A stretch of DNA of 64,000 nt from Allocoleopsis franciscana PCC 7113. Lineage in GTDB: Bacteria; Cyanobacteriota; Cyanobacteriia; Cyanobacteriales; Coleofasciculaceae. The DNA is taken from positions 2,503,224 to 2,567,223 of the forward strand of contig NC_019738.1 in assembly GCF_000317515.1 (NCBI RefSeq), given 5' to 3'. The notes beneath the pieces were generated by a model. It saw only the letters and a program-made list of their open reading frames with translations, ran no database searches and was not told the DNA's origin. Both the position numbers and the translations under genes were made by a program. This document shows, one piece after another, positions 1-64,000 of the stretch (position 1 is the first letter of the stretch; each line of letters opens with the position of its first letter).

Positions 1-106
1 GGCTTGGACATCCATTCGAGAACGACATCTCAAGGTACCTGTACTGCCATCCATGCATACTGAGGCTGCCTATGGCACAGCCCTATTGGCGATGAAACAG
101 AACTAA
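1..106 (+). CDS. C-terminal end of a probable FGGY-type carbohydrate kinase (partial)
   Basis: An open frame enters from the left edge and stops at TAA 104-106, giving 34 residues that end in HTEAAYGTALLAMKQN. The pattern E-A-A-Y-G-T-A-L-L-A is typical of the last helix of FGGY sugar kinases (xylulokinase/ribulokinase type), where it lies in the second actin-like ATPase domain. If so, the enzyme phosphorylates a pentose or pentulose in the cytoplasm. Only the tail is visible, so family and substrate are inferences. It is followed after 48 bases by the TrkA-like gene on the same strand. Confidence 0.55.
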   Translation, partial: AWTSIRERHLKVPVLPSMHTEAAYGTALLAMKQN

Positions 107-154
107 GGCAGATAGATAATGTTGAGTACGTTTTGTTGTGTCCACTGAGCTGCT

Positions 155-550
155 ATGTATTTGATTATCGTAGGTGCGGGACCGGAAGGGTCTAGCCTAG
201 CAGAATTGGCTCTTAAAGACGGTCACAGAGTGACAATCATTGAGAAAGATGAGAAACGCGCCCAAGCCGTGTTGCAAAAGTATGATATACAAGTATTCCA
301 CGCGAACATCGCCCAAGGTGGAATTCTGGATGAGGCAGATGCAGACCAAGCCGATGCCCTGATTGCGACGATGGAGGACGACTCAGCCAACCTGATGACC
401 ATGTTTCTGGGTAAAGAGCGCGGCATCAAGAAACTGATTAGCATGATTAATGACCGACAGCATCAAGCCATGTTTGAGCGATTAGGTGTACAAGTCCTTG
501 TAGACCCGGAAGTAATCATTGCCCAGCACCTTTACAGCTTCTTGGGCTAA
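155..550 (+). CDS. TrkA-N/RCK domain K+ uptake regulatory subunit
   Basis: 131 residues forming one Rossmann-type RCK_N (TrkA-N) domain. The N-terminus MYLIIVGAGPEGSSLA is the dinucleotide-binding glycine loop, and an acidic residue ends strand 2 (IIEKDEKRA), as expected for NAD(H) binding. TrkA proteins are cytoplasmic ligand-gating subunits of TrkH/Ktr K+ transporters. The full protein is one domain and lacks TrkA-C, a form common in cyanobacteria. It lies 9 bases upstream of trkH, so they were probably co-transcribed. Because trkH is interrupted, this subunit may now lack its normal membrane partner. Confidence 0.85.
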   Translation: MYLIIVGAGPEGSSLAELALKDGHRVTIIEKDEKRAQAVLQKYDIQVFHANIAQGGILDEADADQADALIATMEDDSANLMTMFLGKERGIKKLISMINDRQHQAMFERLGVQVLVDPEVIIAQHLYSFLG

Positions 551-559
551 GAGTGAAGA

Positions 560-1987
560 GTGAGAGCTTACACTAAAACGATTCTTCGTGACGTGGGCTT
601 ATTGCTGCACGTACCAGGTGTGATGGCACTGATTTCGTTGCCTGTGGGCTTCATATTTAACGAACACTATGCCATCTCGTCTTTCTTGTGGACAGCGTTT
701 ATATCCTTAGGTATGGGTCAACTGCTCTATCGCCTCTTCCGCAACGCTAGTGAGGAAGCGCATTTACGCCATGCCATGCTAACTGTTGCCCTGAGTTGGG
801 GGCTAATTCCACTCTTAGGTGCAATTCCATTTGTGTTGATTGCCTCACACCTGTCAGTTTTTCCTCTAACACCGCAGACCGTTTTGGAGTTCCAGAACCC
901 CTGGAACGCTGTTTTTGAATCATTTTCTGGCTTTACAAGTACTGGGCTATCAATGGCTCTGCGTTCGAGTGAATTGCCCCGTAGCCTGCAATGGTGGCGC
1001 TCATTTATAGAATGGATTGGTAGTGTGGGGATGATTGTGCTGGTACTCTCAGTTCTTGAACCCAGCATGGATGCCTACCAGCTTTACTACGCCGAGGGAC
1101 GCTCAAAGAAAATTGCCCTCACCGTAAAGGCAACAGTGCGTAAGATTTGGAAAATCTATCTGCTGTACACCGTGTTGAGCATACTGCTGCTGTGCCTGGT
1201 TGGAATGCCTTGGTGGGAAGCCCTCAACCACGCTATGACGGGCATCGCTACGGGGGGTTTTGCTGTGACCGACGACAGCATTGGTGCTTATAGCCCTATT
1301 GTTCAATTGGCTGTTGTCCCGATTATGATTGTTGGATCAATCAGCTTCTCGGCTCACTATCAGCTCTTGGCTAAGCGTCGGTTGTCTGCACTGTGGCGGG
1401 ATGCACAACATCGGGCGTTGTGGCTGCTCTTGGGACTGGGAACGATAGTGCTGCTGCTGGAAAATTACTGGTTCCAAGGGTCATTCCTCTGGGTAGATAC
1501 CTGGTTTCAATGGGTTTCTGCTCTGGGTACCTGTGGTTTTAGTACCGTCAAGCTCCAGGACTGGAGTCCGAGTGCCAAATTGTTGTTGAGTGTGGCGATG
1601 GTTTTTGGTGCGGCTTCTGGTTCTACGGTAGGTGGACTCAAGTTAAATCGCGTCGTGGCACTGTATAAAGGAGTGTTGTGGCACTTCCGACACATGTCCT
1701 TGCGATCGCACCAGCTCATGCGCTATCAGCTAGACGGTGAAGTGTTACAGGAAGCTCAGGCGAGGCGACGAGTCGGCAGCGCTGCTGTCTTAGCCATACT
1801 CTGGGTTGGGTGGCTCGGACTTGGTGTTCTGGTATTGCTTCATGTCGTACAGCCTCAATATACTTTGATTGATGTAATTTTTGAAGCCGCCTCAGCACTG
1901 GGAAGTGTAGGTTTATCGATAGGCATTTCAGAGCCGGATTTGCCTTGGGTAGGCAAGCTAATTTTGATTCTATTTAGGGCTTGCTGA
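560..1987 (+). pseudogene. trkH: TrkH-type potassium transporter, 5' part, interrupted by an insertion sequence
   Basis: This encodes the first 472 or so residues of a TrkH/KtrB-type K+ transporter, with multiple membrane segments and pore-loop-like stretches (FSGFTSTGLS, TGIATGGFAV, LGTCGFSTV, ASALGSVGLS). The start is GTG 560. At 1977 a 1,671-bp element begins; the frame runs into it and stops after four foreign codons (ending FRAC). Removing the element and one copy of the TATTTA duplication rejoins the frame exactly to 3654-3757 and restores the conserved MWMGRLEIIPVL tail. The split form loses about 36 residues, including the last membrane segment, so it is probably inactive or impaired. 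Confidence 0.88.
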
Positions 1988-2085
1988 ATAAGTCGGCGAA
2001 AAACAACCGATGGATTAATCAGTTATTTAATCCTGGAATAATAATGAGCTTTTGTTGTTGTTAATTCCCACAAGCATAAGCCGAA

Positions 2086-2994
2086 TTAATAGTTATCGAG
2101 AAAAAAGGCGTGATGTTGTGTATTGCACAAAAAAAGACAAAAAAACTGCCGTAGCAGGGTGGAAAGATTCATGACTAAAAAAGTGATAGCAATAGCCGTT
2201 TGAGAAGTATGAGGCAGTTTAGCCATGACGCGATTCAAGCTAAATCTTCGCTTTGAGATGCCAAATTTTCCTTCAATAGCATTGCGAACCTTCTCGTCGT
2301 CTAAGGCTTGTTTCTTTTTGTCTGAGCTGACATTAGCTGGAGGTCTGCCTAAGGGGGGGCCACTTATTCTAATCCCTCTTTCTTTACAGAATGCTCGATT
2401 CTCGCGATTTCGATAAATTCTATCTACATGTACTGATTCGGGATAGACTCCTGTGTGCTGTTTAAATGCTTCTATTTGGGCTTTTAAGTCTCCGGCTTCA
2501 TTAAAGTTATCCCAGCTTATACGGTCTAAAAAGACATATCCATCTCTGACGCTTGCTGCTAGTTTAGCTCCAAATTCTACAGGTTTTCCGGCTTTTCCTC
2601 TCACAATTGGACGGATATGGGGCTGACTTAAACTGACTATTCTGTCGTCAATTCTCTGGGCTTTATTCTCATACATCCATTGCTGTTGACGGTAAACTTC
2701 CGCCACCACCAGCAAGCTCTTATATTGAGAGATGCTCAAACCCTCAAGTGCTTCTCCTGTCTGAAGGAGCTGGTCAATGTGTGATAAATTTCTTTTTATA
2801 TATTTCAGTTGTTTTTTTATAGCTTTTCTTCTCTCTTTTCTTGACGATCTCCGTTTTTTGGCGACTTTCAAGTAATCTTTCCGAGCGAGGTTTCTATAAG
2901 TTTTTGGCTTTTTCTTTAGTCTCCCTTTTAGGGGCTTATAGAGAGTATCTATTATCTTTTCCGTTTTGACTCTGGCTTGATTTAATAGACCCAA
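2086..2994 (-). CDS. IS transposase, C-terminal frame (ORF B), copy 1
   Basis: 302 residues of the catalytic half of a DDE transposase. Basic, lysine/arginine-rich stretches precede a region with VHVDRIYRNREN and a late glutamate in IEGKFGISKRR, fitting the second D and the E of a DDE triad. The first conserved segment (LILDATCAPGDI) lies just upstream in the same frame, before the first usable start. This half is therefore probably made as a -1 frameshift fusion with ORF A rather than from its own start. The protein is identical to that encoded at 51368-52276. Confidence 0.85.
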   Translation of the reverse strand: MGLLNQARVKTEKIIDTLYKPLKGRLKKKPKTYRNLARKDYLKVAKKRRSSRKERRKAIKKQLKYIKRNLSHIDQLLQTGEALEGLSISQYKSLLVVAEVYRQQQWMYENKAQRIDDRIVSLSQPHIRPIVRGKAGKPVEFGAKLAASVRDGYVFLDRISWDNFNEAGDLKAQIEAFKQHTGVYPESVHVDRIYRNRENRAFCKERGIRISGPPLGRPPANVSSDKKKQALDDEKVRNAIEGKFGISKRRFSLNRVMAKLPHTSQTAIAITFLVMNLSTLLRQFFCLFLCNTQHHAFFLDNY

Positions 2995-3041
2995 GTCATT
3001 GGGATAGCTGATATCTCCTGGCGCACAGGTAGCATCCAGAA

Positions 3042-3527
3042 TTAATTTCCCTTGATTCGGGCTTTCTCTTGTTTCTTGCCTTTCTGAGAGTGAGCTTTTT
3101 TTTTAGATTCCTCCTCTGTTTCTTCCTGAATCTTCTTTACCATTCTTTGATTTATTTGATTTACTAAATCAACATTTATCCTTTCTCTAAATCTTACCAA
3201 AAGTGAGGCATCATAAGGGGCTTCGTTGCTGTAATGCTTTCTCCCTATAAAGTATTGTAAGTAAGGGTTTTCTTTTATTTGTTCTACTGTTTCCCGATCG
3301 CTTATTCCTAATCTTTCTTTGATTATTAATGAACCCAATGCCATCCGAAATGGCAGCGCAGGTGCCCCCATATCAATAGAAAAAATTTTGGCGTATTCCT
3401 CTTCAAATTCATCCCAGGGTATCAGATTTGCCATGATTACCCAACGGTTATCTTGTGATAACTTTCCCTCAAAGGGCAGCTCAAAGTTTTCCGGTGGGGT
3501 CGGGCTTGAGGAAGCTTTTCTGTACAT
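3042..3527 (-). CDS. IS transposase, N-terminal frame (ORF A), copy 1
   Basis: About 161 residues from an ATG at 3527 preceded by AGCAGGGAAA; an upstream TTG at 3596 would add 23 residues but has no ribosome-binding site. It matches the N-terminal InsH/DUF772-like region of IS5-type transposases (LIIKERLGISDRETVEQI, FIGRKHYSNEAPYDASL). Near its end a run of nine A on the coding strand (3096-3104) forms a slippery site. A -1 shift there leads into ORF B without a stop and rebuilds the conserved LILDATCAPGD segment. Without the shift the protein ends shortly afterwards. Confidence 0.85.
   Translation of the reverse strand: MYRKASSSPTPPENFELPFEGKLSQDNRWVIMANLIPWDEFEEEYAKIFSIDMGAPALPFRMALGSLIIKERLGISDRETVEQIKENPYLQYFIGRKHYSNEAPYDASLLVRFRERINVDLVNQINQRMVKKIQEETEEESKKKAHSQKGKKQEKARIKGN
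3096..3104 (-). promoter_or_regulatory. A9 slippery run for transposase -1 frameshift, copy 1
   Basis: Nine consecutive A on the coding strand (T9 on the plus strand) fall in frame as AAA-AAA-AAA-GCT. A -1 shift gives K-S-S-L-S-E-R-Q and continues through GKLILDATCAP into ORF B. Both element copies keep the same arrangement, so it is a working feature of the element rather than decay. Confidence 0.7.
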
Positions 3528-3653
3528 TTTCCCTGCTCTTGGTACAAGGATTTTGTGGGATTCTACCAGATTTCCTGGGAGCTGAACAACTTTCAAGACC
3601 GCTCAAACTATTTATAGCTAAGGGTTTCCGGTTTTTACAGCAAACCCTATTTA

Positions 3654-3757
3654 TGTGGATGGGGCGACTGGAGATTATTCCTGTTCTGGTTCTGTTTTTC
3701 TCACTGGTGGGTTACGTGAGTCAAGGGATTTATCGGCAACGACGAGGGAAGCGATGA
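3654..3757 (+). pseudogene. trkH: TrkH-type potassium transporter, displaced 3' end
   Basis: This short frame reads MWMGRLEIIPVLVL followed by a hydrophobic stretch and a basic tail ending GIYRQRRGKR, then TGA. It is the conserved C-terminal segment of TrkH, separated from the body of the gene (560-1976) by the 1,671-bp element. With the element and one TATTTA copy removed, codon phase is kept. It has no evident start or ribosome-binding site, so it is probably not translated alone. Confidence 0.85.
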
Positions 3758-3778
3758 CACATTTTCTTCCAGTGAACC

Positions 3779-3809
3779 CCCCACTTGAATCTTGCAATTA
3801 CAAGTGGGG
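3779..3809. terminator. Hairpin between convergent trkH fragment and invertase gene
   Basis: A perfect 9-bp inverted repeat, CCCCACTTG at 3779-3787 and CAAGTGGGG at 3801-3809, with a 13-base loop. It sits between the stop codons of two convergent genes and could end transcription from both sides. There is no clear T-run on either side, so a canonical intrinsic terminator is not shown. Confidence 0.5.
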
Positions 3810-3821
3810 AGAGTTCATGAA

Positions 3822-5240
3822 TTAGACCAAGTGAGAAGATGTCCAGTCTATTGTTTCAAGATCTTCATCAAAATCAAATAATCCCAAATCTCCTGGATGA
3901 GACATTAGGTGTTTAGCCAATAACAATCCGGAAATCGTCCAAGTTTGATATTTCCGCGCTTGTTTGCCCACAAGTCTGCCATTTTTGCCATCGTAGTACT
4001 CAGGCCATTGGTCTTGACTCAAGCGTTTTTCTGCCAGTGCAATCGCATTCCGGGCAATATGGGGTCTACCTGTTTTCTGTGCCGCAGCCGCTAGCAACCA
4101 GAGTAAAACAGGCCAATTGCCGCCATTATGGTATGACCAAGGCACATTTTTCGGGTCACAGCCGGTGAGAATTTTCCATTCCAAACCTTCTACAGCCGGA
4201 AAGCAGATTTTCATCGGCATATTTCCGACCAAATCATCCCATCGTTGTTCGATCAAATCCATAATCCATTGGGATTCTTGGGGACTGGATAGAGAACAAA
4301 TGATTGCCATTAAGTTTCCTACAGTAAAGAAACGGAAATCCATCCGTGCCGGGCCAAGATTGCCGGCAAGATAACCTCCTGTTTCTGGCATCCATTCCGT
4401 TAACCAGTAGGGAATTGAATCGGGATAAATATTGAACTTATTGACGGCTTTATCGCCAAATTCTTCGCCCTGATAGCGATAGATTTCGTTCAATCGCTTA
4501 ATATCGAGCCAATAATAGGTGCGAATATGGAAATTGAGAGTCCTCAAGCGCTGATCAACTACCAGGCTATAGATTTCACCTTGGCGATCGGGTGCCAGGA
4601 GTTCTCGCACGGCCCTCAATGCCCCATAAAATAAGGCTTGGATTTCCAGAGGATGCCCATACACTCCCATGCGACGATCAATCATAAAAGCGCCATCGGG
4701 AACCAACATCGTCGGGAACATATCAAACCGATCCGCTAAGCAAAGCTTGAGGATATGGATCAGTCCTTTTTGAAATTCCGGTTGATGAGCTAGAGCAATA
4801 TCTCCTGTCGTTTTTACATAAGCCCGCAAGAGAATAATCCACCACAAACTGGAATCAACAGGTGTAACTCTGGCGATCGCATGTTCCCCAAAATCCGCCG
4901 TCAAGAATTGCTCGCCATAGCTTGTTGCCACCTTAAAGCTGGCTGGCATTAAACCTTGGCCCGCATTAAAGTAATCCATCTGCTTGGTTTCGTCCTGAAG
5001 CGCCAGCGTCTCTATTAGGAAATTGCGAACAATTTCCGTTTTGCCGTTCAGCAAAAACAGCAACGCGCAAGAAACAAAATCACGGACAAAACATTGATTG
5101 TAATTGAGGGGTTCTACATCGGGGTCGCGAGCCGCTACTGTGCCAACTGGGCGTCCGTCATAGTAGATAACAGAATCTTCAAGTGCTTTCCACGCTTCTG
5201 CAATGATATGGTCTTGCAGTATATCGCCTTGTGTTGTCAT
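3822..5240 (-). CDS. Neutral/alkaline invertase, glycoside hydrolase family 100
   Basis: 472 residues from the ATG at 5240, which has GAGGA six bases upstream; a GTG at 5267 would add nine residues without such a site. The whole length matches cyanobacterial GH100 neutral/alkaline invertases: [17 protein letters not shown] near the N-terminus holds the catalytic-acid Asp, followed by (alpha/alpha)6-barrel segments such as [29 protein letters not shown] and [17 protein letters not shown]. The family hydrolyses sucrose to glucose and fructose in the cytosol and links sucrose made as a compatible solute back to central carbon. It is transcribed alone, convergent with the broken trkH gene. Function is secure; substrate range is inferred. 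Confidence 0.92.
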
Positions 5241-5417
5241 TGATTCCTCAGCATCCTCTTGCTTCACCGAAATGCTTCAACTGAAGTGTGAAAGTAAAGT
5301 GTGAAGAATGAAGCCTAAAATATGAAGGATAAAAAACGTTGAACCCTTCATACTTTTAGCTTATTTTCATTCTTCACCCTTCTTTTTCCAGACTTTTTAA
5401 TGGGTTTTTTCCAATGG

Positions 5418-6038
5418 CTACTCGATGCCAACTTTTCGAGCCGCCACCATATATCGGAAGATGTACTCTGCTATCTCCAAGTAGTTGCGTGCCCCTTCTG
5501 GGGAAGAAGCCCAAACCGTGACGCCATGATTGCGAATGAGCAAAGCATTGAGCGACGGTGGTACCGCCTGAAATCGCTCATAGATATCACTTGCAATCTG
5601 CGGCACTTGTAAATGGTTCGCAAATACTGGCATTTCCACTTGAGGATTTTCTTCCCATAGCCCGAAACCTTTGAGCATTTCCAAAGGTGGCAAAGGTAGG
5701 GAATCTCCAGTGGTAAAGTGAGAAACTAGATTAGCCTCAATAGAATGAACGTGATAGCAGGCTTGCGCCTCCGGGAATAGTGAGTAGATTGCCTGATGAA
5801 TACTTGTCTCGGCTGAAGGGCGGACATCTGGTGTGGGTTGCTCCAACACCTTGCCATCGGGCGCAATGCGAATGAAATCATCCATACATAGCTGCCCTTT
5901 ATGGCGTCCACTGGCAGTAATCCAAAAGCTGCCATCGGGCAAGCGAACGGAGAGATTGCCCGCTGTGCCCACCATCCAGCCTAGCTGGTAAAAATGACCA
6001 GCGGCTGTCATTAAGATTGTTCTTGGATCGGTACTCAT
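5418..6038 (-). CDS. mtnB: Methylthioribulose-1-phosphate dehydratase
   Basis: 206 residues of the class II aldolase/adducin fold. Visible marks are the substrate loop GTAGNLSVRL, the segment WITASGRHKG, the zinc-ligand pair in YHVHSIEANL and a third histidine in LLIRNHGVTVWA. MtnB removes water from 5-methylthioribulose-1-phosphate to give the 2,3-diketo compound used by MtnW in methionine salvage. It is the right length and complete, starting at ATG 6038. mtnX lies 521 bases upstream on the same strand and mtnW further upstream beyond an insertion sequence, so a salvage cluster is likely. L-ribulose-phosphate aldolase is a less likely alternative given this context. Confidence 0.92.
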   Translation of the reverse strand: MSTDPRTILMTAAGHFYQLGWMVGTAGNLSVRLPDGSFWITASGRHKGQLCMDDFIRIAPDGKVLEQPTPDVRPSAETSIHQAIYSLFPEAQACYHVHSIEANLVSHFTTGDSLPLPPLEMLKGFGLWEENPQVEMPVFANHLQVPQIASDIYERFQAVPPSLNALLIRNHGVTVWASSPEGARNYLEIAEYIFRYMVAARKVGIE

Positions 6039-6559
6039 TCTAACCTCAAAAATTTCTTTAAGCAGGGTGTTGTTGGTCTGGACTTACACACTCTTTACAG
6101 AATTTCAGGGATTTTTGTGTTTTTGTATCCCTTTCTCCCTCTGCCGCTTATTTTCAACAAAAGTCGCTTGGGTGCTTCTAAATGGAGTAAAAAGAGTTCC
6201 GTAAGTCAACTCAAAAAAACATTACTTTACCATCCCACTCCCAACCCCTCTCCGTTTTGGGAACCGGAGCTCATACGAGGACTGGGGAGGGGTTTCTCTG
6301 ATTTATGCAAGAGGTCTGTTCATGAGAACCTCTCTTTCTCTCCTCTGTACCCTCTGTGTCTGGATTGGTTTGTAAAAAAAGTCAATCTCACAAATGCTTG
6401 AGGATGGCTAAAGCTTTGATTCGGTTGAGCTACTTAATCAAGCCAATTTTAAGAGTACCGTCACACCCAATCATCACCTTATGGGAGAGAGGAGTTTGCG
6501 ATTAGAGTCTAGTTTTGAATTGGGCGAAAGGGAAAGACGTTCCCATTACTAATTACCAA
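6039..6559. other. Repeat-containing spacer between mtnB and mtnX
   Basis: 520 bases without a convincing gene. It carries a copy of the 19-mer dispersed repeat at 6264-6282, flanked by CCCCTCTCC and GGGGAGGGG, which could pair around it. There is also a simple-sequence tract of the ATTACCAATTACC type at about 6545-6570, common between cyanobacterial genes. One open frame (6117-6401) reads through this repeat material and is not believed. Confidence 0.6.
6264..6282 (+). repeat. Dispersed 19-mer repeat, copy 1
   Basis: CCGGAGCTCATACGAGGAC. The same 19 bases occur exactly at 11482-11500 on the other strand, with close variants at 19649-19667 and 33242-33260. All four are intergenic. The two exact copies are both set beside GGGGAGnGG/CCCCTCTCC stretches. 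Confidence 0.8.
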
Positions 6560-7318
6560 TTACCCATTACTTATATTTCGCCACCGCCTCTGAAGCTGTT
6601 CGCGGACATCAAAAAAATCATTCCAATGCATGTAGGGTTTGTTGTGTTCTTCCATATATTGGATGAGGCGATCGCGTGCAAATACAATAGGGGCATGAAG
6701 TGCCATCTTCAAATCTGTAACTGAATCCCCAATCGCTATTTGCTCCTCGGCGGGGTATCGTGCCATCACCTGCACCTTCGCCACCATTTCTGTACCTTCT
6801 TCAAATGCAGAATTCACCCGCAGAAACTCGCTTGTCGTATCGAGATCAACAGCATAAATCGCGGCTACCCGTTCAAGTAAAGACTTGTTTGGGGAGACAG
6901 ACGCTTCGTTTCCCAAACTTGCCTGACTCAACACCATTTCTACCATCCCCCGCACGCCCCCGGAAACGACAACAAAGGGAACACCTCCCGTATCCAAGAA
7001 ATCTAGTAATTCAACTAATCCCGGACGGATTTCCTTGGGTTTGGCATATTCCAGGATTTGGGGATAACAAGCTGAGGGAATGGATTCCAACAGTTGCCGC
7101 ACTCCTTCCCGTAATGTTAATCGCCTCGCGTACATTTCGGGCATTAGCTGTTCAGACAGTTCAGGTGCAAATGTTTTGAGCATCCCGACGAAGGTTTCTT
7201 CGGCGGTGATGGTGCCGTCAAAGTCGCAGAAGACAACGCGCTTGTGTTGATTGGGGATGGTAGATGTTGGAATTGGGATGGATGAAGAAGGGTTTGGGGA
7301 CACAATTGGCGATCGCAC
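6560..7318 (-). CDS. mtnX: 2-hydroxy-3-keto-5-methylthiopentenyl-1-phosphate phosphatase
   Basis: 252 residues of the HAD superfamily. Motif I is FCDFDGTITAEE (nucleophile Asp in DFDGT), motif II the serine in VVVSGGVRG, and motif IV the acidic pair in AIGDSVTDLKMA. MtnX dephosphorylates the MtnW product to 1,2-dihydroxy-3-keto-5-methylthiopentene, the substrate of MtnD. The catalytic domain starts about residue 27. The GTG at 7318 gives a long serine/proline-rich N-terminus, so the true start may be a later non-ATG codon. It lies upstream of mtnB on the same strand. A generic phosphoserine phosphatase-like HAD is the alternative; context favours MtnX. Confidence 0.87.
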   Translation of the reverse strand: MRSPIVSPNPSSSIPIPTSTIPNQHKRVVFCDFDGTITAEETFVGMLKTFAPELSEQLMPEMYARRLTLREGVRQLLESIPSACYPQILEYAKPKEIRPGLVELLDFLDTGGVPFVVVSGGVRGMVEMVLSQASLGNEASVSPNKSLLERVAAIYAVDLDTTSEFLRVNSAFEEGTEMVAKVQVMARYPAEEQIAIGDSVTDLKMALHAPIVFARDRLIQYMEEHNKPYMHWNDFFDVREQLQRRWRNISNG

Positions 7319-7629
7319 CAGCGAGAATACAGAAAATAGGATACAGGATACAGCGCAATTCCTGATCGCGAGTTTCTCCGGAATCCATCACGCGCAGAGT
7401 TAAGACTCCAACATCATCCCTTAATTTCACTTCAAGGGACTGAGATGTATATATAGTAAGCCTTTTGTTATGAATCAGTAATTTCATATATAAGATTATT
7501 AATATTTGAATTGAGATTCCTATGTTATGAATTGGCAATAAGTTTTTTCAACCCTCCTCAAACCTTTGGTTCCCTAGTCTACAGCCTGATCAACTCTACC
7601 TTTTTGTCTTTTATTTAAATTCCATAACT
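7319..7629. other. Divergent spacer between mtnX and the DUF4388 gene
   Basis: 310 bases separating divergent genes, so both promoters should lie here. It is AT-rich toward the plus-strand gene. I see no clear operator, RNA or repeat. An open minus-strand frame (7218-7538) overlaps mtnX and has no recognisable family. Confidence 0.4.
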
Positions 7630-8208
7630 ATGTCCACCAAAGGTTCTTTAACAGACATTTCCTTACCCGAAATTTTTGAGTTAATTGAGAAAGGAAACAA
7701 AACAGGTCTACTCAAGCTTTGTGCCTTCTCAGAAATCCGAACGACTCCCTTAGTTTTTTACATCTGGGTTTATCAAGGTAGTATTGTAGCTGCGGCTAAT
7801 CGATTAGATCAAGCGTGTTTAGTGTCTTTAATTGCAAAACATCAGGGAGTCAGAAACCGTATCGTTGTCGAACTTGCTCAGTCATGTCCACTCGATCAAC
7901 CACTGGGTTTGTGTTTGAAAAATCGTTTTGTCTTAGAAAAAAAACACCTGAAGCGCTTATTTCAAATGCAGGTATTACAAAAAGTGTGTGCTTTGTTTGA
8001 ACTCAAGGACGGTCAATTTGAGTTTGAGCAAAATATTGCCCTACCCACGCGAGAAATGACTGGATTAAGCGTACCCTTAGCCGTTATGAATCAATACTGT
8101 TTGTTGAAGGCTCCTTCAGACGGAAGTTCCCCTTTGACAAAAAACTACAACCTATGCTGTGAGAGAGGGAGAGACTCAACTCCTCGGCTGTTACTGGGTA
8201 CAAATTAA
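7630..8208 (+). CDS. DUF4388/PATAN-domain protein with 3' end replaced by an insertion sequence
   Basis: The N-terminal half, MSTKGSLTDISLPEIFELIE followed by GNKTGLLKL and FYIWVYQGSIVAAANR, is the DUF4388 (PATAN) fold found in PatA-type response regulators and other cyanobacterial signalling proteins, thought to mediate protein contacts. At 8121 an IS1634-family element begins, so the last 29 of 192 residues are foreign. Removing the element and one TTCAGA copy restores an ending of APSEKLPMVTRL and a stop at 10111-10113, for about 172 residues. The main domain is intact, so the altered protein could still work. It has no receiver domain of its own. Confidence 0.8.
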   Translation: MSTKGSLTDISLPEIFELIEKGNKTGLLKLCAFSEIRTTPLVFYIWVYQGSIVAAANRLDQACLVSLIAKHQGVRNRIVVELAQSCPLDQPLGLCLKNRFVLEKKHLKRLFQMQVLQKVCALFELKDGQFEFEQNIALPTREMTGLSVPLAVMNQYCLLKAPSDGSSPLTKNYNLCCERGRDSTPRLLLGTN

Positions 8209-10079
8209 GGAAACTTCTAACAAATCTAACGCTTTTTGTTGGAGTGGAGTCGGTTGAGTAATTTTCTCAAACATTAGAGAAGTCTCCAGACCACTAGACT
8301 GGAATTTATTTTTGACAATCGTTGCTAAATCAGTCATTAAAGTCCGAAAACTATGGACAGGAAGCTTTTCAGGTGTCTTTTTAGTCGCTGCCTTAGCGCG
8401 GGCTTTCTTTGAACGCTTAGATGGAGCAACAATTGAACTTTTTCCCTCCGGTTCAACTGTGACTTTTTCATCGTCAAACAGCAGTGGAGCTAAAGCTTTC
8501 CTCATGTGCCACTCCACATAATAAGCCAGCATACACAAGAAGACGTGAGCTTTGACGCGCTGTTCTAAACGGTGATAAATTGGACGTACTTTCAAATCGA
8601 TAGTTTTATAACTGCGGAAAGCTTGTTCGACAGTAGAAAGGCTTTTATAGGTTCTCACCGTTTGAGCCGCATCTAAAGTCTCCGGTTTGACTGAAGTCCG
8701 AATAATATAGACTCCATCCAAAGCCGAATCATTGGCGATAGCCGCTTCATTCAATGAGTAAGAAAAACTTGTCTCAGTGATGGCAATATTAAAGTATTTC
8801 CCCACACATGTAGCATTGAGAACTCGCCCCACTCTCAGTCCAATCTGGTCGGCTCCTTTGAGGGCGCGTTTATCTCGTGAAGTGGCGATAACAATCTTAT
8901 TGAGTTCCTGCTGTGTCGCCTGTAATAAAGCAATTCTAGTCAAAGACTTTTCTTGAGCAAGCATCGGGTTGCGACAAGCAATTAGCCGCTCACTGGGGTA
9001 ATCAGAACAAGAAAATTCTACTAAGTCAGTTTCATCAAATAATGAGAGTTGAACAGCTTCTTGTTCAAGAAGTTTCCGAATTTGACTAGCTCTAAGAGCT
9101 GTAATCCAGTCGAGTCCCTCAACGGGTTGAAACTCTGCCAGAATCCGGGTATTCGTAATCATGCCTCGGTCGCCAACCCAAACGACTTGTTGTAGGCCAA
9201 AACGGTGACGTACTTTCTCAATTTGAGCTGTGAGTGTGGTTGTGTCCGATGTATTGCCTTCAAACACTTCCACAGCGATGGGACAACCAAGCTTGTCGCA
9301 GATTAAGCCAAATACAATCTGTAAAAATCCTTTCTTTTTATCCCGATTATAGCCATATCTAGCGAGAGGGCATTGAGTTCCTTCAAAGTAAGTTGAACTC
9401 ACATCGTAGAGAACTAAAGCTCCTTCGGATAGATGTCTTAGGGCTAACTCATTTTCGATTAATTCTTGTTTGGATACCAGCCAATCCATTGCTTCATACA
9501 ATTCATCCTCATCGGCTTTTTCTAAGCCCAACAGTTCACTTAACGATGAATTGCACGTTTCGCTGTGCAATCCTCTCGCTGTGGCTAACTTGGAACGAGG
9601 CTCAAGGAGACGCGCCACGATCATCGCCAAAACTAGAGCTCGTTTTCTCGAATTTGAGGGTGAGATTAGATGGTGCAAAGACAGTTTTTTGATTGTTCCT
9701 AAAACCGCAGCTACATGACCATGAGGTAGACTTCTTTCTACAGAGAATGATTCGGAGAGATTTTCAATAGCTGCGCCGCCTTTGAGCACTATTCTCAAGT
9801 TATCAATGACAGTATCCGGTAATTTTGACAGGTTAGCTAAAGTTCTTTTACGGATTTTACCCCCTTCACGATAGGACTCTCGTAGGAGGACAGCGGGGGG
9901 TGAATTTCTGTTAGGGACTCGTTCAATATACATGGCTACTATTGTCCCAGAAATCTCCCCGCCAAAATCTTAAAAAATTCTTAAAAACATGGGTACGGCT
10001 TTCTGGGAGTAAATGGCTCTAGTTCCCGTCACTCAAGCTTTTTCTCCCTTTGTAGTTCATCTGTACGGGGGAACTTCCG
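8121..10079 (-). mobile_element. IS1634-family insertion sequence, 1,959 bp
   Basis: The terminal inverted repeats begin CGGAAGTTCCCC at both ends (8121-8132, and on the minus strand 10079-10068), with weaker similarity continuing inward (ACTACAA). A perfect 6-bp target duplication TTCAGA lies at 8115-8120 and 10080-10085. The element encodes one full-length transposase on the minus strand. The intact ends, duplication and open reading frame point to a recent insertion into the 3' end of the DUF4388 gene. Confidence 0.93.
8191..9933 (-). CDS. IS1634-family transposase
   Basis: 580 residues with the features of IS1634 (IS4-superfamily) DDE transposases: N-terminal VPNRNSPPAVLLRESYREGG, a first catalytic Asp in LVLYDVSSTYFEG, the second in VWVGDRGMITN, and the C-terminal YKSLSTVEQAFRSYKTIDL segment holding the Y-(2)R-type glutamate signature. 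FGLICDKLGCPIAVEVFEGN is also typical. The enzyme cuts and joins the element ends. The length is normal and no internal stop is seen, so it should be active. It occupies nearly the whole element. Confidence 0.95.
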   Translation of the reverse strand: MYIERVPNRNSPPAVLLRESYREGGKIRKRTLANLSKLPDTVIDNLRIVLKGGAAIENLSESFSVERSLPHGHVAAVLGTIKKLSLHHLISPSNSRKRALVLAMIVARLLEPRSKLATARGLHSETCNSSLSELLGLEKADEDELYEAMDWLVSKQELIENELALRHLSEGALVLYDVSSTYFEGTQCPLARYGYNRDKKKGFLQIVFGLICDKLGCPIAVEVFEGNTSDTTTLTAQIEKVRHRFGLQQVVWVGDRGMITNTRILAEFQPVEGLDWITALRASQIRKLLEQEAVQLSLFDETDLVEFSCSDYPSERLIACRNPMLAQEKSLTRIALLQATQQELNKIVIATSRDKRALKGADQIGLRVGRVLNATCVGKYFNIAITETSFSYSLNEAAIANDSALDGVYIIRTSVKPETLDAAQTVRTYKSLSTVEQAFRSYKTIDLKVRPIYHRLEQRVKAHVFLCMLAYYVEWHMRKALAPLLFDDEKVTVEPEGKSSIVAPSKRSKKARAKAATKKTPEKLPVHSFRTLMTDLATIVKNKFQSSGLETSLMFEKITQPTPLQQKALDLLEVSLICTQ

Positions 10080-10085
10080 TTCAGA

Positions 10086-10113
10086 GAAGTTGCCGATGGT
10101 TACTAGACTCTGA
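10086..10113 (+). pseudogene. Displaced last codons of the DUF4388 gene
   Basis: Immediately after the right-hand TTCAGA duplication the sequence continues the DUF4388 frame as E-K-L-P-M-V-T-R-L followed by TGA (10111-10113). Codon phase is preserved if the IS1634-family element and one duplication copy are removed. It has no start and is not expected to be translated on its own. Confidence 0.75.
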
Positions 10114-10154
10114 GAGACAGGTTTTTGGGGAAAAGGGGAAAAAAGCCAGAAAAA

Positions 10155-11315
10155 TTACATCCATTTTTTTAAAGCTTGGCGCAGTGCGCCTTCAGGCACA
10201 GCTTCAAGATTAAAAGGTTCACCCGATTTGACTCGTTCCAGCGCTTCAAAAAACGCTTTAACGCCCATAGCTGGCCCATCCGGATGATCCATAATCCCAG
10301 TACCGGCGTTGAGAATCACATCCTGACCGTAATCTGCCAGTGCTTTGGGTACGATACCAGGGTGAATACCAGCCGAGGGGACAGGGAAAACATGGCGCGA
10401 TCGCAAACTATCTCGAATTCGCCTTTCCTCTTGCGCGTCAAAGGGCAAACTCCCATAGTGGGCAGGATACAACACCGCATCCGCCCCACAATAGGCCATC
10501 AGGGTTCCCAACACCACCGAGTAAGCCATACCATAGTCGGGGGAAGCACACAACGCCCCCGCTAAGGCAGGATGGGCAAAAATTGGTACATTAATTTCTG
10601 GGTCAGCCGCTAAGGAATCCAGCACTGAGTAGCCATAGGTTAGGACGTTGAGCAAGAGAGCATTTGCCCCTTCACGGACTAAAAGACGGGCTTTCTCAAT
10701 TAACTTGTCCGCTGCACCGGTTACATTCACGGCATAAAGTACCGTGCGACCGGTTTGCTGCTTCACTTGATCGAGTACCTGGCGGCAAGCTTCCAGCCGT
10801 TTCAGTGTGGGGGCAACCTCCAAATCCCCCAGAATCTCATCATCTTTAATAATGTCTAGTCCTGCACCCGCCACCTCTTGCAAAATCGCCCCATGGTCAT
10901 CGGCAGAAAGTCCCAAGGCTGGCTTGAAGATTGCCATAATTAAAGGGCGATCACGCACTCCCAGCCGTTCTCGAATGCCTGTAATGCCGACTTTGGGACG
11001 CCTGCCGTAGTGTTCCGGAAGGCGCACTGCCATGACTTTTGCCGCCCCAGCCATTGAGTATTTGCCAAAAATCATCGTGAGTAGGCTGGGGATATCGTTC
11101 TCCACATTGGCTTCAGGAAAACGGATGGTGACAAGACTGGAACCATCGGGTTGAGTAATACCGCTGACAACTTCAGCCAGATGCGACTTCAACACCTCCT
11201 CTCGATGGGAAAAACGAGCATCCCAGGTGCCCGCTGTTTGCCCCACTGCAATAACTTTGGCCTGTTTTTCGGCATCAACACCGGGTGGAAAACGGTAGTC
11301 AACTTCAATAGTCAT
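10155..11315 (-). CDS. mtnW: RuBisCO-like protein: 2,3-diketo-5-methylthiopentyl-1-phosphate enolase
   Basis: 386 residues of the RuBisCO large-subunit fold (form IV). The metal site is complete: GLDIIKDDE supplies the lysine expected to be carbamylated (K157) and the Asp/Glu ligands D159 and E160. K131 in FKPALGLS replaces the KPK arrangement of true RuBisCO, and loop 6 lacks the CO2-specific lysine. YW-type MtnW tautomerises the diketo compound made by MtnB. Cyanobacterial RuBisCO-like proteins of this kind, such as that of Microcystis, are known to act in methionine salvage. Start ATG 11315. It shares strand with mtnX and mtnB, separated from them by the IS1634 insertion and the DUF4388 gene. 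Confidence 0.9.
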   Translation of the reverse strand: MTIEVDYRFPPGVDAEKQAKVIAVGQTAGTWDARFSHREEVLKSHLAEVVSGITQPDGSSLVTIRFPEANVENDIPSLLTMIFGKYSMAGAAKVMAVRLPEHYGRRPKVGITGIRERLGVRDRPLIMAIFKPALGLSADDHGAILQEVAGAGLDIIKDDEILGDLEVAPTLKRLEACRQVLDQVKQQTGRTVLYAVNVTGAADKLIEKARLLVREGANALLLNVLTYGYSVLDSLAADPEINVPIFAHPALAGALCASPDYGMAYSVVLGTLMAYCGADAVLYPAHYGSLPFDAQEERRIRDSLRSRHVFPVPSAGIHPGIVPKALADYGQDVILNAGTGIMDHPDGPAMGVKAFFEALERVKSGEPFNLEAVPEGALRQALKKWM

Positions 11316-11673
11316 TTTCAGGGCTATGAATTAAGGGCGGCAGAGTACGAGCAAGTTTGACGGTTTTTAAGATTTTATCGATTTTTTGGCTAAAACTGAG
11401 ACATTGGCGACATGATAAGCTAAAGCGCATTTAACTTGCACATTCTAAACACAGGATAAAAGAGTTCAAATCCTCTCCCCTGTCCTCGTATGAGCTCCGG
11501 CCCTGCTCCCCCGCCGCCTCAACAAGCAAATTACATGCGTAACAGCTTAAAGCTTTGGGTGCGCTTACCGCCAACGGGTAGGCGCAGGCAGCCTGAGGAG
11601 CCATGCATCTTTATATAAAAACGAAGTGGATATAAAAGAGAGGAATGGCAGTGGCAGATAAAGGGCTGATTTT
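11316..11673. other. Repeat-containing spacer upstream of mtnW and the hybrid kinase
   Basis: 358 bases between divergent genes. It holds an exact minus-strand copy of the 19-mer repeat (11482-11500) and a CGCTTACCGCC...GGTAGGCGCAGG stretch (11562-11592) resembling the small dispersed GC-rich repeats of cyanobacteria. Promoters for both genes must lie here, but I cannot place them with confidence. Confidence 0.5.
11482..11500 (-). repeat. Dispersed 19-mer repeat, copy 2
   Basis: The reverse complement reads CCGGAGCTCATACGAGGAC, identical to the copy at 6264-6282, and continues into AGGGGAGAGG, as copy 1 continues into TGGGGAGGGG. Confidence 0.8.
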
Positions 11674-14013
11674 ATGCTGGAGGTCTTAAAAAACCTTTTT
11701 ACTTCAAGAGCGTTTATCCCTCACGGGCATTGCTACCTCTGGAAACCTGAGCTGGTGTGGCTCCATGTCATGGGCGATGCTCTGATTGCGATCGCCTATT
11801 ATTCCATCCCAATCGCGCTAGTCTATTTTGTTCGCAAGCGCGTTGATTTGCCCTATCCCCAGATATTTCTGCTGTTTGGGGCATTTATCATCTCTTGTGG
11901 TACTACTCATGTGATGGAGATTTGGACGCTCTGGCATCCAACCTATTGGTTGAGCGGGTTGATCAAAGCCATAACTGCTGTAATCTCACTCTACACGGCT
12001 ATGGAGCTGGTTCCGTTGGTCAATCAAGCGCTTGCTCTCCCAAGTCCGGCACAACTGGAGGCAGCCAATCGAGAACTGGAGAGGGAGATCGGGGAGCGCA
12101 AGCGAACAGAGGCGAGGCTGGAGCTTCAAAGTACGATCGCTAGGAATATGGCTGAAGGGGTTTGCCTTGTCAGAGCCGCCGATAGTGCGATCGTCTATGC
12201 CAATCCCAAATTTGAGAATATGTTTGGCTATGGGTCGGGTGAGCTAAATGGAAGACCTGTGGAAGTATTGAACTACGCTTCGGATGAGCAGAGTGCCAAA
12301 CAGGTTGCCAGTGAAATAATGCACCAATTAAATCAATACGGTGAAGCGACCTATGAGGTTCATAACGTTAAAAAAGATGGTACACCTTTCTGGTGTAGAT
12401 CTCACACTTCGAGATTTGAACATCCTGAGTATGGAACGGTCTACGTTGCCGTCCATGAAGACATCACCGAAAGCAAGCAGGCAGAGCAAACACTTCATAA
12501 GGCTAAAGAAGCGGCTGAAGCTGCCAACCGTGCCAAAAGCGAATTTCTGGCGAATATGAGCCATGAATTCCGAACCCCATTGAACGGGATTTTGGGGTAC
12601 GCCTACATCCTCAAACAAGAAAAAGTTTTAACCTCCAAGCAACAGAATGGACTAAACACCATTCAACAGTGTGGCGAACATCTGCTGACGCTCATTAATG
12701 ACATTTTAAACCTCTCCAAAATTGAAGCAAGGAAAATGGAAATTTACCTAAATGATTTTCATTTTCCTCTGTTTCTTAACAATCTTGCTGAAATCTTTCG
12801 TATTCGTGCAGAACAAAAGAACATTTCGTTTCGTTATACTCCGCTTTCCCTGTTGCCTAGCCTCGTTCGTGGCGATGAGCAAAAGCTGCGGCAAATTTTA
12901 ATCAACTTACTCGGAAATGCCGTCAAGTTTACCGAAACGGGTGGGGTAGTTTTCAAAGTTGGTTATCACGAGGGGAAAATTCGCTTTCAGGTGGAGGACA
13001 CTGGCATCGGTATCGCATCAGAGAAGTTGACAGAAATCTTTCTACCGTTCCATCAAGTCGAGAACAGCCGCCACTTGGTTGAAGGCACAGGACTAGGACT
13101 GACCATTAGCAAGAAATTAGCGAAGTTGATGGGCAGTACTTTGGAGGTGAAAAGTCAATTAGGTTCTGGCAGTGTTTTCTGGCTCGATTTGGATTTACCT
13201 GAAGTGTTGGAATCGACTGAGATTGCCAAGCGTCAGGAGCGCAGTATCGTTGGCTTCAAAGGGGAAAAGCGCAAAATTCTGGTGGTGGACGACAAACGGG
13301 AAAACCGCTTGGTTCTAGTCAATCTCCTCGAACCTTTGGGGTTTGAAATCGTTGAAGCAACAGATGGGCGTGATTGTCTCAATAAGGCGCTTGAGTTTAA
13401 ACCCGATGCGATCTTGATGGACTTGGTGATGCCAGTAGTGGACGGCTTTGAGGCTACCCGGCAGCTCCGGAAGTCAACCGAACTTAAAAACATTGTAATA
13501 ATCGCTACATCGGCTAGCGTTTTCAATTACAGTCAAGATAAAAGTCGAGAGGCGGGTTGCGACGATTTTATCCCTAAGCCAGTGCAGGCGAAGCATCTTT
13601 TAGAACGGCTAGGGGTGCATTTGGGGCTGGAATGGGTTTATGGCGATTGGGGATTAGAGCAAGCCGCCGCAGGGGTTGCTGACCGAGATTCAGAGGGTGT
13701 CACAGAAAAGTCAAAACCAGGCGCGGTCAAAAGTCAAAAGTCAGAAACGGTCAAATCTAACGCTCAAACTAACAATCCAAAATCTAAAATCCAAAATCTA
13801 AAATTGATTGCTCCACCTCCGGAGGACATTGCTGTCCTATTGGATTTAGCTATGAGAGGCAACATCAGGGGCATAGATGAGCAAGCGCGTCGGCTCGAAC
13901 AGTTGGATGAGAAATTTGTGTCGTTTGCGTCGAAGCTTCGTCAACTAGCACAAGACTTCCAGGTCAGACAAATCCGGGAGTTTCTCAAACCCTACACTTT
14001 AGACCATGAATGA
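11674..14013 (+). CDS. Ethylene-receptor-like hybrid histidine kinase (ETR1-type sensor, PAS, HisKA, HATPase, REC)
   Basis: 779 residues. Residues about 28-117 form three membrane helices matching the plant ETR1 ethylene-binding domain: D35, Y42, I72, C75 and H79 occupy the same spacing as ETR1 D25, Y32, I62, C65 and H69 (GDALIAIAYYSIP, FIISCGTTHVMEIW). C and H bind copper in that family. A coiled linker leads to PAS (about 150-270), HisKA with H297 in ANMSHEFRTPLNG, HATPase with EDTGIGIA and GTGLGL, and a receiver with D583 (ILMDLVMP). A repeat-derived linker (about 685-715) precedes a 65-residue helical tail. The stop overlaps the start of the cyclase gene (ATGA), implying translational coupling. 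Ethylene or another small ligand is inferred. Confidence 0.9.
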   Translation: MLEVLKNLFTSRAFIPHGHCYLWKPELVWLHVMGDALIAIAYYSIPIALVYFVRKRVDLPYPQIFLLFGAFIISCGTTHVMEIWTLWHPTYWLSGLIKAITAVISLYTAMELVPLVNQALALPSPAQLEAANRELEREIGERKRTEARLELQSTIARNMAEGVCLVRAADSAIVYANPKFENMFGYGSGELNGRPVEVLNYASDEQSAKQVASEIMHQLNQYGEATYEVHNVKKDGTPFWCRSHTSRFEHPEYGTVYVAVHEDITESKQAEQTLHKAKEAAEAANRAKSEFLANMSHEFRTPLNGILGYAYILKQEKVLTSKQQNGLNTIQQCGEHLLTLINDILNLSKIEARKMEIYLNDFHFPLFLNNLAEIFRIRAEQKNISFRYTPLSLLPSLVRGDEQKLRQILINLLGNAVKFTETGGVVFKVGYHEGKIRFQVEDTGIGIASEKLTEIFLPFHQVENSRHLVEGTGLGLTISKKLAKLMGSTLEVKSQLGSGSVFWLDLDLPEVLESTEIAKRQERSIVGFKGEKRKILVVDDKRENRLVLVNLLEPLGFEIVEATDGRDCLNKALEFKPDAILMDLVMPVVDGFEATRQLRKSTELKNIVIIATSASVFNYSQDKSREAGCDDFIPKPVQAKHLLERLGVHLGLEWVYGDWGLEQAAAGVADRDSEGVTEKSKPGAVKSQKSETVKSNAQTNNPKSKIQNLKLIAPPPEDIAVLLDLAMRGNIRGIDEQARRLEQLDEKFVSFASKLRQLAQDFQVRQIREFLKPYTLDHE
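13727..13804 (+). repeat. Heptamer repeats inside the hybrid kinase coding sequence
   Basis: Two runs: TCAAAAG, TCAAAAG, TCAGAAA at 13727-13747, and CCAAAAT, CTAAAAT, CCAAAAT, CTAAAAT at 13777-13804. These are short tandem heptamers of the kind normally found between cyanobacterial genes. Here they are translated in frame as a lysine/serine/asparagine-rich linker between the receiver and the C-terminal helical tail. Confidence 0.8.
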
Positions 14014-16025
14014 GTGTGAAAAATCCGGCAGATGGCGTCCTCTTAATCGTAGATGACACGCCGACTAATTTAAAGATGCTGTGCGATTTCTTGACCAATT
14101 CAGGATTTGAAGTCTTGGTGGCAGTTGATGGTGAAAGTGCGATCGAGCAGACTGTATATGCCCAGCCCAATCTCATCCTTTTGGATGTACTCATGCCCGG
14201 AATTGATGGGTTTGAAACTTGCAGTCGGTTGAAAGCCAATCCGTCAACGCAAGCTATCCCCGTGATTTTTATGACGGCGCTTGGTGAGACGGTAGATAAG
14301 GTGAGAGGTTTTCAGGTTGGGGCAGTAGATTACGTCACCAAGCCACTTCAACCCGAAGAGGTTTTAGCCCGCATCACGAACCACCTGACGATCCAGAACC
14401 TGCAAAATCAACTCCAAGAGCAAAATCTGCGGCTGCAACAGGAAGTTAAGGAGCGCCAGCAGGCAGAGGATTTAGTGCGGCAGCAGGCTCAGCGGGAACA
14501 ATTGCTGGGTGAGATGCAAGGGCGGATTCGCCAATCGCTGGATTTAGAAGAAATTCTCAGTACAACGGTGAGTGAAGTGCGGCAATTTCTGCAAACGGAT
14601 CGGGTGCTCATTTACCGATTTTTTGACGACTGGAGCGGTGTTGTCGCTGTAGAATCCGTCAGTACTGATGAACTATCTATACTGAATACCACAATCTCTG
14701 ACCCCTGCTTTGGAGAAGCCTACGTTGAGCGCTACCAACAGGGTCGCATCATGGTCATAGAAGATATCTACACAGCGGGTATGACGCCGTGTCATGTTGA
14801 TTTTCTAGCAAGTATTCAGGTCAGGGCTAATTTGGTGGTTCCCATTCTACAAAAAGAACGGTTGTGGGGGCTGCTGGTTGCTCATCACTGTTATGAACCA
14901 CGGCAGTGGCAGCAGTGGGAGGTTGATTTCCTAGAAGCTTTGTCCACGCAAATCGCGATCGCTATCCAACAAGGGCAACTTCATCAACGGCTGTACAGTA
15001 TTGTTGAAAACGCGATCGAGGGCATCTTCCAGACGACACCATCCGGACGCTTCATAAGCGGCAACCCAGCACTGGCAAGGATTTTTGGCTACTCCTCGCC
15101 TGAAGAACTAATTAGAAGTATCCAAGACATCGGGCGGCAAATTTATGTTGACTCCAACCGCCGAGACGAATTCATTGCCGCTATCCAGACGGACAATGCT
15201 GTGTTTGACTTTGAGTCTCAAATCTATCGTAAAGACGGCAGTGTTATCTGGGTGTCAGAGAACACTCGTGCGGTTCGTGACTCCAAGGGAGCGCTGCTCT
15301 ATTACGAAGGTGCTGTCTCTGACATTACAGTCCGTAAGGTAGCCCAGGAATCACTGCGTTTTCAACAGGAACAAGCAGAGCAACTGCTGCTCAATATCTT
15401 GCCTGAGTCAATTGCACAGCAGTTAAAACGTTACCCAAGCACCATTGCCGACAACTTTGAAGCGGTCAGTGTTCTGTTTGCTGACATTGTTGGTTTTACG
15501 GAGTTCTCGGCTCGAACCTCTCCCACAGAACTGGTAATAGTTCTCAATCTAATTTTCTCGAAGTTTGATCAGCTAGCTGAGCGGCACGGTTTGGAGAAAA
15601 TTAAGACGATTGGCGATGCCTATATGGTTGTCGCTGGTTTGCCCACACCCCGTCCGGATCATGCGATCGCAATCGCCGAAATGGCTCTGGATATGCAATC
15701 CGAAATGGTAAGAGTAGGTGAACAAACGGGTGAAGCGTTCAAACTCCGAATTGGCATCAACTCCGGTCCAGTGATTGCGGGTGTTATTGGCATCAAAAAG
15801 TTTTTCTACGATTTGTGGGGCGATACTGTTAACGTTGCTAGCCGCATGGAATCCCAAGGCGTTGACGGTGCTATACAGGTAACAGCCGCTACCTATGAGC
15901 TATTACGGGATAAGTACCTGTTCGAGGAACGGGGCGTGATCTCTGTCAAGGGCAAGGGGGATATGACCACTTATCTGCTCACGGGCAGATCATTTGATGA
16001 CTCGTTGCTCTCATGTAATAAGTAG
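14010..16025 (+). CDS. Receiver-cyanobacteriochrome GAF-PAS-class III adenylyl cyclase
   Basis: 671 residues. The receiver (about 8-125) keeps phospho-acceptor D59 and K111. A coiled coil (130-165) leads to a GAF domain (about 175-325) with DPCF at 231-234 and CH at 261-262. The two cysteines, C233 and C261, are 28 apart, as in DXCF cyanobacteriochromes, predicting a bilin-bound photosensor. PAS spans about 327-448. The cyclase (about 480-660) has metal Asp D492 and D536, purine-site K532 and D601 (IKTIGDAYM, YDLWGDTVN) and catalytic N608 and R612, so it should make cAMP. Its start overlaps the kinase stop, so the upstream kinase is the likely phosphodonor. Confidence 0.92.
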   Translation: MSVKNPADGVLLIVDDTPTNLKMLCDFLTNSGFEVLVAVDGESAIEQTVYAQPNLILLDVLMPGIDGFETCSRLKANPSTQAIPVIFMTALGETVDKVRGFQVGAVDYVTKPLQPEEVLARITNHLTIQNLQNQLQEQNLRLQQEVKERQQAEDLVRQQAQREQLLGEMQGRIRQSLDLEEILSTTVSEVRQFLQTDRVLIYRFFDDWSGVVAVESVSTDELSILNTTISDPCFGEAYVERYQQGRIMVIEDIYTAGMTPCHVDFLASIQVRANLVVPILQKERLWGLLVAHHCYEPRQWQQWEVDFLEALSTQIAIAIQQGQLHQRLYSIVENAIEGIFQTTPSGRFISGNPALARIFGYSSPEELIRSIQDIGRQIYVDSNRRDEFIAAIQTDNAVFDFESQIYRKDGSVIWVSENTRAVRDSKGALLYYEGAVSDITVRKVAQESLRFQQEQAEQLLLNILPESIAQQLKRYPSTIADNFEAVSVLFADIVGFTEFSARTSPTELVIVLNLIFSKFDQLAERHGLEKIKTIGDAYMVVAGLPTPRPDHAIAIAEMALDMQSEMVRVGEQTGEAFKLRIGINSGPVIAGVIGIKKFFYDLWGDTVNVASRMESQGVDGAIQVTAATYELLRDKYLFEERGVISVKGKGDMTTYLLTGRSFDDSLLSCNK

Positions 16026-16166
16026 TCTACTTGAACTCACAAGCGGTTGATCTGAGCTTGCTTAGGCTTTGTGTCTAGCAGAAAGCATTGTGATCGCACT
16101 CATGACCATCAACAGCGATTCCCTGCGGCATAGCTACGCTTCACGCATTCCACACAGCTACATCAC

Positions 16167-16433
16167 CTAACCCTCATCAGATGATTGACTTGGCGGACTA
16201 AAGTCATCCGGTAGCTCATCAATACGCTCAATCCCTAATAGTTGGCACAGCTTCTTGAGTTGCGAGACGCTCAGTTTAGCTTCAGTCTTACCAGCAATCC
16301 AGCGTTGGTAAGTAGAACGGGGAATGCCACAGTGTACTGCTAACTCGTCTTGCGTTAAAGTCGTTCGTTCAATTCTCAGAGCTTCTAAAGGTGAATCGCT
16401 GAACTGTTTGTGCTTTTTACTTCTTTCGGTCAT
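16167..16433 (-). CDS. Small HTH (XRE-like) regulator
   Basis: 88 residues from the ATG at 16433 (MTERSKKHK); the frame is open further upstream but crosses a large inverted repeat and is not family-like. The helix-turn-helix is at TLTQDELAVHCGIPRSTYQRWIAG, followed by LSVSQLKKLCQLLGI and an acidic tail. It is related to the HTH protein at 16729-16974 (shared TQxE, LSxSQxK, LPDD). Upstream at 16450-16500 lies a long inverted repeat that may be its own operator. Target genes are unknown. A free-standing antitoxin-like or plasmid-type regulator is possible, but no toxin is seen. Confidence 0.72.
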   Translation of the reverse strand: MTERSKKHKQFSDSPLEALRIERTTLTQDELAVHCGIPRSTYQRWIAGKTEAKLSVSQLKKLCQLLGIERIDELPDDFSPPSQSSDEG

Positions 16434-16449
16434 AACATGATGGCACAGC

Positions 16450-16500
16450 CCCATTTTAAAGCTTGATATTGACAGTTTCTTATTCAAGCTCCAAAATGGG
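16450..16500. promoter_or_regulatory. 17-bp inverted repeat upstream of the HTH gene (candidate operator)
   Basis: Left arm CCCATTTTAAAGCTTGA (16450-16466) and right arm TCAAGCTCCAAAATGGG (16484-16500) pair except for two central bases, with a 17-base spacer. It begins 17 bases upstream of the HTH start codon. A protein-binding operator or an RNA hairpin in the leader are both possible. Confidence 0.55.
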
Positions 16501-16587
16501 ATATGTTTAAAACATAAGTAGGGAAGAGCGCTTTCAAACTGTAGTTGCAAAGCTGCCCTTCCTCTAGTGTCTCATTTTGTCGTAGTT

Positions 16588-16719
16588 CACCATTTCAGTT
16601 CATTCGCTTTGCCAGCATAGTGAACCACTGTGTGGTGCCAACTTGCATGGGCGATCGCTCTTTTAAATGCGATCGCATTCCAAGACCATCATTACCAAAT
16701 TTTTCTTATGAAACACTAC
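16588..16719. repeat. Duplicated promoter segment, copy 1
   Basis: About 130 bases starting CACCATTTC and ending ATGAAACACT, highly similar to 17084-17210. Shared stretches include ATTCGCTTTGCC, GTGTGGTGCCAACTTGCA and ACCATCATTACC. In this copy the ATGAAACACT is an orphan start: its frame runs out after 27 codons into the antisense of the HTH gene. Confidence 0.8.
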
Positions 16720-16728
16720 AGGGTTCAA

Positions 16729-16974
16729 TCAGTCGATGTCATCAGGAAGGTCTTTGATGGACATACCTGCCTGCTCCATCAGCTCAACTAACCGCTTTAT
16801 TTGAGAAGCGGAAAGCGTAAGGCGGTGATGTTCGCCACGCTCGTACCGACCAATTGTATTACGCGATAAACCCACCGCTTGGGCAAACTCTTCCTGAGTC
16901 ATTCCCAAGCGTTCGCGAACTTGCTTCCAAGTTGGCACATCGGGGTTGAAATTTAAATTCTTATCGTCTACCAT
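16729..16974 (-). CDS. XRE-family HTH transcriptional regulator
   Basis: 81 residues from ATG 16974 (MVDDKNLNF). An ATG at 17004 would add ten residues, but its codons are the perfect palindrome TGACCCA-CCC-TGGGTCA, which makes the shorter form more likely. A canonical Xre helix-turn-helix reads LGMTQEEFAQAVGLSRNTIGRYERG, followed by LSASQIKRLVELMEQAG and the tail DLPDDID. It is related to the HTH gene at 16167-16433. It is divergent from the orphan gene at 17201, which it may control along with itself. Confidence 0.8.
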   Translation of the reverse strand: MVDDKNLNFNPDVPTWKQVRERLGMTQEEFAQAVGLSRNTIGRYERGEHHRLTLSASQIKRLVELMEQAGMSIKDLPDDID

Positions 16975-16986
16975 TTTAGCTATCGA

Positions 16987-17003
16987 TGACCCACCCTGGG
17001 TCA
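16987..17003. promoter_or_regulatory. Palindrome TGACCCA-CCC-TGGGTCA (candidate Xre operator)
   Basis: Perfect 7-bp arms at 16987-16993 and 16997-17003, ending 13 bases upstream of the preferred HTH start at 16974. This size and symmetry fit an operator of a dimeric Xre-type repressor. A second, wider inverted pair AGCTATCGA (16978-16986) and TCGATAGCT (17043-17051) surrounds the same region. Confidence 0.6.
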
Positions 17004-17083
17004 TTAACCAACAAAAAAATAGATGGGGAACGCTAAGGAAAGTCGATAGCTTCTTGTTTCCCCGTCTTCTGTACGAAAGGTAT

Positions 17084-17210
17084 CACCATTTCGGTTTATT
17101 CGCTTTGCCTGCACAGTGAATCGCTGTGTGGTGCCAACTTGCACGGGCGATCGCATACAACGAGCGATCGCTAATAGACCATCATTACCCAAATTTTCCT
17201 ATGAAACACT
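17084..17210. repeat. Duplicated promoter segment, copy 2
   Basis: Counterpart of 16588-16719. Here the terminal ATGAAACACT is the actual start of the gene at 17201. The repeat therefore carries the promoter and first codons of that gene, showing that the regulator-promoter unit was tandemly duplicated. Confidence 0.8.
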
Positions 17211-17722
17211 CTGACTGGCTGCGCCTCCAATCAGAAGGCGACTGCATTTGTGCAAATCTACGCCAACACGGTTATCAATGCCGCAAACAAACTCGACGCC
17301 TATCTTGGAAACTTACCAAAGAGGGTCAGGACGACTATCTCCTCACTTGGTTACCAGCACCCGTCAGCGATTGGAGCCTCATCCCCAATCATACCAGCCC
17401 AACCAGAACCCAACTGTGGCAACTCATTGAACAGACCATAAACCAAATCAGGGGACAACTTGAGACAATTTCAGCTCAACACCATTCCCAAGCAGAAGAT
17501 TACTCTCGTCCTTGGGCAATTATCCGACTCTTACCCGACGCCCGACGGTACACAGTTGCCCGATTCTTCAACCGCCAAGACGCCGAAGATCATAAGCGAT
17601 TCCTCAACCGCTTTATGCCTGCTGCGGAATTTGAAATCCTTTTCGATGCACCCACCCCTTCCGACAGCCCCAATCTTGCTCCCCCCTTTTTAAGGGGGGT
17701 TGGGGGGGATCTGAATCTGTAA
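17201..17722 (+). CDS. Hypothetical protein with repeat-derived C-terminus
   Basis: 173 residues from ATG 17201 (MKHSDWLRLQ), chosen because the duplicated segment ends there; the frame is open further upstream but that part is promoter repeat. I do not recognise a family. Residues around 75-150 (WAIIRLLPDARRYTVARFFNRQDAEDH) look like a small alpha/beta fold. The last 15 residues (NLAPPFLRGVGGDLNL region) are translated from a CCCCCCTTTTTAAGGGGGG-type dispersed repeat at 17679-17711, so the original C-terminus was probably replaced or extended. It is divergent from the Xre regulator, which may control it. Confidence 0.6.
   Translation: MKHSDWLRLQSEGDCICANLRQHGYQCRKQTRRLSWKLTKEGQDDYLLTWLPAPVSDWSLIPNHTSPTRTQLWQLIEQTINQIRGQLETISAQHHSQAEDYSRPWAIIRLLPDARRYTVARFFNRQDAEDHKRFLNRFMPAAEFEILFDAPTPSDSPNLAPPFLRGVGGDLNL
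17679..17711 (+). repeat. GC-rich dispersed palindrome inside a coding frame
   Basis: CCCCCCTTTTTAAGGGGGG (17681-17699) followed by TTGGGGGGGATC. This is a widespread cyanobacterial intergenic repeat which, in this frame, translates as APPFLRGVGG. Confidence 0.75.
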
Positions 17723-17802
17723 CAAGCCACCGAGAAACTGGAATGTCTTAATCCCCACGTAGCAAGCCTCCCAATCCTACCTAAAAATGCAGTCAAATCA
17801 TC

Positions 17803-18192
17803 ATGACAACCTTATTCCGCCGTCTCCAACCCGCTCAAAAATTCCGCATCACCCTCCGTTGCATCGCTCAATTACTGAAAATTCCCAAACACCTGATTGT
17901 GCGCGTCGAATGTTGGGCATACGTCATCTTTGTCCATCGCACTGATAAAGGCGGGCAATTCATCAGTTATCGCCAACTGCGACAGTGGAAAAATGCCGTT
18001 GCTTGTCAGATTCAAAAGTGCTCCACCTGGCAACAACTACGCTGCTTGTGGCTTGCCATTGAAAAAGATTGCCAACAGCACAAAAAGCAGTACAATCAGG
18101 AGTTTCACCCCTGTGTGTGCAAAATTTGGACAAAACGCTGGGATAAACTTTGGCATGAGCAAACATCAGGCGACTTAGCCGTCGGGTTCTGA
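17803..18192 (+). CDS. Hypothetical basic protein
   Basis: 129 residues starting MTTLFRRLQPAQKFRITLRC. It is rich in basic residues and tryptophan, with several cysteines (VECWAYVIF, HPCVCKIWTKRW). I do not recognise the family. It lies 80 bases after the preceding orphan gene on the same strand and may share its transcript. There is no signal peptide or membrane segment. Codon use is like its neighbours, so it is probably real, but its function is unknown. Confidence 0.55.
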   Translation: MTTLFRRLQPAQKFRITLRCIAQLLKIPKHLIVRVECWAYVIFVHRTDKGGQFISYRQLRQWKNAVACQIQKCSTWQQLRCLWLAIEKDCQQHKKQYNQEFHPCVCKIWTKRWDKLWHEQTSGDLAVGF

Positions 18193-18297
18193 ATCCTGGT
18201 TAATTAGATCGAGCGATCGCATCCTAGCCATGAACTTTGCCGATCTTTCCCCCAATGTGACACCCTGGTATGTAAAGCGACCCCTTCCCTAAGCCAC

Positions 18298-19608
18298 ATG
18301 CAGGATTCTCGCGACTACTACAAAATTTTGCAAGTTAAAAAAAACGCCACTCCCGAAGAGATTAAAGAAGCGTATCGGCGATTGGCGCGGGAACATCACC
18401 CTGACTTGCATCCAGGAAATCCAGCCGCAGAAGAGCGATTCAAAGAAATTTGCCAAGCTTACGAAGTCCTCTCTGACTCCGTGCAGCGAACTCTGTACGA
18501 TCAACAATTAAACCCAACCTTCAGAGAATCTCACAAAGCGGGGAAGACTCATCAAGATTATTATGTTCGCGCTGTCGCCAAAGCTCTAGAGAAAGATTAT
18601 CAAGGGGCGGTGGAGGATTATACTCAGGCAATTGAACTCAATCCTCACTTTGTCGAAGCTTACATCAAGCGCGGTGCAACACTTTACAATATGGGCGATG
18701 CGAGGGGGGCGCTGAAAGATTGTAGTCAGGCAATCCGTCTGAATCCTAACTCCTCTGACGCTTATTATTACCAGGGCAGAGCGCGTTACAAATTGGGGTA
18801 TACTCAGGCCGCGATTGAAGCGTATACTCAGGCGATCGCTAAAGAACCCGATTTTGCTCAAGCTTACTACCATCGAGGTCTAGCCAACAACGATCTCAAG
18901 GAATTGGCTAACGCGGCTGAGGATTTGCGAAAAGCCGCAGCACTTTTTCATGAGCAAGGGGATAGGAATGGCTATAGGCTAGCGCAGGACACCCTGAGGT
19001 CGATCACTGGGACTTCAGCCAAACTGAAAACATCGAAGAAAAACCCAATCCGCTGGGTGAAAATCGTCTTGAATGATACATTCAGAGCCTTTTTCTATTT
19101 AGCACTGAATCCGGCAGGAGGAATGCTGCCAGGAATGCTGTATCTGGACAAGCCACAGGTGATGGCTGTGGGAATTATGTTTGAGGCGATCGCTAATTTA
19201 TGTTTTGTGGGTGGCGCTTATCTAGGATGGCGCGAGCAGTTTAACTCTTCGTTATTGGATTTATTTCTTGTTGGCTTGGTGCCCTTTGTCACGCTGATAG
19301 TACTCGTTGGAATTGCCCGCTTAATCGGTCGTTGTCGGGGTAGCTTAGCAGGGGATATTTTTCTGGCGGGTGCTTCCCTTTTACCTGTCGGTTTTCTTGC
19401 ACTTGCCAGTGGAATCTCTTCCCTTTTGGGTAGCCAAATTATGTTAATACTCACTGTATTCTTCAGTTGCTACACCATTCTTATGCTTTACAGTGGTTGC
19501 ACTCAAATTGCTAATTTATCCGAGAAAGTGGCGGCGCTATTCGTTCCGATGCTGTTGCTGGTGAGTGGATGGCTTTCCTATTTTGCTTTTACTGCAATAC
19601 AGTCTTAA
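18298..19608 (+). CDS. J-domain/TPR integral membrane protein
   Basis: 436 residues. Residues 4-70 are a DnaJ domain ([23 protein letters not shown] in [10 protein letters not shown]), able to stimulate an Hsp70 partner. Residues about 90-215 are tetratricopeptide repeats ([20 protein letters not shown] and two more), which bind proteins. The C-terminal half has about five membrane helices. The protein is thus predicted to hold an Hsp70 co-chaperone at a membrane. It lacks the glycine-rich and zinc-finger regions of classic DnaJ. It stands alone on its strand; start ATG 18298. Confidence 0.88.
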
Positions 19609-19648
19609 TTACTGTTAAGAATAGAGCGCCTGTATCGCAAAAAGCAGA

Positions 19649-19667
19649 CCGGAGAGCATACGAGGAC
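19649..19667 (+). repeat. Dispersed 19-mer repeat, variant copy 3
   Basis: CCGGAGAGCATACGAGGAC, differing at one position from the copy at 6264. It is followed by CAGTTCGCGCAGCGTTCTCC, another small repeat-like stretch, in the spacer after the J-domain gene. Confidence 0.7.
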
Positions 19668-19893
19668 AGTTCGCGCAGCGTTCTCCGCAGAGTAGGCTTT
19701 TATGTTTATTACTGGTAATTGGTCGCAAGAGTTGTGAAGTTAGCTTAACTAACCACCGCTTCTGCCAAATCAGCTCCGATCAAAGCGGCATCTACCAAAC
19801 AGAAGTCATAAGACGGCAACATCTTTCCGACAATTATTCCGGTTGAGGTTGGTTTTTGCTTGTCCTATTTAATGAAGACGATTCACTTCACCT

Positions 19894-20190
19894 ATGCAAA
19901 CGACACTTTACCCTGTTGGCAATTTTGCCGTGCCCGTTTTTGAATACGGTCAGGACGATGTCTGGATACCACTCACCCAACTAGACACCGTGATTAATGT
20001 CCCACGCTGGCGTCTGTATCGTGCCCTCTCTAGAGCCAATATCCCAACGTATCTTACTGGCATCCGTGAAAGTCAAAAAGTCATCCACTGGTCCGTTTTA
20101 CCTCAACTGTTGATAGCTGTTAACCAAGCCTTGCCCTACGCTTCGGGTGCGGCGGCTCTACTTTCAACGCTCCAAAGTCAAGCCGCCTAA
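19894..20190 (+). CDS. Hypothetical small protein
   Basis: 98 residues starting MQTTLYPVGNFAVPVFEYGQ. I do not recognise the family. The middle (WRLYRALSRANIPTYLTGIR) could be a short helix-turn-helix or MerR-like fold, but this is weak. It has a good start and codon use. It is isolated, with repeat-bearing spacers on both sides. No signal peptide or membrane segment is seen. Confidence 0.5.
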   Translation: MQTTLYPVGNFAVPVFEYGQDDVWIPLTQLDTVINVPRWRLYRALSRANIPTYLTGIRESQKVIHWSVLPQLLIAVNQALPYASGAAALLSTLQSQAA

Positions 20191-20346
20191 AGTTTTTGCA
20201 GGGGATGGGAGCGCTTGCTGGGTTGAGTCGGTTGACATCGGGTCAAGTCGGTGGCGTTCGCGTGAGGTTAGAGTGCGGTATAACTACAGCAGAGACGGTA
20301 TTAGACCGCACTACTACTGAATTTGAGTAGCTGAAATCGGCATATT

Positions 20347-21330
20347 ATGAACGTTCGCTCACTTTTTCGAGCTGCTACAGTTGAAAATGCTTCTTCCCCC
20401 TATAACACTATTCACCTCAAGGTTTTCTATCCATCCCAGATGTCAGGCAGCGACCAAGAACAAAATATGGGTATTGTTCCTGCTGATTCTCAACACTCAC
20501 CATTCAAGGTCGTCATTTTTTTCAACGGCATTAACTGTGGTTCTGAACTGTATCAATGGCTGGCTGTTAAATTGGCAGAGCGTGGGCTTGTAGTCGTTAC
20601 GTTTTCCTGGATTGCAGAAAATTTACCTGGGATGGTGGCTCTCACTCCAGGGGTTGATATTAAGATGTTGGCTCCACACCTCTATGGCACAGGGCCGACA
20701 GCCTCCGCTTTACCAACCCTGATAGCAGCATTAGAGCAATTACAAGCAGAAGGGGTTTTAGCTGGCTTGCTCGACTTAAACCAGATTATTCTAGGTGGGC
20801 ATTCTGCGGGAGGTAGAGTCGCCATTGAAAGTGCAAACTCACGTTTTTTCCCACAAGTTGTAGCCGCTTTTGCCTATGGCGCACATACAGCCGCGACTGT
20901 ACAGATGGGGTATGAACCGGGCACAATCTTACCCCTGCCTGATTCTTTGCCATTACTACTGATTGGAGGAACCTGCGATGGAGTTATTTATAATAGCAGC
21001 CATCGTTATGGACTGACATGGGAACAAGCTCAAACTCCAGTTGTGCGTACCTTCCGGGAAGCGATCGCGGGTGGCAGAGGTGATAGTTATCTGCTTGTTC
21101 TGGAAGGAGCGAATCATTTTTCTGTTGCCGATCCAATTGATACTACCATGGGTACAGTATTTCTGGACTTTCCAGCTAGCCAACCAGAAGAACAACTGCG
21201 AGATTTAATGGCTCAAGCGATTGGTTTATTCATTGATGCTCATGTTCGTTCCCAGCCAACCGCCATCGTTGCTTTAAATCAACTATTAGCCTCTAACAAT
21301 TCTTTGATTGCATCATTTGAGCGAAAGTAG
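20347..21330 (+). CDS. Alpha/beta hydrolase (chlorophyllase/dienelactone hydrolase-like)
   Basis: 327 residues. The nucleophile elbow GGHSAGGRVA matches G-x-S-x-G, and a conserved strand VVIFFNGINCGSELY precedes it. A plausible catalytic His is in EGANHFSVADP and an Asp in GGTCDGVIYN. The arrangement resembles chlorophyllase-type and acetylxylan-esterase-like hydrolases, in which a large family of cyanobacterial proteins has no known substrate. There is no signal peptide, so it is cytoplasmic. It is monocistronic. Ester hydrolysis is likely; the substrate is unknown. Confidence 0.8.
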   Translation: MNVRSLFRAATVENASSPYNTIHLKVFYPSQMSGSDQEQNMGIVPADSQHSPFKVVIFFNGINCGSELYQWLAVKLAERGLVVVTFSWIAENLPGMVALTPGVDIKMLAPHLYGTGPTASALPTLIAALEQLQAEGVLAGLLDLNQIILGGHSAGGRVAIESANSRFFPQVVAAFAYGAHTAATVQMGYEPGTILPLPDSLPLLLIGGTCDGVIYNSSHRYGLTWEQAQTPVVRTFREAIAGGRGDSYLLVLEGANHFSVADPIDTTMGTVFLDFPASQPEEQLRDLMAQAIGLFIDAHVRSQPTAIVALNQLLASNNSLIASFERK

Positions 21331-21516
21331 TTGGAATTGAATTATTGTGCTACCTATCTACACCCACAAACATGCTTTACTTCCAAGCCAATGCTGATTT
21401 CTGTAAACGGACTGATATCATGTCCGGCTAATCCGTTAAAAATTGTAGGTTGAGTTTATGTGTATTTCAACCCAACCTACGTATTTAGTAAAACTGCTAT
21501 ATCTTGAGATATCACA

Positions 21517-22290
21517 ATGATGAATCGCGGCTCAAAAGGGATTGCAATAAGCTTCATACTAGGCTTAGTTAGCGTTTTATTAACTTTATCTAGCATGAGT
21601 CCTAAGGCTGAGACTTTACCTCTTGCAACTGCTACCACTTCCATGAGTACAGTGACTCAGACAGAGAATTCAACTGAATCAGAGCTATCCCTACCTCTTA
21701 CCACTCCACCTCAGCAAGTTGCTCAATCTCCTCTCCCTTATGATGCACGACTCATTGATATTCGCAAAGTTAATCCTAAGATTGCTCTTGATATTCGCTA
21801 TGCAACAACCAATAATTTTTTGAAACGTAAATTGTACTCAACATCAAGATGTGTGCTTAGAGGTGCAGCAGTAAGGAGACTGTCACAAGTTCAACAAGAT
21901 TTGGAAAAAAAAGGGTTGGGACTGAAGGTTTTTGACTGTTATAGACCCCTTTCGGTGCAAAAATTAATGTGGCAAGTTAAGCCGGATTCTCGCTATGTGG
22001 CGAATCCCAAGAATGGCTCTCGGCATAATCGTGGAGCTGCTGTTGATCTAACGCTAGTTGATCGTAATGGCAAAGAATTACAAATGCCAACTGGCTTTGA
22101 TGATTTTACAGTGAAAGCGCACAGAAATTACACAGGTGCCAGCGCTCAAGCGAGGAAAAATAGTAAGTTGCTTGAGGATGCAATGAAAAAATATGGGTTT
22201 ATACCTTTACCGACAGAATGGTGGCATTTTGATGCACCGGGTTGGGATAAGTACGCGATTCTTGATGTGTCCTTTGGAGCTATTCCTTAA
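21517..22290 (+). CDS. Secreted D-Ala-D-Ala dipeptidase (VanX/DdpX, peptidase M15D)
   Basis: 257 residues. An N-terminal hydrophobic segment (IAISFILGLVSVLLTLSSM) acts as a signal peptide. The mature part has the M15D zinc motif S-x-H-x-x-G-x-A-x-D (SRHNRGAAVDLTL) and a second ligand site EWWHFD, plus the conserved DCYRPLSVQKLMW. These enzymes cleave D-alanyl-D-alanine or related cell-wall peptides. Export suggests peptidoglycan-peptide recycling or remodelling in the periplasm rather than vancomycin resistance; no vanHA genes are near. It is complete and of normal length. Confidence 0.9.
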   Translation: MMNRGSKGIAISFILGLVSVLLTLSSMSPKAETLPLATATTSMSTVTQTENSTESELSLPLTTPPQQVAQSPLPYDARLIDIRKVNPKIALDIRYATTNNFLKRKLYSTSRCVLRGAAVRRLSQVQQDLEKKGLGLKVFDCYRPLSVQKLMWQVKPDSRYVANPKNGSRHNRGAAVDLTLVDRNGKELQMPTGFDDFTVKAHRNYTGASAQARKNSKLLEDAMKKYGFIPLPTEWWHFDAPGWDKYAILDVSFGAIP

Positions 22291-22383
22291 TTGGATGTTG
22301 AATTTGGAATTGGCTTCATATAGCCACGATCAACTGGCTGAAAAATTGTAACAATCTCAGTTTATAAAAAAAGTGTCAACTTC

Positions 22384-23001
22384 ATGAATTCCCAACTTTT
22401 AGATAAACCCCCCCATCAGCCAACAAAGGAAAAACTGGTGACTTTGTATGGCATTACTTGGGAAAAGTTTAAAGCGATAGAAGCACAGCTAGAGGATAAC
22501 CGAGATGTGAGACTGTCATATTTATCAGGGGTATTAGAAATTATGTCACCCATTGGTGAGGAGCATGAGGATATCAAAAGTACTCTTGGCTTGTTGTTAG
22601 AAGCTTATATGAGAGAAAAGAGCATCCGATTTTACAAGCGTGGTGGATTTACTCTAGAAGCACCTGGGTATGCCTCCGGTACACCGGATGAATCGTACAC
22701 TATTGGTAGCAAGAAAGATGTTCCTGATATTGTCATTGAAATCATTGTCACCAGTGGGACTATCAATAGACGAGAACTATTTAAGCCGATGAAAGTCCCT
22801 GAAATTTGGTTCTGGAAGTCTAATCAGCTAAAAGTTTTTCACTTGAAAGAGGGAGATTATGAAGAGGTTTCTCGAAGTACCTTTTTTCCAGATTTAGATT
22901 TAGCTTTATTGCTGCGCTATGTGGGGCATCCCGATCAGTACGATGCCGTGCAGGAGTTTGAAGCTGTGATTCGGGGTGAGGGGGTTGAGAGGAATGATTG
23001 A
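22384..23001 (+). CDS. Uma2-family (DUF820) putative endonuclease
   Basis: 205 residues of the Uma2/DUF820 family, which is hugely expanded in cyanobacteria and has a PD-(D/E)XK-like fold. Characteristic segments are LSYLSGVLEIMSPIGEEHE, RGGFTLEAPG and the catalytic-like stretch VPDIVIEIIVTSGTINR, where an EI/VxxS replaces the usual ExK, plus VPEIWFWKSNQLKVF. The biological role is unknown; many members lie near mobile or defence genes, as here, where the McrB-like operon starts about 100 bases downstream on the opposite strand. Start ATG 22384. Confidence 0.88.
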   Translation: MNSQLLDKPPHQPTKEKLVTLYGITWEKFKAIEAQLEDNRDVRLSYLSGVLEIMSPIGEEHEDIKSTLGLLLEAYMREKSIRFYKRGGFTLEAPGYASGTPDESYTIGSKKDVPDIVIEIIVTSGTINRRELFKPMKVPEIWFWKSNQLKVFHLKEGDYEEVSRSTFFPDLDLALLLRYVGHPDQYDAVQEFEAVIRGEGVERND

Positions 23002-23104
23002 GTTGTGCGATCGCGTATTGTGGAAAAAAGCAGCTCACCTATCACCTAAACGTTTTTAGATTCCTGTGCGTTTCCTAAAGCTCTTTATCAGCTTATCAAT
23101 TGAC

Positions 23105-23476
23105 TCATGCCATTCCCGGAAATCTTATATCTCTTATAAACTCAAGACGAAATGGATTTTCTCCATAGAGATCTCCATATTCACCTCGATATTCGACATC
23201 GTTCCAGGACTCACCCATTCGGATAAAGAGGTATTTAATTGATAAACTTTCTTCATCTAGTTGATCCATAAATATTTCTATAATCTCTATTGGTCTATAA
23301 CTTAGTTGCCAGCTTATATATCTCCAGTAATACAATTTACTACCATTGGTTGAAGTCAATCGCTGTTTGCAACAATCTATAAAATTTCTTAATTCTTCAT
23401 CTTGTTCTATAAACTGCTCGAACTGCCCAACAACATCTAAGTTTAGAATCAGAGCAACATCAGAACAATAACTCAT
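23105..23476 (-). CDS. Small acidic protein, third gene of the McrB-like operon
   Basis: 123 residues, strongly acidic (about 22 D/E against 12 K/R by my count), with no signal peptide or membrane segment. Segments such as YYWRYISWQLSYRPIEIIE and KYLFIRMGESWNDVEYRGE resemble small proteins seen in phage and mobile regions, but I cannot name a family. It begins 8 bases after the stop of the nuclease gene on the same strand, so it is very likely co-transcribed. A regulator, an inhibitor or DNA mimic, or a third functional subunit are all possible; none is demonstrated. Confidence 0.75.
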   Translation of the reverse strand: MSYCSDVALILNLDVVGQFEQFIEQDEELRNFIDCCKQRLTSTNGSKLYYWRYISWQLSYRPIEIIEIFMDQLDEESLSIKYLFIRMGESWNDVEYRGEYGDLYGENPFRLEFIRDIRFPGMA

Positions 23477-23484
23477 TTTTATTT

Positions 23485-24729
23485 TTAAATGAACTGACTT
23501 TTGATTAAATGTTGATAATTTTTATAATTTAACACTGCAACAACATCATTTATATCTTTAGTATTTTCTACACCTTCCCAAATTACAAGAATAGCATGAG
23601 GCAACTTTGCAGATAAGAAGCATCTTTCAAAATCCTTTAAATACCCTAGAACTTTATAAACACTTTCGGTAATATACTGTCGATTTCGAGTTCGCTTAAC
23701 TTCTAATATCTTAAAGTCAAAGTTTTCAGACTGAAACTCAAGTATAATATCTGGCCTTCGCACGCTCACCTCAATCTGATATTTTCGCAATAATTCAGTG
23801 TATAAACTGTTTTGTACGAAGTCAGTAGGTAATGTCTGATAATAGATACGCAAGATTGTATCGCTGTGCTTGTATTGAGCTACTGCCCCCTTGCCATAAC
23901 CAATAAGCCTAAAATTTTCTCGAATCCAACCTGTTTGCTCAAGGCTTGCCATTGTGACGAATAAAATGTAAACCTCATAGAGGGTGTCACGGTTTAAAGG
24001 TTTCAACACTCCCTGAGAAAAACAGTCTTTCAATGTCTCTTGTTCTTCTTGAACAAATAGTCTACGGTAAAGGCGTAAGCTTCTATAGATATTTTTAAAG
24101 TGAGTATTTCGCGCACACCGTACCTTTTGAAGCATCATATCAGTGATTTTTATAGGCAGATCAATTTCACGTAAATAGGTGTTTTTGAGAAAATGATTTG
24201 TTGAGTGATACAAAGAGCGAATTTCTGCTTTCCATTTATTGCTTGACTCGTAAGATAATATTTCTTCTTCTGGAATATTGCCTAAAACTTCGAGACACAA
24301 GTGGTTTATCTGAGTCAACAGATACTTCAATGCTTGCATTTCTGGAAGGTTATAAGTCTTGACAGCCACTCGTGTCATGAATACTGTGGGGTTACTAAAA
24401 CCTGCTCCTAATCTCCGCTTTAAAGTTAGGTTCCAATCGATATTACCTCGAACTGAACCTTTTAGTTCAGTGGTCATCCTATCGGTTGATTGTGCTAAGC
24501 GTCGCAAAATTTGCGGGGTAGATATTTTGACACTTTTTTGAAGAGATTCAGATAGGAGAAAGTAGATAAGTTGCAATAGACGCAACTCGCGACGATTAAG
24601 TTGAGCAAGATTGCAGATAATCTGTTCAGGTTTATGAATAGCGGCGTTTTCCTGAACAAAAAGCCATAGATACTTTTCAACGAAGCTTAATACTTCGTTG
24701 TAATCCTCATCTGTCCAACAATCACTCAT
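23485..24729 (-). CDS. PD-(D/E)XK nuclease subunit of an McrBC-like restriction system
   Basis: 414 residues. The C-terminal part holds a PD-(D/E)XK core: D327 in SVRRPDIILEF, then E343 and K345 in FKILEVKRTRNRQY, followed by an amphipathic helix. The N-terminal 300 residues are helical, with an RGNIDWNLTLKRRL segment (94-107) reminiscent of DUF2357/McrC-like partners of McrB-type motors. It starts 10 bases after the stop of the AAA+ gene, so the two proteins are probably made in a fixed ratio. It should cut DNA when the NTPase is engaged. It differs from classic McrC, so the exact family needs profile searching. Confidence 0.8.
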   Translation of the reverse strand: MSDCWTDEDYNEVLSFVEKYLWLFVQENAAIHKPEQIICNLAQLNRRELRLLQLIYFLLSESLQKSVKISTPQILRRLAQSTDRMTTELKGSVRGNIDWNLTLKRRLGAGFSNPTVFMTRVAVKTYNLPEMQALKYLLTQINHLCLEVLGNIPEEEILSYESSNKWKAEIRSLYHSTNHFLKNTYLREIDLPIKITDMMLQKVRCARNTHFKNIYRSLRLYRRLFVQEEQETLKDCFSQGVLKPLNRDTLYEVYILFVTMASLEQTGWIRENFRLIGYGKGAVAQYKHSDTILRIYYQTLPTDFVQNSLYTELLRKYQIEVSVRRPDIILEFQSENFDFKILEVKRTRNRQYITESVYKVLGYLKDFERCFLSAKLPHAILVIWEGVENTKDINDVVAVLNYKNYQHLIKSQFI

Positions 24730-24739
24730 AATTTATACT

Positions 24740-26116
24740 CTATGAATCAAATTGCCATGCTCCTGGTTCTATTTCAAACAATTCTGTTAGATACTGCTTG
24801 ATTTGGAATTGGTGTTCTTTATCACCAAAGTCACTAGCAGCATTATCAAAAAATTCGACAATTGTCTCTACGGCTAAACCCTCAAACTGAGGTAAAACAT
24901 AGGCAACGAAGCTTTCAAAGAATGCCTCTGGGCTACTTCGTTCTTTCATGTAATTTAAAATATCAATAAGAATAGCAGCACCTATTTTACGTGGTGTAAT
25001 ACTCAGCAATCGCTTAATCTTATCTGCACTAGTAGCGTTCAAATGTCCGTCTTGGACTCGTCCATCAATAATTTTATGTAACTCTGCTGTAGAGGGATTA
25101 TTAACATGGACAAATCCAAAGCGGCGCATAAAGGCATAAGAGAGGGAAAACAGAGAGTTTTTATCAAACGTGTTCATCGTTCCAATGATGCGCCAGTTAT
25201 CACCAACAAAAAAAGTTGCAGACTGCTCATCATAGTAACTGCTCAATCCTATTGCGTGACATATGTTAATTGGCTTTCCCTGATTATTATAGAAGGGTAA
25301 CTCAACTTCCTGCCCCGAAAGGATGGTAAGTAATTGTCCAAAAGATTTGTCTACATCAGCACGGTTAATTTCGTCTATAATCAACCATTTGTTTTCGCTG
25401 ATAGCGCGTAACACAATACCAGGGGTAAAAACCAGTTCTTTTTCAGGTTGCGGCATATAGCCACCAATAGTATCAAAAGTTGTCCAGTCAGATGTGGCTG
25501 TTGTAAGAATATAACCCGATATGAACTTTGTTTTAACAGCTTGGTCACTTGCATTGATAGCAATAGTCGTTTTGCCAGTTCCCGGTTGTCCCGTCAAAAT
25601 CAAATGCCGACTTGCGTTGATGATGGTAATGATTTGGTGAATAGGTGTGTCTTCAATTAAAATTTGGCCTTTGATTGCTTCAATTGATTCAGGAAGGAAT
25701 TTTTCAACAAATTCCTCTCTAACCTCTTTCTCAATTATCTCGGAGTCAGTTACTTCTACATCTGATAATGTGGTTTCGGTAATATAGTGGTTGAGGTTGA
25801 ATTGGTTCTTGAAACTACCCCACTCCAACCGAAGGCGCTCTCGTCCTTTCTCTGTGATTTTCCAAATGCCCTTTTGTGAACCATCCATCTCGCCTTGCTT
25901 CCGAAGCTGAGATGCTGCAAATTGTAAATCTTCAATCCAGAGGATACGACCACTAGTGGGATGACGTTCCATCCTCATATCAGCAAAACCCATTGTTTCA
26001 GCAACAAGACTAAGCAATTGCTGAGAAAATTTTACAGCTCCACCAAGTTCTACAAGGCTCTTGAGTAAAGGAAGCTGGTATTCTTTGCGTGGAATCCTTG
26101 ATACTTTGTAGGTCAT
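24740..26116 (-). CDS. Mrr_N-McrB-like AAA+ NTPase of a restriction/defence system
   Basis: 458 residues from ATG 26116; a TTG five codons upstream has no better signal. Residues about 14-100 look like an Mrr N-terminal winged helix (YQLPLLKSLVELGG ... GIWKITEKG), a likely DNA-reading domain. The AAA+ core has Walker A GQPGTGKT (181-188), Walker B LIIDEINRAD (250-259), the McrB-type signature GTMNTFDKN (317-325; McrB has MNTADRS) and arginines at 336-337. McrB proteins form hexamers that translocate DNA and drive a partner nuclease. It is the first gene of a three-gene operon. GTP use is inferred from the McrB signature only. Confidence 0.88.
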   Translation of the reverse strand: MTYKVSRIPRKEYQLPLLKSLVELGGAVKFSQQLLSLVAETMGFADMRMERHPTSGRILWIEDLQFAASQLRKQGEMDGSQKGIWKITEKGRERLRLEWGSFKNQFNLNHYITETTLSDVEVTDSEIIEKEVREEFVEKFLPESIEAIKGQILIEDTPIHQIITIINASRHLILTGQPGTGKTTIAINASDQAVKTKFISGYILTTATSDWTTFDTIGGYMPQPEKELVFTPGIVLRAISENKWLIIDEINRADVDKSFGQLLTILSGQEVELPFYNNQGKPINICHAIGLSSYYDEQSATFFVGDNWRIIGTMNTFDKNSLFSLSYAFMRRFGFVHVNNPSTAELHKIIDGRVQDGHLNATSADKIKRLLSITPRKIGAAILIDILNYMKERSSPEAFFESFVAYVLPQFEGLAVETIVEFFDNAASDFGDKEHQFQIKQYLTELFEIEPGAWQFDS

Positions 26117-26251
26117 CAGAGAAGCTAACAAAATCGAAGTGTGTCATTACCTTCCATCATCCCAGACTCCCAAACACGCCCCCGTATTACGAATTACCTC
26201 AATTCGTTAAAAATTCCCCAACCTAGTCCAATCAGAACACCCCAAGCGTGA

Positions 26252-26257
26252 TACAAT
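26252..26257 (+). promoter_or_regulatory. Possible -10 element for the thiC leader
   Basis: TACAAT lies 13 bases before the start of the TPP riboswitch. No good -35 hexamer is found at the expected distance, so this is a weak call based on position. Confidence 0.3.
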
Positions 26258-26269
26258 CCTCATCCATAG

Positions 26270-26345
26270 CTAGGGGTGCCTGAGCAACCAGGCTGAGATT
26301 ACACCCTTTGCACCTGAGTCCGGTTAATACCGGCGGAGGGAAGCT
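26270..26345 (+). promoter_or_regulatory. TPP riboswitch (THI element)
   Basis: The leader shows the conserved parts of the thiamine pyrophosphate aptamer in order: AGGGGTGCC, the GGCTGAGA box, ACCCTTTGCACCTGA, then CCGGTTAATACCGGCGGAGGGAAGC. The P4/P5 hairpin CCGG-TTAATA-CCGG is perfect. It ends 20 bases before the thiC start codon; GAGGG at 26353-26357 is the ribosome-binding site. TPP binding should lower thiC expression, probably by hiding that site. Confidence 0.95.
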
Positions 26346-26353
26346 CTTAATAG

Positions 26354-27739
<1,386 letters not shown>

Positions 27740-27766
27740 GACAACAATCATAAACTCAAGTTTTTA

Positions 27767-27798
27767 AGGGACACGAATTAACTCGTGTCCCTATTTGT
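27767..27798 (+). terminator. Intrinsic terminator after thiC
   Basis: Perfect 10-bp stem AGGGACACGA (27767-27776) and TCGTGTCCCT (27783-27792), a six-base loop, then ATTTGTT. It begins 28 bases after the thiC stop. Confidence 0.75.
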
Positions 27799-27872
27799 TA
27801 TGTAACAGAAACTTCTGCCTTCTGCCTTCCCTCTTCTGCCTTCTTCAATCCAAATCGGTGTGAGCGATCGCC

Positions 27873-28427
27873 TCAAACAACGGCCGCTGTGCGGAATTTG
27901 ATGTCGCTATCCGTGTACTCTGGGACCCAACCTTCAGTCGTGGTGAAGTAGCGAACCGCTTTAATCCGTCGTGATGGAGTCAAATAAAACCAGTGTTCCG
28001 TGTTCGCGGGAACATTGATGTATTCTTCCGGTTGTACCGTCACTTCCACCTGGCTACCATCCGGACGCACAAAGCCAAAGACGCCCTCACCTGCAACGAT
28101 ATAGCGAACTTCGTCATCAGCGTGGTAATGACAACGGTCGAATTTGGACAGGAGGGTGTCGAGATTCGGTACCTCTGGATGCAGCACCACTAAGTCACGG
28201 GATTGATAGCCAGCAGAAATTTTCAGTTGTTCAAAGTACTTATCCAGCGCTTGGAGTACCTGTTCCTTCTGTTCATCGCTCAATGCGTCTTTCGCGAGTA
28301 AGGCATGAATTTCTGGATTATCCCCGATCGGCCATCGATTGAGCTGAACGTTTAGAGGAGCCAATTCCCGATCCAGATCATCCAGATCAGTGTAAATTGT
28401 CCCATCTTCAAGTCGCAAAATTGCCAC
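27873..28427 (-). CDS. mtnD: Acireductone dioxygenase
   Basis: 184 residues of the cupin fold with the ARD metal motif CHYHADDEVRYIVAGEGVFGF (His, His and Glu ligands) and a fourth histidine in NVPANTEHWFYL. The enzyme oxidises acireductone to the keto acid precursor of methionine with Fe2+; the Ni2+ form gives an off-pathway product. It is the last oxygen-dependent step of the pathway to which mtnB, mtnX and mtnW belong. It lies about 16 kb from them, on the same strand. It is convergent with thiC and appears monocistronic. Length and motif are normal. Confidence 0.95.
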   Translation of the reverse strand: MAILRLEDGTIYTDLDDLDRELAPLNVQLNRWPIGDNPEIHALLAKDALSDEQKEQVLQALDKYFEQLKISAGYQSRDLVVLHPEVPNLDTLLSKFDRCHYHADDEVRYIVAGEGVFGFVRPDGSQVEVTVQPEEYINVPANTEHWFYLTPSRRIKAVRYFTTTEGWVPEYTDSDIKFRTAAVV

Positions 28428-28507
28428 AATACACCTCCAGGTTGCAAGAGTTAGGCGACATTTCTCATGGTAATTGCTCGATATTAGAACATAGGTTAAC
28501 CTGACCG

Positions 28508-29491
28508 CTATGATTCCTTCGCCATCTGCGCCACGGCTGCCAGTACAGCCTCATGAATCAACCCATTACTGGCAATAATGCCCTGATTATTCACTAGCTT
28601 AGCTCCGAATGAAAAGTCTAAAGGCTGACCATACATATCCGTTACCCGTCCCCCCGCTTCTTCGACCATAATCACTCCGGCGGCATGATCCCAAGTATTC
28701 TGCCGTTTCTCTGAAGTAATCGGAAAAGGTAAACGGAGATAGAGAGCCGCTTCACCTCGTGCGACTACCCCATATTTGGCTTGAGAGTCGAGCTGCCACG
28801 GGGGAGACGTCAGTCCTACAGCTTGCACCACCGCTTCTTGTAATGTTGGATTACTATGTTCCGAGACAATACTCCTGGCGAATCGGCGTAAACTTTCCTC
28901 TGAAGCGTCAGTAACGTGAATTGGACGTGGCGCACCGCCCGCTAAGGGAATCATCGTGGCTCCCTGACCCCGCACGGCTACAAAAAGAACGCCCCGTTCT
29001 CCATCCGGTTGGGTCAAATCCACGGGTAAAGCAGGGCAACCTAAAAGACCGAGCTTCAATTCACCCGCCTCTACCAACGCTAGGGCGATCGCATATTGAT
29101 CACCTCGGATATATCCTTTTGTCCCATCAATGGGGTCTAAAGTCCAGTATCGAGATTTGACTTGAGCATTCCCTCGATCAATCCAAGCCGCAACGGACTC
29201 CGGTGTCGCCTTGGGTAAGTAAGCTTGCACATATTGGGTCACCTGTGCCAACTGCTCAATTTGGGTTCGCAACAAGGTGGAATCTTCTTCACCAATCACC
29301 GGGTCATTGGGAAACGCTTCCCCTAGGGCTTGACAAATTATCGCTTGTGCACCAAAGTCAGCCACCGTCACGGGAGTGCGATCGGGTTTGGCAATGGCTA
29401 ACGAGCCTTGTTCTCGCCGCACTTGTTCACATAACTGTGCAGCCGTGGTTACGGCTGCGATGGCTACTTGTTTCTCTCGCTCGTACAACAT
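28508..29491 (-). CDS. 3'(2'),5'-bisphosphate nucleotidase / inositol monophosphatase family
   Basis: 327 residues from ATG 29491; a TTG twelve codons upstream is less likely. The Li+-sensitive phosphatase motifs are all visible: VTVADFGAQAII, GEEDS, the metal site WTLDPIDGTKGYIRG and a late WDHAAGVIMVEEAGG. The length and GTKGY signature fit the eukaryote-like HAL2/SAL1 branch, which turns PAP (from sulfate activation) into AMP. A second, CysQ-like member lies at 43721-44629. The mtnD gene is 80 bases downstream on the same strand, so both may serve sulfur metabolism. The substrate is inferred from family. Confidence 0.88.
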   Translation of the reverse strand: MLYEREKQVAIAAVTTAAQLCEQVRREQGSLAIAKPDRTPVTVADFGAQAIICQALGEAFPNDPVIGEEDSTLLRTQIEQLAQVTQYVQAYLPKATPESVAAWIDRGNAQVKSRYWTLDPIDGTKGYIRGDQYAIALALVEAGELKLGLLGCPALPVDLTQPDGERGVLFVAVRGQGATMIPLAGGAPRPIHVTDASEESLRRFARSIVSEHSNPTLQEAVVQAVGLTSPPWQLDSQAKYGVVARGEAALYLRLPFPITSEKRQNTWDHAAGVIMVEEAGGRVTDMYGQPLDFSFGAKLVNNQGIIASNGLIHEAVLAAVAQMAKES

Positions 29492-29565
29492 GATCAATGC
29501 TCTTTTCTGGATTGGTCGATGGTACAACGTCCAATCCGACGATCCTAGTGAACAGGAGATGATGT

Positions 29566-30768
29566 TTAATCTCTCACCGTCCCGCTCTCTCGTTTGGAGT
29601 CAATAGGAGTCGAAGCCGTATACTCCTGGTTCTGTACCGATGTACCCAGAGCCGGAGCGAATGACCGCTTGAGGCTATTGTTGCTCAGAGGATTGTGAAA
29701 GAATGAGCCGGTTTGAGGGGGTAGTGTGGGGTCAAGGGCAATCTCGACAAGGCTTTTCACCACACCGGTCAGGGGAATTGCCAAAATTACCCCCAACAGC
29801 CCTCCCACTCTGGCTCCCAATAACAGAGAGACAAAGATAACCACGGGGGATAAACCCGTTAAGTTGCCCATAATCCGGGGCGCAATTAAATTATCTTTAA
29901 CCTGTTGCAGTGCGATCGCAATTCCCAAGACTTCCAACGCTAACCACCAGTCGATAAACGCCACCACAACCACCACGGTGGCAATCCCCAAAGTCGCGCC
30001 GATAAACGGAATGACTTCCATTAACCCAATAAAAACGGCAAACAGCAGGAAAAAAGGCACCTTCAGCGCCCAAAAGGTAGGAGTGAGGGTAACTGCCATA
30101 AACAAACCCAACAGCAGCTGACCCGTCACAAACCGTTGTAAATTGCGCTCCAGGGATTGGGTTAACTCATCTCGAATGGTTGGGGACAGTAAACTCGTTA
30201 AACCTCGCCAAACCCGCTCACCATCGATAAGCATGTAAAACGAAATCACCAGGATTAAAATCAAGTCCAAAACCCAGTTAAATGTACCGACGACTAACCC
30301 GACACCCGTAGACGCGATTGCTTCGGCTTGAGCTTGTACCCGCGCTAAGAGTTGGGATGCCAAAATTCGTACATCAAACGGCAAATTGTGCGCCACACTC
30401 CACTCTTGGAAGCTTGCCAACTGTTGTTGACCTTGTTCTAGCAGCGAGGGTAAGTTCGTCACTAATTGCCGCCCTTGATTAAATACGGGCGGTACTAGCG
30501 TGAGCGCAATGAAGACAACAGCTATAGCTGCTCCTAAATAGACGAGTACAGCCGCTACACTCCGAGGCAAGAAGGGTTCAACCACAGCGACAGCATAGTT
30601 GAGTAAAAAGGCAATGAGAGCCGCTGTGAGCAAAATGCTGATTAATTCACCCACATAGCTCAGGGCATTTAGCGTTACCCAGCCTGTCACTAAGACGAGT
30701 AGCCAAGTAATCAAAAACTGTTGGACAGGTGAAAAGATAGACTTCATTGAGGTTTTTTTATTCGGCAA
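29566..30768 (-). CDS. AI-2E family (PerM/YdiK-like) membrane permease
   Basis: 400 residues with seven or eight membrane helices and the family's conserved C-terminal part (VPFIGATLGIATVVVVV, QQVKDNLIAPRIMGNLTGL, GGLLGVILAIPLTGVVK). The extracytoplasmic segment between helices 3 and 4 is typical. TTG 30768 has GGGAG just upstream; an ATG at 30747 is the alternative. Members move various small substrates, and the AI-2 label should not be read literally. It is followed on the same strand by the bisphosphate nucleotidase gene. Confidence 0.9.
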   Translation of the reverse strand: MPNKKTSMKSIFSPVQQFLITWLLVLVTGWVTLNALSYVGELISILLTAALIAFLLNYAVAVVEPFLPRSVAAVLVYLGAAIAVVFIALTLVPPVFNQGRQLVTNLPSLLEQGQQQLASFQEWSVAHNLPFDVRILASQLLARVQAQAEAIASTGVGLVVGTFNWVLDLILILVISFYMLIDGERVWRGLTSLLSPTIRDELTQSLERNLQRFVTGQLLLGLFMAVTLTPTFWALKVPFFLLFAVFIGLMEVIPFIGATLGIATVVVVVAFIDWWLALEVLGIAIALQQVKDNLIAPRIMGNLTGLSPVVIFVSLLLGARVGGLLGVILAIPLTGVVKSLVEIALDPTLPPQTGSFFHNPLSNNSLKRSFAPALGTSVQNQEYTASTPIDSKRESGTVRD

Positions 30769-31000
30769 TCCACTCCCTCGAAGGCAGTGGTTAGTAGCAT
30801 AATCACCATCACCTTATTATGGGCTATGACTCAGGACTACAAAATCCTATTGGCGATTAGTTCCCAAGTCTGAGGTCAGACCCTGAAAAAATTAGATAAA
30901 GTTAACCTAGAGTTTTTTGGCTGTTGCGCCATTTAGCTCTAGGCTATTGCTAGCAACAATAACTGTCAATTATCGAATCAGCCCACTTAGGAGGGAAACC

Positions 31001-31420
31001 ATGACTCTTGCCATTATGGAAACGGAGAAAGGCACCATCAACCTGGAGTTGTTCGACCAGGATGCCCCGAATACGGTGAAGAATTTTGTAGACTTAGCGG
31101 AAAAAGGGTTTTACGATGGCCTCACCTTCCACCGTGTCATCCCTAACTTTATGATTCAAGGTGGCTGTCCTCAGGGAACGGGAACGGGTGGCCCTGGTTA
31201 CAAAATTAAGTGTGAAATTAATTCCAATAAGCACTTAGCGGGGACTTTGTCAATGGCTCATGCGGGTCGTGATACGGGGGGAAGTCAATTCTTTATTTGC
31301 CACGCTCCTCAACCCCATTTAGATGGAGTACACACGACTTTTGGTCAAACGAAGGATATGGATGTGGTCAATGCCATCCGCAAGGGTGACAAGATTGTTT
31401 CGGTCAAGATTGAACGATAG
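31001..31420 (+). CDS. Cyclophilin-type peptidyl-prolyl cis-trans isomerase
   Basis: 139 residues from ATG 31001, which has a very strong AGGAGGG seven bases upstream; the open frame runs further 5' but without a start signal. It is a minimal cyclophilin: [19 protein letters not shown] holds the catalytic Arg and the substrate-binding Phe/Met/Gln, and [19 protein letters not shown] is the second signature. It lacks a signal peptide and so acts in the cytoplasm on prolyl bonds. It is monocistronic. Confidence 0.94.
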
Positions 31421-31627
31421 TCGAGAAGCCTTTAAGCGATGCCTAAAGATGGCTAACTGAGGTAGACCGTCGGTTTCACGGTTGTGGTTTCGGACATGCG
31501 ATCGCTACGGCGACTGTTCACGTAGGGAGTACCTAGCGATCGCATACATGCTGTTCAGAATAGCTGCACCCTATAATCGTTCCCTTTGATCAGGGAGTGG
31601 GTTCGGTCATTTCAAGGGGTAAAGACC

Positions 31628-33142
31628 TTAACCTAAGTGTTGCTGAACGACTCGAACCAATTCAGATGTCCAATGTTCGGCAACGTCAGCCGACTCGGCT
31701 TCGACCATCACCCGGATCAGCGGTTCTGTACCCGAAGCGCGGACGAGAATGCGTCCTAGACCTGCCATATCTGTCTCCGCTTGGGCGATCGCAGAATTCA
31801 CTGCATCACAATCTTGCCAGTTCAGTCGGCGTTCGCGGTCTTCCACTCGCACATTCCGTAACAATTGAGGGTAGGGTTGGAAGCTTTGATCCACGAGTTG
31901 AGTGAATGGCACTCCCGATTGGCGCACCAAGGACGCCAAATGTAAAGCCGTTAACATGCCATCACCTGTCATATTGTAGTGGTGGCAGAGAATATGTCCC
32001 GACTGCTCACCGCCCAGCATGGCTCCAGTTCGCTGCATTTCCGCTTGAACATACTGGTCGCCCACTGCCGTTCGCACCAGGGAACCACCCAACTGATTCC
32101 AAGCGCGCTCAAAGCCCAAATTAGCCATGACGGTTGCCACAATTAAATCTCCGGGCAGTTTTTGGGCTTTTCGTAAGGCTTGACCCCAAAAATAGAGAAT
32201 GTAATCCCCATCGATTACTCGACCCTGAGCATCGACTCCCATGACGCGATCGGCATCTCCATCAAAGGCAAAACCCATATCAGCCGAATATTGCCGCACC
32301 GCTTCTTGCAAAGGCTGGAGGTGAGTCGAGCCACAATTAACATTAATGCGATCGCCATCGGCTTGGTCATGCAAGCAGATCACCTCTGCCCCTAACTCAG
32401 CAAACACCTGACCTGTCAGCGCGACAGACGCCCCCCAAGCCAAATCCAACACAATCCGCATCCCACGTAAATCGGTCACCCCTTGCAAAGGATGACGCAG
32501 CGATTCCACATAATGGGTGAGCAATTCCGGTCGATAGTAGTGCTGTCCCTGTACATCAGCGAGAATCGTCTCTCCAGAAAAACCTCTCAAGCCTGCTTCA
32601 ATCTGCTTTTGCAGTGCTACTGGTAGCTTTGTCCCTTCTGAGGCAAAAAATTTAATCCCATTGTCTTCGGGTGGATTATGACTGGCGGAAATCATCACTC
32701 CTCCAATCGCATCCGTCATCCGGGTGAGATAGGCAATACCAGGAGTGGGGCATAATCCCAAGTTCCACACCTCCAAACCGGCTGCCGTCAGACCGGCTGT
32801 CAGTGCCATTGCCAACATATCGCTGGAGTTTCGTGAGTCTTGTCCCACAATCACCGGACCAAGTTCGGGTGTTTGTGTTTGCAACACCTGACCGGCCCAA
32901 AAACCCACTTGTAACGCTAAATCTGCATTGAGTAAATCTCCTACTCGTCCCCGAATGCCATCGGTGCCAAATAAGGGAGTCGCCGGTAGCGTTAGAGACC
33001 GACTCCCAAGGCTGACACTGGTCGAGGCTGCCTGCTGACGTCGAGGCAATACCTCTAAACGAGAGAAGCCCTGAGTCCGGACTGGGGATGTAACCATAAA
33101 CGAATTTTCCTCACACAACACACTCATTGTGGAGGATAGCAC
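31628..33142 (-). CDS. glmM: Phosphoglucosamine mutase
   Basis: Up to 504 residues. Domains follow the alpha-phosphohexomutase order: [11 protein letters not shown] near the N-terminus, the active-site phosphoserine in [20 protein letters not shown], the Mg2+ loop [14 protein letters not shown], the sugar loop [10 protein letters not shown] and the phosphate loop [15 protein letters not shown]. It converts glucosamine-6-phosphate to glucosamine-1-phosphate for peptidoglycan and LPS precursors. The first 45 residues are not family-like. ATGs at 33127 and 33097 are alternative starts; none has a clear ribosome-binding site. It is transcribed alone. Confidence 0.94.
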
Positions 33143-33241
33143 TTTCTACTATAGAGTTCCCCTATTGTTACTCTCGATCCCTCTCTGGGAAGAGGTGATT
33201 ATCCCCTGGACAACAAGGGAAGAGTGGGCGATCGGAGACGA

Positions 33242-33260
33242 CCGGAGCTCATAGGAGGAT
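33242..33260 (+). repeat. Dispersed 19-mer repeat, variant copy 4
   Basis: CCGGAGCTCATAGGAGGAT, differing at two positions from the copy at 6264, in the spacer between divergent glmM and the livJ-type gene. Confidence 0.65.
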
Positions 33261-33396
33261 GAGGATGAGAGAGAAAGTTTTGAGGAGTATTCTGAAAAAC
33301 GGGTGGTACAATTTTGCCGCGATGGACTAAAGCGGGGAAAAAACCTCTACCTTAAAACAGATAATTAAATCATATACTTACGGAGGAAGTTGTCAG

Positions 33397-34632
33397 ATGT
33401 TGAGGAAACGCACTCTTACTAAGATTCTCACCGCGTGTTTTGCCTGTGTTCTGGTTGTTGCCTGTAGTCAGAACAATAAACCAAGCACAACAGCTAACAG
33501 CAGTCCAGGTAATACATCAACCAATACAGCAATAGGCTCATCTATCCCGATTGGTATTGCCGTCGCTCAAACCAGTAACGTTGCCTTACTCGGACAAGAA
33601 CAGGTTACGGGTGCAAAAATTGCTGAGAAGTTTTTTAATGACAAAGGTGGCGTTAACGGCACACCCATTAAGTTAGTGTTCCAAGATACAGCCGGCGACG
33701 AACAAGGGGCGATTAACGCCTTTAATACTTTAATCACTCAAGATAAAGTCGTGGGAATTGTTGGGCCTACGCTTTCCCAGCAAGCCTTTGCCGCCGATCC
33801 AATTGCTGAGCGTGCTAGAGTCCCCGTCTTAGCACCGTCTAACACGGCAAAAAACATTCCTCAGATTGGGAAATATATTGCTCGCGTGTCCGCACCTGTG
33901 GCTGTTGTCGCGCCGAATGCGGTAAAAGAAGCCCTGAAGATTAATCCTAATATTAAAAAAGTGGCTGTCTTTTATGCTCAAAATGATGCTTTTAGTAAAT
34001 CTGAGACAGAGACTTTTCAAGAAACCGTGAAAAACCAAAAACTAGAGTTGGTAACGGTACAAAAATTTCAAACGACTGATACCGATTTTCAAACTCAAGC
34101 CACTAATGCCATTAACCTTAAACCTGACCTCATCATTATCTCTGGCCTAGCTTCAGATGGGGGGAACTTAGTGAAGCAATTGCGTCAGTTAGGATACAAA
34201 GGGTTAATTATTGGTGGGAACGGTTTGAATACCTCGAATCTCTTTCCGGTATGTCAGGCACAATGCAATGATATTTTAATTGCTCAAGCCTATAGCCCTG
34301 AAGTAACGAATGACATTAATAAGGCATTCCGAGAGGCGTATAAGGCTCAAAATAAGAAAGAACCGCCCCAGTTTAGCGCTCAAGCTTTCACAGGAGTGCA
34401 AGTATTTGTGGAAGCCCTAAAAGCCTTAGATAATAAAACCAAAATTAAGACGTTGCCTCTAGACCAGTTACGAACACAGTTAAATGATCAAATTTTAAAC
34501 GGAGAGTATGAAACACCCCTCGGAAAAATTGCGTTTGATCCAGATGGTGAAGTTAAACAAGGTGAGTTTTACGTCGCTCAAATCAAAATGGAAACCGATG
34601 GAAAAACTGGCAAATTTACATTTGTAAAATGA
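33397..34632 (+). CDS. Branched-chain/neutral amino acid ABC transporter, substrate-binding lipoprotein
   Basis: 411 residues. A lipoprotein signal (FACVLVVACSQNN) predicts cleavage before Cys23 and anchoring in the membrane facing the periplasm. The rest is a LivJ/NatB-type type I periplasmic-binding fold (IPIGIAVAQTSNVALLGQE, GVNGTPIKLVFQDTAGDE, VVGIVGPTLSQQAF). It delivers amino acids to the LivHM channel. GGAGGAAG lies nine bases before ATG 33397. livH follows after 101 bases, while livM, livG and livF are displaced to 40.3-42.8 kb. By cyanobacterial naming it would be NatB-like. Confidence 0.93.
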   Translation: MLRKRTLTKILTACFACVLVVACSQNNKPSTTANSSPGNTSTNTAIGSSIPIGIAVAQTSNVALLGQEQVTGAKIAEKFFNDKGGVNGTPIKLVFQDTAGDEQGAINAFNTLITQDKVVGIVGPTLSQQAFAADPIAERARVPVLAPSNTAKNIPQIGKYIARVSAPVAVVAPNAVKEALKINPNIKKVAVFYAQNDAFSKSETETFQETVKNQKLELVTVQKFQTTDTDFQTQATNAINLKPDLIIISGLASDGGNLVKQLRQLGYKGLIIGGNGLNTSNLFPVCQAQCNDILIAQAYSPEVTNDINKAFREAYKAQNKKEPPQFSAQAFTGVQVFVEALKALDNKTKIKTLPLDQLRTQLNDQILNGEYETPLGKIAFDPDGEVKQGEFYVAQIKMETDGKTGKFTFVK

Positions 34633-34733
34633 ACAGTATCGTTGCTCATTATGATACTAATTCAGTTTCCTTGAGTATCTTGTAAAAGTGACATCTCAAG
34701 ACCAATATCAATGGGGAGACTGTCTTTTAAAGC

Positions 34734-35684
34734 ATGGACTTTACTCTGTTTTTTCAACAATTTCTCAATGGTTTATCGATTGGCAGTGTTTATGCCATTT
34801 TTGCCTTAGGCTATACCCTAGTTTTTTCCATTTTAGGCATCATTAATTTTGCTCATGGTGCAATTTTTACCCTAGGTGCTTATTTTACTTATAGCTTATC
34901 GGGAGGAGCATTTGGCTTTAATGGGATTCTGGCAAATGCCTCTTTGCCGATACAGTTACCCTTTGTTTTAGCTTTATTTTGTGGGAGCTTTTTAGCAGGT
35001 TTAGTGGGGGTATTAGTCGAGCGTTTAGCCTTTAAACCTTTACGCGCGAGAGGGGCTGATCCACTCCTAACATTGGTTTCGAGTTTGGGGGCGGCTGTTG
35101 TCATTGTCAACTTAATTCAATACTTAGTCGGTGCTGAGATTTATACTTTTCCCGCTGATGCCTATGGAAATATCCCACCCGCTATTAATTTTGGAACTCA
35201 GGCAAGACCCATTAATGTCCGAACCGTTCAAATCATCATATTTGGTGTATCGGCCTTGATTGTTGTCATTCTTACTTACTTGATTAATTACACGAAAATT
35301 GGCAAGGCACTGCAAGCTGTCGCGGAAGATGCGACAACGGCTAGCTTGTTAGGAATTAATACGGAGCGTTTTATTGTATTAACGTTCTTTTTGAGTGGGT
35401 TCTTGGGCGGTTTGGCAGGAACGTTAGTGGGTTCTAGTGTAAGTATTGCTGGCCCTTACTTTGGAATTACCTATGGGTTGAAAGGGTTAGGGGTAATTGT
35501 CTTGGGAGGATTAGGTAATATTCCGGGTGCTGTGGTGGGGGGATTGCTGCTAGGTTTGGCAGAGGCGTTTGTCCCTTCTGATTTTTCTGGCTATAAGGAA
35601 GCGATCGCCTTTACCTTATTATTTATCATGCTTCTGGTTAGACCCCAAGGATTATTAGGGCGATCGAGCATAAATAAAGTTTAG
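34734..35684 (+). CDS. livH: Branched-chain amino acid ABC transporter permease LivH-type
   Basis: 316 residues with eight predicted membrane helices and family hallmarks: GSVYAIFALGYTLVFSILGIINFAHG at the N-terminus and the cytoplasmic EAA-like loop GKALQAVAEDATTASLLGI that contacts the ATPase. It forms half of the transmembrane channel with LivM. It follows the binding-protein gene on the same strand. Its usual partner livM is 4.6 kb further on, past a block of signalling genes, which is unusual for this operon. Confidence 0.94.
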   Translation: MDFTLFFQQFLNGLSIGSVYAIFALGYTLVFSILGIINFAHGAIFTLGAYFTYSLSGGAFGFNGILANASLPIQLPFVLALFCGSFLAGLVGVLVERLAFKPLRARGADPLLTLVSSLGAAVVIVNLIQYLVGAEIYTFPADAYGNIPPAINFGTQARPINVRTVQIIIFGVSALIVVILTYLINYTKIGKALQAVAEDATTASLLGINTERFIVLTFFLSGFLGGLAGTLVGSSVSIAGPYFGITYGLKGLGVIVLGGLGNIPGAVVGGLLLGLAEAFVPSDFSGYKEAIAFTLLFIMLLVRPQGLLGRSSINKV

Positions 35685-35812
35685 TTTAGCCGGAGAAGAT
35701 TAGTCATCATAGATTTATCTAGAAAATGGGTAATTGGTAATGAAAAAGAAAAATTTTCATTCAATTTTGTGGATGTAGCTCGTAGCACATTAATTAATTT
35801 CGACCATTGCGA

Positions 35813-36343
35813 CTAAGTTGTCTGATCGGGCATTATCACTTCCATCCCATCCAATTGCGTTAAATCTACCCCAGTCAAATTTGCCGTTTTTAGGTTAACT
35901 CTATTAATCCTTGCTCCCTTAAGATTGACGCCGCTCAAATCTGCTCCTTCAAGATTGGCTTCACTCAAATTTGCTTTTTGCAAATTGGCTTGGCGCAGGA
36001 AAGCCACCTTTAAATTAGCTGAGGTGAGATTTGCTTGAGTTAGATTGGCTTTACGCAAATCAGCAGATATCAAATTAGCCTCAGATAAATCAGCCATGGC
36101 TAAATTAACCTTACGCAAGTCGGCTGAATTACAGTTTGCTCCATTTAAACGGGATTGTGACAAGTCTGCCTCATACAAATTCGCTTCGCGCAAATCTGCC
36201 CCTACAAAGTTCACTCCTTGGAGAGACCAACCTCGAAGGCGAGCCTGACGTAAATTAGGCTGTATCTCAGGATACTGAGCTCTCCATTCATTCCAAAGGG
36301 TTGTTCCTTGCTGAAGTAGCGCTAGATGTTCTGTGTTTGCCAT
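35813..36343 (-). CDS. Pentapeptide-repeat protein
   Basis: 176 residues. From about residue 40 to 165 the sequence is almost continuous A(D/N)LxX pentapeptides (ADLREANLYEADLSQ), predicting a right-handed quadrilateral beta-helix of about six coils. A short N-terminal helical region (ALLQQGTTLWNEWRAQYPEI) is common in cyanobacterial members. There is no signal peptide. Such proteins are abundant in cyanobacteria and mostly of unknown function. It is the only minus-strand gene within the split transporter region. Confidence 0.93.
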   Translation of the reverse strand: MANTEHLALLQQGTTLWNEWRAQYPEIQPNLRQARLRGWSLQGVNFVGADLREANLYEADLSQSRLNGANCNSADLRKVNLAMADLSEANLISADLRKANLTQANLTSANLKVAFLRQANLQKANLSEANLEGADLSGVNLKGARINRVNLKTANLTGVDLTQLDGMEVIMPDQTT

Positions 36344-36571
36344 TTCAAGTCGCTATCTCAATTACCTGATCTATCGAGTCTTAATTCTAAATAATTTACA
36401 AGTTTCTGCTGTTAATCTGGATAATAGGGGCAGTCGTTGAACAGCTCATAGATTTCTATCAGGTTTCCCTCAAGGAAATTTTAGCTCTGGTTAACGGACG
36501 GAAAATCCTGGATGGGTAACTACAATGAATGAATGAATGAATAAAAACTAACAATAAATCGATATTAAACC

Positions 36572-38707
36572 ATGACCGATCAAACTCCTGTAACACATAC
36601 AACCGAAGCGGCAACTCAGGGAGAATTGTTACATCGAATGACGAATCGCATTCGACAATCTTTGGAATTGCAGGAAATTTTATCAGCAACGGCGACAGAA
36701 ATGCGAGCATTTCTAGATACAGACCGAGTTAAGGTTTATCGATTCGAGTCTGATGGCACGGGGCAAGTTATCGCCGAATCTGTGATTCAAAATCGCTTAC
36801 CTTCACTATTAGGTCTACACTTTCCGGCGGGAGATATTCCCCCCCATGCTCGCGAAATGTTTGTCAAAGCGAGAGTACGTTCTATCATCGATATTCCTAC
36901 CCAACGCATCACCCTAAATCGACTGGATTGCCCGGAAACTACAGGAGACTTAACGATTGAGGACGTGCAGAATCAAGCCATTGAAGATATCCTCCAGCGT
37001 CCGGTCGATCCTTGCCATGTGGAATATTTAAGTAAAATAGGAGTGCAATCGTCTCTCGTCGTCCCGATTCTACATCAACAAAATTTGTGGGGTTTGCTGG
37101 TTTCGCACCACGCTCAGCCTCTGGCTTTTTCACAAGAGCAGCTACAGATTGTTCAAACTTTAGCCGATCAAGTTACGATCGCGATCTCCCAATCTCACCT
37201 TCTCTCCCAATCCCGTGAGCGAGTGCGGGGCGAAACACTGATTAATCAAATTTCTACCTTACTTCACTCACCCCTACAAGTTTCAGAGATTCTACAAATC
37301 GCTTTAGAAAAGGTAGTTCAATCGGTAAAAGGTTCGGGTGGCAGACTCTTTGTCAGCTCCACTTCAGGCTCATCAGAGATTGAACTCTACACCTATGGAG
37401 CACAGCCCCTATTAACCGAAGGTCACCCAACAGTGTTGGAGCATTATCCATTTTGGCAGCAACTCATGACTTGTGAAAATCGGTTTGCTCAACCCTCGAA
37501 TGTAGCGGATTACTGGAGAGACTTAATCCTGAGTGAAGAAGAGGAATTTCGGTTTCGTAGTCGGGCTATTTCCCAACTTTTCGCCCTCAATGATATTTAT
37601 CAAGAACCACAATTACTAGACGTTGCACCTCTGTTTAGACCCACCCGTATCCGTAGTTTGTTAGCCATGCCTCTGGTATATGGGGAGCAGTGTGTGGGAA
37701 TTTTAAGCATTTTTCGAGATGAGATTGATACAGATATTCTCTGGGCTGGACGCTATGATCCAGATGAGCGTCAAGATCGAGTCAGAAGTTCGTTTGAAGT
37801 TTGGCGAGAACTCAAACTGGGTCAAGCAAGGGAGTGGAGAGAGGAAGAAATTGAAATCACGAGTTCAGTCGGTACCCATCTAACGATGGCTGTTCTGCAA
37901 CATCGGCTCTATCAGTGCGAATATCAGCAGCGCGTACTGGTGGAAATGCGAAACCAGCAACTCAACAAAGCTCGTACTGTTGCTGAAGAAGCCTCTCGTC
38001 TAAAATCCGACTTTTTATCCTCTACCAGTCACGAATTACGCACCCCTCTAGCGGCTACGTTGAATTATTTGAAACTTCTCAAGGAAGGTTTTTATGATAA
38101 TGAAGAAGAACTGACAGAATATATTAGTGTTGCCTATAATTCAGCGGAAAATCTGGTTGCTATTATCAACGATGTCTTAGACATTGCCAAAATAGAGGCA
38201 GGTCGAATGACACTCAATCCAGAGTTAATTGATTTGCCTTCTCTGTTGGAAGAACAGCAAAACTTATTCAGACTCGAAAGTCGTCAAAAGGGGATAAGCT
38301 TGGTGATTGAGTGCGAGGTGGAGAGAGTTTATGCCGATTTGATGAAACTGAGACAGGTTTTGAGCAATCTCCTCTCCAATGCCTTCAAGTTCACTCCAAG
38401 TGGTGAGATTCGCCTACAGGTGATTTTAGAGACACTCGCTAATCATCCTTGGGTGAAATTTTCGGTGACGGATACAGGAATTGGAATTGAACCTGCTAAA
38501 CAGGATATGCTGTTTGAGCCGTTTGTCCAAGCTGATGGTTCGGTTAAGCGACGCTATGGAGGAACCGGACTAGGTTTAACAGTTTGCAAGCGACTTGTCG
38601 AATTGATGGGGGGTGAGATTTCGCTTTACAGTCTGGGTAAAGGTGAAGGAACGAGTGTTACGTTTAAGTTACCCCAGTACGACTTATTAGGAATAAGTAA
38701 TAGCTGA
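36572..38707 (+). CDS. Phytochrome/cyanobacteriochrome-like GAF sensor histidine kinase
   Basis: 711 residues. The first GAF (about 30-210) has the phytochrome-type motif FPAGDIPPHAR (D88-I89-P90) and a bilin-ligand candidate C148 in RPVDPCHVEYL. There is no N-terminal PAS knot and no PHY domain, so it resembles knotless or Cph2-type and cyanobacteriochrome sensors. A second GAF-like region (about 220-445) lacks such a cysteine. HisKA has H487 (STSHELRTP) and HATPase has TDTGIGIE and GGTGLGLTV. A response-regulator gene follows 48 bases downstream and is its probable partner. Light sensing is inferred. Confidence 0.88.
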   Translation: MTDQTPVTHTTEAATQGELLHRMTNRIRQSLELQEILSATATEMRAFLDTDRVKVYRFESDGTGQVIAESVIQNRLPSLLGLHFPAGDIPPHAREMFVKARVRSIIDIPTQRITLNRLDCPETTGDLTIEDVQNQAIEDILQRPVDPCHVEYLSKIGVQSSLVVPILHQQNLWGLLVSHHAQPLAFSQEQLQIVQTLADQVTIAISQSHLLSQSRERVRGETLINQISTLLHSPLQVSEILQIALEKVVQSVKGSGGRLFVSSTSGSSEIELYTYGAQPLLTEGHPTVLEHYPFWQQLMTCENRFAQPSNVADYWRDLILSEEEEFRFRSRAISQLFALNDIYQEPQLLDVAPLFRPTRIRSLLAMPLVYGEQCVGILSIFRDEIDTDILWAGRYDPDERQDRVRSSFEVWRELKLGQAREWREEEIEITSSVGTHLTMAVLQHRLYQCEYQQRVLVEMRNQQLNKARTVAEEASRLKSDFLSSTSHELRTPLAATLNYLKLLKEGFYDNEEELTEYISVAYNSAENLVAIINDVLDIAKIEAGRMTLNPELIDLPSLLEEQQNLFRLESRQKGISLVIECEVERVYADLMKLRQVLSNLLSNAFKFTPSGEIRLQVILETLANHPWVKFSVTDTGIGIEPAKQDMLFEPFVQADGSVKRRYGGTGLGLTVCKRLVELMGGEISLYSLGKGEGTSVTFKLPQYDLLGISNS

Positions 38708-38755
38708 TAAACAACCCCATCTCTTGTGTTTATTCCCCCTCTCTATTTCCCAACG

Positions 38756-39169
38756 ATGAAAATTTTACTAGTTGATGATGATTATCTTTTAGCCAAAGCA
38801 ACGGCTAAGTTGATTGAGCGTCTTGGGGGTTATTCAGTTGTGATTAACGATGAGCCAACGGCTATTTTCCAAGCCTGTCAAAGTGGAATTGTAGACCTTG
38901 TACTGATGGATGTTAATCTGCCAGGAGCTTACTGGCAGGATGAAGAGATTAGTGGTGCTGATTTAGCGCGTTTTCTCAAAACTGACCCCCTGACTGCCCA
39001 TATTCCCATCCTTTTACTCACAGCTTACGCCATGCTGGGTGAGCAGCAAATACTTTTGCAGGCTTCACAAGCTGATGGCTTGTTCACTAAACCCGTCACA
39101 GACTATAACGCTCTGTTTGGGTTGATGACTCGATTAGTATCAGAGAGTGGGCAGATCCAGAAGGGATAA
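38756..39169 (+). CDS. Single-domain response regulator
   Basis: 137 residues from ATG 38756 (MKILLVDDDYLLAKA); a GTG at 38726 would add ten odd residues. It is a stand-alone receiver: acidic pair in LVDDDY, phospho-acceptor Asp in LVLMDVNLPG, the Thr in LLLTAYAM and Lys in LFTKPVTD. An insertion after the acceptor site (AYWQDEEISG) is of a type seen in CheY-like partners of hybrid kinases. It directly follows the phytochrome-like kinase and probably receives its phosphate. It has no output domain. Confidence 0.9.
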   Translation: MKILLVDDDYLLAKATAKLIERLGGYSVVINDEPTAIFQACQSGIVDLVLMDVNLPGAYWQDEEISGADLARFLKTDPLTAHIPILLLTAYAMLGEQQILLQASQADGLFTKPVTDYNALFGLMTRLVSESGQIQKG

Positions 39170-39420
39170 AAAGGGACAAATTTGCATTTTTTAACATAAG
39201 TCTCTGCATCTAGTCATTTTCAGATAAATTTCTTTAAAAGCAGGGTAATTTAGAGATTAGGCACTGTAGCCTTTACATAGCGTTGCATAATTGTGTTGAT
39301 TTATGTGAGTAAACCTTGACTCTTACATCACAAAGTTATTATTTATTAATAAAGCCGAAAAACCTTTCAGCCGAGTTGAGTAGGAGCGGTAAATTGAGTT
39401 TTAAACGAGGTCGCTAAATT

Positions 39421-40233
39421 ATGTATAAAATTGCTGTAGTCGATCAAGACCAAAATTGGTGCTTGGCTCTTAAGACCTTTTTTCAGAAGAGCTTTGATAT
39501 TACCATTTTTGAAAATTTTCCTTATTCTTTTTATGAACTTGTTGAATATGATTTAGTTTTTGTCAATTGTTCAAATTTTTCCGCTGAGAGTTATACTGAA
39601 AATATTCACAAATTGGAGATTGTTCATTTTATTAAAAAAAACTTTCCTAGACCTCCTTTATTAGTTATTGTTTTAGATTTTATTGATGAACAGAGCTTAA
39701 AATTAGGAAAAAAATTCTTTCCAGAAGCCGAAGATTTTTTTTCCAAAAAGGCTGATATGGAAGAGATTTTGCAGCAAACTCAAAAATTACTATCTGCAAA
39801 AAATCAAAAAAGATTTGAACAATCAAACCAATTGATTCCCGGTGTTAAAGCCATGTACACCCTGGCTGTAGTGGATGATGATAAACATTGGTGCTTTGCA
39901 CTCGAACGATTCTTCAGAGGTGAATTTGAAGTTTATAGTTTTCCCACGGCTTCGGATTTCTTAAAGCAATCTTTTGATTTTGATTTAGTCATTGTAGACT
40001 ATTCAATTCCTCACCTGGATCATGAAGAATATGTCGAGAGTAGTGCACTCATCCGTTATTTAAAAAATTTGCGATATCCCCCTTTAGTTATTCTTGTTTC
40101 GGGCTATGTGAGTAAAAATGACTCTGCGTTAGGCAAAAATATTTGTCCAGAAGCTGATGCTTTCTGTGCTAAAGATGCTGGGTTAGACGAACTATCAGCG
40201 AAAATCAAAGACTTATTAGCCTGTAAAAGATAA
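39421..40233 (+). CDS. Tandem receiver protein with degenerate first receiver
   Basis: 270 residues made of two homologous receiver-like halves. Repeat 1 (1-125) starts MYKIAVVDQDQNWCLALKTF and repeat 2 (144-270) starts MYTLAVVDDDKHWCFALERF. Repeat 2 keeps the acceptor at D193 (LVIVDYSIP), whereas repeat 1 has N49 at that place (LVFVNCSNF) and lacks one acidic-pocket residue, so it cannot be phosphorylated normally. Both keep the AEDFFSKK/ADAFCAKD lysine region. No output domain is present. It lies downstream of the kinase-regulator pair and 49 bases before livM; a phosphate sink or dimer-switch role is possible. Confidence 0.85.
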   Translation: MYKIAVVDQDQNWCLALKTFFQKSFDITIFENFPYSFYELVEYDLVFVNCSNFSAESYTENIHKLEIVHFIKKNFPRPPLLVIVLDFIDEQSLKLGKKFFPEAEDFFSKKADMEEILQQTQKLLSAKNQKRFEQSNQLIPGVKAMYTLAVVDDDKHWCFALERFFRGEFEVYSFPTASDFLKQSFDFDLVIVDYSIPHLDHEEYVESSALIRYLKNLRYPPLVILVSGYVSKNDSALGKNICPEADAFCAKDAGLDELSAKIKDLLACKR

Positions 40234-40282
40234 AGCGACTCAAAGTAGAAGAAGGACAAAAGGAGGCATGAAGAGAAAATAA

Positions 40283-41227
40283 ATGTCAGATTTTATTAAT
40301 AACTATGGCTTCTTAATCGTATCTATGATTTTTGGAGCCATTCTGGGACTTTCGGTGTATTTGCCATTGATGGCGGGACAGCTCTCTTTGGCAACGCCAG
40401 GATTTTATGCTTTGGGGGGTTATGTTGCCGCCATTCTATCCACTCAAGTCTTGAAGTTCACAGGCAATCTATTCCCAATCCCTCTGTTATTGTTAGAAAT
40501 GTTACTGGCAGGTTTAATCTCTGCGGTATTAGCGATCGCATTAGGAATTCCTGTTCTTCGATTACGAGGAATTTATTTGGCGATCGCAACTATTGCTTTT
40601 GTCGAAATTTTAAGAGTTTTCGCCTTAAACTTGGAGATTACAGGTGGTGCCGTGGGAATTTTTGCGATTCCACAACCCTTTCAAACTCAAATTGAGTATT
40701 TGTGGATTGCTCTCCCCCTGTTGCTGTTAAGTATGCTCTTTCTCTACCGATTGGAACGGATTCGAGCCGGTCGCGCCCTGAGTGCCATCCGCGAAGATGA
40801 ACTCGCCGCTGATGCTATGGGCATTAATCCAACTTATTATAAAGTTCTATCTTTTACTTTAGGCGCTGTTTTAGCAAGCTTGGTTGGAGCGGTGAGCGCT
40901 CACTTTTTGAATACCTGGAATGCACGTCAAGGAACATTTGATGCTAGTATTATTTACTTAGCATTCGTACTCATTGGAGGGTCTAGAACTTTCGTCGGGC
41001 CAGTCCTAGGGGGCATCGTGCTGACGGCTTTACCCGAAGTGTTAAGAGCGATGGCTGGAACTCAGGATAATGGGTTATCACAATTTCTCCGTGATGGTCG
41101 TTTGATTATCTTTGGACTATTAATTGTAATTGGTAGTGTATTCTATCCCCAAGGTATTATTACGCCAGAATTACTAAAGCGATTACATCCCCTCAAACGG
41201 CAACAAATCAGGAAGGATGAAGTATGA
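40283..41227 (+). CDS. livM: Branched-chain amino acid ABC transporter permease LivM-type
   Basis: 314 residues with about nine membrane helices and LivM marks: LPLMAGQLSLATPGFYALGGYVAA, GIPVLRLRGIYLAIATIAFVEI and the ATPase-coupling loop GRALSAIREDELAADAMGI. It pairs with LivH. AAAGGAGG is present upstream but is 20 bases from the ATG, so initiation here may be weak or may use a different site. livG follows after 63 bases. Confidence 0.94.
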   Translation: MSDFINNYGFLIVSMIFGAILGLSVYLPLMAGQLSLATPGFYALGGYVAAILSTQVLKFTGNLFPIPLLLLEMLLAGLISAVLAIALGIPVLRLRGIYLAIATIAFVEILRVFALNLEITGGAVGIFAIPQPFQTQIEYLWIALPLLLLSMLFLYRLERIRAGRALSAIREDELAADAMGINPTYYKVLSFTLGAVLASLVGAVSAHFLNTWNARQGTFDASIIYLAFVLIGGSRTFVGPVLGGIVLTALPEVLRAMAGTQDNGLSQFLRDGRLIIFGLLIVIGSVFYPQGIITPELLKRLHPLKRQQIRKDEV

Positions 41228-41290
41228 AAAAAAAATATAGGTATAAGCCTTGAGTTTCAACGCAGAAACAACTCCTAAATCCCAAATCGA

Positions 41291-42085
41291 ATGACCAATG
41301 AGCAGCAGGTATATCAAGATTCAAAACCCGTTTTAGAAGTCAGAGGAATTACTCGCCGTTTTGGCGGTCTTGTGGCGGTGAATCAAGTGTCTTTTATCGT
41401 GCAAAAAAATGAGATATTTGGTCTAATTGGCCCTAATGGAGCAGGCAAAACCACCCTGTTTAATTTGATTACCGGTTTAATGCAGCCTTCTGAAGGTCAG
41501 CTAGTCTATGAAGCCTCAGAAATCACCAAACTACGCCCCCACCAAATTGCCGCTAAAGGAATCGCTCGTACCTTTCAAAATCTTCGCTTGTTTGGTAATT
41601 TATCAGCCTTAGAAAATGTAGCGATCGCCCATCACATTCACAACAAAACAAGTTTCATTCAAGGTGTTTTGGGATTGCCTCCAGCCGCACAGGAAGAACA
41701 AAAAACCTATATTCAAGCCTTAGAATTATTAGAATTAGTCGGACTTGCCGAGAGGGCAGAGGAGAAAGCTTGTAACTTCGCCTATGGCGACCAAAGACGC
41801 CTTGAAATTGCTCGTGCCTTAGCCCTAAAACCTAAAATGTTGCTGTTGGATGAACCCGCCGCCGGCATGAACCCAAATGAGAAAGGGGCTTTAAGCGAGT
41901 TAATCCGGCAAATCCGTAACTCATTTAACTTAACCGTACTTTTAATTGAGCATCATGTCCCCTTAGTGATGGGATTGTGTGATCGCATTGCCGTCTTAGA
42001 TTTTGGTCAATTAATTGCCTTGGGCGAACCAGAGAAGGTGAAAAACGACCCAGCTGTCATTGAAGCTTATTTAGGAGATGAGTAA
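41291..42085 (+). CDS. livG: Branched-chain amino acid ABC transporter ATPase LivG-type
   Basis: 264 residues, a complete ABC ATPase: Walker A GPNGAGKTT, Q-loop TFQNLRLF, an LSGG-equivalent reading FAYGDQRRLEIARAL (a normal LivG variant), Walker B LLLDEPAAGMNP and the H-loop IEHHVPLVM. The C-terminal GEPEKVKNDPAVIEAYLG is the LivG signature. It couples ATP hydrolysis in the cytoplasm to transport by LivH/LivM. livF starts 8 bases downstream. Confidence 0.95.
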   Translation: MTNEQQVYQDSKPVLEVRGITRRFGGLVAVNQVSFIVQKNEIFGLIGPNGAGKTTLFNLITGLMQPSEGQLVYEASEITKLRPHQIAAKGIARTFQNLRLFGNLSALENVAIAHHIHNKTSFIQGVLGLPPAAQEEQKTYIQALELLELVGLAERAEEKACNFAYGDQRRLEIARALALKPKMLLLDEPAAGMNPNEKGALSELIRQIRNSFNLTVLLIEHHVPLVMGLCDRIAVLDFGQLIALGEPEKVKNDPAVIEAYLGDE

Positions 42086-42093
42086 ATCGTTCA

Positions 42094-42807
42094 ATGACCC
42101 AACCTCTACTTGAGATTAAAAATTTATACGTCAACTATGGTGCAATTCAAGCCCTCCTGGATATTAATTTGGTCGTGAACAAGGGTGAAATTGTCACCTT
42201 AATTGGTGCGAATGGCGCTGGAAAAAGTACAACTCTTCGGGCGATTTCTCGGTTAATTAATTCGGCTAGAGGTCAGATTTTTTATAACGGTAAAGAAATC
42301 ACGCGATCGCGCCCCGATCAAGTAGTGAGTTTGGGGATTGCTCATAGTCCTGAAGGACGCCGAGTCTTGGCACGGCAAACGGTGTTGACGAATCTAGAAT
42401 TGGGGGCTTATATTCGCTCTGATCGTTTGGGCATCAAAGCCGATATTGAACGTCAATTTCTCACCTTTCCCCGCTTGGGTGAACGCCGCCATCAGTTAGC
42501 AGGTACCCTGAGTGGTGGCGAACAACAAATGTTAGCGATCGCACGTGCTGTGATGAGTCAGCCTAAACTCTTGCTCCTTGACGAACCAAGTTTAGGATTA
42601 GCCCCTCAAATTGTGCGAGAGATCTTTTCTGTGATTCGCCAACTCCATGAACAAGGAGTCACCATTTTATTGGTGGAACAAAACGCCCGTCTCGCTTTAG
42701 AAACGGCTCATAGAGGGTATGTTCTAGAAGCTGGACAACTGACTCTCACCGGTCATGCCTCAGATTTAATTAACGATGAGCGCGTTAAAAAGGCTTATTT
42801 AGGTTGA
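42094..42807 (+). CDS. livF: Branched-chain amino acid ABC transporter ATPase LivF-type
   Basis: 237 residues: Walker A GANGAGKST, Q-loop and SPEGRRVLARQTVLTNLELGAY typical of LivF, signature LSGGEQQMLAIARA, Walker B LLLDEPSLGLAP, H-loop VEQNARLAL and the end ERVKKAYLG. It forms the heterodimeric ATPase with LivG and is the last gene of the transport operon. Confidence 0.95.
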   Translation: MTQPLLEIKNLYVNYGAIQALLDINLVVNKGEIVTLIGANGAGKSTTLRAISRLINSARGQIFYNGKEITRSRPDQVVSLGIAHSPEGRRVLARQTVLTNLELGAYIRSDRLGIKADIERQFLTFPRLGERRHQLAGTLSGGEQQMLAIARAVMSQPKLLLLDEPSLGLAPQIVREIFSVIRQLHEQGVTILLVEQNARLALETAHRGYVLEAGQLTLTGHASDLINDERVKKAYLG

Positions 42808-42939
42808 CGACAAAGAGTGAACCGAGCAAGGGTTTGAATGACTTAGTAGCCCAGTCAATCCAAACCAATTCATAAGATTTTCCTTTAGTTTATTTTGGTT
42901 CCCTTCGTTAGATTTTGGAACAAATTTTTACGTGCCCGC

Positions 42940-43224
42940 TCAAGCCTTGATTTTGCTAAAATCCACGGGAAACGCCATCACTGAACTATTATTATTCAAA
43001 ACTGTAATTTTTTTAGCCAAGCGGAGTCTGGCTACAGGTTCCGCAATCTCCTCTCCGGCATCCACAATCGCCGCAACAGTTTCTAAATTAGGGCAACGGA
43101 TATACAAAACACCCCAACGTCGGAAGACTTTGCAAATGCGTAGCGGTTCAAGCTGACGCAGTTCATCAGGCTCCTCCCGGTAGAAGTCTAAAATCAATTG
43201 AGCAAGTTGGCAAATGCGTTTCAT
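42940..43224 (-). CDS. Hypothetical small protein
   Basis: 94 residues starting MKRICQLAQLILDFYREEP. It has an alternating alpha/beta pattern (RICKVFRRWGVLYIRCPNLE, ETVAAIVDAGEEIAEPV) suggestive of a small folded domain. I do not recognise it. It has a plain ATG at 43224 and is convergent with livF. The opposite strand also has an open frame here, but this one has the more protein-like composition. Confidence 0.55.
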   Translation of the reverse strand: MKRICQLAQLILDFYREEPDELRQLEPLRICKVFRRWGVLYIRCPNLETVAAIVDAGEEIAEPVARLRLAKKITVLNNNSSVMAFPVDFSKIKA

Positions 43225-43720
43225 AATTATTAATCCTTACAATGCTTACTTCTTGAGCAAAATGAGGTGCCAACCGACTTATAAGCTCCAGCCTTGCCCG
43301 ATCAAAACCATCTATAGAAAAAGATTGGTGTAGACGGCGTACAGTTAACAGAGTGTTTCTCGGCTAACGTTTTTTAACTCTGAAGCTACTGGGTTCTTGT
43401 AAATCTATTGAAGCGTGAATTCCGTCCCTAAGCGCAGAGGTGAAAGAAGATTTAATAACTGCACCTTGGGAGCAAAAGCCCTAAAAAAGGGCATAATCTA
43501 TGTTTCATGAGCGTTTGCTAAATTGTTGTCTGAATTTTTGAGTAAATGTTTCTTACCACTTCTTTAAAAAACTAGACACAATGTCAGCCTCACAACACTG
43601 AGGCTGTATCAGCTTCTGTGCCGGAGGACAGTCAACGGATACAAAACTTGTTTTTTTGACACTTGCCAGAGACACTAGCAAAGGGCAGATCGAGACTTTT
43701 ATAACAATGAAGGAAAACCC
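43225..43720. other. Long spacer upstream of cysQ
   Basis: 496 bases with no gene I can support. A small hairpin GCCCTAAAAAAGGGC (about 43478-43492) is followed by AT-rich sequence but not a T-run. The length would allow a small RNA plus the cysQ promoter; I cannot identify one from the sequence alone. Confidence 0.4.
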
Positions 43721-44629
43721 GTGAGCGAATTGAAAGATTTAGGTGAAGGGCGCTATGAAGGTTTAGAGGAAATTGTGGCGATCGCCCGTTCTGTGGGGTG
43801 GGGTGCGGCTGACATCCTGCAATCCTACTATCGCGGTCACACGGATGACAGTAGCTTAGAGTTGAAGATTGAAGAAAAAAAAGATGGCCCTGTGACGGCG
43901 GCGGATGTAGCCGCAAACCACTACATCCTGCAAAAACTCCAAGAAGCTTTTGATCCAGAAACCTTCGGCTACCTCAGCGAAGAAACCTATAAATCTCTGT
44001 CGGAGCAAACCAAAGAATCCTTAGTCAATACACCTTGGGTTTGGATCATTGACCCCTTAGATGGAACGCGAGACTTTATTAATAAAACTGGCGAATATGC
44101 CATTCACATTGCCCTGGTTCATCAAGGAAGACCGATAGTAGCTGTAGTGGTATGGCCTGAAGCCGAAAAACTTTATTCCGCAACCCTTGGGGGCGGTACC
44201 TTTGTGGAAACACCAGAGGGTGCCAAAACCCCAATCCGGGTATCATCGCGTGATGCCATTGCCAATTTATCTCTTGTCGCCAGTCGCACCCACCGAGACG
44301 AACGCTTCAACCAATTATTAGCTCAGTTGCCTTTCAAAACCAAACACTACGTGGGTAGCGTTGGCTGTAAAATTGCCACCATTATTGAACAGCAAGCCGA
44401 TGTTTATATCTCCCTTTCGGGAAAATCGGCTCCTAAAGATTGGGATATGGCAGCACCCGAATTAATTTTGACTGAAGCGGGAGGGCAATTCACTCACTTT
44501 GATGGCACGCCTTTAATGTACAACCAGGGAGATATTAATCAGTGGGGCGGTTTAATGGCAAGTAACGGCTTTTGTCACCAGGAGTTATGCACTCAAGCCT
44601 CAGCTATTTTAGCGAAGATTGATGCTTAA
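43721..44629 (+). CDS. cysQ: CysQ-type 3'(2'),5'-bisphosphate nucleotidase
   Basis: 302 residues from GTG 43721, with GAAGGAAAA five bases upstream. The inositol-phosphatase-fold motifs are present: GPVTAADVAANHYI, SEETY, the metal site WVWIIDPLDGTRDFINKTGEY and KDWDMAAPELILTEAGG. The GTRDF form fits bacterial CysQ, which converts PAP from sulfate assimilation to AMP. It is the second such phosphatase in the window (see 28508-29491). It is convergent with the GT-C-like gene, whose stop codon abuts its own. Confidence 0.9.
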   Translation: MSELKDLGEGRYEGLEEIVAIARSVGWGAADILQSYYRGHTDDSSLELKIEEKKDGPVTAADVAANHYILQKLQEAFDPETFGYLSEETYKSLSEQTKESLVNTPWVWIIDPLDGTRDFINKTGEYAIHIALVHQGRPIVAVVVWPEAEKLYSATLGGGTFVETPEGAKTPIRVSSRDAIANLSLVASRTHRDERFNQLLAQLPFKTKHYVGSVGCKIATIIEQQADVYISLSGKSAPKDWDMAAPELILTEAGGQFTHFDGTPLMYNQGDINQWGGLMASNGFCHQELCTQASAILAKIDA

Positions 44630-46243
44630 TTAGGATTTAACCGCAGGGCTGACCTCATATAAATAGTATTTCTCATTAAAAATAAAACTTTTAGTGAATT
44701 TTGAGAGAGGAGATATTTTTAAATCAGCCCTTGCCGTGTTGAGTTCATTGTTGAGGATAAGGAGGATAGGTTCAGGCTTTTGTTGGAGCCGTTGACTGAC
44801 TTGGGCTAAAACAGTGGCAGCATCAACGTCCTGACGTTGGCTATTGAATAATACAAAACTGCCCAGTTCTTGACGTTCCGGATAATAAATCTTGCGATTG
44901 AGATAACCGCATAAAGGTGAGATCGTCGCATCTCGACTTCCCACCATAAACTTATTTTCTAGATGTTGGCTTTGAATATATGTTGCCGTTGCTCGTGCTG
45001 CCGAGTAGGGAACCACTAAATCTCGGCTAAAGGCAACCACACCTGCTGCCAATTGGGCAGAGAAAATGACCATCATGAAGATGATTTTGTATTTTTCGGT
45101 AAACTTGAACCAAACTGTACTAATCGGCTGAATCATTCTCGCTCTACGGGTGAATGGTTGGAGCAAAAGATTGGATTTGGGATAATAACTAGCAAGCCAA
45201 AATGAGGCAATCAATACAATATAGAGATGTCCGTAATGTCTGGCTGAACCGAGAAATTTAACATAAGTAAAGAAAATAATTTCTAACGTGCCAACTGTAT
45301 AAATCAAGAAGGCAATGGGCTTGCGAATCAATACCGTTGAGGCAAAAAAGAATAACCCTAAAGCCAAGACGGCAAAGAGAAATACTTCTATATTTGAATC
45401 ACCCGGAACAAGAATAACAATATAACTATTCCAAATCCTGATCAGTGCTTTGGCTAGGTGTCTAAGATCAAAATGAAGTGTCCATCCCGATAAACCACCT
45501 TGTAATGTACTGTCAGCAGGAGGAATCAGTTGGGCAAGAGAGACGGCAATACCCAAGGCATAAATAGTCAGACTCAAAATTATATTGGTTCGGCTTGCGG
45601 TTAGGGATTCATCTAATTGTTTCCGTAAGCTATATTCCACGATGAGCGCTAGTCCTAAAGCCAGAGAAATAAACAGGCAATAGGCATTGGCGTTTGCGAT
45701 CAAAAAAAGCAGCACTGAGAGAATAACATAATTTTTCTTTCGGGTATTATATAGGGCACAAAAAGCAGCAATCAGAAGGATACCAATGATATAGTTCCGA
45801 CTAATTAATAGATACTCATAAAAAGGAAGATAGCCAAAAACAAACAAAGCCTTCTGCCATCGTCTGAAAGGGGAAAACTTTAAAAATATATAAATAAAAC
45901 CCGTAGCTAAAATTAAATGAGTAATTTGCATCGCTATGGGATTTTGCGTCAATTGATTCAATAAATAAAGACAGATATACCATAATCCTGGATGCCCCTC
46001 ATATTTGATATTTTGGAATAATTCCACTAGGGATTTACTATCTCTAGCAATCAACCAAGGATTAAGTTCGTCACGCCACATGGCATGATTAAGAATCCCC
46101 ATAAAACCCAAGCAGAAAAACATGAAAGATAACAAACTTGGAAATCCAATATCATTGATGAATGATAGAATTAGTGTCTTAGCGGTTAAGTGAAGTGATT
46201 TCATTCGGTTATTGTTCATAGCGATATGTAGCAGACTTCCCAT
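44630..46243 (-). CDS. Multi-pass membrane protein, GT-C glycosyltransferase-like
   Basis: About 537 residues from ATG 46243; a TTG at 46276 and an ATG at 46219 are alternatives and none has a good ribosome-binding site. There are about eleven hydrophobic segments. Near the N-terminus AMWRDELNPWLIARDS provides the Asp-Glu pair in the first loop, typical of GT-C enzymes of the ArnT/PMT type that use lipid-linked sugars, followed by YEGHPGLWYICLYLL. The C-terminal 120 residues form a soluble domain. It probably glycosylates envelope material; donor and acceptor are unknown. Confidence 0.72.
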   Translation of the reverse strand: MGSLLHIAMNNNRMKSLHLTAKTLILSFINDIGFPSLLSFMFFCLGFMGILNHAMWRDELNPWLIARDSKSLVELFQNIKYEGHPGLWYICLYLLNQLTQNPIAMQITHLILATGFIYIFLKFSPFRRWQKALFVFGYLPFYEYLLISRNYIIGILLIAAFCALYNTRKKNYVILSVLLFLIANANAYCLFISLALGLALIVEYSLRKQLDESLTASRTNIILSLTIYALGIAVSLAQLIPPADSTLQGGLSGWTLHFDLRHLAKALIRIWNSYIVILVPGDSNIEVFLFAVLALGLFFFASTVLIRKPIAFLIYTVGTLEIIFFTYVKFLGSARHYGHLYIVLIASFWLASYYPKSNLLLQPFTRRARMIQPISTVWFKFTEKYKIIFMMVIFSAQLAAGVVAFSRDLVVPYSAARATATYIQSQHLENKFMVGSRDATISPLCGYLNRKIYYPERQELGSFVLFNSQRQDVDAATVLAQVSQRLQQKPEPILLILNNELNTARADLKISPLSKFTKSFIFNEKYYLYEVSPAVKS

Positions 46244-46544
46244 AAGCTGAGAGTTCCGCCTTTTTCCAGACACCAATACACACAGAAACCTGCTCTCCAG
46301 GGAGGCAAGTCTTTAATGTGAGATTTGAGTTTATAGAAGCTTACCAGAGAACATCCAAATCATAAATCATCCCTAGATTGTCAGCCAAAACCTTACTCCG
46401 AACGAAGAGGAACGTGTTTGTCTGAAAGCCTAGGGATAGATAAGCAATTAAAATGCTTGTAAAATCAATCAGTGAGATGCATCCGACCATCACTGCCTAG
46501 AACAGAGTACCACCTCTAATCATGAATATCTTGAGCAAATCAGG

Positions 46545-47249
46545 TTACCGATATTGTGTCTCCAATGTCTTCTCTTGCTGTTCCAGGGACTTCACATTGG
46601 GATACAAAGATTCAGATCGTTTGTAGACAAACCAGGCAATAACACTCATCACGACCATTTCGCCTCCATCTTCGAGCATGGCTAGAAGAGGTTCCCAGAA
46701 TAAGGAAAACCTTAGCATACTATGAAGCATATCAACGGCAATCCCGAACACCGCGAGAACCAGAAACATGATAATCAAAGACTTAGATGTTTCTCTCGGA
46801 ATTCGGCTAGCAAAACGATAGGCGATCGCCAGGAAAAACAAAAAGAATAACCCGACACCAGCCGAAACAATAAGTTCGCCAAAATCTAGCGCACGCAAGT
46901 TGAACACAGCCTGTAAATCCAGTTTTTCGCTGATGATTGCACCTAATATTTCGTGAATGGTGAGAGAATCATCAAGCAATAAGTAAAAGAACAGCAGAGA
47001 CCAACCGAGATAGAGAGCCGAGCGCTGCTTTACGGCTAAAGCACCCAATAATAGAGCAATCCAATACTCTTTGATGTATTGAAATATTTCTGAATATCCT
47101 CGTTCTTGATCGAGAGAAAAAGATGGATTTGAAAGGACGTCTGCGTGTACGTAAACCAGATGAATAACGATAAAGGCTAAATCTGTTACTAAAAATAAGT
47201 ACAAAAATCGAATTGAATTGTCTTTTAAATCCAATTTCACTGGGGTCAT
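46545..47249 (-). CDS. Hypothetical membrane protein
   Basis: 234 residues from ATG 47249 (MTPVKLDLKD); a GTG at 47285 is possible. About six hydrophobic segments are visible. Polar residues inside or next to them, LLLDDSLTIHEILGA, AVDMLHSML and LEDGGEMVVMSV, are suggestive of a metal or catalytic site within the membrane, but I cannot assign a family. It is monocistronic, with 270-base spacers on each side. Confidence 0.65.
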   Translation of the reverse strand: MTPVKLDLKDNSIRFLYLFLVTDLAFIVIHLVYVHADVLSNPSFSLDQERGYSEIFQYIKEYWIALLLGALAVKQRSALYLGWSLLFFYLLLDDSLTIHEILGAIISEKLDLQAVFNLRALDFGELIVSAGVGLFFLFFLAIAYRFASRIPRETSKSLIIMFLVLAVFGIAVDMLHSMLRFSLFWEPLLAMLEDGGEMVVMSVIAWFVYKRSESLYPNVKSLEQQEKTLETQYR

Positions 47250-47559
47250 TCCTTTAATGGTTTGCCTTACACAGACTGGATACACCAGACTTCATGGGTA
47301 AGGAGCATGAATTAAGCTGAAAAATCCTTACCTTTAAAGCCCAGTAAAAGGCATTTGTCTAGGGTTTTGCCCGGTATTGAGAATTTATAGATTATTGGTG
47401 ATGGTAAATTAAAAATAGATTAAGTTAAAGTTAACCAAAAATTAATCTAACCTTAGATAGATTGTTTAAAAGCACTCTATGCTGGGGTAGCGGAGAGAAC
47501 CAGACTTCTGATTCAAGTTTCCGAAACCCCTGCCCGCACTTTAAAGGTGTAAGTTTTTC

Positions 47560-48204
47560 TTACAAGCGCTCAGCCATAACCGCATAGAACGGATCGCCAC
47601 CCCCGACGCCCAACATTTGCAGAAAATTAGGTGCCGCTGACTGACGCACAATGACTTCTGGAGGACTGAATCCGGGGACAGCCTGAAAGTAACCCTTGAC
47701 AAGTTCTACGCGGCTTTTTTCAGTGCCATCTCGCCATGCGGCGATCGCTTTTTGGAAGAACATCCGGTTGGAAAAACTAATAATTGCAATACCACCGGGT
47801 TTGAGAATACGTTGAATTTCGGAAAACACCGCATCTGGGTATTGCAAATACTGAACGGAAACGCAGTTGAGGACAGCATCAAACTCTGCATCCGCCAGGG
47901 GTAGCTTGGGATTTTGGTTCAGATCTTGGACAAAATAATGATTCAGCCGAGGATTTCGAGCCAATTCTTCCTGATTCATACCATGCCCTTCGACGTGAGC
48001 AAATTCCATTTCTTCCGGCAGGTGAGAAACCCAACTACTCATAATGTCGCAAATCCGCGTATTGGGTTTGAGGCGATCGCGATACAGTTGGGTGAGTTGG
48101 TCGATAAACCCTTCATCAACATGAGTGACGAAGCGTGGAACCGAGTAAAACAGTGTGTCGTTAGTATCGTCTAATTTGGTGCGTTGATGGGGTTGCAGCA
48201 GCAT
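47560..48204 (-). CDS. Class I SAM-dependent methyltransferase
   Basis: 214 residues. A Rossmann-like methyltransferase core shows TRICDIMSSWVSHLP (motif I, with the glycines replaced), HYFVQDLNQNPKLP, EFDAVLNCVSVQYLQYPDAVF (motif IV) and RILKPGGIAIISFSNRMF (motif V/VI). The unusual motif I and the N-terminal FYSVPRFVTHVDEGF segment mark a defined cyanobacterial and plant-plastid subgroup. The substrate is unknown. It is divergent from the histidine kinase at 48485. Confidence 0.88.
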   Translation of the reverse strand: MLLQPHQRTKLDDTNDTLFYSVPRFVTHVDEGFIDQLTQLYRDRLKPNTRICDIMSSWVSHLPEEMEFAHVEGHGMNQEELARNPRLNHYFVQDLNQNPKLPLADAEFDAVLNCVSVQYLQYPDAVFSEIQRILKPGGIAIISFSNRMFFQKAIAAWRDGTEKSRVELVKGYFQAVPGFSPPEVIVRQSAAPNFLQMLGVGGGDPFYAVMAERL

Positions 48205-48484
48205 AATCGTAAACGGACAAAGGCAATACCCTTCTCAGTTTAAAGAAAAAATTACGAAATATTAAGAACTGGATTCCCGTGATCAAAGCCCTTTTTCAGC
48301 AAGAGTAAGAAATTTGATCATCTGGAACTCAAGATCACAATCACAACCATTTCAACTCACTAACGGAAATCGCGACTAATTAGTTCGGTTATACCACCCC
48401 AGATGGATGACCAATACTATTAACCTCATAATCAGATGAGCAGATATTTTTAACAACTGCACTTGCTGTGAACGGGGATAGATT

Positions 48485-50164
48485 GTGGTGCAAAAGTGGT
48501 TATTGCCAAGTATAAGTGAAGTATTAGCCCACAAGGAACAGATTGGGCTGGATGCTAACGTTGCGCCTGAAAATGGACGGGTGCCAGGGATGTGCAACAC
48601 TCACCCAGGTACCAACCGTCGCGGGGAAAGAGGGCGAGCCTTGGCGCAGCAGGAAGTGGCAGCCGCCAAAGCGCAGCGGGAATGGCAAAGTGCGATCGCA
48701 ACTTTAGAACCGTTACTTTTGCAAACCCTGGCTCCCTCCGGCTCAGATGGTGATGATTGTGACCCATTATCACTCCAAGGTTTGGTTCTAGCAGGCCCTG
48801 TGCCCGTCTTGAGCCACCCGGAGCTTCTGGGTCGTTTTAAAACAGGAATTTTTACCAGCGACACCTATAAAGCCCTCGCTTGGATGCCCTTTCAACTCCC
48901 CCCTGCCACAACTGAGCCATGTCAGTTAGCAGACAATACAGCCTATGAGTTACCTCTAGTACCGGCTGATCCACTAGCATCTGAGCAGTTTTGTTTAGTT
49001 TTTACCCCTCACTTTAGTTTAGTGATGGTGGTGGGAGAAGACCTAGCCGGCACTCCCGCCTTCCAGTTCTCCTTTGATCCAGAAGACATCCAACAGGCTT
49101 GGACAGCACTCCGCCTGCGGATGTTACTCACCACTCCCCATCAACTCAGCCAGTTAGAATCTTTAATCGAACAGTTTGCACCCAAGCCGCCTGATTACCG
49201 GATCGTGATGAATTTTGGGCGTCAACTGCTCCAGAATTTACCCGAACCGCCTGAAACGGAAAAAGTCCAGACTATACCCATCACGTCTACAGATTCAAAC
49301 GTGCAAGTTGAGCCATTTCAGCCCCAAGACGATACCTTCCAATCCAATCGTCGCTGGGAGCCGATTATGAAAAAAGAGGAGCGAGGTGTGAGTAAAATCT
49401 CCAATCCTCACGAAATAACGGCTGACGTGGAACTGCTCAAAGCACTGACTCATGAAATTCGCACACCGCTGACGACGATTCGGACGTTGACGAAACTTCT
49501 GCTCAAGCGTCGCGACTTAGCTCCCGAAGTCATCCGCCGTCTGGAAATCATCGACCATGAGTGTACCGAACAAATCAACCGCATGGAATTGATTTTCCGC
49601 GCCGCCGAATTAGAGACAACAACGGTTAAGCAAGTTTCGGTTAACCTCACCTCCATGTCCCTGGCTCAGGTGTTTGAACACAGTATCCCCCGTTGGCAAA
49701 AGCAAGCGGCAAGGCGAAACTTGACTCTAGATGTCGTCTTGCCCCAAAAACTGCCCACCGTTGTCAGCAATCCTGCCATGTTGGATCAGGTATTGACCGG
49801 GTTGGTGGAGAATTTCACTCGCTCTCTGCCAGCAGGCGGTCATATTCAAGTGCAGGTTACACCCGCAGGAGACCAATTGAAGTTGCAATTCCAGTCTCAG
49901 CCTGATCCGGAAAGCAACGACAATTCCAACAATTCAGCCAATTTTAGCTGCTCGACGTTGAAGTCGCTTGGTCAGTTGTTGATGTTTCAGCCAGAAACCG
50001 GGAGTCTGAGTTTGAATCTCAGTGTGACCAAACATTTATTCCAAGCCTTGGGAGGCAAGTTGATCGTGAGACAGCGACCTCAGGAGGGCGAAGTGATGAC
50101 GATTTTTCTGCCTTTAGAAGTCACTGATACTCACCTATGTAATCAAAAGGAAATCCTGGCTTAG
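48485..50164 (+). CDS. Divergent sensor histidine kinase (DICT-like sensor, HisKA, degenerate ATPase)
   Basis: 559 residues from GTG 48485. The N-terminal 240 residues include a DICT-like region (GLVLAGPVPVLSHPELLGRFKTGIFTSDT). HisKA is clear, with H323 in LTHEIRTPLTTIRTL. The C-terminal ATPase keeps an N-box-like GLVENFTRSLP and a final GGKLIVRQRP, but where the G1 box (DxGxG) should be there is an SQPDPESNDNSNNS stretch, and the G2 loop is poor. It may bind ATP weakly or act as a pseudokinase. The first 50 residues look untypical, so a later start is possible. Confidence 0.8.
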   Translation: MVQKWLLPSISEVLAHKEQIGLDANVAPENGRVPGMCNTHPGTNRRGERGRALAQQEVAAAKAQREWQSAIATLEPLLLQTLAPSGSDGDDCDPLSLQGLVLAGPVPVLSHPELLGRFKTGIFTSDTYKALAWMPFQLPPATTEPCQLADNTAYELPLVPADPLASEQFCLVFTPHFSLVMVVGEDLAGTPAFQFSFDPEDIQQAWTALRLRMLLTTPHQLSQLESLIEQFAPKPPDYRIVMNFGRQLLQNLPEPPETEKVQTIPITSTDSNVQVEPFQPQDDTFQSNRRWEPIMKKEERGVSKISNPHEITADVELLKALTHEIRTPLTTIRTLTKLLLKRRDLAPEVIRRLEIIDHECTEQINRMELIFRAAELETTTVKQVSVNLTSMSLAQVFEHSIPRWQKQAARRNLTLDVVLPQKLPTVVSNPAMLDQVLTGLVENFTRSLPAGGHIQVQVTPAGDQLKLQFQSQPDPESNDNSNNSANFSCSTLKSLGQLLMFQPETGSLSLNLSVTKHLFQALGGKLIVRQRPQEGEVMTIFLPLEVTDTHLCNQKEILA

Positions 50165-50714
50165 GTAGGATCTATCAATTGTGTCTAAAGCCTTTTCTAA
50201 TTTCACTTTCTGGATTGTGGAATAGGGCTAGCACAATGTATTTTACTTTATATAGAGTTAAATTAATCTAATATGGATAGGAATATGCCATCAAGCTGTG
50301 GTGAAGTCTAAATTTAATAAAATCCTGCTCCGCTTTGAGAGAATCTCTCTCATCTCAGATTAAGACAGAAAATCAAGACGTGGGGATGGAATCGTCTTAC
50401 CGTAAAACATCGGTGGCTCAGAACTAATCTGAATTTTTGTAAAGAATGTATTGAACTATACTGTACAAAAATTATATGATTTTTATATTTATTTACACAG
50501 AAATAATATTTATTTTCACTTCCTTAACCTACTCGTAACCGACTTAATTGAAGCGCCATTAATTCAGGGAATGTACATAGCAAACTTGGTATCATTTAGC
50601 ACAGGATATATAATAATATTCGTATGAACCCAGGTGCTTTTTTCTAAAGATTTGGTAAAGGTAGTAGAATAACCTGGCGAATCTCCGTAAAATTCAGGAG
50701 GTTCGATTTATATA
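50165..50714. other. AT-rich spacer left of the second insertion sequence
   Basis: 550 bases with no coding frame of note, very AT-rich between 50440 and 50640. Together with 52386-52639 it formed one spacer of about 800 bases before the element landed. It probably holds the promoter region of the glycosyltransferase operon, now separated from it by 1.7 kb. Confidence 0.5.
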
Positions 50715-50834
50715 GGGTTTGCTGTAAAAACCGGAAACCCTTAGCTATAAATAGTTTGAGCGGTCTTGAAAGTTGTTCAGCTCCCAGGAAATCTGGTAGA
50801 ATCCCACAAAATCCTTGTACCAAGAGCAGGGAAA

Positions 50835-51320
50835 ATGTACAGAAAAGCTTCCTCAAGCCCGACCCCACCGGAAAACTTTGAGCTGCCCTTTGAGGGAAAG
50901 TTATCACAAGATAACCGTTGGGTAATCATGGCAAATCTGATACCCTGGGATGAATTTGAAGAGGAATACGCCAAAATTTTTTCTATTGATATGGGGGCAC
51001 CTGCGCTGCCATTTCGGATGGCATTGGGTTCATTAATAATCAAAGAAAGATTAGGAATAAGCGATCGGGAAACAGTAGAACAAATAAAAGAAAACCCTTA
51101 CTTACAATACTTTATAGGGAGAAAGCATTACAGCAACGAAGCCCCTTATGATGCCTCACTTTTGGTAAGATTTAGAGAAAGGATAAATGTTGATTTAGTA
51201 AATCAAATAAATCAAAGAATGGTAAAGAAGATTCAGGAAGAAACAGAGGAGGAATCTAAAAAAAAAGCTCACTCTCAGAAAGGCAAGAAACAAGAGAAAG
51301 CCCGAATCAAGGGAAATTAA
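50835..51320 (+). CDS. IS transposase, N-terminal frame (ORF A), copy 2
   Basis: 161 residues from ATG 50835, preceded by AGCAGGGAAA; an upstream TTG (50766) is in frame but has no signal. The sequence is identical to the copy at 3042-3527. It carries the InsH-like N-terminal region. The A9 run at 51258-51266 allows a -1 shift into ORF B, giving a fusion of about 480 residues. Confidence 0.85.
   Translation: MYRKASSSPTPPENFELPFEGKLSQDNRWVIMANLIPWDEFEEEYAKIFSIDMGAPALPFRMALGSLIIKERLGISDRETVEQIKENPYLQYFIGRKHYSNEAPYDASLLVRFRERINVDLVNQINQRMVKKIQEETEEESKKKAHSQKGKKQEKARIKGN
51258..51266 (+). promoter_or_regulatory. A9 slippery run for transposase -1 frameshift, copy 2
   Basis: Nine A in frame as AAA-AAA-AAA before GCT. 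After a -1 shift the reading continues through SERQETRESPNQ and GKLILDATCAPGD into ORF B with no stop. Confidence 0.7.
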
Positions 51321-51367
51321 TTCTGGATGCTACCTGTGCGCCAGGAGATATCAGCTATCCCAATGAC

Positions 51368-52276
51368 TTGGGTCTATTAAATCAAGCCAGAGTCAAAACG
51401 GAAAAGATAATAGATACTCTCTATAAGCCCCTAAAAGGGAGACTAAAGAAAAAGCCAAAAACTTATAGAAACCTCGCTCGGAAAGATTACTTGAAAGTCG
51501 CCAAAAAACGGAGATCGTCAAGAAAAGAGAGAAGAAAAGCTATAAAAAAACAACTGAAATATATAAAAAGAAATTTATCACACATTGACCAGCTCCTTCA
51601 GACAGGAGAAGCACTTGAGGGTTTGAGCATCTCTCAATATAAGAGCTTGCTGGTGGTGGCGGAAGTTTACCGTCAACAGCAATGGATGTATGAGAATAAA
51701 GCCCAGAGAATTGACGACAGAATAGTCAGTTTAAGTCAGCCCCATATCCGTCCAATTGTGAGAGGAAAAGCCGGAAAACCTGTAGAATTTGGAGCTAAAC
51801 TAGCAGCAAGCGTCAGAGATGGATATGTCTTTTTAGACCGTATAAGCTGGGATAACTTTAATGAAGCCGGAGACTTAAAAGCCCAAATAGAAGCATTTAA
51901 ACAGCACACAGGAGTCTATCCCGAATCAGTACATGTAGATAGAATTTATCGAAATCGCGAGAATCGAGCATTCTGTAAAGAAAGAGGGATTAGAATAAGT
52001 GGCCCCCCCTTAGGCAGACCTCCAGCTAATGTCAGCTCAGACAAAAAGAAACAAGCCTTAGACGACGAGAAGGTTCGCAATGCTATTGAAGGAAAATTTG
52101 GCATCTCAAAGCGAAGATTTAGCTTGAATCGCGTCATGGCTAAACTGCCTCATACTTCTCAAACGGCTATTGCTATCACTTTTTTAGTCATGAATCTTTC
52201 CACCCTGCTACGGCAGTTTTTTTGTCTTTTTTTGTGCAATACACAACATCACGCCTTTTTTCTCGATAACTATTAA
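51368..52276 (+). CDS. IS transposase, C-terminal frame (ORF B), copy 2
   Basis: Catalytic half of the DDE transposase, identical in protein sequence to 2086-2994. Its first start-like codon is a TTG downstream of the conserved LILDATCAPGD segment, so independent translation would miss an essential part. Production as a frameshift fusion with ORF A is therefore likely. The candidate second Asp is in VHVDRIYRN and the Glu in IEGKFGISKRR. Confidence 0.85.
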   Translation: MGLLNQARVKTEKIIDTLYKPLKGRLKKKPKTYRNLARKDYLKVAKKRRSSRKERRKAIKKQLKYIKRNLSHIDQLLQTGEALEGLSISQYKSLLVVAEVYRQQQWMYENKAQRIDDRIVSLSQPHIRPIVRGKAGKPVEFGAKLAASVRDGYVFLDRISWDNFNEAGDLKAQIEAFKQHTGVYPESVHVDRIYRNRENRAFCKERGIRISGPPLGRPPANVSSDKKKQALDDEKVRNAIEGKFGISKRRFSLNRVMAKLPHTSQTAIAITFLVMNLSTLLRQFFCLFLCNTQHHAFFLDNY

Positions 52277-52639
52277 TTCGGCTTATGCTTGTGGGAATTA
52301 ACAACAACAAAAGCTCATTATTATTCCAGGATTAAATAACTGATTAATCCATCGGTTGTTTTTCGCCGACTTATTCAGCAAGCCCTATATAGTTCTTAAC
52401 TTCTATCACTCTGATACAGACAAACCAAAAGGTAGTTGCACAAAAAAGATGATTTACTCTAATTTGGAGAACAAGAAAAATCTTCCACCAGCTACCCGGT
52501 TCTGAATTGAGGCCAGTCTTGCTATTTGATGTCTCTGAAACAGCGGAAAGCTGGTGATGTCAGCTAGCAATGATTTATAAAGTCCGAGATGTCCGAAGGC
52601 GCTAGCTTTTGGACTCAATGTCCAAAGAGGCTTGTAGTA

Positions 52640-53890
52640 ATGCGTAAACCTGTTTTAACCATCTTCTACCAGTTTAACCCTTGGCAAACTAGCATTGGGG
52701 GAATTCAGACAGTCATTCGCTCTTTCGTTAAATACTCTCCCAGTGAATTTGAGGTACGACTAGTAGGAACTGGGGATGATTCAGCGCAACCCATTGGAGT
52801 CTGGCAGGAAGCTGAATTAGCTGGAAAAGCGATTCAATTTATGCCCTTGTTTTCTATCAAAGATGATAACACTAGAAAGCTATTACCGACCAGTGTCAAA
52901 TATACGGCTGCTCTTTTGCAGCGTTGTCTTGCTTCAGATTTCATGCATTTTCATCGACTTGAACCGACGCTTGCAACGCGGAACTGGCCTGGAGAGAAAA
53001 CGCTTTTTGTTCACAATGATATTCAGAAGCAGATTGATGCTAAAGGAACTAAAGATGCAATTCTTTGGCGACGTTTTCCGTTCGCTTATTTAGCTCTCGA
53101 ACGCCTAGTAGTAGGTCAATTTAGTCAAATTTTATCGTGCAACACTGATTCGTTAAAGTACTATCAGCAGCGTTATCCGCAGATAGCAGAGCGCGTTTCC
53201 TACATCAGAAACACTGTTGATACCGAAATTTTCTATCCCTTAAAGGGGGATGAACGCGAACAAGGTCGGCATAGCCTTGCACAGCAGATGGGTTTAGCGG
53301 AGAATACGCATTTTATTTTATTTGCGGGTCGCCTCCATGCCCAAAAAGACCCGGCTTTGTTGCTAGATGCCATCGCCACTCTCAACCAGCCTGATGTTCA
53401 CCTGCTGATAGCTGGCGACGGAGATCTTCGGGAGGAGATCCGTTTGAAAATTTCCGCTTTGGGACTGTCCCATCAGGTGACTATGCTTGGGCCAGTAGAC
53501 CAAGCTAAACTGGCAAAATTACTGCGGATTTGCAGTGTCTTCGTCCTGACGAGCGCCTATGAAGGTCTACCCGTAGTCGTTCTAGAAGCACTGGCCTGCG
53601 GTACGCCAATCGTGACAACCCGGTGTGGTGAAACACCAAACTTGCTGTCTGCTAATAGTGGGGTTGTCTGTCAAGAGCGCACACCCAAGGCAGTGGCTGA
53701 TGCTCTGTTGCAGGTACTACAGCAACCGAGCCATTATCCCAGCGAAGCCTGCATTCAGGCTGTCGAGCCTTACAGTGCGCGAAGTGTAGTGGGTGCTATC
53801 TACAAAGATATGTGGAGCCGCTGGCAGCAGCAAAATTCGCTCTCCAGTGGTCAGAAGAGTTATACAACGGTTACAGAGGTTGCATCGTAA
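52640..53890 (+). CDS. GT4 family glycosyltransferase
   Basis: 416 residues from ATG 52640, with AGAGG ten bases upstream; an ATG at 52589 lacks a site. It is a GT-B fold: the N-terminal acceptor domain starts YQFNPWQTSIGGIQTVI, and the C-terminal GT4 donor domain shows HFILFAGRLHAQKDPALLLDA, LLIAGDGDLREEI and the nucleotide-sugar EX7E motif in SAYEGLPVVVLEALACGTPIV. It probably adds a sugar in exopolysaccharide, LPS or glycolipid synthesis at the cytoplasmic face. Its stop overlaps the next start (TAATG). Confidence 0.92.
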   Translation: MRKPVLTIFYQFNPWQTSIGGIQTVIRSFVKYSPSEFEVRLVGTGDDSAQPIGVWQEAELAGKAIQFMPLFSIKDDNTRKLLPTSVKYTAALLQRCLASDFMHFHRLEPTLATRNWPGEKTLFVHNDIQKQIDAKGTKDAILWRRFPFAYLALERLVVGQFSQILSCNTDSLKYYQQRYPQIAERVSYIRNTVDTEIFYPLKGDEREQGRHSLAQQMGLAENTHFILFAGRLHAQKDPALLLDAIATLNQPDVHLLIAGDGDLREEIRLKISALGLSHQVTMLGPVDQAKLAKLLRICSVFVLTSAYEGLPVVVLEALACGTPIVTTRCGETPNLLSANSGVVCQERTPKAVADALLQVLQQPSHYPSEACIQAVEPYSARSVVGAIYKDMWSRWQQQNSLSSGQKSYTTVTEVAS

Positions 53891-55110
53891 TGAAAATTGC
53901 TGTGATTGGTGCTAAAGGATTGCCGGCCAAACAAGGTGGAATTGAACACCATTGTCAAGAAATCTATCCACGCCTTGTCGAACGAGGCCATAGCGTCGAT
54001 CTATTTGCCCGATCCTCATACACAGGGGATATCTCCTTACATCAATATAACGTTAAGGGTGTTAACGTCGTCTCCCTGCCCTGCTTGAATGTAAAAGGTA
54101 TGGATGCTCTACTGAGTTCAGCACTTGGAGCGATCGCATCGAGTGGAACCCGTTATGATATCATCCACTTTCATGCCATAGGCCCGGCTCTGTTTACATG
54201 GTTACCCAGAATTGCTTCCACCGCCAAAATTGTTGTCACCTGTCATGGCTTAGATTGGCAACGTGCCAAGTGGAGCAAAGCATCTAGTTACCTGTTACGT
54301 CTCGGTGAGCGTGCGGCTGTACGCTTTGCCGATGGGTTAATCGTCGTGTCAGAAGACTTGCGTTCTTACTTTAAGCAAACTTATGGTAGAGAGGCCCATT
54401 ACATTCCTAACGCCCCCTCTAAACTGAGTGAATCAGACCCTAACTTTGCTTATGGTAGTTCGCTAGGTTTAACACCAGGCCGCTACATGCTATTTTTGGG
54501 CAGACTGGTACCCGAAAAATGTCCTGATTTACTGATTAAAGCCTTCAACTCCCTCCAAGCAGAAGGATGGAAACTCGTCCTCGTCGGTGGTTCTAGCGAT
54601 ACTCCTGAATTCACCACGCAGCTAAGGAACCTGGCACAAAATAGTGAAGACATCGTATTCACCAACGAACTCCAAGGTGCTCGTCTAGCAGAAATCGTTC
54701 GGGGAGCAGGATTATTTGTACTTCCTTCGGAAATAGAGGGCTTACCGCTAGCTATGCTGGAAGCCATGCAGGCAGGTATCCCTGTGGTAGCTAGCAACCT
54801 TCCTGTACATCAGCGCCTACTGGCTCAAAACCGGGGCTTGCTATTTCCCGTTGGAGATGTAGATTCCTGTATAAACAGCTTGGATTGGGCGGTTCATCAT
54901 CCTCAAGAATTGGCGACAATGGCTCAGGATGGACAAAGGTATATACAGGACAACTATAACTGGGACAACATTATTAGCGAAACGTTGAACTTGTACACCA
55001 AACTCATCCCCTTACCCGCACCATCTGATCCATCATTACTGGCTTCAGAAAATTCCACTCACTGTGATTCTCCCTTAATCGGGGTCGCCAATACCAAAGT
55101 CATTAGTTAA
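53890..55110 (+). CDS. GT4 family glycosyltransferase
   Basis: 406 residues. The start ATG 53890 overlaps the stop of the previous gene (TAATG), so the two are translationally coupled. The N-terminus IGAKGLPAKQGGIEHHCQEI is the Gly-rich acceptor-side loop of GT4 enzymes. The donor domain contains YMLFLGRLVPEKCPDLLIKAF, VLVGGSS and the EX7E motif in PSEIEGLPLAMLEAMQAGIPVV. It is related to but distinct from its neighbour, suggesting two consecutive sugar additions on the same glycan. A palindrome at 55235-55257 follows the operon. Confidence 0.92.
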   Translation: MKIAVIGAKGLPAKQGGIEHHCQEIYPRLVERGHSVDLFARSSYTGDISLHQYNVKGVNVVSLPCLNVKGMDALLSSALGAIASSGTRYDIIHFHAIGPALFTWLPRIASTAKIVVTCHGLDWQRAKWSKASSYLLRLGERAAVRFADGLIVVSEDLRSYFKQTYGREAHYIPNAPSKLSESDPNFAYGSSLGLTPGRYMLFLGRLVPEKCPDLLIKAFNSLQAEGWKLVLVGGSSDTPEFTTQLRNLAQNSEDIVFTNELQGARLAEIVRGAGLFVLPSEIEGLPLAMLEAMQAGIPVVASNLPVHQRLLAQNRGLLFPVGDVDSCINSLDWAVHHPQELATMAQDGQRYIQDNYNWDNIISETLNLYTKLIPLPAPSDPSLLASENSTHCDSPLIGVANTKVIS

Positions 55111-55552
55111 GAGACACACAAGGGGTTCTAAATTGTTGCTGCTACCCTCAATTCTCAAAGAACAGCATAAAAACTGAGTTACGTTGTAGCTTACAATACT
55201 AATTCCTTGGTAATTGCACGGGATACAAGCTGTGAGGGCATGACAATGTCGTGCCCTTATCATCCTGTCAGTGCTGTGACCGAGTTGCTGATCACCCTAA
55301 AAATCGTGGTGTCAAGCTAAGGGCAGCTCAAAAGCGCTTACGCAGCCGTTAGAGAGGCAAGAAACATAATTAAAATTCCTCCCCCTCTCCCCTAATATTT
55401 CTGGAAAAGAATTTTGGGCCGTCCTGAAGTGAAAGACCAAGCAGGGCGATGCCTAGGGTTGTTGCACAGATCTACCGAATATTAGACACAGACTTCTGAA
55501 GACAGAGACAATGGGTGTAAGAGTCACTCAATCTTAAAGGAGTGTCAATATA
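55111..55552. other. Spacer between glycosyltransferases and the HtrA protease
   Basis: 442 bases without a gene. It holds an almost perfect palindrome AGGGCATGACA-A-TGTCGTGCCCT at 55235-55257. It has no T-run behind it, so it is either a terminator of a weaker type or a member of the short palindromic repeats common in cyanobacteria. The rest is featureless to me. Confidence 0.5.
55235..55257. repeat. Short palindrome after the glycosyltransferase operon
   Basis: AGGGCATGACA and TGTCGTGCCCT pair over 11 bases with one G-T pair, around a single central base. The absence of a T-run argues for a dispersed palindromic repeat more than for an intrinsic terminator. Confidence 0.5.
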
Positions 55553-56941
55553 GTGTGCTTGCCGATTCGTATCTGTGGAGGACACAGTTTTATGGAAAAA
55601 TCATCCTACAATTACTCCCCTAATCCAAAATCGAATAACTCAAATCCCTCTACTTCGACAAAAGTCTTGAGCCAATCGTACAACAAGGTTGAATCAAAAC
55701 ACACCAGTACCACAGGTCAGTGCTTTCGGCAGATACCAGCGATTTACCGATTGTTACCTCTGATTTGCACAGGAGTCGCCTTATTGGGTGGCTGCGCTGG
55801 GGTATCTAATAATCTAGCTCCTTCTCAACCGACCAATCCTCAATCCCTTGAGAATTCCCGAACGGAAAACGACAACACCAGCAGGAGTGCCTCAAATCGT
55901 CCACTCGCACCCACTCAGGAAGATACCAACTTTGTTGTGGAAGTGGTCAGGAAAGTCGAACCCGCCGTGGTGCGAATTAATACCTCCCAAACGGTGAGAC
56001 GCCAAGTCCCAGAAGAATTTAACGATCCATTCTTTCGGCGGTTTTTTGGTGACTCGATGCCCACAGAGCCTTCAGAGCGAGTGCAGCGTGGGGTTGGTTC
56101 TGGCTTTGTGATTGAGGGCAAGGGTCTAATTTTGACCAACGCTCATGTTGTCAATAAAGCAGATGTGGTAACCGTATCGTTCTCGGATGGTCGCAGTTTT
56201 GATGGAAAGGTACTGGGGGAAGACCCTGTAACGGATATCGCCGTCGTTCAGATTCCAGCGAATAACTTACCCACCGTTGAACTTGCTAGTTCCACTCAGG
56301 TGCAGGCAGGACAATGGGCGATCGCCATTGGTAATCCTTTAGGTTTGCAAGAAACGGTAACAGTCGGCGTTGTCAGTGCCATAGACCGTTCGAGTAGCGA
56401 CATCGGTGCTAGAGGTAAGCGGGTTCCTTTTATTCAGACGGATGCGGCAATTAATCCCGGTAACTCAGGTGGCCCCCTACTTAATGCTCGTGGTCAAGTG
56501 ATTGGTGTCAACACTGCCATTATTCAAGGAGCACAAGGCATCGGCTTTGCCATTCCCATTGATACCGCTAAACGGATTGCTGACCAACTGATTACCAAGG
56601 GAAAAGTTGATCATCCCTTCCTCGGTGTGCAAATGGTGCCCCTTACCCCAGAAATTAAGCAACGCTTGAATAATAGTCGTAATAGTAACGTTCAGGTTGA
56701 GGCCGATCAAGGAGTTCTAATTGTTCAGGTTGTTCAGGGTTCTCCAGCCGATCAAGCCGGACTCAAACCTGGAGATGTGATCCAATCGATTAATAATCAG
56801 CCTGTGACTAAAGCTGAACAAGTCCAGCAGCAGGTGGAAACGAGCGGCGTGGGGGGTCAGTTACCCTTAAAAATCCAACGCGGAGGACAGACTCTGACTT
56901 TAACCGTACAACCGGCCCCCTTACCCGCTCGCATACAGTAG
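55553..56941 (+). CDS. HtrA/Deg-family serine protease with PDZ domain
   Basis: 462 residues from GTG 55553 (AAGGAGTG upstream); ATG 55592, with GGAGG 11 bases before it, is an equally good start. A hydrophobic segment ending LLGGCAGVS suggests a lipoprotein or membrane anchor. The trypsin-like domain has the full triad: His in [13 protein letters not shown], Asp in [11 protein letters not shown] and Ser in [12 protein letters not shown]. One PDZ domain follows ([23 protein letters not shown]). It resembles cyanobacterial HhoA/HhoB/HtrA, which degrade damaged proteins in the periplasm or thylakoid lumen under light and heat stress. Confidence 0.95.
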
Positions 56942-57327
56942 CTAATCGCTCTTGACAGACTCCTTAAAATTTCCTGGCTTCAATCTCTCCTACTTGCTCG
57001 AATGGGGGAGATAGAACGGGGTTGGGTATCAACACGGTTTTCAGCCTAATCCCATTGGTAGTTTCTGTTGAAACTAACTGCACCTGAATTTAGAGCAGTC
57101 GTAGTGATATTGAAATCAAAAACCTCACTAATGAGATATTTTTAGATGCCTAAATATTACTCTTTTGGAAGTTTTCATCGTGACCCAATTTATGCATTTA
57201 AGTTCAAATGAAAGAACTTCAGAAGTTAATGCTTTGGAGATAACTTTAGAAATAGGCAACTAGAGGGAAGTCATTCCTCTAATTTTATGTTTTTCTAGAG
57301 AAAAGGCTGTAGTTAGGAGGATTTTAG
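56942..57327. other. Spacer upstream of a small membrane-peptide gene
   Basis: 386 bases with no credible gene. AT-rich toward the right, where the promoter of the 58-residue gene is expected. No clear hairpin or repeat seen. Confidence 0.4.
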
Positions 57328-57504
57328 ATGAACAATGAAGATACTTTCAATCTGGGTTTAGCCTTTTTTCTGAATACGGCTTTAATCGTTGGTTTCATCC
57401 TCGCTATTTCGTTAAGCTCTTTACCCCAGTGGCAAAACACTGTAACCCCGGATGAGGCTCCAACCATTCTTAATTCAAGCGCAAGTTTATCAAAAAATAA
57501 ATAA
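57328..57504 (+). CDS. 58-residue single-span membrane protein
   Basis: A short frame starts at ATG 57328 with a strong AGGAGG ten bases upstream and ends at TAA 57502-57504. The product begins MNNEDTFNLGLAFFLNTALI and has one hydrophobic span of about 22 residues, then a polar tail. Size and topology resemble small subunits of photosynthetic or stress-related membrane complexes, but I cannot name it. The excellent ribosome-binding site is the main reason to believe it. Confidence 0.6.
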   Translation: MNNEDTFNLGLAFFLNTALIVGFILAISLSSLPQWQNTVTPDEAPTILNSSASLSKNK

Positions 57505-57575
57505 AAGGTTCTGTCTGATAGAGCTACCCATAGATAGGGTTATCCTTCTTGATTGATAGCTCTAAGCTGATGAAC

Positions 57576-57839
57576 CTATCTGGGAAAACACTTCCGTAGA
57601 GTGACCTGACCGGCCAGTCCATTTTCGCGGGGCGAGGCGAAGTGAACAACCTCAATTACACTAAAGCATGGTCCCACGGTATGGAGTTGCCCTTCAGCAA
57701 ATGAGATTAACTCTCCCTGACAAGGAAGTCGGGATAATTCAACTAATTTCCCGTTTAAATCTTCCAATTCAGCAGAGTAATCCTTATGCGATCTCCTGGG
57801 AGCATTCTCGAACATGAGTTGGACTTTAACGAGTTCCAT
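57576..57839 (-). CDS. Hypothetical small protein
   Basis: 87 residues starting MELVKVQLMFENAPRRSHKD. The pattern of short strands (LVELSRLPCQGELISFAEGQLH, CFSVIEVVHFA) suggests a small all-beta domain. I do not recognise the family. It is divergent from the MscS channel gene, with no signal peptide. Protein-like composition supports a real gene; function is unknown. Confidence 0.55.
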   Translation of the reverse strand: MELVKVQLMFENAPRRSHKDYSAELEDLNGKLVELSRLPCQGELISFAEGQLHTVGPCFSVIEVVHFASPRENGLAGQVTLRKCFPR

Positions 57840-58023
57840 TGGCAGTGCTTTCCCTCTGCAAATTTTTGCTGGTCTTCATTACTTTGCCATCGATGGGGCA
57901 TTGTTTTTGCAAAATTACGCCTATCTGCCGCCGATAGCCTAGTACAAACTACTGACCAAAGGCAGATTTAGAACGGCTTCCTTTTCATTACAATCAACAG
58001 CGTTGTCCAAAGCTGGAAAAGTA

Positions 58024-59037
58024 ATGAATCCCCAAGAATCGGTATCAACAGCATGGGGAAAAATGCAGGCTATGCTCGATGGCCTGATCGTCATGCTGCC
58101 CAATATTATCTTGGCTGTCATCGTCTTCGCCATCTTTTTCTTCACGGCTAGAGGGATAAAGTCTTTAGTCAGACGTGTTACTCGAAGGCATCGGCAGGCC
58201 AGAAACCTAGGACTGGTACTGGGACGTTTGTCGCAAGGAACTATTCTTTTAGTTGGTCTATTTGTCGCATTATCCATCGTCATACCTTCATTTAAAGCTG
58301 GAGATTTGATTCAACTGTTGGGTATCAGTGGTGTGGCGATTGGTTTTGCCTTCCGCGACATTCTGCAAAACTTTCTGGCGGGAGTCCTGATTCTGTTAAC
58401 TGAACCGTTCCAAATCAATGACCAGATTGTGTTCAAAAGTTTTGAGGGAACGGTAGAAGAAATTCAGACACGCGCTACAACAATCAGAACCTACGATGGG
58501 CGTCGCGTTGTCATCCCAAATTCTGAGCTGTTTACGAATTCAGTAACGGTGAACACCGCCTTTGACAACCGCCGTTTAGAGTACGATGTGGGCATCGGCT
58601 ATGGTGACAATATTGACCGGGCTAAGGAGTTGATTTTAGAAGCGCTCGCCAGCGTGGAAAAAGTTTTACAAGACCCACCTCCTGAAGTTCTGGTGATGGA
58701 ACTAGCTGAGAGTACTGTCAATATCCGTGCTCGCTGGTGGATCGCACCGCCGCGACGGGCAGATGCACTCGACACACGGGATCAGGTGCTGACGGCAATC
58801 AAGAAAAAGCTGACGGCTAATGGTATTGATTTACCCTTCCCAACGCAACAAATCCTGTTTCACGACCAAACCGAGGAGACAGATGGCGATCGCTCTCGTC
58901 AGCGTGAAGGGTGGCCTGCCGGAAACAAACAGGTGCCAAAGCCTCGTAGCATCGGGGGTTCCCTCAGAAAGCTTGTCGAAATGCAGGGGCAAAGAGACGG
59001 CAATGGAAGTAATGGAAGTAATGGTCTGACTGGGTGA
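58024..59037 (+). CDS. Small-conductance mechanosensitive channel, MscS family
   Basis: 337 residues from ATG 58024; a TTG seven codons earlier is less likely. Three membrane helices are followed by the MscS beta domain: the pore helix GDLIQLLGISGVAIGFAFRD leads to QNFLAGVLILLTEPFQINDQI and RRVVIPNSELFTNSVTVNT, all typical. The C-terminal 50 residues are polar and low-complexity (GNGSNGSNG). The channel opens under membrane tension to release solutes at osmotic downshock. It is convergent with the Yip1-family gene. Confidence 0.93.
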   Translation: MNPQESVSTAWGKMQAMLDGLIVMLPNIILAVIVFAIFFFTARGIKSLVRRVTRRHRQARNLGLVLGRLSQGTILLVGLFVALSIVIPSFKAGDLIQLLGISGVAIGFAFRDILQNFLAGVLILLTEPFQINDQIVFKSFEGTVEEIQTRATTIRTYDGRRVVIPNSELFTNSVTVNTAFDNRRLEYDVGIGYGDNIDRAKELILEALASVEKVLQDPPPEVLVMELAESTVNIRARWWIAPPRRADALDTRDQVLTAIKKKLTANGIDLPFPTQQILFHDQTEETDGDRSRQREGWPAGNKQVPKPRSIGGSLRKLVEMQGQRDGNGSNGSNGLTG

Positions 59038-59046
59038 GCGGAGGAT

Positions 59047-59598
59047 TTAAGAACTTTTGTAAACTTGAACAAATCCGATCGCCACGTGAACCAGAGGCCA
59101 ACCCACTAAACAGATCAACGCCGCCCAGCGAGTTTTGATATCTAAACCTTGGCGGACGGCTACAATTACAGCTAACAAACTCCAGAGGGCTAATAACAGC
59201 TCAATGGGTCGTCCAAACAAAGGAATTAACGTTAAAAAGTTTAGGACTTGGGGAGCGTAGGCAAAACCAATAGGAATCAGCAAATCACTATATGTTAAAG
59301 AATCTCGTTTAAGCCACTGTCCAATCTTCCAAATGGTTAACGTCCAAAAATAATATCCTCCCACCACACTCAGTCCATCAATTAGTAGGGATAAGGCGAG
59401 AATAGGCAATGTCGCTCGATTAATCACTAAGATGATCGCACTACCCAAAGCATGGGATACCGCCGCTAAGATCACAATGGTTCGGGCTATGCGCTGATTT
59501 TTAGGGGTATTACGCGCATTCTCATAAAAATCTCCATCTAAAGTCAGTGCCTTCCGCAAGGTCGCCCATAAATTCCATTGTCTATGTGTATCACTCAC
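59047..59598 (-). CDS. Yip1-family membrane protein
   Basis: 183 residues with five hydrophobic segments and the Yip1/DUF1282 arrangement (ALTLDGDFYENARNTPKNQR, then AALSHALGSAI-like helices and IGFAYAPQVLNFLTLIP). These proteins are membrane-embedded, widespread in cyanobacteria and of unknown function. It starts at ATG 59598 and lies nine bases from the stop of the convergent MscS gene. Confidence 0.82.
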   Translation of the reverse strand: MSDTHRQWNLWATLRKALTLDGDFYENARNTPKNQRIARTIVILAAVSHALGSAIILVINRATLPILALSLLIDGLSVVGGYYFWTLTIWKIGQWLKRDSLTYSDLLIPIGFAYAPQVLNFLTLIPLFGRPIELLLALWSLLAVIVAVRQGLDIKTRWAALICLVGWPLVHVAIGFVQVYKSS

Positions 59599-59866
59599 AG
59601 CAAATTTCTACAGCTCAGGATAGATTACAGAGTTAATAGAATATTGTTTGATGAGACAAACTACAATAAAAAGCTTAATTTTTTCTGAAAATCATTAAGA
59701 TCGATTAACAAATGTCCGGCATTGATGCTCTCTTCCCCAGTCTAACGCCCTAAAAAATTACCATTTGCGCGTCATGGCGAGAGGCGAATACACCCTACAT
59801 CTTACATTTAAGTAGGTCTATCTACTGAGCTGAACAAAGCTTTCTTAGGAACTGTCGCGGTATTAA

Positions 59867-60880
59867 ATGCTAAAGCTAATCGGTTCAATACTTTTGTGGC
59901 TTCGAGGCGGAACCTTGAAGCTATTGGGTTTAACTGGAATCATTCTCCTTATTTGGGGAACCCTCTCACCTGTGGGAACGTTGGTTTGGTGGGCGAACGA
60001 AGCTGAGAGCTTAGCTTTTAAGAAGAATCGCTCCAAGCGCTTACCTGCTGCTCAGAATGCGAGTGCGATCGCTAAATCTTCAAAAATTAATTGTTATATT
60101 GTTTTTTTGCCGGGAGTCGGAGATTTTTCCGCTAATCAGTTAACTCCTGGAGAAGAGTTTTTTTTAGACCGTTTAGTTAAACTTCATCCTAATTGTGTGA
60201 TTGTTTCGGATGTTTTTCCCTACTCAGCCGCTAATGAAAGTCTTGGCGGAAGACGTGTTTTAGCTCCTCTTTGGGGTTTTGCAGAGGAGGCAGACGGCTG
60301 GCTGAAAAATGCAGATATCCTGATCAAAATTCGCAATCTTTGGCGATTCGCAATTTCCGTAGATGATCGCTATGGCCCAATTTATAACCAGGGAATTGCC
60401 AGCGCCATTCTCGACCGGATGAATGCGGCTTATTCCATACCCCGAAACTCTAGCCAACCCGTAAAAATTATTCTGATTGGTACCAGTGGAGGGGCGCAAG
60501 TGTCTCTAGGTGCAGCGCCGTATCTTAATCAGTGGCTAAATACTCAAATTTTTGTGCTTTCTGTGGGAGGTGTCTTTTCAGGCCAAGAAGGCTTCAAGGC
60601 AACAGAACATGTTTATCATCTCCAAGGTCGTCAGGATTGGATTGAAGATATCGGTAAAATTATATTTCCATCACGCTGGCCTTGGACGGTTGCGTCTCCG
60701 TTTAATCAAGCCGTTAGTCAGGGGAATTTTACGGTTAAAACCATAGGTCCCCAAGCTCATGATGGTGCTACAGGCTATTTTGGAGAAAAACAGGTCAGAC
60801 CGAACATCACGTATGTAGATTTAACACTTCAAGAAGTGAACAAATTACCCATTTGGTCAGAAAAGAAATCATCGAATTGA
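59867..60880 (+). CDS. Membrane-anchored alpha/beta-hydrolase-like protein
   Basis: 337 residues. Two short hydrophobic segments near the N-terminus (ILLWLRGGTLKLLGLTGIILL) suggest a membrane anchor. The rest looks like an alpha/beta hydrolase: the first strand and loop YIVFLPGVGDFSANQL, a nucleophile elbow IILIGTSGGAQVSLG (G-T-S-G-G) and a late QAHDGATGYF that may carry the catalytic His. The substrate is unknown. It is followed by the ZIP-like gene on the same strand. Confidence 0.7.
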   Translation: MLKLIGSILLWLRGGTLKLLGLTGIILLIWGTLSPVGTLVWWANEAESLAFKKNRSKRLPAAQNASAIAKSSKINCYIVFLPGVGDFSANQLTPGEEFFLDRLVKLHPNCVIVSDVFPYSAANESLGGRRVLAPLWGFAEEADGWLKNADILIKIRNLWRFAISVDDRYGPIYNQGIASAILDRMNAAYSIPRNSSQPVKIILIGTSGGAQVSLGAAPYLNQWLNTQIFVLSVGGVFSGQEGFKATEHVYHLQGRQDWIEDIGKIIFPSRWPWTVASPFNQAVSQGNFTVKTIGPQAHDGATGYFGEKQVRPNITYVDLTLQEVNKLPIWSEKKSSN

Positions 60881-60956
60881 GAATCCTTTATCCTCCTGAA
60901 GATACTTGTAGCCTATAGGACTATATGAAAATCTGATAAGGTGTTCGATAACTTGG

Positions 60957-61730
60957 TTGAATAGAGTGTTCGCTGCCTCAGAGCAAGCCGTCTCCAATCC
61001 TTCCCTTCCGTGGCTTTCGGCACTCTTTGCCATAGGTCTAGCTATTATTCACCTCTATTGTGGCAAGCTACGATTCCTGGATGAGATTCCCCGCAGTCGC
61101 TGGCTTTCGATGGCAAGTGGTGTATCGGTGGCTTATGTATTTGTTCACTTGCTGCCAGATTTGAATGCCAGACAAAAGGCGATCGCACAAACGGGCGCTC
61201 TCGGCTTTCTAGAACACCACGTTTACCTCATAGCGCTTTTGGGACTTGTCGCTTTCTATGGACTAGAGCGAACCGTCAGGACATCCCACAAACGTGAGCA
61301 GAAATCCCCAGGGGAAGAAACGATTGAATCGGGTGTTTTTTGGCTGCATATTGCCTCTTTCGCCCTTTACAATGGCCTGATTGGTTATCTGCTAAGCCAT
61401 CCGGAAACACCCGATATTCAGAGCTTATTCCTATTTTTCATAGCCATGGGTTTGCATTTCATCGTTAATGATTATGGCTTGCGTCAAGACCATCAAGGCG
61501 ATTATCAGAGTAAGGGGCGCTGGATACTAGCCGCCGCGATTATTGTGGGATGGGTAATCGGACAAGGAACAGAAATTCATGAGGCGGCGATCGCTGTTTT
61601 GTTTGCCTTCTTAGCCGGCGGAATCATACTCAACGTTCTCAAAGAAGAGCTACCCGAAGAGCGCAAGAGCCGCTTTTGGGCTTTTGCAGTGGGGGCGATC
61701 GCTTATAGTACACTCCTGCTCACCCTCTAA
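60957..61730 (+). CDS. ZIP-like integral membrane protein
   Basis: 257 residues from TTG 60957 (a GTG at 60966 is also possible). Seven or eight membrane helices are seen. Segments VSVAYVFVHLLPDL, a late HEAAIAVLFAFLAGGIILNVL and EELPEERKSRFW resemble helices IV, V and VII of ZIP metal transporters, but the usual HNxxD motif is not visible. Metal transport is possible but not shown. It stands alone between the hydrolase gene and the two-partner-secretion locus. Confidence 0.7.
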   Translation: MNRVFAASEQAVSNPSLPWLSALFAIGLAIIHLYCGKLRFLDEIPRSRWLSMASGVSVAYVFVHLLPDLNARQKAIAQTGALGFLEHHVYLIALLGLVAFYGLERTVRTSHKREQKSPGEETIESGVFWLHIASFALYNGLIGYLLSHPETPDIQSLFLFFIAMGLHFIVNDYGLRQDHQGDYQSKGRWILAAAIIVGWVIGQGTEIHEAAIAVLFAFLAGGIILNVLKEELPEERKSRFWAFAVGAIAYSTLLLTL

Positions 61731-61812
61731 TCGCCTCCCACACGGATGCTGTATTCTGGGACAGTCATCTAGATGAGTTTGCATGATTTAGCATCTATAT
61801 TTAAATGAATCT

Positions 61813-62052
61813 ATGCAAACAAATTGGGTAACCTCTGACCCGCCAGTGGAAAATAGCAATAGGGATGACTCTTCAGCCAATCCCCATCGCTCAGTTCCCG
61901 CCGAAAGCAACGTGCCCAAAACTCCGGCACTCGTAGAAGCACAAGGGTGGATCTACGGGCAGAATGGCGAAGTAATTCTCACCGCCCAAGCTCCTACTGT
62001 TACACCCCACAATCCCTTACTGACACCTGCGGCTTCGTGTAATGCTAAGTAA
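61813..62052 (+). pseudogene. C-terminal remnant of a TpsA-type exoprotein
   Basis: 79 residues. The end, LVEAQGWIYGQNGEVILTAQ followed by APTVTPHNPLLTP, matches the conserved C-terminal tail of cyanobacterial filamentous-haemagglutinin-like (TpsA) secreted proteins, as I recall them. The thousands of bases that normally precede it, with secretion domain and beta-helix repeats, are missing. The TpsB gene starts inside its last codons (ATG 62044). It looks like a deleted exoprotein gene whose tail was kept beside its exporter. It may still be translated as a short peptide; the ATG has no clear ribosome-binding site. Confidence 0.6.
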
Positions 62053-64000
62053 AGTGCAACTGTTTAGATATCCCTCTCTCTTACCCCTGAGCCTATTGGT
62101 GTTGCTCGGCAGTTGGAAGCTTGAGGCAGTGAGTGCCGAAACATCTAACCCCAAGGATTTGAGGGTTTCAATGCTGAACCTGGGATCGGATAAAATCGAG
62201 CGATCTGCGCTACGCAGCAGCGCAACGCTCTCGCCAGTTCACCAATCCATCGATGGAAACGAACATAAAAATCTGGATGGAGTGAATCTTACCGCAGAAC
62301 ATGCATACCGTCCCTCCATCTCTCAAGTTCCCGAACTCTTCACTGAGATTAATCCCCCAGCGAAAATTTTTATTTCCCAATTAGGGGATATTGCACAAAC
62401 CCCCGATCCAGGGCGACAACTTCCCAACTTTCCGCAACCGTTGCCGATACCGCTTCCTTCACCCGATAGTCCATCGGTTCCCAGGAATGAAGTCGAACCG
62501 CCATCCCAATCTCCCATACCACCAACTCCCCCTACCCTACTCCCACCCCCAGAACAGTTACTCGAACCCTCACCGTCCAGCCCAGGATCGCCCGAACCGA
62601 GTTCAGGGAAAGTGCCTGATTTGATCAGGGTGGATCGGTTTGAGTTTGAAGGCAATACAGCGATTAGTGACAGCGAATTAACAGCCGTCACCAAGCCCTT
62701 TACCGGGCGAGATATCTCATTTGCTGAACTGTTCCAGGCGCGTTCTGCTGTCACCCAGTTGTACATTGAGCGGGGTTACATTACTTCAGGCGCTCTGATC
62801 CCACCGCAAACCCTTCAGGGGGGAGTAGTTAAGATTCAGGTGGTGGAAGGGGGTTTAGAATCGATCAACGTCAGCGGAACTCGACGGCTGAACCTGGATT
62901 ATGTGCGATCGCGCATTGCCCTCGCCACAGCCAAGCCCCTAAATCGGGAACGCCTGCTACAAGCCTTGCAACTTTTGCAACTCAATCCGCTGATTCAAAA
63001 CCTTTCTGCCGAACTCGCGGCGGGAACGCAAGCTGGATCGAGCGTACTAGAACTGAAAGTAACGGAGGCAAAAACCTTCAATGCCCAAATCTTATTGGAT
63101 AATAACCGAGCACCCAGTGTGGGCAGCTTCAACCGCCGAGTCCAAATCAACCAAGCTAACTTATCCAGAGCAGGGGATAATCTGAGTCTGGGCTATAGCA
63201 ATACCGATGGCAGTAATGGCCTGGATCTCAGTTATACCTTGCCGATTAATGCCCGCAACGGCACCCTCAGATTCAGTTACGGCACCACCTCCAGCAATGT
63301 GATTGAATCTCCTTTTGATCGGCTTGACATTAATGCCAGTTCGCGCTATTACGAATTATCATTACGCCAACCTCTGATGCAAACCCCCTCAGAGGAATTT
63401 GCAGTTGGTGTCACGGCTTCGCGCCAGGAAAGTGAAACCTCGGTTTTAGAGATTCCCTTCCCCCTCTCCTTAGGAGCCGATGACAACGGACGGACCCGCA
63501 TTTCCGCCCTGCGATTTTTTCAGGAATGGACGAAGCGCAACAGTCGTGAAGTGCTTGCTGCCCGTTCTCAGTTTAGTGTGGGACTCAACGCCTTCAGCTC
63601 CACGATTAACGAAGCTCCCCCCGATAGTCGCTTTTTTTCCTGGCGAGGGCAGGCTCAATGGGTACGCCTGCTAGCACCAGAAACCTTATTACTGATTCGG
63701 GGCGATGTGCAAATTGCCGATAGAGCGCTCGTTCCCTTAGAGCAAATTGGTTTAGGGGGGCAACAGACTATCCGAGGTTACCGCCAGGATGTCCTGTTGA
63801 CGGATAATGGCGCGTTGGCTTCAGCAGAGGTGCGGGTACCCGTTCTACGGATACCCAAGTGGCAGGTGTTAGTCCAACTGGCTCCGTTTGTTGATGTGGG
63901 CAAAGCTTGGAACCGAGAAGGGAGAGAAGATCCAGACCCTAGCTTTCTCGCTTCCGTGGGTTTAGGTTTACAGTTACAGATTAGCGATCGCCTGACAGCT
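62044..64000 (+). CDS. TpsB-type (ShlB/FhaC/HecB) outer-membrane secretion protein, partial
   Basis: The frame is open from ATG 62044 to the window end (at least 652 residues) and continues beyond. An N-terminal hydrophobic segment (LLPLSLLVLLGSW) is a signal peptide. A proline-rich linker (about 120-195) leads to POTRA domains (VDRFEFEGNTAISDSEL, RGYITSGALIPPQ, INVSGTRRLN). The 16-strand barrel region includes the conserved loop-6 motif as GGQQTIRGYRQD. TpsB proteins export a partner exoprotein across the outer membrane. The only partner visible is the remnant directly upstream, so another exoprotein may lie downstream or elsewhere. Confidence 0.92.

What the first reader, a model, noticed from the sequence alone, without database searches (positions are those of the whole stretch)
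23105..26116. Three-gene McrB-like operon with a non-classical nuclease and a small acidic third protein
Seen: three minus-strand genes with gaps of only 10 and 8 bases. The first has a winged-helix-like N-terminus resembling Mrr_N fused to an AAA+ core with McrB-type motifs (GTMNTFDKN). The second carries a C-terminal D327...E343-x-K345 nuclease core. The third is a 123-residue acidic protein. Known: McrBC-type systems pair an AAA+ GTPase with a PD-(D/E)XK partner to restrict foreign or modified DNA. Inference: this is a type IV-like or related anti-phage system in which the acidic protein is an added component. The Mrr_N-AAA+ fusion and constant third gene would set it apart from classic McrBC.
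Basis: partly seen in the sequence, partly recalled or inferred. Interest (0 to 1): 0.8.

Follow-up and report, generated by a model that had tools for sequence, protein, structure and literature searches.

The report
Divergent McrBC restriction operon, unconserved third gene
This is a DNA-cutting bacterial immune system of the McrBC type, built from a ring-shaped motor and a nuclease so diverged that standard databases miss it, sitting where a related genome carries a different DNA-restriction system; the small third gene is not a regular part of it.

Summary
The three genes are real and exactly placed. Gene 1 is Mrr_N (winged helix) plus an McrB-like AAA core with the NxxD signature (MNTFDKNSL). 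Gene 2 matches nothing in Pfam, NCBIfam or PADLOC. However, its AlphaFold model (pLDDT 90) matches McrC chains best of all solved structures (Foldseek E 9.5e-9). All 64 relatives aligned keep E252, P326-D327 and E343-x-K345, and always a basic residue at 207 (63 R, 1 K), at or next to McrC's GTPase-triggering residue. So gene 2 is a divergent McrC.

The pair is an old, mobile lineage: 77 of 80 related loci from Bacteria and Archaea have the nuclease directly downstream. It forms a branch separate from the sampled classical McrBs. Its N-termini are swapped freely (Mrr_N, MrcB_N, EVE and others). In a same-genus genome the same chromosomal slot holds a type II R-M system.

The third gene is not constant. 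It occurs in only two cyanobacterial loci, although it is under purifying selection there. The Mrr_N-McrB fusion is also not new in kind.

Best reading: a type IV-like, modification-dependent restriction system from a poorly annotated McrBC branch. New variant of a known kind.

The parts
24740..26116 (-). Gene 1: McrB-like AAA+ NTPase with an N-terminal Mrr_N winged-helix domain (457 aa)
   Evidence: best PDB sequence match is E. coli McrB 6hz4 at E 7.6e-12
25829..26083 (-). Mrr_N domain (residues 12-96), predicted DNA-sensing module
   Evidence: PF14338 E 9.3e-15
25118..25606 (-). AAA_5 core (residues 171-333)
   Evidence: PF07728 E 5e-16; best AAA_5 match in the whole genome
25151..25177 (-). 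McrB signature MNTFDKNSL (NxxD, followed by K-x-S instead of R-S)
   Evidence: sequence; survey of relatives; canonical consensus MNxxDRS in PMC7680126
23485..24729 (-). Gene 2: divergent McrC-like protein, finger domain plus PD-(D/E)XK nuclease (414 aa)
24337..24459 (-). Finger stalk and tip, GSVRGNIDW..T..R...E (residues 91-131), homologous to McrC RGR..W region
   Evidence: hhalign; G95 and T102 invariant in 64 sequences
24109..24111 (-). R207, always basic (63 R, 1 K of 64); candidate equivalent of EcMcrC K157 / TgMcrC R263
   Evidence: mapping within one column in a low-confidence alignment; role of K157/R263 from PMC7680126
23974..23976 (-). E252, invariant acidic residue of the nuclease fold
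23749..23754 (-). P326-D327 of the PD-(D/E)XK motif, invariant
23695..23703 (-). E343-V-K345 of the PD-(D/E)XK motif, invariant E and K
23105..23476 (-). Gene 3: 123-aa acidic protein, clade-restricted accessory gene of unknown fold
   Evidence: homologue only at L020/G018; pN 0.35 against pS 0.77

Best explanation
The operon encodes a divergent McrBC-type, probably modification-dependent (type IV-like) restriction system. Gene 1 assembles into an AAA+ hexamer whose Mrr_N winged helix recognises a feature of foreign DNA, most likely a modified base (inferred). Gene 2 is its McrC: its finger enters the hexamer and a conserved Arg (R207) triggers NTP hydrolysis, and its PD-(D/E)XK domain cuts the DNA after translocation (inferred by homology). 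Shown here: the architecture, intact catalytic residues, constant pairing of genes 1 and 2 across two domains of life, McrC fold, and exchange with an R-M system in the same chromosomal slot. Gene 3 is a lineage-specific add-on under purifying selection, perhaps a regulator or inhibitor, and is not required by the family.
For: Fold: P0002 model pLDDT 90.3; Foldseek's top PDB hits are the McrC chains 6hz4_M, 6ut6_G, 6ut7_G and 6ut5_G, E 9.5e-9 to 2e-3, with the BsuMI YdjA-YdiS model fourth. VIA-align Z 10.9 to E. coli McrC over 263 residues; the finger domain alone superposes on TgMcrC at 2.9 A over 138 residues, Z 8.6. Profile alignment with McrC at the RGR..W region and nuclease core. DUF2357 is hit by 4 of 64 relatives, best E 2.6e-5. 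E252, P326, D327, E343, K345 invariant in 64; R207 always basic. Gene 1 carries NxxD and matches McrB in the PDB. The family branches with canonical McrB away from MoxR (SH-aLRT 100) as a separate branch (86). Nuclease directly downstream in 77 of 80 loci. N-termini include MrcB_N 11, EVE 11 and Mrr_N 4 of 78, as expected of swappable sensor modules. Neighbours include C5 and N6 MTases, NgoFVII and HNH nucleases and HsdM. In G001 the slot between the Uma2 gene and thiC, with flanks 90-94% identical, holds a type II MTase plus REase. GC 0.374 against 0.45 for the window. No methyltransferase in this operon.
Against: No activity is shown. Sequence similarity of gene 2 to McrC is below normal thresholds (hhalign probability 67-74 in pairwise mode). 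The whole-chain superposition has high rmsd (about 16 A) and low TM-scores, presumably because the two domains are oriented differently. The post-NxxD signature differs from canonical MNxxDRS (here DKxS). Two AAA members (L037, L051) have no nuclease downstream. Some family members do have an adjacent C5 methyltransferase (L092, L036), so the type IV assignment cannot be carried to the whole family. The ligand of Mrr_N here is unknown.
Confidence: 0.8

Rival explanations
1. It is the restriction half of an R-M system of the LlaJI/BsuMI sort: the McrB-McrC complex cuts unmethylated DNA and a methyltransferase encoded elsewhere protects the host.
For: BsuMI YdjA-YdiS is the fourth structural match. 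In L092 (Nostoc) and L036 (Brevibacillus) a C5 methyltransferase gene ends 13-22 bases upstream of the family AAA gene. The census reports methyltransferase-associated McrBC branches (PMC11090510).
Against: No methyltransferase lies in or next to this operon; neighbours are Uma2, M15 peptidase and thiC. The closest locus L020 also shows none among its ORFs. The N-terminal module is Mrr_N, and most sampled neighbours are not methyltransferases.
Confidence: 0.13
2. A true three-component system in which the acidic protein is an obligate part, for example a DNA-mimic governor of the nuclease.
For: The gene keeps its place 6-8 bases downstream of gene 2 in both cyanobacterial loci, is strongly acidic in both (pI 4.4) and is under purifying selection.
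Against: Absent from 79 of 80 related loci, including the Chloroflexi locus L021 whose AAA protein is 62% identical. No homologues in plasmids, phages, viral contigs or 386 phylum genomes other than the window's own. It has no family and no confident fold (pLDDT 58).
Confidence: 0.1
3. The AAA+/nuclease pair acts against RNA or as an abortive-infection switch, like CoCoNuTs, rather than as a DNA restriction enzyme.
For: Some relatives fuse the core to CHAT, protein kinase or EAD7 domains.
Against: NxxD, not the NxD motif that marks CoCoNuTs; catalytic PD-(D/E)XK intact in all 64 relatives; no RNase domain or helicase gene in this operon.
Confidence: 0.05

Closest known systems
E. coli / Thermococcus gammatolerans McrBC (type IV restriction)
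   Same: AAA+ McrB-like core with NxxD motif followed directly by an McrC with finger and PD-(D/E)XK domains; variable N-terminal sensor; defence-gene setting
   Different: Gene 2 is not recognised by the McrC Pfam models (PF10117, PF09823) at threshold; signature MNxxDKxSL instead of MNxxDRSL; separate branch in the AAA tree; Mrr_N instead of the DUF3578 or YTH-like sensor; additional small gene
BsuMI YdiS-YdjA and LlaJI (McrBC-like subunits of R-M systems)
   Same: McrB-like plus McrC-like pair; YdjA-YdiS is the fourth structural hit
   Different: No adjacent methyltransferase here; RE_LlaJI not matched by P0002 or among the families listed for its relatives
CoCoNuTs (coiled-coil nuclease tandems)
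   Same: McrBC-derived AAA+ plus McrC homologue
   Different: NxxD not NxD; no tandem nucleases, helicase or RNA-binding domains in the operon
wH-McrB-like NTPase fusions (PMC11037411)
   Same: Winged helix fused to an McrB-like NTPase, proposed to read modified DNA
   Different: Those are DpnI-type wH domains, some with their own nuclease; here the Pfam family is Mrr_N and the nuclease is a separate McrC-like gene

Membership tests
McrBC (type IV restriction) | AAA+ domain of the AAA_5 group with the McrB NxxD signature | tested here: met
   PF07728 E 5e-16; MNTFDKNSL; groups with McrB against MoxR, SH-aLRT 100
McrBC (type IV restriction) | Full consensus MNxxDRS stated for McrB homologues (PMC7680126) | tested here: not met
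   MNxxDKxS in this family, K invariant in A2 and R in one of the loci surveyed; the census itself defines the family by NxxD/NxD/NxxxD (PMC11090510)
McrBC (type IV restriction) | McrC partner: finger/DUF2357 region plus PD-(D/E)XK nuclease domain | tested here: met
   top structural hits are McrC chains; catalytic residues invariant
McrBC (type IV restriction) | McrC recognised by PF10117 or PF09823 | tested here: not met
   P0002 has no Pfam hit; no PF10117 match in this genome; 4 of 64 relatives hit DUF2357
McrBC (type IV restriction) | mcrB immediately followed by mcrC | tested here: met
   window gap 10 bases; 77 of 80 loci, median start 8 bases before the end of gene 1
McrBC (type IV restriction) | GTP-dependent, modification-dependent DNA cleavage | not testable with these tools
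   needs biochemistry
CoCoNuT | NxD signature in the GTPase | tested here: not met
   NxxD (N315-T-F-D318)
LlaJI/BsuMI-type R-M | cognate methyltransferase gene in the same cluster | tested here: not met
   none adjacent in the window or in L020
Three-component system with constant acidic subunit | third gene present across homologous loci | tested here: not met
   only L020 of 80 loci

The most novel reading that the evidence does not exclude
A major McrBC lineage, marked by MNxxDKxSL and a McrC that standard profiles miss, spans haloarchaea, DPANN archaea, Bacillota, Chloroflexi and a few Cyanobacteria. It swaps sensor and even CHAT/EAD signalling modules onto one motor, and its cyanobacterial members have added a fast-evolving acidic governor protein that controls the nuclease.
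Probability: 0.15. Interest if true: 0.6.

Novelty: new variant of a known kind. Interest (0 to 1): 0.4.

Why it matters
A two-gene restriction lineage present across Bacteria and Archaea gets no McrC or defence-system call from the tools used here, so restriction capacity of haloarchaea, Bacillota and some cyanobacteria is probably under-counted. The family gives a ready series of natural sensor swaps (Mrr_N, MrcB_N, EVE, others) on one motor, useful for finding what each sensor reads and for explaining poor transformability of these hosts. It also removes a false lead: the acidic third protein does not define a new three-part system.

Tried and rejected
Constant third component: rejected. 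Third protein as a phage or plasmid protein family: no match to PHROGs below E 0.05 or to phage and plasmid records. Fold of the third protein: two-sequence model pLDDT 58, too poor for a structure search. Nuclease in the PDB by sequence profile: no hit. Viral-contig scans for P0002 and P0003: none; the AAA scan of viral contigs gave only generic AAA hits without the nuclease. Global hhalign of the nuclease to McrC failed; local alignment worked. The upstream side of thiC is not syntenic in other genera, so the slot comparison rests on one same-genus genome. A Pfam call with wrong coordinates failed. CoCoNuT membership rejected on the motif. Whether the published census already contains this branch could not be decided: its figures and supplements are not held here.

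Full report
WHAT IS THERE. Protein 1 has Mrr_N (E 9e-15) and AAA_5 (E 5e-16), and its best PDB sequence match is E. coli McrB (6hz4, E 7.6e-12). Protein 2 has no match in Pfam, PADLOC, NCBIfam or PHROGs. Protein 3 has none that is significant. Its pI is 4.4.

RELATIVES. Searching with protein 2 found one close locus in the same family (67%, with the third gene at 46%). It also found distant relatives on a Priestia plasmid and on 22 other plasmids, mostly haloarchaeal where the organism is named. In five of the six plasmid regions opened, the gene directly upstream encodes an AAA ATPase; in the sixth (L018) the AAA gene is missing next to a transposase. An alignment of those AAA proteins was used for one scan of 84,980 prokaryotic genomes. 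It gave 184 candidates, of which the best 80 were kept. Selection was by motif (ATMNT[FYL]DK or S[YF]AFMRR[FW]), so motif conservation in that set is partly built in. The nuclease was not part of the query, so its co-occurrence is independent evidence: 77 of 80 loci carry it directly downstream. The exceptions are L031 (contig end), L037 and L051.

THE NUCLEASE IS A McrC. Over 64 aligned relatives G95, T102, E252, P326, D327, E343 and K345 are invariant. The AlphaFold model has pLDDT 90. Foldseek against the PDB puts McrC chains at ranks 1, 2, 3 and 5 and the BsuMI YdjA-YdiS model at rank 4. VIA-align gives Z 10.9 over 263 residues to E. coli McrC. For the finger domain alone it gives 2.9 A over 138 residues to TgMcrC. 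Whole-chain rmsd is large (about 16 A), as expected if the two domains are set at different angles, so the claim rests on domains. Position 207 is basic in all 64 (63 R, 1 K). It lies at, or one column from, EcMcrC K157 in a low-confidence alignment. K157 and TgMcrC R263 are the residues that trigger McrB hydrolysis (PMC7680126). Equivalence of R207 is therefore inferred.

THE MOTOR. NxxD, the signature used by the McrBC census (PMC11090510), is present. What follows it differs: DKxSL in place of DRSL. In a quick ML tree the family (83 rows) and canonical McrB (24 rows) each fall on one side of a branch (86 and 99) and join against MoxR (100). The canonical set is mostly cyanobacterial plus E. 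coli, so the tree does not test the other census clades. N-terminal modules vary: MrcB_N 11, EVE 11, Mrr_N 4, HVO_A0261_N 3, HI_0552 2 and CHAT 1 of 78. Mrr_N itself was seen directly in the window, L021 and L046; L020, whose N-terminus is 57% identical to the window's, is presumably the fourth.

THE THIRD GENE. Among the 80 loci only L020, the same locus as G018, has a homologue. None was found in 386 genomes of the phylum other than the window's own, in plasmids, phages or viral contigs. It is a real gene (pN 0.35, pS 0.77) but evolves faster than genes 1 and 2, and it is clade-restricted. Other members have other downstream genes, such as an HNH endonuclease in Gracilibacillus or HsdM in Alkalibacillus.

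SETTING. The operon lies between a Uma2 gene and the TPP riboswitch/thiC, with GC 0.374 against 0.45 for the window. In the same-genus genome G001 the flanks are 90-94% identical. There the 2.28 kb slot holds a C5 methyltransferase (PADLOC MTase_II E 1e-127) and a convergent REase_II (E 2.5e-9). This is a single comparison, but it is a direct swap of one restriction system for another. The family is rare in the phylum: 1 of 292 genomes. By contrast, PF10117 McrC is in 47 of 195 genomes of the order and absent from this genome.

MECHANISM. By homology, Mrr_N binds a feature of foreign DNA, the AAA+ hexamer translocates using NTP, the McrC-like finger stimulates hydrolysis, and the PD-(D/E)XK domain cuts. 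The first and last steps rest on family knowledge, not on data for this protein. A methyltransferase-linked sub-branch exists in the family (L036, L092), so the type IV label is given to this operon only.

VERDICT. New variant of a known kind: a McrBC system from a poorly annotated branch, with a lineage-specific extra gene. Whether the 2024 census already holds this branch could not be checked.

Noticed in passing
window 23030-26150; G001:C34 (L145): Defence-gene slot between the Uma2 gene and the TPP riboswitch/thiC: McrBC-like operon here, a type II R-M pair in a same-genus genome, with 90-94% identical flanks.
   Followed up: yes
L037:1123-5586, L050:3139-7083, L038:766-6999: Chloroflexi members fuse the McrB-like core to protein kinase + CHAT (L037, no McrC partner), CHAT (L050), or N_BRCA1_IG + TPR + EAD7 (L038): signs of recruitment into conflict or cell-death systems.
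   Followed up: partly
L048:8261-9127, L053:8168-9034, L054:8168-9034: In Gracilibacillus an HNH_2 endonuclease gene overlaps the end of the McrC-like gene by a few bases (HNH_2 confirmed for L048 and L053; L054 by sequence likeness), a possible extra nuclease component.
   Followed up: partly
L092:4273-5482, L036:4153-5359: A C5 cytosine methyltransferase gene sits 13-22 bases upstream of the family AAA gene in Nostoc sp. CMAA1605 and Brevibacillus thermoruber; the two are sisters in the AAA tree, suggesting an R-M-like sub-branch.
   Followed up: partly
relatives of P0002 (alignment A4): 13 of 64 McrC-like proteins weakly match DUF6826 (PF20713), best E 2.9e-5, hinting at what that unknown domain may be.
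   Followed up: no
window 22384-23001 (+): A Uma2-family putative endonuclease gene borders the slot and is retained in G001.
   Followed up: no
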